From positions 1 through 21,803 of IMG/VR virus record IMGVR_UViG_3300032073_000301: DNA of 21,803 nucleotides. The stretch is one strand, 5' to 3'. The notes under the pieces are model-generated. The model saw only the letters and a list, made by a program, of their open reading frames with translations, did no database searches and had not been told where the DNA came from. Source of the stretch: a virus. Below are positions 1 to 21,803 of the stretch, one piece after another. Made by a program: the position numbers and the translations under genes. Position 1 is the stretch's first letter; every line of letters starts with the position of its first letter.

Positions 1-25
1 TCCCCTCTCCCTGCGTTTGTTGTTG

Positions 26-406
26 TTAGCTTGCTTTCGCTCTTAAGAATTCTTGACGGACGGGAGTAGTATCGTAGTATGCTATATAACTACCCCAATG
101 CTCGTTGAGTTTTGCCCATTTTTTACAGAATCTTGTCAATTTCCCTTTTTGACTTGGTGTAAACAATTCTTGTAATCCGTTTCGTGGGTCGCGTAAATCA
201 GCTTTCAAGCCTAATGCGTTAGAGAGGATTTCGGTTGGGCGCAGAAAAAATGTTTTCTTTTCGCCACAAGCTATTTGCATCGCGTCAAACTCTTCTACCA
301 TCTCAGCAAACGATCCGCTAAGTGAAGGTTCGCGTGAGTCCCATAATTCGTCTAATGCGTATTTTTTTTGTTCTGCTGTGGTTGCGTTTGCGGAAGTAGC
401 TGTCAT
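26..406 (-). CDS. Hypothetical phage protein, 126 aa
   Basis: I do not recognise a family. The protein is soluble and mixed-charge, with an Ala/Thr-rich N-terminus, a central DPRNGLQELF stretch and a basic FCKKWAKL segment; there is no signal peptide or membrane segment. The ATG is supported by an ACAGGAGAAA SD preceded by the CACCAC leader motif seen on other leftward genes. It is the last gene of the leftward module in the window and has its own promoter at 452-480, so it forms a separate transcription unit from the PLP-enzyme gene upstream. It is probably an early accessory protein; that is inferred only from its promoter class. Confidence 0.8.
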   Translation of the reverse strand: MTATSANATTAEQKKYALDELWDSREPSLSGSFAEMVEEFDAMQIACGEKKTFFLRPTEILSNALGLKADLRDPRNGLQELFTPSQKGKLTRFCKKWAKLNEHWGSYIAYYDTTPVRQEFLRAKAS

Positions 407-451
407 CTTTTTTCTCCTGTAGAGTAGTGGTGTGTTTTTAAACTTAAACTA

Positions 452-480
452 ATTATAAATCATTTCGTTTCAGAACACAA
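452..480 (-). promoter_or_regulatory. Leftward early promoter, copy 1
   Basis: On the minus strand there is a TTGTGT -35, a 17-nt spacer and a TATAAT -10, followed by a leader to the gene at 26-406. Upstream of the -35 is an A-rich tract like an UP element. The -35 sits in AACAC-TT-GTGTT, a short inverted repeat that may bind a regulator. The same 40-bp block recurs at 6266, 7249 and 14895. Confidence 0.75.
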
Positions 481-508
481 GTGTTTTTTTTGTTTTTTTT
501 AAAAATAA

Positions 509-1549
509 TTATGCAAGAGTGTCAGAAACTTGCCCTCCCACTATCCAAAATAGGGTTTTTCTGTTCCAATATTTTTTTATTTCTTTTATGTTTTCTTGTA
601 TATAATTCATTATTTTACCTTCGTAGCGTGGGTGAAAGACAATATCTCCGTAGGTAAACGGCATTAAAGTTTCATATTTACAATAACCCGTTCCATTAAG
701 ATCATAATGCCTAACTTTATACTCTCCTCGCTTGCCGACAAAACTTCCAAGTAAATTTTTATTGGACAATTCGCTATAGTCGAAATATTGATTTACTGAT
801 CGACCTGTCTGTAGACTAATCGCCTTTAGCCTTTCGGGTATGTAGCCAAGATTCTTAGATCCGTTATTACCGATCCCCATCAATATTATATTCTTCAAAC
901 CTTTCGGTGGATACAGTGAGATTCCATACAAGATAGAAACTACACTATTGCAACTACCCGAAGGGACAATCAGTGTTTCAATGTCATCGGGTATATTACG
1001 AACCTGCTCTGCTCCTATTCTGTGGAATGCTTCTATTTTTTGGAATCCATGTTTTGCTAATAAGGTAATGTTTAGCTCAAGCATCTTCCAATCATTGCCT
1101 TTTAATTGCTCTTTTTTTTGGAATTGCTCACATGATTTTTGCAGAGCCTTCGCGTAGCCTATTTTGGATACGTGGATTTCTGCTCCAAGACGATGTGCGT
1201 GTCGTGCATAATTGTGTTCCAAGTAGTTTTTTGCTCCAATAAAAATTACGCATCGTTTGTTGAAGTGTTTACACATAGACGAGATGAATGGATGTTGAGG
1301 AGAGCCAACAACGGAACCCGAAACTACTCCTTCCATGCTTGGCGATGCTTCTACCCATCTATTCATTAGGTGTAAACATTGTCGTGCCTTAGACCCGTTT
1401 ATATTGCCGTATCCTAATGGAGCGAATTTATCCTCTCGCTTGAAATTTATTCCTAATACTTCTTCTACGGGCGTAAGGTCGAATAAATGATTTTCCCAAT
1501 TATAGGATCTGTGATACGGATCTTCGTGATACTGCCTAACAAGCGTCAT
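509..1549 (-). CDS. PLP-dependent fold-type II enzyme (ACC deaminase / tryptophan synthase beta superfamily-like)
   Basis: 346 aa. Features matching the fold-type II PLP superfamily are a KRED motif (37-40), NGSKAR (51-56) with K54 as the likely Schiff-base lysine, a Ser/Gly loop SGSVVGS (77-83), and a PSGSCNS phosphate-binding-type loop (196-202). Family members perform beta-elimination, beta-replacement or deamination on amino acids; the substrate here cannot be read. It is the last gene of the leftward recombination operon and overlaps the nuclease gene by 14 nt. Its SD is weak, so translation may be coupled. In phages with hypermodified thymidine, PLP enzymes are known to process amino acids attached to DNA bases. 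With the dioxygenase and kinase elsewhere in this window, such a role is plausible but inferred. A metabolic role is the alternative. Confidence 0.75.
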   Translation of the reverse strand: MTLVRQYHEDPYHRSYNWENHLFDLTPVEEVLGINFKREDKFAPLGYGNINGSKARQCLHLMNRWVEASPSMEGVVSGSVVGSPQHPFISSMCKHFNKRCVIFIGAKNYLEHNYARHAHRLGAEIHVSKIGYAKALQKSCEQFQKKEQLKGNDWKMLELNITLLAKHGFQKIEAFHRIGAEQVRNIPDDIETLIVPSGSCNSVVSILYGISLYPPKGLKNIILMGIGNNGSKNLGYIPERLKAISLQTGRSVNQYFDYSELSNKNLLGSFVGKRGEYKVRHYDLNGTGYCKYETLMPFTYGDIVFHPRYEGKIMNYIQENIKEIKKYWNRKTLFWIVGGQVSDTLA

Positions 1550-2159
1550 TGATTAATCGGGTTTCTTTTTTTTCGTTCAATACCCTCATGCGATCTAATG
1601 GTAGCATAGCCATAATATCGGTTTCCGTCCCGTTAGTGTAGGGTTGCCTTGTTTGAATTGTTTTTAGCGTATAATCTTGTCCCGATTGTAGTTTTGTACA
1701 ATTAAAATAAGCGATATTGTCAGAGTGTATCGCGTAAACAACTACAAGGTATTGAGCAGACAATATTTCTGCGCACCGTTGCCCCTCTATGATTTTAGAA
1801 TTTGAAATCATGTAGGTTTCACGTGGAACGAACCTAAAATCATTATTATCACCGTATCTGTCATGCAACCTAAAACGACCATCTTCACCTTTCGTTATTT
1901 TGCTGTTTCGCGTTTTGATCTCCATGACGTATAATGTATTGTTTACGTGCAGAAGAGCATCTACCCTTGATGTTTTTGTAGGGATCTCGTAGACACTACT
2001 TGCCCCTGAGTATTTCGCCATTCTCCGAATCACTTCTTGTTGCGCTCTAATTCTTTCTTTACCCAACTCTGTGTCTACTCCTAATTGTTGTTTTGCGTCA
2101 TTTGGAGTTCTATAATCTCCCATACTCGCTCTGTTTTGTGTTTGGGTTTGATCTCTCAT
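1536..2159 (-). CDS. PD-(D/E)XK-like nuclease
   Basis: 207 aa from the ATG at 2159, which has a GGAGGT SD 6 nt upstream and overlaps the previous stop as ATGA; a TTG at 2174 is a poorer start. The core RVDALL (D67) followed by YVMEIKTRN (E80, K82) matches the beta-hairpin D...ExK signature of PD-(D/E)XK nucleases. A helical N-terminus (KERIRAQQEVIRRMAKY) precedes it, as in VRR-NUC and resolvase-like enzymes. It lies in an operon with the Rad52-type annealing protein, so it probably processes recombination or replication intermediates. The family call rests on motif spacing and the exact subfamily is unknown. Confidence 0.6.
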   Translation of the reverse strand: MRDQTQTQNRASMGDYRTPNDAKQQLGVDTELGKERIRAQQEVIRRMAKYSGASSVYEIPTKTSRVDALLHVNNTLYVMEIKTRNSKITKGEDGRFRLHDRYGDNNDFRFVPRETYMISNSKIIEGQRCAEILSAQYLVVVYAIHSDNIAYFNCTKLQSGQDYTLKTIQTRQPYTNGTETDIMAMLPLDRMRVLNEKKETRLINDAC

Positions 2160-2434
2160 TTTAGACCTCCGCAATCTTTAGCGTAACATGCAAAGCAGAT
2201 CCCCGTTGATGATGCAGGTCTGTTCATGCAAAATGACTTACGGCAATACACTGTATACGACTTGTTTTCTACGGTTTCTCTGCTTGTTTTTATCCGCTTC
2301 TTGTTCGCATACCTGCAAAAAACCTTCGGGTCTACGCCAAGATGTTCTGAGGCTTTGGTCGGTGATCCGCAATTTTTAATCAGTTCTATTATGTCGTTTC
2401 TTGTTGATTCTTTCAGAAAATCTATAGCTATCAT
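2156..2434 (-). CDS. Small HTH protein with C-terminal cysteine cluster
   Basis: 92 aa. Residues 23-45 (PTKASEHLGV...) look like a helix-turn-helix of the type used to sense or bind DNA. The C-terminus has C64, C69, C80, C83 and C88 (C-x4-C ... C-x2-C), which could form a zinc-binding knuckle. Its ATG is preceded by ACAGGAGAA and, further up, CACCAC, both embedded in the 3' coding end of the preceding gene. It starts 1 nt after that gene and overlaps the nuclease start. A regulator or DNA-binding accessory of the operon is likely, but no specific function can be given. Confidence 0.7.
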   Translation of the reverse strand: MIAIDFLKESTRNDIIELIKNCGSPTKASEHLGVDPKVFCRYANKKRIKTSRETVENKSYTVYCRKSFCMNRPASSTGICFACYAKDCGGLK

Positions 2435-2435
2435 T

Positions 2436-3101
2436 TCATTTCTCCTGTATATATTGTGGTGCCAACCCGTTTGCTAATTCCATGTAGCGATCTACGTTCA
2501 CCTCATGCCAACCTTTATTGCCTACCTTTTCCTTTTGCGCTACCCGAAACACTTCGTTGCTCAACATATGTAGCCGATTGTCATTTGGTTTCAAGTTAAA
2601 CGTTTTACGGATTTCTTCTTTTACGATCATTGCATTTTTTTGGTTTGTCCTGACTCGCTCCATCCACGTATTTGCCTCTGAGGATGTTACTGCTTTTTCT
2701 TGCCATTCTCTTGATTGGTTGATGCTCTCCCTGCGCTCTTTTTCGTCGTTTTTTCTTTTTTCGATTTCTTGGTGATGGACGTATATACGAGTTACGGTTG
2801 GTTTTATAACGCAACGTTGCCGTCCGTGTTCTAATGTTGTGTCTCTTGCATATGATTTTAATGCGTACTCGAAATTGTCCATGCCGATATCTGCTACGAG
2901 GCCACCGTATACATGCCCGTCGTCCTCTGTGATTTCTTGCATTTGCCACATTGATCGCATGTAGCGCATACATTCGCGGAATCTTGGCAGGTCAGATTTT
3001 TCTACGGGGATTTCTCTTTTGGAGCGGTCATCCTTAGAATTGGGGTGCGTCCCAATCAGACTCGCTCCGAAAATTTTTGAGATTTCGGTCGGTTCTGTCA
3101 T
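2436..3101 (-). CDS. Hypothetical protein, 221 aa, in replication/recombination operon
   Basis: I do not recognise the family. The N-terminal half contains a compact segment with many aromatic and Met residues (about 40-90). The middle is a highly charged helix likely to be coiled coil (about 110-150, HHQEIEKRKNDEKERRES). The C-terminus is helical (KVGNKGWHEVNVDRYMELA). The ATG at 3101 has an AGGAGG SD 9 nt upstream, and the gene overlaps the winged-helix gene by 68 nt in another frame. In many phages a partner or helicase loader follows the winged-helix initiator, so a replication accessory role is possible but unproven. Confidence 0.65.
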   Translation of the reverse strand: MTEPTEISKIFGASLIGTHPNSKDDRSKREIPVEKSDLPRFRECMRYMRSMWQMQEITEDDGHVYGGLVADIGMDNFEYALKSYARDTTLEHGRQRCVIKPTVTRIYVHHQEIEKRKNDEKERRESINQSREWQEKAVTSSEANTWMERVRTNQKNAMIVKEEIRKTFNLKPNDNRLHMLSNEVFRVAQKEKVGNKGWHEVNVDRYMELANGLAPQYIQEK

Positions 3102-3726
3102 CTGCGTTTCCTCCTGATGTTGTGTCCCACGACATTACGGTTGCCCAAGTCAAATTCCCCTTACTTGTCCGTTGCGTGAGTTGGTGTGGACCCCTGCGTA
3201 TTATCCACATAAAAGTATTGGGGTCTGAAAATACTTTTTTAACTATTGTTGCTATTGTGACGATACTTAATTGATATTTATGGTGTAGGTCGCGTAATGC
3301 TCCAACCTGCATAGATTCTCGCGGATAGGTTGGGAACGAATTAACCATAGCTGTAGATGCCTTTTTCCACAAGTCCCACAGCAATTTTGCGTCATAATCA
3401 GGGTCAGGAATAAATGTAGGAGAGGTGTCCCAATCTACCGTCTCTTCCGTAACCTGTTCACCATTAGCGTATGTGACCACATTGTCGGGTATAGACCTGT
3501 CTACCGTAACCTCAGGTATATATTGAATTGTGCGGTTTCGGTTCGTTCCCTCTAACCTGATCTTGCCTTCTGCTGACAGTTCTTTAATGTATTTTTCTAT
3601 CGTGTTTTTGCTTATCCCTATGTCGTAGGTAGTGCGGAAATATAGAGCAATGTAACGAGCCGAACTCTTCATCGGTGTCATAGCTTGGTGAGCAAAAAAT
3701 TCAGATAATCGTTGCTTGTTCGTCAT
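3034..3726 (-). CDS. Winged-helix protein, possible replication initiator
   Basis: 230 aa from the ATG at 3726, chosen because GAGGG lies 10 nt upstream and ATGA couples it to the previous gene; a TTG start at 3756 would add 10 residues. The N-terminus (SARYIALYFRTTYDIGISKNTIEKYIKELSAEGKIRLEG, in two helices plus a wing) resembles a winged HTH. A second conserved-looking domain follows (about 105-200, LLWDLWKKASTAM ... WIIRRGPHQLTQ). This arrangement occurs in lambda O/DnaD-like phage replication proteins, and the neighbours are recombination genes. Function is inferred from architecture and context. Confidence 0.6.
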   Translation of the reverse strand: MTNKQRLSEFFAHQAMTPMKSSARYIALYFRTTYDIGISKNTIEKYIKELSAEGKIRLEGTNRNRTIQYIPEVTVDRSIPDNVVTYANGEQVTEETVDWDTSPTFIPDPDYDAKLLWDLWKKASTAMVNSFPTYPRESMQVGALRDLHHKYQLSIVTIATIVKKVFSDPNTFMWIIRRGPHQLTQRTSKGNLTWATVMSWDTTSGGNADDRTDRNLKNFRSESDWDAPQF

Positions 3727-3896
3727 TGTAATTTTTCCCTCATAGACTTTATCCAATCTTCAGTGGAGCGAAATCCTTTATATGATGAGCAGGGAGAGAA
3801 TCCACTCCTGAGGATGTCCGTAACAACCCCAACCAACTCGTCAGGAGCTACCCTGTCGAGAAGGTCTCTGATCATATTCAGCTCTTTACTACTCAT
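3723..3896 (-). CDS. Small protein, 57 aa
   Basis: This ORF fills the gap between the Rad52-type gene and the winged-helix gene. It reads MSSKELNMIRDLLDRVAP... to ...SMREKLQ and ends in TGA. Its ATG overlaps the Rad52 stop as ATGA with a GAGGGG SD just upstream, and its own TGA overlaps the next ATG the same way, so all three are translationally coupled. The sequence is mostly helical and acidic/basic with no known domain. The perfect end-to-end fit supports a real gene. Confidence 0.75.
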   Translation of the reverse strand: MSSKELNMIRDLLDRVAPDELVGVVTDILRSGFSPCSSYKGFRSTEDWIKSMREKLQ

Positions 3897-4594
3897 GATT
3901 TCCCCTCTTCAATATCTTTGCGTGCGTTTTCATTTGATTGGTGATCCATTAGCGCACTGTGCAATTTTTTGCCGATAGATTTAATTTGCTTCTCGTCCAA
4001 ATCGTAGATAGAATTTTTAGGGATATGATTGATGCCAATAAATTCGTCCATAACAAGATAGTGTTCAGCAAAAATTTTGTCGGCAATGTCTTTTTTCGCA
4101 GGGTCGCCAATATGCTTGCTGACGTAGTTGTGGAACTTTTCCCACTGCTCTGTTGCGCGAACATTTTTCTTTTTCTTGTCGTAGAGCGCAAGGCCAAATT
4201 GATAACCGAATGTCATCATTGCGCGCTTCATCGCATCGCTCTCCGCTTCTTTGATTGCGCCTTCGTGTGCTTGCCCGACATTTTTACCATAGCCTGATCC
4301 ATAACCCCAACCCTCTCTGCGCGTAAAGCTGAGTCGGTCTTTCCCATGCCATACGGTTATACGTGATTTTGCTGAGTAGTGTATATTGTGCGTTCCACCT
4401 CGCTCTGACGAGTCAAGCAGGTTCATTTCTACGGTTTCGCGCTCCCAATTTCCGTGGCCGAAAACCTGATTGAAACGATCAATTACGTACCATGCTTCTA
4501 CGTAATCAAGCGTAAATCCATTTTGATCGCGTGATGATACGTGCTTCTCGTCAAGGGGTTGATTTAACTGTAGTGTCGTTTGCTCGTTAAACAT
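3893..4594 (-). CDS. Rad52/22-type single-strand annealing protein
   Basis: 233 aa. The Rad52 family core is evident: YVEAWYVIDRFNQVFGHGNW (31-50), then REGWGYGSG (93-101), GKNVGQAHEGAIKEAESDAM (103-122) and KRAMMTFGYQFGLALY (123-138). These proteins anneal complementary single strands and drive recombination and replication restart in phages, usually with a nuclease and SSB; both are encoded in this window. The start has AGGAGG 6 nt upstream, preceded closely by CACCAC, and a promoter lies at 4633-4661. It heads the leftward recombination/replication operon. The C-terminal third is variable and charged, as is usual for phage members. Confidence 0.92.
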   Translation of the reverse strand: MFNEQTTLQLNQPLDEKHVSSRDQNGFTLDYVEAWYVIDRFNQVFGHGNWERETVEMNLLDSSERGGTHNIHYSAKSRITVWHGKDRLSFTRREGWGYGSGYGKNVGQAHEGAIKEAESDAMKRAMMTFGYQFGLALYDKKKKNVRATEQWEKFHNYVSKHIGDPAKKDIADKIFAEHYLVMDEFIGINHIPKNSIYDLDEKQIKSIGKKLHSALMDHQSNENARKDIEEGKS

Positions 4595-4632
4595 TTCTAT
4601 CCTCCTGTTGTGGTGTTTTGTAAGGGTTTGCT

Positions 4633-4661
4633 AATATAGTTTTTTTTGTCATTTTCAACAA
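4633..4661 (-). promoter_or_regulatory. Leftward promoter of the recombination operon
   Basis: The minus strand reads TTGTTG, a 17-nt spacer rich in A, then TATATT followed by AG. The geometry and the TATATTAG -10 context match the four repeated early promoters, although the spacer sequence differs. It lies just after the stop of the 110-aa gene and would drive the Rad52-type gene and those below it. Confidence 0.6.
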
Positions 4662-4665
4662 GCCA

Positions 4666-4998
4666 TTAATAAATTTTTTGTAAAATTGGCTTAATTCTAA
4701 TCTTTTTGGTTCGCGTCTCTACTGTTCTGAGTTTATTGACTTCGCTTTCCGTGTAGACGTATACTCCGTCCGCTTCTCTCTTTCTCCCTACGTTTATCGT
4801 CTTGCCCCAACGGTGTATCCAAACCTTACTCCTTCCAATTTTCTGACTCACCTCAAGTGCTGTGTATGATTCTCCTACGGCATCTTGAACAAGCGTTTCA
4901 AAAGTGTCATCATCAATCTGCAGGTCACTTTTTATCCTTAACGGGTCTCCGTCAACAATTTTGCTCCGTAAATATGTTCTGAACATTTGGCTATCCAT
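4666..4998 (-). CDS. Small DNA-binding protein, HTH (MerR/excisionase-like)
   Basis: 110 aa. The central segment YTALEVSQKIGRSKVWIHRWGKTI (about 45-68) reads as a MerR/excisionase-type helix-turn-helix. It is followed by a wing-like stretch ending VYVYTESEVNKLR, which is typical of such domains (aromatic residue, then SEVNKL). The C-terminus is basic (TRTKKIRIKPILQKI). Its ATG overlaps the preceding 57-aa gene. A transcriptional regulator or DNA architectural role is likely; the target is unknown. Confidence 0.7.
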   Translation of the reverse strand: MDSQMFRTYLRSKIVDGDPLRIKSDLQIDDDTFETLVQDAVGESYTALEVSQKIGRSKVWIHRWGKTINVGRKREADGVYVYTESEVNKLRTVETRTKKIRIKPILQKIY

Positions 4999-5164
4999 CG
5001 TTTTCGCCTTTTCCTTTCGCTATTAGGTTTTGTAGTTTCATTACAGCAATGTTTTCATCCCGTTGTTGTCTCCATTCATCGTATGCGTAATCTTCGTCAA
5101 ACTCCTCTGCTTCTTCTTCGCTTGGCGGTTCATCGTTAAATGGTATTCGGCAAATGTTGGTCAT
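4991..5164 (-). CDS. Small acidic protein, 57 aa
   Basis: The ORF begins MTNICRIPFNDEPPSEEEAEEF and ends in KGENDG. A GGAG SD lies 7 nt before its ATG, which overlaps the stop of the coiled-coil gene as ATGA, and its TAG overlaps the next start. The N-terminal half is strongly acidic with a DEDYAYDEW segment; no domain is recognised. Tight coupling on both sides supports it as a real gene. Confidence 0.7.
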   Translation of the reverse strand: MTNICRIPFNDEPPSEEEAEEFDEDYAYDEWRQQRDENIAVMKLQNLIAKGKGENDG

Positions 5165-5523
5165 TGACTATTCTCCGTGACTATTTTTGTGATTTCTATG
5201 TCTTTCTCTATTGCGCTTGCTGTTTTTTTTGTTAAATACGTTTCGTTGTTTGCTCGCTGTCTCGTCTGCGCTACAATTAGGTTGGCTTGCGTTAGCATGT
5301 CTAATAGTGCCTGTTTAATTTTACTTATCGCCACCTCTTCTACTGTCTCCTGTGCTGTAGCTCTTTGGTGAATAGGTTTCCCCTCTCCGTAATGATACGT
5401 TACATTCGTCAGTTCTACATCCTCATCTATTTGATCAACATCGTCCCTTGCGCGATCAACAGCCAACCTGATGTCTGACATTATCCGTTGCGCCTGTTCG
5501 TTGTATTGGGTTAGGGTTTTCAT
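5161..5523 (-). CDS. Coiled-coil hypothetical protein, 120 aa
   Basis: The start at 5523 (MKTLTQYNEQ) overlaps the preceding stop as TAATG. An upstream ATG at 5550 adds 9 residues, and neither start has a strong SD, so coupling probably sets initiation. The protein is almost wholly helical, with long amphipathic segments (QAQRIMSDIRLAVDRARDDV and AISKIKQALLDMLTQANLIV) broken by a short YHYGEGKP loop. No family is recognised. Confidence 0.65.
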   Translation of the reverse strand: MKTLTQYNEQAQRIMSDIRLAVDRARDDVDQIDEDVELTNVTYHYGEGKPIHQRATAQETVEEVAISKIKQALLDMLTQANLIVAQTRQRANNETYLTKKTASAIEKDIEITKIVTENSQ

Positions 5524-5945
5524 TATGCGTTGGCTCTGTTTTCTTTCCATAGTTCGAAGTCGTTTTTCTCATCCTCATCCTCAACATCAACCCAACAGTC
5601 GTCGTTAGGACTGCGCTCCCATTTTCTTGCGCCCGAATTGTCTATCTCGTCTGCTTTGGTTTCTTTTGTTGGGTGTGGGTTGGTAGAGCGATCTCTGAGT
5701 TTTAGAAACTTCCGCAATGCCTGATGCGCCTGTTCCTTTGTTGCGTAAAATGTTCTGTGATCTGACCAAGGGCATAAGTGCTTATTGGTTGGATTTAAAG
5801 AAAACGGAACTAATGACAGGTCGTTAAGGAATTTTACAAAAATATCTTTCTTGTCCTCTAATACAATTTTTTCAATCGCTGACCGTGAAGGACATGGTTC
5901 ACCCTTCGGTTGACTACCGTAAAAACTTAGCTGATAAATTACCAT
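5523..5945 (-). CDS. Hypothetical protein, 140 aa
   Basis: No family is recognised. The N-terminal part (to about residue 85) looks globular, with YQLSFYGSQPKG and a CPWSDHRTFYATKEQAHQAL segment. The C-terminal third is low-complexity and acidic (DVEDEDEKNDFELW). The ATG follows an ACAGGAGAAAA SD with CACCAC 4 nt before it. A 34-nt gap separates it from the gene upstream, so it is probably read from the promoter at 6266-6294. Confidence 0.7.
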   Translation of the reverse strand: MVIYQLSFYGSQPKGEPCPSRSAIEKIVLEDKKDIFVKFLNDLSLVPFSLNPTNKHLCPWSDHRTFYATKEQAHQALRKFLKLRDRSTNPHPTKETKADEIDNSGARKWERSPNDDCWVDVEDEDEKNDFELWKENRANA

Positions 5946-5979
5946 TATGATTTTCTCCTGTTAACGTGGTGTTAGGTTT

Positions 5980-6219
5980 TTAGATTCTTCCCCAAAGATG
6001 TGATTCAAGATATTCCATATGTTCACCCGAACGGGTTACTACCTCAACAATATAACCAAGGGTCATAGTCGTTTTCAGCAAGTGAAAGTTTACGCTGTTA
6101 ACTGCTTTGACTACGCGTGCTGTAGTTGGGTCGTCTGATCCTACGTCATTGATGTATTCTTGCTTGGCGCGTTCTGCGTGTTCGGTTGTCTTGAAGATGT
6201 TTTTTGGTAGAATTTTCAT
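5980..6219 (-). CDS. Hypothetical protein, 79 aa
   Basis: The start at 6219 (MKILPKNIFK) is chosen because ACAGGAGA lies 8 nt upstream. An open frame extending to 6294 would run back through the promoter and is not credible. The protein is basic at its N-terminus and shows two beta-like stretches (NFHLLKTTMTLGYIVEVV); no domain is recognised. It is the first gene after early promoter copy 2. Confidence 0.7.
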   Translation of the reverse strand: MKILPKNIFKTTEHAERAKQEYINDVGSDDPTTARVVKAVNSVNFHLLKTTMTLGYIVEVVTRSGEHMEYLESHLWGRI

Positions 6220-6265
6220 TTTGATTCTCCTGTAAAATTGTGTGGTGTTTTTTAAATCTATAACT

Positions 6266-6294
6266 AATATAAAACAATTCGTTTCAGAACACAA
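6266..6294 (-). promoter_or_regulatory. Leftward early promoter, copy 2
   Basis: TTGTGT, a 17-nt spacer and TATATT on the minus strand, with an A-rich tract upstream. The spacer is identical to copy 3 (7249-7277). The AACAC half of the inverted repeat is altered here (GTC instead of GTG on the plus strand). It drives 5980-6219 and probably the genes down to 4666. Confidence 0.75.
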
Positions 6295-6323
6295 GTCTTT
6301 TTTTGACTTTTTTTTATTTTTTT

Positions 6324-6680
6324 TTACAGTAAGCTATTCAAAACCGATCTTACTTCCTTTACCCTACAAAAAGCGATCTCTTTCTTGAACCTGTTCATCA
6401 TAACTGCATCAACTTTCACCCAACTAACGTTTCCTCCCTTACTCAAAAGTTCTTCTATCTCAAAAACGGCACTACTCGTTCGCGTCTCGCCATTGGCTTG
6501 TTCGTAGCCATTTTCCCAAGTCATTTCAATCGCTTCAAATCCGTATTCGATTTTCTTGGTATACCGTTGGTGAGTCCAAAATCGTAGTTTCCATTTAATG
6601 TTGCGCGTCTTTGCTTTCCCGTTTTCTATTTCGCGCTCTTGCGTATGAACGAATCGCGTTCCACCTTCTACTAATTGCAT
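6324..6680 (-). CDS. Hypothetical protein, 118 aa
   Basis: No family is recognised. Its sequence is rich in aromatic residues and beta-forming stretches (IKWKLRFWTHQRYTKKIEYG, AIEMTWENGY), followed by a helical, basic C-terminus. The ATG has an ACAGGAGAAA SD and CACCAC 4 nt further up. A hairpin terminator sits immediately upstream of that leader, so expression depends on readthrough from the promoter at 7249 or on an unseen promoter. Confidence 0.7.
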   Translation of the reverse strand: MQLVEGGTRFVHTQEREIENGKAKTRNIKWKLRFWTHQRYTKKIEYGFEAIEMTWENGYEQANGETRTSSAVFEIEELLSKGGNVSWVKVDAVMMNRFKKEIAFCRVKEVRSVLNSLL

Positions 6681-6704
6681 TTTGTTTCTCCTGTGATCGT
6701 GGTG

Positions 6705-6740
6705 AATTAAAAACGGAGCAGGGCATTTCGCCCCACTCCG
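6705..6740 (-). terminator. Rho-independent terminator, leftward
   Basis: On the minus strand an 11-bp stem (CGGAGTGGGGC / GCCCTGCTCCG, two wobble pairs) closes a GAAAT loop and is followed by TTTTTAATT. It lies 10 bp after the 150-aa gene and directly before the leader of the next gene. It probably attenuates transcription from the promoter at 7249 rather than ending the whole module. Confidence 0.8.
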
Positions 6741-6750
6741 ATTCCCTGTG

Positions 6751-7203
6751 TTATTTTGCTCTTATTTTGAAGGTAAACTCTTTGTATCCCTTCGTCTCAA
6801 ATTCGGTTTGAAATCTATCGCTTGCAATCATGTGATTAATAACTGCCATTTGAAAATGATCCAACCACTCAGACCACGAATCCATCGCTTCGTCTGTATT
6901 GTCTACGCCTTTCGGGCCTTGCTTGATTGAAGGTATAACCTTTATTTTGCAGTTGGGGTCTTGAACGCCACCGTAAAAGAATCCAAGACTTTCGCTGACG
7001 CAGATTTCATTTAAATCATAGTTAATAGCATCCTCATCCATCCATTTATCTGAACCGACCGAAAAACGATGTAATTCGTTAGCCGTATCAACGATTGCGT
7101 TGTGCCACGCCCGTGCGTGAGCTTTTTCCACGACAGATTCTAAAGCCGAATCTTCCATTTGGCCGTTGGCGATCATTTTGGTGATGGTTTCTAAATTTGT
7201 CAT
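6751..7203 (-). CDS. Hypothetical protein, 150 aa, first leftward gene
   Basis: The start at 7203 (MTNLETITKM) has an ACAGGAGAAA SD and is preceded by the CACCAC motif; the extra 13 codons upstream are leader. The sequence is acidic, with a helical N-terminus (ARAWHNAIVDTANELHRF) and a C-terminal DHFQMAVINHMIASDRFQ helix. No family is recognised. As the gene next to the divergent control region, with a strong promoter and its own terminator, it is likely to be among the first and most highly expressed genes. Host-takeover proteins often sit here, but that role is inference. Confidence 0.72.
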   Translation of the reverse strand: MTNLETITKMIANGQMEDSALESVVEKAHARAWHNAIVDTANELHRFSVGSDKWMDEDAINYDLNEICVSESLGFFYGGVQDPNCKIKVIPSIKQGPKGVDNTDEAMDSWSEWLDHFQMAVINHMIASDRFQTEFETKGYKEFTFKIRAK

Positions 7204-7248
7204 TGTGTTTCTCCTGTGAGAGTGTGTGGTGTTTTTTAACATACACTA

Positions 7249-7277
7249 ATTATAAAACAATTCGTTTCAGAACACAA
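7249..7277 (-). promoter_or_regulatory. Leftward early promoter, copy 3
   Basis: TTGTGT, a 17-nt spacer and TATAAT on the minus strand, with a perfect AACAC-TT-GTGTT inverted repeat at the -35 and a long A-rich tract upstream (7279-7309). It is the main promoter out of the control region into the leftward module. Confidence 0.8.
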
Positions 7278-7310
7278 GTGTTTTTTTATATTTTTTTTAT
7301 TTTTTTTTAA

Positions 7311-7442
7311 GAGGGTGAGTTAAGTTTTTAAAAAAACAACCATTTACGTCCGTACACAATATATAGTAGGGGCGGTTAAATCGTTGAAAAACAACAAATT
7401 ACGCAAACAAGAGGGTCAGTTGAGGGTCAGTTAGGGTCAGTT
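7311..7442 (+). repeat. 11-bp iterons (GAGGGTCAGTT)
   Basis: Three copies are directly tandem at 7411-7421, 7422-7432 and 7433-7442 (the last lacks the first G), and a related copy GAGGGTGAGTT lies at 7311-7321. The exact 11-bp period puts every unit on the same helix face. Tandem units next to an AT-rich block suggest initiator-binding iterons or an operator between the divergent modules. Confidence 0.75.
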
Positions 7443-7458
7443 TATTGCAAAAAGTGAA

Positions 7459-7535
7459 AAATGGGACACAATATAAATAGGTATTAATAATAATAAAATA
7501 TAAAATATATTATTTAATAATATAACATCTTATTA
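7459..7535. other. AT-rich block, candidate duplex-unwinding element of an origin
   Basis: From about 7471 to 7535 the sequence is almost pure A/T (ATAAATAGGTATTAATAATA onward), with TATTAATAAT and ATTATTTAATAATATA arms that can pair. It follows the iterons and lies between the divergent modules, which is a classic origin layout. No gene is seen from 7278 to 7754. An origin is inferred, and promoter-related bending is the alternative. Confidence 0.45.
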
Positions 7536-7557
7536 ACGTTACCATTTTCGATAACGG
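7536..7557 (-). promoter_or_regulatory. Operator-like element, copy 1
   Basis: Read on the minus strand it is CCGTTATCGAAAA followed by TGGTAACGT, matching the element at 15309-15330 at 20 of 22 positions. It contains the inverted pair CGTTA/TAACG. It ends 11 bp before a possible rightward -35 at 7569, a geometry like that of copy 2. Confidence 0.6.
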
Positions 7558-7568
7558 CAAAAAAGTAT

Positions 7569-7597
7569 TTGTTTTTTTTCGGCCCGTGTTTTATGTT
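7569..7597 (+). promoter_or_regulatory. Possible rightward promoter
   Basis: TTGTTT, a 17-nt spacer and TATGTT, a weak match to sigma70 consensus. Support comes mainly from its position just downstream of operator copy 1, as in the promoter at 15344-15372. It would start the amidase transcript with a leader of about 150 nt. Confidence 0.4.
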
Positions 7598-7699
7598 TTT
7601 ATTATGGACGGTGATATTGATTACTTGCTCCCTCAGGGCATGGTTTATTACTATCACTCCGAGCTAATTAAATTAGCAAGCGATTGTGGTGGTCGTGGG

Positions 7700-7726
7700 C
7701 GGTGCGTTTTCTCCTGATGCGCACCG
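7700..7726 (+). other. Leader hairpin before the amidase gene
   Basis: Perfect 7-bp arms CGGTGCG (7700-7706) and CGCACCG (7720-7726) enclose a 13-nt loop containing TTCTCCTG, which is complementary to an SD-like AGGAG. The amidase SD (AAAGGAG) lies about 17 nt downstream. It could modulate lysis-gene translation or act as a weak terminator (TTTTT follows after 6 nt). Confidence 0.4.
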
Positions 7727-7754
7727 TGTCCTGTTTTTATCGAAAGGAGTTAAT

Positions 7755-8318
7755 ATGAAAATTGGAATATGCGCAGGGCATGGTAGATTAGGCGCAGAGG
7801 AACCTCGCCTTTGGGAAATAGAAAGGTGCTTACCTGCTTTAAGTACGGCATTTAGAATGTTAAAAGAGGCGAAACTTGAGGTGTATACTCCAAGCTCAAA
7901 ACTGTATGACCTTGAAAATGATGATGCGCTTATAGAAAAAGTGAAATTTTTTAATAATGAGAAGGTCGATCTGTCTATAGAAATACACATCAACGCAGGT
8001 GGCGGTAATTATTCTACTTGCCTGTATTGGGATAAAAAGGATACGGGGAAATTTTCTGCTGTCGGTAAGGCAGTAGCCGAAGAAATAGAAGAGCAATTCG
8101 ATAACGTAACTCCATGGAGAAGCAATGGCGCAAAGGGGCAATCTTCTTACGGTAGGAGCTTGTATTTCCTTAACAAGACCAATCACCCGTCGGTTATTAC
8201 CGAAATAGGTTTCAAAGATTACTCTGAGCATAGAGATTGGTTGCTTGAACCCTCTTCAGAAGTTTTGCATGGATCAGCAATCGCTCAGGCTATTATTTTA
8301 CACTCGCAACGTAGCTGA
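7755..8318 (+). CDS. N-acetylmuramoyl-L-alanine amidase (Amidase_3-type endolysin)
   Basis: 187 aa from the ATG at 7755, with AAAGGAG upstream. It hydrolyses the amide bond between MurNAc and the peptide in peptidoglycan. Amidase_3 features are GICAGHG (4-10, H9), an acidic metal ligand in WEIER (E21 or E23), SIEIHINAGG (74-83, H78) and VITEIGF (147-153, E150). It consists of the catalytic domain only, with no recognisable cell-wall-binding domain, signal peptide or transmembrane anchor, so it needs a holin. The 91-aa membrane protein at 12580 is the only membrane candidate seen. It ends in TGA directly followed by the ATG of the next ORF in the same frame. Confidence 0.9.
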   Translation: MKIGICAGHGRLGAEEPRLWEIERCLPALSTAFRMLKEAKLEVYTPSSKLYDLENDDALIEKVKFFNNEKVDLSIEIHINAGGGNYSTCLYWDKKDTGKFSAVGKAVAEEIEEQFDNVTPWRSNGAKGQSSYGRSLYFLNKTNHPSVITEIGFKDYSEHRDWLLEPSSEVLHGSAIAQAIILHSQRS

Positions 8319-8819
8319 ATGCCAAGATATCACTCGTCAAATGTAGGTATAGACGGACAACTACGAGTTGAAACAAGTTACAAAGAGAAAGAGTATATTC
8401 GTGATCCTTTCTGTGAGTTATGCGTTGATATATTACGGCAATGTATACACGATGCGAGATGGTTAATAGACCTTCTTACAGCAAAGAAAGTTTATCGTTC
8501 GGCAAAAATGAACGACCGAATGCTCAAACTGTATAGAGCAGACGATCCTATTGATTTCATTTTAGATGAAAAAAACTACTGCTACAATACGTTATGGGCG
8601 CATAGAAAATTCGACCCTGATCCCATATTAGAATGGGCAAGGGAATTTAGTTACACCAACAGTTATTACAGGAGGATAGGACAATGGCGAGAAGTGTATG
8701 CTCAATGGTTATCGTTGGGAATGTCGGAGAGAACCCACAACCGATTGGTGATAACGGAAGCAGGTTTTCAGTTGCTACCACCCAACGGGAAAAGGAGAGG
8801 GCGACCAATGAATGGATAG
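8319..8819 (+). CDS. Hypothetical protein, 166 aa
   Basis: No family is recognised. It contains a helical core with Cys and aromatic residues (DPFCELCVDILRQCIHDARW, LDEKNYCYNTLWAHRKF) and ends in a basic GKRRGRPMNG tail that looks like an AT-hook. The ATG follows the amidase stop with no spacing (TGAATG), in the same frame and without a clear SD, so termination-reinitiation or readthrough is implied. Its last 45 codons overlap the SSB gene in another frame, which is unusually long. The protein composition up to the overlap looks genuine. Confidence 0.65.
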   Translation: MPRYHSSNVGIDGQLRVETSYKEKEYIRDPFCELCVDILRQCIHDARWLIDLLTAKKVYRSAKMNDRMLKLYRADDPIDFILDEKNYCYNTLWAHRKFDPDPILEWAREFSYTNSYYRRIGQWREVYAQWLSLGMSERTHNRLVITEAGFQLLPPNGKRRGRPMNG

Positions 8820-9091
8820 AAAAAACGAATTGGTTCTCAGTTACGGCTTGGGGAAAATTGTCATCTGAGGTCGTTATGAAGTATTTGAAGAAGGGCGATA
8901 AGGTTTTTTGTCAGGGCGATTTTTCTGTTTTTGAAAGCGATGCAGGTAAAACCTACTTGAATTTGAACTGTAAAGACTTCCAAATATTGACGGCTAAATC
9001 TGACAGGTTGCCAACGGTAGAGGAAGTAGCTGATAAATTTGACGGTGAAATTTTGAAGGGTGGAGAGGACGATGACGACCTCCCATTTTAA
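8684..9091 (+). CDS. ssb: Single-stranded DNA-binding protein
   Basis: 135 aa. The OB-fold signature is clear: CSMVIVGNVGENPQ (6-19), FSVATTQR (28-35), TNWFSVTAWGK (48-58) and YLKKGDKVFCQGDF (67-80). The C-terminus is the acidic DDDDLPF tip that binds partner proteins in bacterial SSBs. It protects single-stranded DNA in replication and works with annealing proteins such as the Rad52-type protein in this window. An AGGAGG SD precedes the start, inside the 166-aa ORF. A terminator follows. Confidence 0.95.
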   Translation: MARSVCSMVIVGNVGENPQPIGDNGSRFSVATTQREKERATNEWIEKTNWFSVTAWGKLSSEVVMKYLKKGDKVFCQGDFSVFESDAGKTYLNLNCKDFQILTAKSDRLPTVEEVADKFDGEILKGGEDDDDLPF

Positions 9092-9112
9092 TTCGTAGTG
9101 GTTATTTGTAGA

Positions 9113-9147
9113 GGGGGGTGAGCTTTTTAGCTTTCCTCCCCTTTTTT
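9113..9147 (+). terminator. Rho-independent terminator after ssb
   Basis: A 12-bp stem with one T/T mismatch (GGGGGGTGAGCT / AGCTTTCCTCCCC) closes a TTTT loop and runs into TTTTTTG. It separates the amidase-SSB unit from the ParB/dioxygenase/terminase unit. Confidence 0.85.
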
Positions 9148-9158
9148 GTGCCTATACC

Positions 9159-9187
9159 TTGACAAAGTTATGCGGTGATTTTATAGT
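9159..9187 (+). promoter_or_regulatory. Rightward sigma70 promoter
   Basis: TTGACA (9159-9164), a 17-nt spacer and TATAGT (9182-9187). It is the best consensus promoter in the window, placed just after the ssb terminator and about 70 nt before the ParB-like start. It should drive ParB-like, dioxygenase, TerS, TerL and beyond. Confidence 0.82.
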
Positions 9188-9263
9188 GGAACATAACGAT
9201 ATGTATCAAGAAGCGTCTCCTACTTACGCTGAATGGACATATATTCTACAACAAGGAGAGAAA

Positions 9264-9944
9264 ATGGCACGTAAATCCCTACCTGTAACGTGTGATCCCG
9301 AAGGTCGTTTGCAACGGGTTCCACTGAAAGAGTTACAGCAGTTTCAAGGCGCATTAAAGACACTGTATAAACCTGCGTATGAAAAGCTAAAGTCCTCTTT
9401 TCAAGAGTTTGGATTCGCTTTTCCTATGTTTATTTGGCATGGTCATAATAAGATTTTAGACGGACACCAAAGGCTTCACGTCCTAACCAAAGAGGGTTGG
9501 GATGTAAAAGGTGGCGTTCCTGTCGTTGCGGTGACGGGCGAAACTGAAGCGGAAGTTGCCAAGAAAATACTTATTATAAGTTCTCAGTATGGCAAAATTA
9601 ACGAGCAGGGGTTATATGAGTTTACGGAAAATTTTTCAATTCCGCTCACGGAATTCAAGTTGCCCGAACTGTCGGATATTGACATGGATCGGTTCATGGC
9701 ATCTTTCTATGAAGATTTTGATTTGCCTGAAGATGGTGATATTGGCGGTTATATGGATGACGAGGATCTTGGACCTGCGGAGGCGCAAGCAATATCGCAA
9801 GTAATATTATATTTCAAGCAAGCGGAATACAGTGAGATAATCAACAAAATGGAAGAGCTTATAGAAAATACAGACGACGAATTGATAGACGACCCTTCTT
9901 CACTGTTAATTTCGCTCGTAAGGAAGGCGCATGAAGCAAATTGA
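9264..9944 (+). CDS. ParB-like nuclease-fold protein linked to TET/JBP
   Basis: 226 aa from the ATG at 9264, which has AAGGAGAG 4-10 nt upstream; an open frame back to 9159 would use the -35 box as a TTG start and is rejected. The ParB/sulfiredoxin core is visible as FGFAFPMFIWHGHNKILDGHQRL (49-71 in outline), with the DGHQR motif at 66-70, and a second segment VPVVAVTGETEAEVAKKI. There is no ParB HTH or dimerisation domain, so plasmid partitioning is unlikely. The C-terminal half is acidic (DLPEDGDIGGYMDDEDLG) then helical. ParB-like proteins next to TET/JBP dioxygenases and terminases are a described phage arrangement; their exact role (nuclease, kinase or modification partner) is unsettled. 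It overlaps the dioxygenase by 14 nt. Confidence 0.82.
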   Translation: MARKSLPVTCDPEGRLQRVPLKELQQFQGALKTLYKPAYEKLKSSFQEFGFAFPMFIWHGHNKILDGHQRLHVLTKEGWDVKGGVPVVAVTGETEAEVAKKILIISSQYGKINEQGLYEFTENFSIPLTEFKLPELSDIDMDRFMASFYEDFDLPEDGDIGGYMDDEDLGPAEAQAISQVILYFKQAEYSEIINKMEELIENTDDELIDDPSSLLISLVRKAHEAN

Positions 9945-10821
9945 CGTTGCTAAACGCAACTACCCTGTTGATAAAGCTAACAAGCAATACGCAAGGGAAG
10001 ATGACGTTGATGAAATAATAAAGCCACCATTTCATTTAACTGCAGACGGTAGACGCATTGCTTCCGCTGTTATAATGGATTCACCAACCCTTGACGTAGT
10101 GGAGAAGACAATAAGAAAAGTTGAGTATCATACGGCTACAAGATTGTCGGGGTTTGATTCTACTTCTCGAATATTTGGCTACAAGCCACGCGACCCTGTT
10201 CGTAACCCTTTTTGCTCTGCAACTAAACTTGCGGAAAAGGAACCATCAACATTTCGTGCCGTTTGTGGTTTGGCTACCGATATAGAGCGTGACTACAAAA
10301 AATTATTCCCTGCACAATACAAGGATCACACAGAGAAGGTCTCTGAGGTGTCTAAAGAATACCGTATGGGGGAAACCGTGTTCACTTCGGGTATAATTAA
10401 TAAAGACAATCAACTACCTTACCATTACGATGTCGGGAACTTTAATGACGTTGTTTCGTGTATGGTTTCTTTTACGTCGGGGGTAGACGGTGGAAATCTT
10501 TTGATGCCCGAATATAACGTAGGCATAGAAACCACTAACAGGTCGCTGATTATATTTAACGGGCAAGGAGTCTTGCATGGTGTGTCTCCTTTTGATATAT
10601 CAAGCAAAGGGTATCGTTATACACTTGTTTACTATTCACTTAAGAAAATGTGGGAATGCCTTACTCCTGACGAAGAGTTAAAACGGGTTCGGGCGTATAG
10701 AAGAGAACAGCTACTAAAACGAGCCAACGATCCTGATTATAAAAAGACCAACGAAGGGCGCGACAGGCTTGGACGGAATAGAGTTATGATGCGCTCTCGT
10801 AAGCGAAAAAAAAAGAATTAA
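9931..10821 (+). CDS. TET/JBP-family 2-oxoglutarate/Fe(II) dioxygenase
   Basis: 296 aa. The double-stranded beta-helix ligands are readable: HYD (H165, D167), the distal histidine in GVLHGVSPF (H216), and an arginine for 2-oxoglutarate in YRYTLVYY (R229), with a DGGNLLMPE strand between them. The upstream region (GFDSTSRIFGYKPR, C95) fits the N-terminal part of phage TET/JBP proteins. Such enzymes oxidise the methyl of 5-methylpyrimidines in DNA, giving 5-hydroxymethylcytosine or 5-hydroxymethyluracil. The tail (RSRKRKKKN) is strongly basic and may bind DNA. ParB-like upstream and terminase downstream match known neighbourhoods. A different 2OG oxygenase, such as a prolyl hydroxylase, is the main alternative. 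Confidence 0.82.
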   Translation: MKQIDVAKRNYPVDKANKQYAREDDVDEIIKPPFHLTADGRRIASAVIMDSPTLDVVEKTIRKVEYHTATRLSGFDSTSRIFGYKPRDPVRNPFCSATKLAEKEPSTFRAVCGLATDIERDYKKLFPAQYKDHTEKVSEVSKEYRMGETVFTSGIINKDNQLPYHYDVGNFNDVVSCMVSFTSGVDGGNLLMPEYNVGIETTNRSLIIFNGQGVLHGVSPFDISSKGYRYTLVYYSLKKMWECLTPDEELKRVRAYRREQLLKRANDPDYKKTNEGRDRLGRNRVMMRSRKRKKKN

Positions 10822-10845
10822 TCGGTATACCTATAAGGTAAAGAG

Positions 10846-11250
10846 ATGACAGAACAATTAATTGACAAAAAAAAGAGGGGTAGGCCTAAAGGCTCTACTA
10901 CCGTCGTAATAGACGCTGAACAGGTGCGGAAGTTAGCGCGAATGCAATGCACTTATGATGAAATTGCTGACGTTCTCGGTATAGCTCGCTCCACGTTTCA
11001 GTTGAAACTGCAAGAACCTGCGGTCAGGCAAGCGTATGATTCGGGACGTTCTCAAGGTAAGATGGCGTTACGAACGAAAATGTTTGAACGGGCCATAGAC
11101 CAAAGCGACAGACTTGCGATCTTTTTAGCAAAAAACTACTTGGGTATGAGTGAAGTAGTTAAGGTTAATGAAGATGACGGTTCTACGGTTGCGTCTACGT
11201 TTTATGAAGCTATGGCAGAGATGGATGAAACGGTAGGACAGGATGAGTAG
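10846..11250 (+). CDS. Terminase small subunit
   Basis: 134 aa. The N-terminus carries an AT-hook-like KKRGRPKGST (9-18). A helix-turn-helix follows (YDEIADVLGIARSTFQLKL, about 38-56). A helical segment for oligomerisation comes next (QGKMALRTKMFERAIDQ), then the AIFLAKNYLGMSE stretch common in small terminases. It recognises the packaging site on concatemeric DNA and delivers it to TerL. It overlaps the TerL start by 8 nt and follows the dioxygenase by 24 nt, so packaging and DNA modification genes share a transcript. Confidence 0.88.
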   Translation: MTEQLIDKKKRGRPKGSTTVVIDAEQVRKLARMQCTYDEIADVLGIARSTFQLKLQEPAVRQAYDSGRSQGKMALRTKMFERAIDQSDRLAIFLAKNYLGMSEVVKVNEDDGSTVASTFYEAMAEMDETVGQDE

Positions 11251-12580
11251 CTTATTACCTAAAAGGTGGTTCCCGTTATCTCCAATTAAAGAGCAATTAC
11301 AGGCGTATAACGGTAAGCATAGATTTAATACATTGCCTTGCGGTAGGCGTTCGGGTAAAACAGAGATAATCGGTAAGCGTAGATTAATTCGTAGGGCTAT
11401 GAAAGGAAGTAAATATCCTAACCCTAAGTTTTTTGCAGGTGCGCCAACAAGGGATCAAGCAAAGAGGATTTATTGGGCAGACCTTAAAGAGATGATACAT
11501 CCTGATTGGAGAAAGGGAGAGCCAAGCGAGGGTGAGTTGGTTATCCGATTAAGAAACGGTTCGGATATACACGTTATAGGATTAGATAGACCTGAGCGTA
11601 TAGAGGGTGTCGGTTGGGATGGAGGGGTGTTGGATGAATACGCAAATATGAAACCACAGGTATGGGAGAGCCATATTCGCCCTGCGTTATCTGACAAATT
11701 GGGATGGTGTGATTTTATTGGGGTTCCTGAAGGGAGGAATCACTATTATGAATTACACTTGAGGGCGATGGCCGAGATGGAAGAAAAGGGAGAGGACTCT
11801 GAATGGGGTGCTTACAGTTGGACTTCAAGTCTCGTATTACCCAAAGAAGAAGTAGAAGCGGCTAAGAGTTCGATGGATCCGTTGACGTTCGCTCAAGAGT
11901 ACGAAGCGTCCTTCGTGAACTTCGCAGGTCAGGCTTATTACACTTATTCACAAGACAACGTAGAGAGCGTCCAATACGACGCAACTCAACCACTTATTTT
12001 CTGTTTCGACTTTAACGTGAGTCCTTCCGTAGCAGTTATTTGCCAAGAGCTTGAATTTGAAGATGGGACAGAAGGGACAGCGGTAATCGGAGAGGTCTAT
12101 ATTCCACGCAACGGAAATACTGTAGCTGTTTGCAGTAAGCTGATAGAGGATTATGGGGATCATGAGAACGTGGTAATGTGTTATGGGGACGCAACGGGCG
12201 CATCAAGTGGGACAGCGCAAGTAGCAGGTAGCGATTGGGATATAATAGAGCGTGAACTTCGTGGTGTTTTTGGTGGAAGGCTTTATATGCGCGTTCCTCG
12301 TAGTAACCCAAGAGAAAGAGTGCGTGTAAATGCAGTGAATACTCGCTGTTGTGATGCGGAAGGCAACGTAAGTTTGCGCGTGAATCCATATTTAGCACCA
12401 AACTTACACAAAGACTTAGAGGGCGTTCGTGTTTTGGAAGGTGGAAGCGGACAGATAGACAAAAAGAACGACCCAAAATTAACGCACTGTAGCGATGCGT
12501 TCGGATATTATATAGTTGCAGAATTTCCCGTTGACGCTGAAGACCGTGTTTCAGCATTTTCTATGGAGAGTGTAATCTAA
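11243..12580 (+). CDS. Terminase large subunit
   Basis: 445 aa. ATPase domain: Walker A-like GRRSGKT (34-40), an adenine-region segment near the N-terminus, Walker B GGVLDEYANM (127-136, D131/E132), and a coupling motif around IGVPEGRN. Nuclease domain (RNase H-like): FDFNVSP (D256), YGDATG (D316) and CSDAFGYY (D418) give the acidic metal-binding triad. It cuts and translocates DNA into the procapsid through the portal. Length and motif order are normal. No intein or truncation is seen. It ends TAATG into the membrane-protein gene. Confidence 0.95.
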   Translation: MSSLLPKRWFPLSPIKEQLQAYNGKHRFNTLPCGRRSGKTEIIGKRRLIRRAMKGSKYPNPKFFAGAPTRDQAKRIYWADLKEMIHPDWRKGEPSEGELVIRLRNGSDIHVIGLDRPERIEGVGWDGGVLDEYANMKPQVWESHIRPALSDKLGWCDFIGVPEGRNHYYELHLRAMAEMEEKGEDSEWGAYSWTSSLVLPKEEVEAAKSSMDPLTFAQEYEASFVNFAGQAYYTYSQDNVESVQYDATQPLIFCFDFNVSPSVAVICQELEFEDGTEGTAVIGEVYIPRNGNTVAVCSKLIEDYGDHENVVMCYGDATGASSGTAQVAGSDWDIIERELRGVFGGRLYMRVPRSNPRERVRVNAVNTRCCDAEGNVSLRVNPYLAPNLHKDLEGVRVLEGGSGQIDKKNDPKLTHCSDAFGYYIVAEFPVDAEDRVSAFSMESVI

Positions 12581-12855
12581 TGACAGAATTGATAGCGATT
12601 GTCTTAATCTTATTTGTCTGCCTTTTTGATGCCTTGCGCGATGCGTGGATGCGTAGCGAGGGATGGTGGAAGCGTCACTGCGTGAAATGGATCAGCTTTT
12701 ATAGTCCGTTGGCCTTCATATCGGTGTTGCACGTTCGTTGGGAGTATTGGATACCGTTAACGATAGCGTCGTGGTTGGTTTGGAGAGCGTCGCTGTTTTA
12801 CATTGGCGGTAAAAATTGGCCAAGCCATTGGACTCGTTATTTCCCTAAAGGTTGA
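12580..12855 (+). CDS. Small membrane protein, possible holin
   Basis: 91 aa. A hydrophobic N-terminal helix (ELIAIVLILFVCLFDAL, 3-19) is followed by a charged loop, then two more hydrophobic stretches (WISFYSPLAFISVL about 37-50 and WIPLTIASWLVWRASLFYI about 57-75), with a polar, basic C-terminus. Size and two to three membrane segments fit a holin, which the amidase would need. It is rich in Trp, and its place after TerL rather than beside the amidase makes the call tentative. Its stop codon merges into the first unit of the GATRCA array. Confidence 0.6.
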   Translation: MTELIAIVLILFVCLFDALRDAWMRSEGWWKRHCVKWISFYSPLAFISVLHVRWEYWIPLTIASWLVWRASLFYIGGKNWPSHWTRYFPKG

Positions 12856-12935
12856 TACAAAAACTGATGCAAAACTGATGCAATTATGATACAAAATAGA
12901 TGTTACGTGATTAAGATTGATTGATCTGATTAGGA
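12854..12935 (+). repeat. GATRCA repeat array A (short)
   Basis: About eight units of 9-12 bp starting with GAT: GATACAAAAACT, GATGCAAAACT, GATGCAATTAT, GATACAAAATA, GATGTTACGT, then degenerate GATT units. It starts at the stop codon of the membrane-protein gene and ends at the SD (AGGAGAG) of the zinc-ribbon gene. It is the same family as array B. Confidence 0.85.
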
Positions 12936-12942
12936 GAGCATA

Positions 12943-13065
12943 ATGATATACGCTAATTTGGTTTTGTCAGACTATGTCTGCCCTGCTTGCGGTGAATTTT
13001 TAGATTCATATGCCTGTAAATTGATCTGTCATAATTGTGGCCTACATTTTAGTTGTGATGAATGA
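12943..13065 (+). CDS. Zinc-ribbon mini-protein, 40 aa
   Basis: A 40-codon ORF with a good SD (TAGGAGAG, 5 nt spacing). Two C-x2-C knuckles, CPAC (13-16) and CHNC (29-32), each followed by Gly, form a textbook zinc ribbon. C25 and C38 are extra. It is the only coding stretch inside the GATRCA array, so it could bind the array, a polymerase or the packaging machinery; none of these is shown. Its size suggests an adaptor rather than an enzyme. Confidence 0.75.
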   Translation: MIYANLVLSDYVCPACGEFLDSYACKLICHNCGLHFSCDE

Positions 13066-13071
13066 GTAAGT

Positions 13072-13580
13072 GATGCAAAAACGATACAAAAACGATACAA
13101 AATTGATGCAACTGTGATGCAATTATGATACAAAACTGATACACCTTGATTCAATTAGATGTAACTGCGCGACATTAGATGTAACTGCCACACATTAGAT
13201 ACATCTGCGTTCGATGAGATACGAAAATTTGGTATCTCATTCACATTAGACGTAACTGCCACACATTAGATACGCAGATACAAATTAGATACAAATTAGA
13301 TACAAAAATGATGCAATTATGATGTAAAAATGATGCAATTATGATGTAAAAATGATGTAAAAATGATGCAATTATGATGCAAAGTGATTAAATTAGATGC
13401 AATTAGACGTATCTCATTCACATTAGATACATCTGCTTGACATTAGATACCGTAGATACGCGCAGATACAAATTAGATACAAAGACGATACAAAGACGAT
13501 ACAAAACTGATACAAAAACGATTGAAGAATGATACAAAAACGATTAAAGAATGATGTTACGTGATGTTAACTGATTCAAA
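13072..13580 (+). repeat. GATRCA repeat array B (long, helically phased)
   Basis: About 41 degenerate units, nearly all beginning GAT followed by ACA, GCA or GTA. Units are mostly 11 bp (GATACAAAAAC, GATGCAATTAT, GATGTAAAAAT, GATACAAATTA) or 20 bp (CATTAGATGTAACTGCCACA type). Blocks alternate: 11-bp units at 13072-13140, 20-bp units to about 13265, 11-bp units to about 13385, 20-bp units around 13405-13445, and 11-bp units to 13552. A 19-bp segment GTATCTCATTCACATTAGA occurs at 13232 and 13409. The unit length is not a multiple of 3 and stops are dense, so it is non-coding. A-tracts recur once per helical turn, predicting curved DNA. Confidence 0.9.
13214..13240. repeat. Perfect inverted repeat inside array B
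   Basis: Nine-bp arms ATGAGATAC (13214-13222) and GTATCTCAT (13232-13240) flank the 9-nt GAAAATTTG. It sits within the first 20-bp-unit block and could be a dimer binding site or a hairpin. Confidence 0.7.
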
Positions 13581-13589
13581 GAGGGTGGA

Positions 13590-14063
13590 ATGAGGATATT
13601 AATTTGCGGTATGCAAGGGACGGGGAAAACTTGGGTTATGCTTCAGCTCATTGAATTGATGAAAGCAAGTAAGAAGCGCAAGTATAAGACCGTCTATTAT
13701 CATCAGGGTGAAAACATAGCTATCGTTGGCAAGTATGACGGGCAGACGTTTCAAGGGAGCGATAGATTAAGCATGGGAGTTATGGCCGATATTGGAGGAA
13801 TGTTGGCACAGCACCGTGAGGGTAATGTAATTTTAGAGGGAGACAGGTTCACTAACGGGAAATTTATTAGCCGTTATAAGCCAACGATTATTTACATCAC
13901 AAGCGATGGATCTGAAGGAAGAAAGTTGCGCGGAAGCGATCAATCAGAGCGGACAATCAAGTCAATGGCTACAAGGCTAACGAACTTAGACCTTAAAGAA
14001 AGAGCGATAGCTGTTGAGGATTCAGCTACCGCTCTTGAAAAAATATTGGAACTATTAAAATAA
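13590..14063 (+). CDS. P-loop kinase, likely acting on hydroxymethylated DNA bases
   Basis: 157 aa. Walker A is GMQGTGKT (7-14), and a Walker B-like strand is VILEGDRF (80-87). Between them lie GKYDG (47-51) and FQGSDRLS (54-61), a combination I associate with the phage P-loop kinases described as 5-hydroxymethyl-dUMP-DNA kinases in hypermodifying phages. Those phosphorylate the hydroxymethyl group on DNA to prepare it for substitution. The gene follows array B with AGAGGGTGG as SD. With a TET/JBP dioxygenase upstream, the predicted substrate is its hydroxymethyl product. A small-molecule nucleoside kinase is the alternative. Confidence 0.72.
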   Translation: MRILICGMQGTGKTWVMLQLIELMKASKKRKYKTVYYHQGENIAIVGKYDGQTFQGSDRLSMGVMADIGGMLAQHREGNVILEGDRFTNGKFISRYKPTIIYITSDGSEGRKLRGSDQSERTIKSMATRLTNLDLKERAIAVEDSATALEKILELLK

Positions 14064-14091
14064 TTGGAACAAGAAATTATCCTTCTTTGGA

Positions 14092-14304
14092 CTACTTGCG
14101 CTCTCCTTTTGCTTTTGTTTTACAGGTAGCTATTTCCCTCTCATCCATAATACTATCAAGAGAGGCTAAACTGTTACGTATAGAGTGAGCAATTAAATGT
14201 ACTGTGTCGCTATTCTCGTCATTAGTGTTAATTACGGTTATGTGATTAATTGCGTTGTGTGCGGTCAGCAACCACTCTTTTATTTGCTTAGTTGAATTAG
14301 ACAT
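14092..14304 (-). CDS. Hypothetical protein, 70 aa
   Basis: The start at 14304 (MSNSTKQIKE) gives a 10-nt distance to GGAG; an ATG 9 nt earlier is too close to the SD. It is helical with a polar middle (VINTNDENSDT) and a basic tail (CKTKAKGERK). No family is recognised. It is the last gene of the leftward three-gene cassette and converges on the kinase gene 28 nt away. Confidence 0.65.
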   Translation of the reverse strand: MSNSTKQIKEWLLTAHNAINHITVINTNDENSDTVHLIAHSIRNSLASLDSIMDEREIATCKTKAKGERK

Positions 14305-14305
14305 T

Positions 14306-14572
14306 TTAGGCATTCTCCGTTGTTTTTCTTGTTAAGGCCTCTATGGCGTTTTCGATGGTGGTCCTTCTTGCGTCAGCAATCGCTCTCCAATAATCTCTCC
14401 CCTTCCGTTCGGCTTCTAAATCCGTTTTAAGAGAGCGGATATTATCCTTTAGCTCATCCGTTTTTTTAATATGGTCGAAATTCTTTAGCTGTTCTTCGGA
14501 CATTGCTTGGAGAAGGATTTCGTATTTCTCATTGAGCTTGTCGAAATTTTCTTGTAGTGTTAGCGTTTCCAT
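14306..14572 (-). CDS. Coiled-coil protein, 88 aa
   Basis: Nearly continuous heptad-like helix (LQENFDKLNEKYEILLQAMS, then DELKDNIRSLKTDLEAERKG), rich in Glu and Lys. No enzyme motif is seen. The start has AAAGGAGAAA, and its CACCAC element is separated from the SD by a strong hairpin (14589-14612). Its stop is 1 nt from the next start. It is probably a structural or regulatory small protein of the early class. Confidence 0.68.
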   Translation of the reverse strand: METLTLQENFDKLNEKYEILLQAMSEEQLKNFDHIKKTDELKDNIRSLKTDLEAERKGRDYWRAIADARRTTIENAIEALTRKTTENA

Positions 14573-14588
14573 TTTGTGTTTCTCCTTT

Positions 14589-14612
14589 GGGGAGAGGCGT
14601 TTGCCCCTCCCC
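14589..14612 (-). promoter_or_regulatory. Strong leader hairpin abutting an SD
   Basis: On the minus strand GGGGAGGGGC, AAAC loop, GCCTCTCCCC: a 10-bp stem (one G-T pair) immediately followed by AAAGGAGAAA, with no U-tract. It lies between CACCAC and the SD, and folding would bring them close together. Translational control or transcript processing is more likely than termination. Confidence 0.65.
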
Positions 14613-14627
14613 GTTATGTGGTGTAAT

Positions 14628-14849
14628 TTAGCTATTATGATTTTTCCAAGTTTGTAATTTATTCTTGTGTGCTTTTTTCAAGTTTTTAAGTATGCGCTGA
14701 TATCTGTCAATCTGTTCGTCAAGTTCTCTTATTTCTTTGGCTTCTTTTACGGAATCGTAAGGTTCTTCGCCAATGTCGAAATTATAAATTGCTTGACCGT
14801 CGTCTGTGGTGCCAACTTGGTTGCTTGGGTTTGCGTTTGATTTGTACAT
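14628..14849 (-). CDS. Hypothetical protein, 73 aa
   Basis: The N-terminus is polar and low-complexity (MYKSNANPSNQVGTTDDGQA). The rest is a charged helix predicted to coil (KEIRELDEQIDRYQRILKNL, then KKAHKNK). No family is recognised. TTAGGAGAAA precedes the ATG, with CACCAC 8 nt further up, and early promoter copy 4 lies 46 bp upstream. It heads the leftward cassette. Confidence 0.68.
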   Translation of the reverse strand: MYKSNANPSNQVGTTDDGQAIYNFDIGEEPYDSVKEAKEIRELDEQIDRYQRILKNLKKAHKNKLQTWKNHNS

Positions 14850-14894
14850 TTTGTTTCTCCTAATTAAGTGTGGTGTGTTTTAAAACTTATAACT

Positions 14895-14923
14895 AATATA
14901 AAACAAATCATTTCAGAACACAA
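14895..14923 (-). promoter_or_regulatory. Leftward early promoter, copy 4
   Basis: TTGTGT, a 17-nt spacer and TATATT on the minus strand, with the AACAC-TT-GTGTT repeat. Its A-rich upstream tract (about 14924-14962) merges into the start of the rightward DUF1064 gene. It is the only early-type promoter inside the rightward half. Confidence 0.75.
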
Positions 14924-14951
14924 GTGTTTTTTTAAAAAAAAAGGGAAAAAA

Positions 14952-15305
14952 GTGAAAAAAAGTGAAAAATACTTCAAAAAAGGCAAAAAAAACAAGTTTA
15001 ATGCTAAGAAAACACAGTTAGACGGGTTTGTTTTTGACTCACAAATGGAATCAAGGCGTTACATTGAACTTAAAATCTTAGAAAAAGTCGGTAAAATAAA
15101 AAATCTTGAGATGCAGAAACGATACGTTTTAGAAGTTCAAGGTCAAAAAATAGGCTCCTACCTTGCTGACTTTGTTTATGAGAAAGTTCCCGAAGGCGAA
15201 GTCGTTATTGAAGATGTTAAAGGATTCAGAACGGCATTATATCGTTGGAAAAAGAAGCACGTAGAAGCTCAATACGGAATCCCTGTAACAGAAACCAAAG
15301 CGTAA
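14952..15305 (+). CDS. DUF1064-type PD-(D/E)XK nuclease
   Basis: 117 aa if started at the GTG at 14952, with a weak GGG SD 6 nt upstream; an ATG-free extension back to 14868 would run through the leftward promoter and is unlikely. Family features: KFNAKKTQLDGFVFDSQMES near the N-terminus, E-R-Y helix, SYLADFVYE (D) and VVIEDVKGFRT (E-x-K type core), then YRWKKKHVEAQYG. DUF1064 proteins are phage endonucleases of the resolvase-like PD-(D/E)XK fold, probably trimming branched DNA before packaging. The lysine-rich N-terminus coincides with the A-tract of promoter copy 4. Confidence 0.82.
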   Translation: MKKSEKYFKKGKKNKFNAKKTQLDGFVFDSQMESRRYIELKILEKVGKIKNLEMQKRYVLEVQGQKIGSYLADFVYEKVPEGEVVIEDVKGFRTALYRWKKKHVEAQYGIPVTETKA

Positions 15306-15308
15306 GAG

Positions 15309-15330
15309 CCGTTATCGAAAACGGTAACGG
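15309..15330 (+). promoter_or_regulatory. Operator-like element, copy 2
   Basis: CCGTTATCGAAAA followed by CGGTAACGG, with outer arms CCGTTA/TAACGG as a perfect 6-bp inverted repeat. It begins 3 bp after the DUF1064 stop and ends 13 bp before the -35 of the portal promoter. It matches 7536-7557 at 20 of 22 positions. Confidence 0.7.
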
Positions 15331-15343
15331 GTTCTATTATGAC

Positions 15344-15372
15344 TTGACAGGTATAAGAATATATTATATATG
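15344..15372 (+). promoter_or_regulatory. Rightward promoter of the head module
   Basis: TTGACA (15344-15349), a 17-nt spacer and TATATG (15367-15372), about 30 bp before the portal start. The -35 is perfect and the -10 moderate. The operator-like element centres near -60, a typical activator position. It should drive portal through coat protein. Confidence 0.72.
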
Positions 15373-15401
15373 TAACATAACGATACATACAGAGAGGGAA
15401 A

Positions 15402-16841
15402 ATGTCTGAAACAGCGAACGTAAATACACCAAACGACGCATATGAGCGGATGGCGCGTAGATGGGAGTTGCCTGAGGCACTTATGGGTGGCACATTCGGT
15501 ATGCGTGACAAGCGCGAAGATTACCTACCGCAATGGTCAAAAGAGAGTGATTCACGGTATAAAGACCGATTGGATCAGGCGGTGCTACTTGAGAAATATC
15601 GCGACACCATAGAAAATCATTCAGCGCGACCCTTTACTGAGCCTGTTCAGTTATTGCCTGACAATAATGACACCTTCAACGAAATCGCCAAAGATGTAGA
15701 TCTGTCAGGCAGGGATATTACAGTGTTTGCGCGAGAGCGTTTGCGCGATCTGTTGATCTACGGTAAAACGCATATTCTCTGCGAATACCCGAATACGATT
15801 GACTTGCGAGAAACTCTTGGGAGAGAACTCACCCTTGCTGATGAGAAGGTTCTCAATTTACGTCCATACATGGTAGGAGTAAACCCTGCGTCTTTAATTT
15901 CTTGGAACGGTGAGCGCGTAGGAGGCGTGGAGAAACTTGACAGGGTAAATATCCGCTACAGGATGGAAGAGTCTGACCCAAATAATGAGTATCACATTAA
16001 TGAGCAAGATTATGTAGTTGTTTGGCGAAATGAAACGATAGAAACGTGGAAACTGAACGGGACTTCTGAGACGACAGATGATGAGTGGCTGTTAATTGAT
16101 GAGTCGGCAAACACATTAGGCAAAATCCCCCTTGTCACAATTTACGCCAACAGGAGCGGACTACTTGAATGTGCGCCACCTTACGAGGGGTTAGCGTTCC
16201 TCAATGGAAAACATTTTCGTAATCAGTCAGACCAAGATACAATCGAAAGTATTGCGCGAGTTCCGATGCTGTTTTTTCGGGGGTTCACAAAAGAGGACAT
16301 TAGCAGTATAGAGGTTGGCCCTTATAAAATCTTTGGGAACAAAGACATACAGTCCGATGTCACGGTCGTTGAGACGAACGGGAACGCAGTGAAGGTTGGC
16401 GGTGACTCCTTACGTGCATTAGAAGAACAAATGGATCAGCTTGCCCTTTCACCATTAAAAAGAAAATCAGGCAACCCAACTGCTACAGAACTTGCAATCG
16501 CGTCGGGCAGAGAAGTTTCAGATATTGAGGCCTACGTTATGATGCTTGAAAAAGGCTTACAGCAAGCGTTTGCCCTTTGCTCGGAATGGACGGGAAGCAA
16601 TATTGAGCCACCTGAAATAGTGATTAATGAGGATTTGGGCTACTCACTTGTTTCGGGTAGAGAGATGGAAGAATTAAGGGAAGATTATAAACTTGGCGTA
16701 GTTGATAAAAGGACATACTTGAACGAGCGTAAAAGAAGAGGATTGTATCACGAAAGCATAGACACCGAAGAAGTGCTTGCTGAACTTGAAACCGAATCAC
16801 CGTTTACAGAAAGTCCTACCCAAGAGATAGATGACGAATGA
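15402..16841 (+). CDS. Portal protein (DUF4055 family)
   Basis: 479 aa. The N-terminus has the DUF4055 pattern RMARRWELPEALMGGTFGMR (16-35), a YLPQWSKES segment, SRYKDRLDQAVL and RPFTEPV. The middle carries LLIYGKTHILCEYP and the RPYMVGVNPASLISW region; the C-terminal half includes the long helix SPLKRKSGNPTATELAIASG. Portals form a dodecameric ring at one capsid vertex through which TerL pumps DNA. The SD is GAGAGGG. It overlaps the MuF-type gene by ATGA. The C-terminus is acidic (EIDDE). Confidence 0.9.
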   Translation: MSETANVNTPNDAYERMARRWELPEALMGGTFGMRDKREDYLPQWSKESDSRYKDRLDQAVLLEKYRDTIENHSARPFTEPVQLLPDNNDTFNEIAKDVDLSGRDITVFARERLRDLLIYGKTHILCEYPNTIDLRETLGRELTLADEKVLNLRPYMVGVNPASLISWNGERVGGVEKLDRVNIRYRMEESDPNNEYHINEQDYVVVWRNETIETWKLNGTSETTDDEWLLIDESANTLGKIPLVTIYANRSGLLECAPPYEGLAFLNGKHFRNQSDQDTIESIARVPMLFFRGFTKEDISSIEVGPYKIFGNKDIQSDVTVVETNGNAVKVGGDSLRALEEQMDQLALSPLKRKSGNPTATELAIASGREVSDIEAYVMMLEKGLQQAFALCSEWTGSNIEPPEIVINEDLGYSLVSGREMEELREDYKLGVVDKRTYLNERKRRGLYHESIDTEEVLAELETESPFTESPTQEIDDE

Positions 16842-19372
16842 CCCAAGTAACGCAACGCGAACTTCCTAAAGCCGTAGAAAGAAGCGTTAATGAAGAGCTA
16901 CAGGCACAGTTCGTTCGCCATCAAGTATATTTACAGCAATTAGGAACAAGTGAAGCGGTAAAGGTAGGCGCATTATTGGCAGACCTTGAGGCAGACGTTG
17001 CTCGTCAACTTACAAGAAGGTTTGATGCGATAACGGCAAGGGGATTTGATCGTGGCGTAGAAACCACAAGGCGATTGCAAGAGATGTTCGTTGGCTTCCG
17101 AAAACTAAATGACGACACTATGAAGCAAATACGTGACGGGACAAATTCTACACTTGAAGAATTAGCAGTTGATGAACAGGATTTCGTCCAAGATGCTTTA
17201 CGCAAAACACTCCCTGTAAATTACACCACAAAATTAGTTAGCCCTCAATATCTAAAGTCCATTGCTACAAGACCGCTAATTGAAGGGACACCATTAAAAC
17301 AGTGGTATAGAAAACTTGGCGACGACACGCAGAGACGATTGGAAGGAGCGATTAGGCTTTCGGCTTCAGAGGGTGAAACGGTAGGGCAAGCCGTACAAAG
17401 AATTAGAGGGACAAGCGCAGGGAACTTTAGGGACGGGGCAATAAGTGCTACAAGGAGGGAAGCTGAAGCCATAGTAAGGACAGCACTAAACGGGACGGCC
17501 AATGAAGCGCGAATGACAACATTAGAGGAAAATGATGACCTGATAAAAGGGTATCAGTGGGTAGCGACCCTTGATTCAAGAATATGCCCTCAATGCGCAG
17601 GGCTTGACAGCACAGTTAAAAAGTCAATGAAGAATCAGGTAAATCCACCTGCTCACATAAACTGCCGTTGCACAGTTGTCCCCGTCATAAAGAGCGAAAA
17701 AGAATTAGGTTTACCGCCAACAAAACAAATGCGCACGACAAGAGCGTCTATGAACGGGCAAGTCCCTGCTTCACAGACTTACGGTGAATGGCTAATTGAG
17801 CAACCCGTTGACGTTCAAGAAAAAGTATTAGGAGTGACTAAAGCGAAGCTCTTTAGAGATGGTAAGCTGAGAATAGGTCAGTTTACAAACAGAAAAGGTA
17901 AGACATTAACACTTGATGAACTTAGGGAGATAGAAGGACGGAAAGCGAAGAAGGCGACGCAACCGAAAACTATAGTTGACGAAATAGAAAACGAAAACAA
18001 AGTAACTACAGAGAAGGCAAAAATTGTTGCAGATAAAAATGCACCGATAGAAAAAAGGATAGAAGCGTGGGAAGAGGGCGATGTCCTTGTAGCAAAAGCT
18101 AAAGCAATTTGGCAAAAAAGTATGCAAGATGATATTAAAAAAGCTGAACGCAAAACGAAGTTAAGCAACGAATTGAAAGAGGTAGACGATAAACATACTC
18201 TTCTACTACAAAAGCAATATGATATTAAAAGCAAAGTAGAAGCGTCTATTGACGCTGATAGGGTAAAGATTAACGCAAAGTATGCATCTCTACGCCAAGG
18301 GATGGATTTTGATGACCCTGAGTATGTAAAACTGCGTAAAGCTAAAAAGGAAGAAGTACGATTACTTAGCGACAAATACGCAATAGATTTAGAAAACGCG
18401 AGTATGCAGGTAAATCAGGAATTCTATGAAATACAAAAGAAAAGAGATAAGCTCTATGAAGCGTATGAAAAATTAAAATTAGAGCTTGACCCTTTCTTAA
18501 ACGACAAAAGCCGACAATTAGAAGCTATGCGCGAAGAGTTAGCTGACTTATTAGCTACAGGGGGAGATGATTGGCTCGCAGTTGGTTCGCGAAAGGGTTT
18601 TGATCCAAAAATAGAAGTCGGAGAGCATAAGAAAATAGATAAGGTAATGGCTTTTATAAATAAGGTGTCAGACGGGAAGATTGACCCAAATTATAGAGGC
18701 AGAGATCCTGTTACAGGTGATGCTTTCAAGGTTGCAATAGGCAAAGATGAAATTAATGTCATAGGGAATAAGGCTTCTTTTTCAGCGAAAGACAGGCGCG
18801 ACAAGAAATGGAGAGCGCACTACTCCGACGATAAAAATTCTGCCGTTATGGACGGGTTCAACGTTAATGAAGAAGGCGTTTACGCGCATGAAGTAGCTCA
18901 CCACATTGAGTATGTAAGAAAACGTCAAAAAAACCTAACGTCTTTCGAATTTTCAAAGTATAGGACTAAGGGCAAAAAGTATGAAAATATGCAAAAGTAC
19001 AATCGTAACTACAAAGAACCCGAATATGGAAATCAAGACGAGTATCACGAAATCGGTAAAATGAAACAAGGGTTAGGCCTTGAGTATTCAGGTGACAATG
19101 CTCTTAAAGCTCGTTCAGCTTATTTTGGCAAAAAATATCATGATCATTACAAAGATTGGCCTACGTGGATACGTAGGTTGGAAGAAAACGGAAACAAACG
19201 TGTAAGCGATCAAAGACAAGTTTTCAACGCTGATTGGGAACTGACGGATTTTAGGTCGACAGAAATTATCTCTATGTTGACGGAAGATTTGTATGAGAGT
19301 GGAGCAGGGATGGCTGAAGTTGATGAAGAGGCGTTCAAGTTCATAGTTGGTTATCTACGGGGGATTTGGTAA
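16838..19372 (+). CDS. MuF/SPP1 gp7-type minor head protein fused to HEXXH metallopeptidase-like domain
   Basis: 844 aa, far longer than a plain MuF protein (about 300-400). Residues 1-285 are the head-morphogenesis domain with the Cys/His signature ICPQC (C250, C253) and PPAHINCRC (H273, C276, C278). A linker follows (SQTYGEWLIEQPVDVQEKVL), then a long charged coiled-coil region (about 365-570). The C-terminal domain (about 585-844) contains YAHEVAHHIEYV, an HEXXH zinc motif with H684, E685 and H688; E809 in RSTEIISML is a candidate third ligand. MuF proteins with C-terminal toxin or enzyme domains are known in phages and may be delivered from the virion. Here the domain may act on head assembly, on the coat/scaffold or in the host; the target is unknown. 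Confidence 0.82.
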   Translation: MTQVTQRELPKAVERSVNEELQAQFVRHQVYLQQLGTSEAVKVGALLADLEADVARQLTRRFDAITARGFDRGVETTRRLQEMFVGFRKLNDDTMKQIRDGTNSTLEELAVDEQDFVQDALRKTLPVNYTTKLVSPQYLKSIATRPLIEGTPLKQWYRKLGDDTQRRLEGAIRLSASEGETVGQAVQRIRGTSAGNFRDGAISATRREAEAIVRTALNGTANEARMTTLEENDDLIKGYQWVATLDSRICPQCAGLDSTVKKSMKNQVNPPAHINCRCTVVPVIKSEKELGLPPTKQMRTTRASMNGQVPASQTYGEWLIEQPVDVQEKVLGVTKAKLFRDGKLRIGQFTNRKGKTLTLDELREIEGRKAKKATQPKTIVDEIENENKVTTEKAKIVADKNAPIEKRIEAWEEGDVLVAKAKAIWQKSMQDDIKKAERKTKLSNELKEVDDKHTLLLQKQYDIKSKVEASIDADRVKINAKYASLRQGMDFDDPEYVKLRKAKKEEVRLLSDKYAIDLENASMQVNQEFYEIQKKRDKLYEAYEKLKLELDPFLNDKSRQLEAMREELADLLATGGDDWLAVGSRKGFDPKIEVGEHKKIDKVMAFINKVSDGKIDPNYRGRDPVTGDAFKVAIGKDEINVIGNKASFSAKDRRDKKWRAHYSDDKNSAVMDGFNVNEEGVYAHEVAHHIEYVRKRQKNLTSFEFSKYRTKGKKYENMQKYNRNYKEPEYGNQDEYHEIGKMKQGLGLEYSGDNALKARSAYFGKKYHDHYKDWPTWIRRLEENGNKRVSDQRQVFNADWELTDFRSTEIISMLTEDLYESGAGMAEVDEEAFKFIVGYLRGIW

Positions 19373-19686
19373 TGGTTGTCGTCAGCATAAAAGATACGGT
19401 TACGGGGCAAAATTTAGCGACGTTGCATTATACAGAAAAAGAAAGCTATAGATGGAAGAGTAACGACAAGATAACGCAGTTTATATTCAATGATAACTTT
19501 AGCCCTTTATTCGGAAGCGTTACTTACGGAGATCCGCTTTTAGTTGCCGTTTCAAGGGCAATAGAAACCTATAGTAACACTATAGCCGTTTGGGAGGGGG
19601 GAATGGAGCCTGAGATAAAAACAGAAGCAGACGTCGAACTTGACGAAAACGGAAGAGTAAAACTGATTAAACAAGTAATCTATTAA
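19372..19686 (+). CDS. Hypothetical protein, 104 aa, possible partner of the MuF fusion
   Basis: The start is the ATG at 19372, which overlaps the MuF stop (TAATG) with GGGGG 8 nt upstream; a TTG two codons earlier is not preferred. It begins with a beta-rich segment (VVSIKDTVTGQNLATLHYTE) and ends with an acidic and basic tail (EADVELDENGRVKLIKQVIY). No domain is recognised. Small genes directly after polymorphic-toxin genes are often immunity proteins, which makes that a testable idea. It could equally be a minor structural or assembly protein. Confidence 0.65.
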   Translation: MVVVSIKDTVTGQNLATLHYTEKESYRWKSNDKITQFIFNDNFSPLFGSVTYGDPLLVAVSRAIETYSNTIAVWEGGMEPEIKTEADVELDENGRVKLIKQVIY

Positions 19687-19691
19687 CAAGA

Positions 19692-19728
19692 CCGAACGAG
19701 ATTCGGCATAAACCCTGTCGAGAACAGG
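19692..19728 (+). promoter_or_regulatory. Tandem mini-hairpins with identical CGAGA loops
   Basis: Hairpin 1: CCGAA-CGAGA-TTCGG (19692-19706). Hairpin 2: CCTGT-CGAGA-ACAGG (19714-19728). The stems differ in sequence but both pair perfectly, and the loops are identical. They lie in the 60-nt leader just before the scaffold SD (GGAGGT), suggesting an RNA element that controls scaffold translation. Confidence 0.55.
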
Positions 19729-19746
19729 TTGATACGGAGGTGTCAA

Positions 19747-20526
19747 ATGTTAAAAGCAATTTACGAAGCCGAAGAAGCAATACCCGAAGTAGTTCGCGAG
19801 TATTACGGACAACCCGAAGGCGAGGAGCGTTTCGTCCTACAGGTTGACGGTGCTGATGGTTTCGCCCTTGAGAATGTCAGTGGCCTAAAAAGCACATTAG
19901 GCAAACTGAAAGATCGTGCCGACAAAGCAGAAGCAGGGCTAAAGCGTTTTAGCTCTTTGAATGCTGAACCCGATGCGATAGCCGAAAATTTGGCAGAGCT
20001 TGAATCGCTCCGCGAGTCGAAGCAAGACGAAGGAACTGCCGTAACGAGTTTGCGAAACGAGATGGAGCAAATGAGGAAATCTGCCAAAGCAGAAACTGAC
20101 AAGGCTCTTGCGCCCATAAATGCCTTATCGGAATCGCGCTTGGCGCAAATCAAGGAATTGCTAATTGACAACGAACTATCATCGGCAATATCAGAGGCAG
20201 GTGGCTCTGCCAAACTGTTAATGCCTGTTTTAAGAAATGAGGTACGCGCAGTGACGGATGATGAGGGTCGCGTCAAAGTGCAAATCGTAGACCGTGAGGG
20301 CACTCCTCGCGTTATGGGGACAAATCTTGACCCTATGACTTTTGGAGCGTTGGTTGAAGAGAAGAAAAGTGACCCTGACCTCGCTGTGGCATTTTCCTCT
20401 GCAGGTAGTTCGGGGGGCGGTAGCCAACCTGATACTACTCAGGCAGGGGTATCTACAACAAGAGTTACACCCGAAGCCGTAGGCAACATGTCTATGGCCG
20501 AATATCGTAAATTTAGACAAGCATAG
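19747..20526 (+). CDS. Head scaffolding protein (probable)
   Basis: 259 aa from the ATG at 19747, with GGAGGT 6 nt upstream. The N-terminus (EAIPEVVREYYGQPEGEERF) is followed by a long helical coiled-coil region (about 45-140, LKSTLGKLKDRADKAEAGLK, ETDKALAPINALSESRLAQI), a small globular part, and a Ser/Gly/Thr-rich tail (SSAGSSGGGSQPDT). It ends in NMSMAEYRKFRQA. Coiled-coil proteins of this size directly before the coat gene are usually scaffolds that guide procapsid assembly and are then lost. No protease motif is seen inside it. The function is based on structure and position. Confidence 0.78.
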   Translation: MLKAIYEAEEAIPEVVREYYGQPEGEERFVLQVDGADGFALENVSGLKSTLGKLKDRADKAEAGLKRFSSLNAEPDAIAENLAELESLRESKQDEGTAVTSLRNEMEQMRKSAKAETDKALAPINALSESRLAQIKELLIDNELSSAISEAGGSAKLLMPVLRNEVRAVTDDEGRVKVQIVDREGTPRVMGTNLDPMTFGALVEEKKSDPDLAVAFSSAGSSGGGSQPDTTQAGVSTTRVTPEAVGNMSMAEYRKFRQA

Positions 20527-20555
20527 ACTTGTCTTAGAGAAAGAAGAAAGAATAA

Positions 20556-21656
20556 ATGGCTAATACGTTTATTACCCCAAGCATCGTAGCGCGTGAGGCG
20601 TTATTGATCTTGGAAAACAATTTAGTAGCAACCAACCTGTTTAACAAAGGTTATACAGGAGAGTTTACGGGAGCCAAAGTTGGCGATACGATCACGATCC
20701 GTGAACCTGCGTCATTTACCGCAAACGAGTTTTCGTCAACGACATCCACGCAGAACATTACCGAAGCGTCTACGACCTTACAGTTGGAGAAGCACTTCGA
20801 TATTACTGTCGGTGTTACAAGCAAGCAATTTACGCTGTCTCTTGATGATTTTCGCGGTCGTGTTATTGCACCTGCTATGGCAGGGTTGGCACAGGCTATT
20901 GACAGTTACGTGCTTGGCAAGGCCAATCAGATCGCTAACCACGTTGGAACGGCAGGTGACCCACCTGACTCTTTGGCCGATTTGGTGGCGATTGACAAGA
21001 AGCTCAACGATGACAAGGTGCCGATGGCAGGTAGGATTGCAATAATGAATCCTCAGGCCAAGGCTGACATCATGGCTAATGTCACTCAGGTTCTACAGGC
21101 CGATCAGCGTGGCGATGGTGGAGACGCCTTACGTCGTGCTTCGTTGGGTGAGTTTTTGGGCATGGATTTCTATATGTCTCAGAATATCAGCACTCACGAC
21201 ACGGACGGCCCTACTTCGTGGTTGGTCAACAGCGGTTTGGTTGCTGTTGGTGACACTACTGTAGCTATTGACGGTGGCTCCAACAATCCAAAGTTGGGTG
21301 ACATCTTCACGGTTGCAGGTGATACGACTCATTATGTTACCACAGCTTACAGTGGTGGTACATTGTCGTTTCTACCTAAAGCGAAAGTTGCTTGGGCAGA
21401 TAATGCCGCTCTTAGCTTCACGGCAACTGATCACGCTATGAACATTGCAGGTCACCCTGCAGGTCTGACCGTGGCTATTGTCCCTCTTGATTTGCCAAAC
21501 GGCAATGAAACGTCAGAGTATATTGGCGACAGAGGATTGGGTATTCGTGTAGTGTATGATTACAACAGTTCTACAAAAACCGATACAATTAGTTTTGACG
21601 TATTGTGTGGAGCTAAAGTAATACAACCCGAACTGCTCTGCCGTGTGCTTGGGTAG
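20556..21656 (+). CDS. Major capsid protein (P22 coat/HK97-fold type)
   Basis: 366 aa. The N-terminus MANTFITPSIVAREALLILE and the following NKGYTGEF...GDTITIREPASF are typical of the P22 coat protein family. The inserted domain around residues 215-290 (SGLVAVGDTTVAIDGGSNN, YSGGTLSFLPKA) is Gly/Thr-rich. The C-terminal half ends in a GIRVVYDYNSSTKTDTISFD strand pair. It is shorter than the P22 coat (430 aa). Subunits build the icosahedral shell on the scaffold. The SD is AAGAAAG-like and modest. A strong terminator follows. Confidence 0.93.
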   Translation: MANTFITPSIVAREALLILENNLVATNLFNKGYTGEFTGAKVGDTITIREPASFTANEFSSTTSTQNITEASTTLQLEKHFDITVGVTSKQFTLSLDDFRGRVIAPAMAGLAQAIDSYVLGKANQIANHVGTAGDPPDSLADLVAIDKKLNDDKVPMAGRIAIMNPQAKADIMANVTQVLQADQRGDGGDALRRASLGEFLGMDFYMSQNISTHDTDGPTSWLVNSGLVAVGDTTVAIDGGSNNPKLGDIFTVAGDTTHYVTTAYSGGTLSFLPKAKVAWADNAALSFTATDHAMNIAGHPAGLTVAIVPLDLPNGNETSEYIGDRGLGIRVVYDYNSSTKTDTISFDVLCGAKVIQPELLCRVLG

Positions 21657-21662
21657 TTTTTT

Positions 21663-21704
21663 GCAAGGTGAGGGGGTCATGGCTCCCTCACCCTGCTTTA
21701 TTTT
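21663..21704 (+). terminator. Rho-independent terminator after the coat gene
   Basis: GCAAGGTGAGGGGG pairs with CTCCCTCACCCTGC (eight continuous GC-rich pairs plus outer GCA/TGC across one mismatch), with a short loop and TTTATTTTA tail. It starts 6 nt after the coat stop and probably lets coat mRNA accumulate, with partial readthrough into the next gene. Confidence 0.85.
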
Positions 21705-21716
21705 AGAGGATTAAAA

Positions 21717-21803
21717 ATGGCAGGTATTGAAACAGTAACATTGACAAAAGGCAGTGATAGTGTAGTAGTTGATAAGGGCGGTAACGCAGAAGAAGAATAC
21801 AGG
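21717..21803 (+). CDS. Partial gene after the coat protein, cut by the window end
   Basis: An open frame from the ATG at 21717 with AGAGGA as SD, running MAGIETVTLTKGSDSVVVDK... through 29 codons to the end. The beta-strand pattern with a leading MAGIETVTL is compatible with a small head-tail or decoration protein, but 29 residues are too few to name it. Confidence 0.6.
   Translation, partial: MAGIETVTLTKGSDSVVVDKGGNAEEEYR

Follow-up and report, generated by a model that had tools for sequence, protein, structure and literature searches.

The IMG/VR record IMGVR_UViG_3300032073_000301 is a 21.8-kb fragment of a virus of bacteria, and was analysed over its full length of 21,803 nt (the window). 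Genes between 26 and 7242 are on the minus strand, and comprise recombination, replication and small early genes. The rest are mostly on the plus strand, in the order amidase, SSB, ParB-like protein, TET/JBP dioxygenase, TerS, TerL, a 91-aa ORF, a 40-aa zinc-ribbon-like ORF, a P-loop ORF, then portal and capsid genes. Judged by the size of its closest complete relative (L002, a record of ~40 kb, with a TerL that is 83% identical), the window probably represents about half of the phage genome. Just downstream of terL is an array of ~47 head-to-tail units on the plus strand, with the core GAT(A/G)(C/T)AA. It is arranged in two noncoding blocks that flank the 40-codon ORF, each stopping 15–17 bp before a start codon, and the sequence TGTTACGTGAT is common to both blocks, near their downstream start codons. 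The features are as follows.

12854–12927, plus strand: block A, 6 units (at 12854, 12866, 12877, 12888, 12899 and 12909), stopping just before the RBS of the 40-aa ORF
12943–13065, plus strand: 40-codon zinc-ribbon-like ORF (CxxC...CxxC) between the blocks, 72% identical in L002
13072–13580, plus strand: block B, 41 units with no coding sequence, reaching to 17 bp upstream of the P-loop start codon
13072–13148, plus strand: 7 units in strict 11-bp register, the earliest such run in block B
13158–13269, plus strand: 20-bp blocks CATTAGATRYANCTGCNNCA and a few irregular units
13213–13240, no strand assigned: inverted repeat ATGAGATAC-GAAAATTTG-GTATCTCAT within the array, from direct reading
13277–13386, plus strand: longest strict 11-bp run, 10 units
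13308–13382, plus strand: seven successive 9-bp words ATGATGCAA/ATGATGTAA with 2-bp spacers, four being the exact reverse complement of the R388 stbDR consensus TTGCATCAT
13406–13455, plus strand: further 20-bp blocks, which have GTATCTCATTCACATTAGA in common with the first set
13465–13563, plus strand: final 11-bp run, of GATACAAAAAC type, ahead of the P-loop ORF; the contig L232 starts within it
13590–14063, plus strand: kinase-like ORF with a P-loop (GMQGTGKT), immediately following block B

A preliminary description of this DNA counted about 49 units, spaced by 10–11 or 20 bp in alternating 11-bp and 20-bp blocks, within a single long noncoding tract. Chaining by hand gives 47 (6 in block A and 41 in block B). 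The 46 steps between them are mostly of 11 bp (26), with 9 at 10 bp, 6 at 20 bp and five of other lengths, among them the 163-bp gap over the ORF. The CATTAGATRYANCTGCNNCA blocks at 13158–13269 and 13406–13455 alternate with 11-bp runs as stated. The blocks are indeed noncoding, but the tract is split by the ORF at 12943–13065. Between 12850 and 13580, GATRYA occurs 33 times on the plus strand and twice on the minus strand, and the remaining 21 kb of the plus strand contains only 17 copies. Period analysis, which had been proposed as a check, agrees: the autocorrelation of 13056–13580 peaks at lags of 11, 22, 33 and 44 bp (z = 11.7, 8.3, 7.3 and 5.8 against shuffled sequences), and the periods reported by TRF are the same. 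Strand bias, autocorrelation and TRF all indicate that the array is real. GATRYA pairs elsewhere in the window were considered as a possible regulon, but none are at helical spacing.

Column conservation was calculated from the strict 11-bp register runs only, so that units within a run were not picked by motif. In this register GAT is retained in 30 of 31 units and AA in 29–30 of 31, while the linkers are variable, and positions 4–5 are purine-pyrimidine in most units. There are 17 distinct 11-mers, and GAT is invariant in all of them. Drift free of selection would not spare one set of columns. As GAT and AA are near-invariant while the linkers vary, the units look like maintained binding sites. 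Promoter-like sites are not in excess in the array region.

The steps between units tend to follow the helical repeat, with 38 of the 40 steps in block B lying within 1 bp of a multiple of 10.5 bp. The overall phase coherence at 10.5 bp per turn (R = 0.30) is no better than that of the same steps in random order (p = 0.94), which means that the units are in phase only over short runs, and that the idea that all of them lie on one helix face holds locally rather than across the array. A wedge model with Bolshoy parameters, which gave the expected results for phased and unphased A5 controls, supports the curved DNA that had been predicted. According to this model, the most curved 105-bp stretches of the whole window fall inside the array, and the mean end-to-end ratio of the array is 0.81, compared with 0.95 in dinucleotide shuffles (z = −12.8).

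Two near-identical contigs contain the array. In L001 (~99.4% identical to the window) 188 bp are missing between two units, so the array is length-polymorphic; L232 begins inside the array and appears different near its 3′ end. The phage encodes a Rad52-type (Rad52_Rad22) annealing protein, which could promote such losses. The whole 40-kb record of L002 has no GATRYA triplet in 11-bp register and no tract with 10–11 bp periodicity, but does encode the 91-aa ORF (98% identical), TerS (82%, with an identical helix-turn-helix), the zinc ribbon (72%), the initiator (71%) and the ParB-like protein (64%). Since L002 keeps these proteins without an array, none of them needs it. This speaks against an essential role, and weakens the preliminary proposals that the array is a pac site read by TerS, a binding site for the ParB-like or zinc-ribbon protein, or a replication hub. 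The best match of the ParB-like protein is the methyltransferase-linked phrog_498, followed by ParB families, and no ParA was seen in the incomplete genome. Neither an integrase nor ParA was found among the L002 proteins examined, so plasmid-like prophage maintenance is not suggested for the group.

L002 also lacks an accessory set consisting of a PLP-enzyme-like ORF (509–1549), the TET/JBP dioxygenase (9931–10821) and the P-loop kinase-like ORF, possibly for DNA hypermodification. The joint absence of these genes and of the array from L002, a single comparison, fits the suggestion that the array is a target of the modification enzymes, but L067 has a TET gene and no array. Relatives of the P-loop ORF occur in 12 other viral contigs, none of which shows a periodic array, and the possibility that the array travels with the kinase gene was rejected.

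A BLAST search of plasmids matched an operator of R388 and its IncW relatives that contains three TTGCATCAT repeats (33 bp, 91%, E = 0.04). The stbDRs of R388 form two sets, each of five 9-bp repeats of the consensus TTGCATCAT, with 2-nt spacers; they are bound by StbA, and are required in cis for StbA-dependent stability and for the effect of StbA on conjugation (PMC3098194). Besides binding there, StbA is a repressor of several plasmid promoters (PMC3937220). Reverse-complemented, the R388 consensus gives the window word ATGATGCAA, and the pitch is likewise 11 bp; this word match was found after the database search and rests on 9 bp. Seven copies occur in a row at 13308–13382, four exact and three with one mismatch, again with 2-bp spacers. 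When the window and stbDR profiles were compared, the same register and strand were chosen among 22 alignments, and the score was better than all 2000 column permutations. The agreement is specific to the R388 word, since the StbA-family arrays of P. syringae and IncI2 plasmids have other words, unlike that of the window. BLAST searches with the whole array against phages, and with its central 110 bp against plasmids and phages, found nothing (at E 10 for the latter). ArdK, the other direct-repeat reader of R388, was considered and rejected, as it binds TTGACA.

The resemblance to the stbDRs goes beyond the word, spacers and head-to-tail pitch. The R388 repeats also lie directly upstream of the RBS of a gene, with further sets of two or three copies in other promoters. 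In the plasmid they act both as a centromere-like site and as an operator. Judged from the sequence, the word and spacing of the window array are those already known in R388, but the array is far longer, ~47 units as opposed to two sets of five. Other differences are that the stbDRs are a plasmid stability site while the array is in the late region of a phage, and that stbA and stbB adjoin the repeats in R388 while neither was found here. An StbA-like protein was not detected in the 21.8-kb fragment by phmmer, by an HMM of nine StbA proteins or by hhalign, although a held-out family member used as a positive control scored 97% probability. None was found in the related contigs, and StbA has no match among 50,697 phage records. 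The family searches run on the window revealed no StbB/ParA-like gene, either next to the array or elsewhere, and the P-loop ORF beside it has only weak matches to other NTPase families. Because the StbA and StbB genes were sought and not found, the array is not classed as a member of the R388 stbDR/StbA type.

Ten StbA-family plasmid loci were compared, these being R388 (L438) and nine others (L440–L448) from Xanthomonas, Pseudomonas, Moraxella and IncI2 plasmids. In each of them, the repeats ahead of stbA recur most strongly at a lag of 11, 21 or 22 bp, and the words differ (e.g. CACTGCA in P. syringae). In this family the pitch of ~11 bp is kept while the word drifts, and such arrays can therefore be sought by period and not by sequence.

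The explanation we tentatively favour, as plausible but far from assured, is that this is an extended cis-acting array for a helix-turn-helix protein, working like the stbDRs of R388. Column conservation, predicted curvature and a word and pitch shared with an array of proven binding sites all lend support to the cooperative protein binding suggested in the preliminary description. Along intrinsically curved DNA, the protein would recognise ATGATRCAA, a 9-bp word that recurs head to tail at one copy per turn of the helix, and many weak and drifting sites would be filled cooperatively to give a nucleoprotein tract. Such a tract may control the two genes whose RBSs adjoin the array (the zinc-ribbon and P-loop kinase-like ORFs), or might instead hold the DNA to some other end, for instance segregation or anchoring. 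The reader could be encoded by the host, by a resident plasmid, or by the phage itself outside the window, which would leave about half of the genome if its size is that of L002. That a protein binds the array, that it is StbA-like, and what its binding would do are matters that we infer. Counting against this explanation are the failure to find StbA, the shortness of the match (9 bp) and its discovery through a database search, the differing words of two other StbA-family arrays, the lack of an array in L002, the lack of any surplus of promoter-like sites, and the number of repeats in R388, just two sets of five. A more elaborate version, which we consider improbable, is that the array is a greatly enlarged site of the StbA type, which a virulent phage owes to descent or convergence. 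With it the phage would capture an StbA-like protein of a plasmid or host, or employ one of its own, and so anchor its DNA or organise it while infecting the cell, giving a segregation-type site a new function. Annotation can readily pass over long direct-repeat arrays in phages. If an StbA-like protein does bind this one, then a motor-less plasmid segregation site would have a phage counterpart, and the phage would provide, in much amplified natural form, a substrate on which to study how helix-turn-helix proteins bind head to tail along curved DNA.

The strongest rival is that the array is an expanded satellite with no dedicated function, its 11-bp repeats growing and shrinking by recombination in a tolerant intergenic gap. 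This is rather unlikely, though it accords with the 188 bp missing from L001 at a unit boundary, the apparent difference in L232, the Rad52-type protein, and the lack of an array in L002 and other relatives. It also fits that bacterial and viral DNA commonly contains 11-bp tandem arrays with unrelated words. It does not easily account for the changes gathering in linker columns while GAT and AA stay fixed, where neutral drift would be uniform, nor for steps that keep to helical turns, and the linkers are too diverged for a recent burst. The proximity of the blocks to two start codons, with TGTTACGTGAT near each, would also suit an RNA-level leader, in which the repeats act in mRNA by binding a regulator or spacing the ribosome. 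A similar action has been proposed for the TAACTGA direct repeats upstream of Beggiatoaceae start codons, which are likewise long arrays of short repeats just before the start codon, but of a different word, a heptamer, and with no 11-bp pitch found in the text searched (PMC4679880). A leader is very unlikely: an Rfam search gave no match, and helical-turn spacing and predicted curvature point to DNA. Less likely still, the array might be a decoy, soaking up a regulator or an StbA-type protein that belongs to the host or to a resident plasmid. The many sites and the failure to find a cognate gene would suit a decoy, as would the word, which is the one read by a plasmid regulator with several promoters under its repression (PMC3937220).

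Two further explanations depend on the position of the array. A packaging-initiation site (pac or cosB-like), with curved DNA wrapped by the TerS ring, is suggested by its place just downstream of terL. The TerS proteins of SPP1 and SF6 are thought to choose intrinsically bent pac DNA (PMC4737164, PMC4856287), and the DNA near the terminase genes is here predicted to be bent. Like the SPP1/SF6 pac and lambda cosB sites, the array combines intrinsic bending (as modelled) with repeats near terminase genes; unlike them it is neither inside nor upstream of terS, has ~47 units, and is absent from a relative with the same TerS helix-turn-helix. Unrelated noncoding GATRYA arrays in viruses are near TerS/TerL (PHROG-confirmed) in ~6 of 15 cases at 11 bp and 4 of 16 at 10 bp, but control arrays with periods of 12, 13 or 14 bp are also near terminase genes in ~4–6 of 32 cases, judged by eye, so that the excess is suggestive only and not significant. 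Other relatives are without a strong bend near terL, and curvature conserved at that place was looked for in them and not found. Overall, packaging is a poor candidate. The alternative of replication-origin iterons seems slightly poorer. The window encodes an initiator-like winged-helix protein, several other viral contigs have 11-bp GATRYA repeats inside winged-helix initiator-like genes (named by sequence inspection), and lambda O is a precedent for iterons within an initiator gene. These phage-origin iterons resemble the array in being tandem words of ~11 bp. The array, however, is noncoding and lies 9 kb from the initiator gene (12.9–13.6 kb, as against 3034–3756), is not conserved with that gene in L002, and is distant from the GC-skew minimum near 7.0–7.5 kb.

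Four GATRYA words at 11-bp pitch were found in 35 viral stretches and more than 117 bacterial-genome stretches. These are of mixed kinds: initiator-gene repeats, noncoding arrays near terminase, and Lachnospiraceae promoters. The repeats inside winged-helix initiator-like genes (L083, L089, L092, L100, L102, L109 and L111) are as expected for origin iterons. An unrelated contig (L087, 3345–7310) has an 11-bp GATATA array between TerL and portal, matching the relative place of the window array. The Lachnospiraceae promoters (L115, L126, L145, L148, L193, L196, L200, L213 and L229) contain four TGATGCAA repeats at 11-bp pitch, and in 9 of 11 sites a −10-like hexamer occurs exactly 9 bp past the last unit. 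They share their word and pitch with the window array, in which no such box is seen. OmpR/PhoB-type boxes are also 11-bp direct repeats, but only the Lachnospiraceae promoters resemble them, and this class was rejected for the window as it lacks the −10 spacing. In L108 (1290–3270), a ParA-like gene is followed by an ORF with two clusters of GATACAACATA repeats in its coding sequence, possibly a centromere inside a partition gene.

Two other repeated elements were noted in the window. One is a conserved element of ~100 bp that precedes many early genes (395–520, 6200–6340, 7180–7330 and 14830–14950, minus strand), with eight more in L002. It includes phased A-tracts, CTTGAC/CTTGTG, TATATT, ACACACCACA, and AGGAGAAA just before the ATG, and looks like a repeated promoter of the sigma-70 type, in which an A-tract upstream region is combined with a strong RBS. 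The other is a second set of 10/11-bp direct repeats, AGGGTCAGTT, at 7412–7442 and 7312–7321, in a divergent intergenic region, close to where the GC skew is lowest. L002 has three copies of this 10-mer near the corresponding place (6995, 7050 and 7116), with other spacings, and these repeats are a candidate origin or operator.
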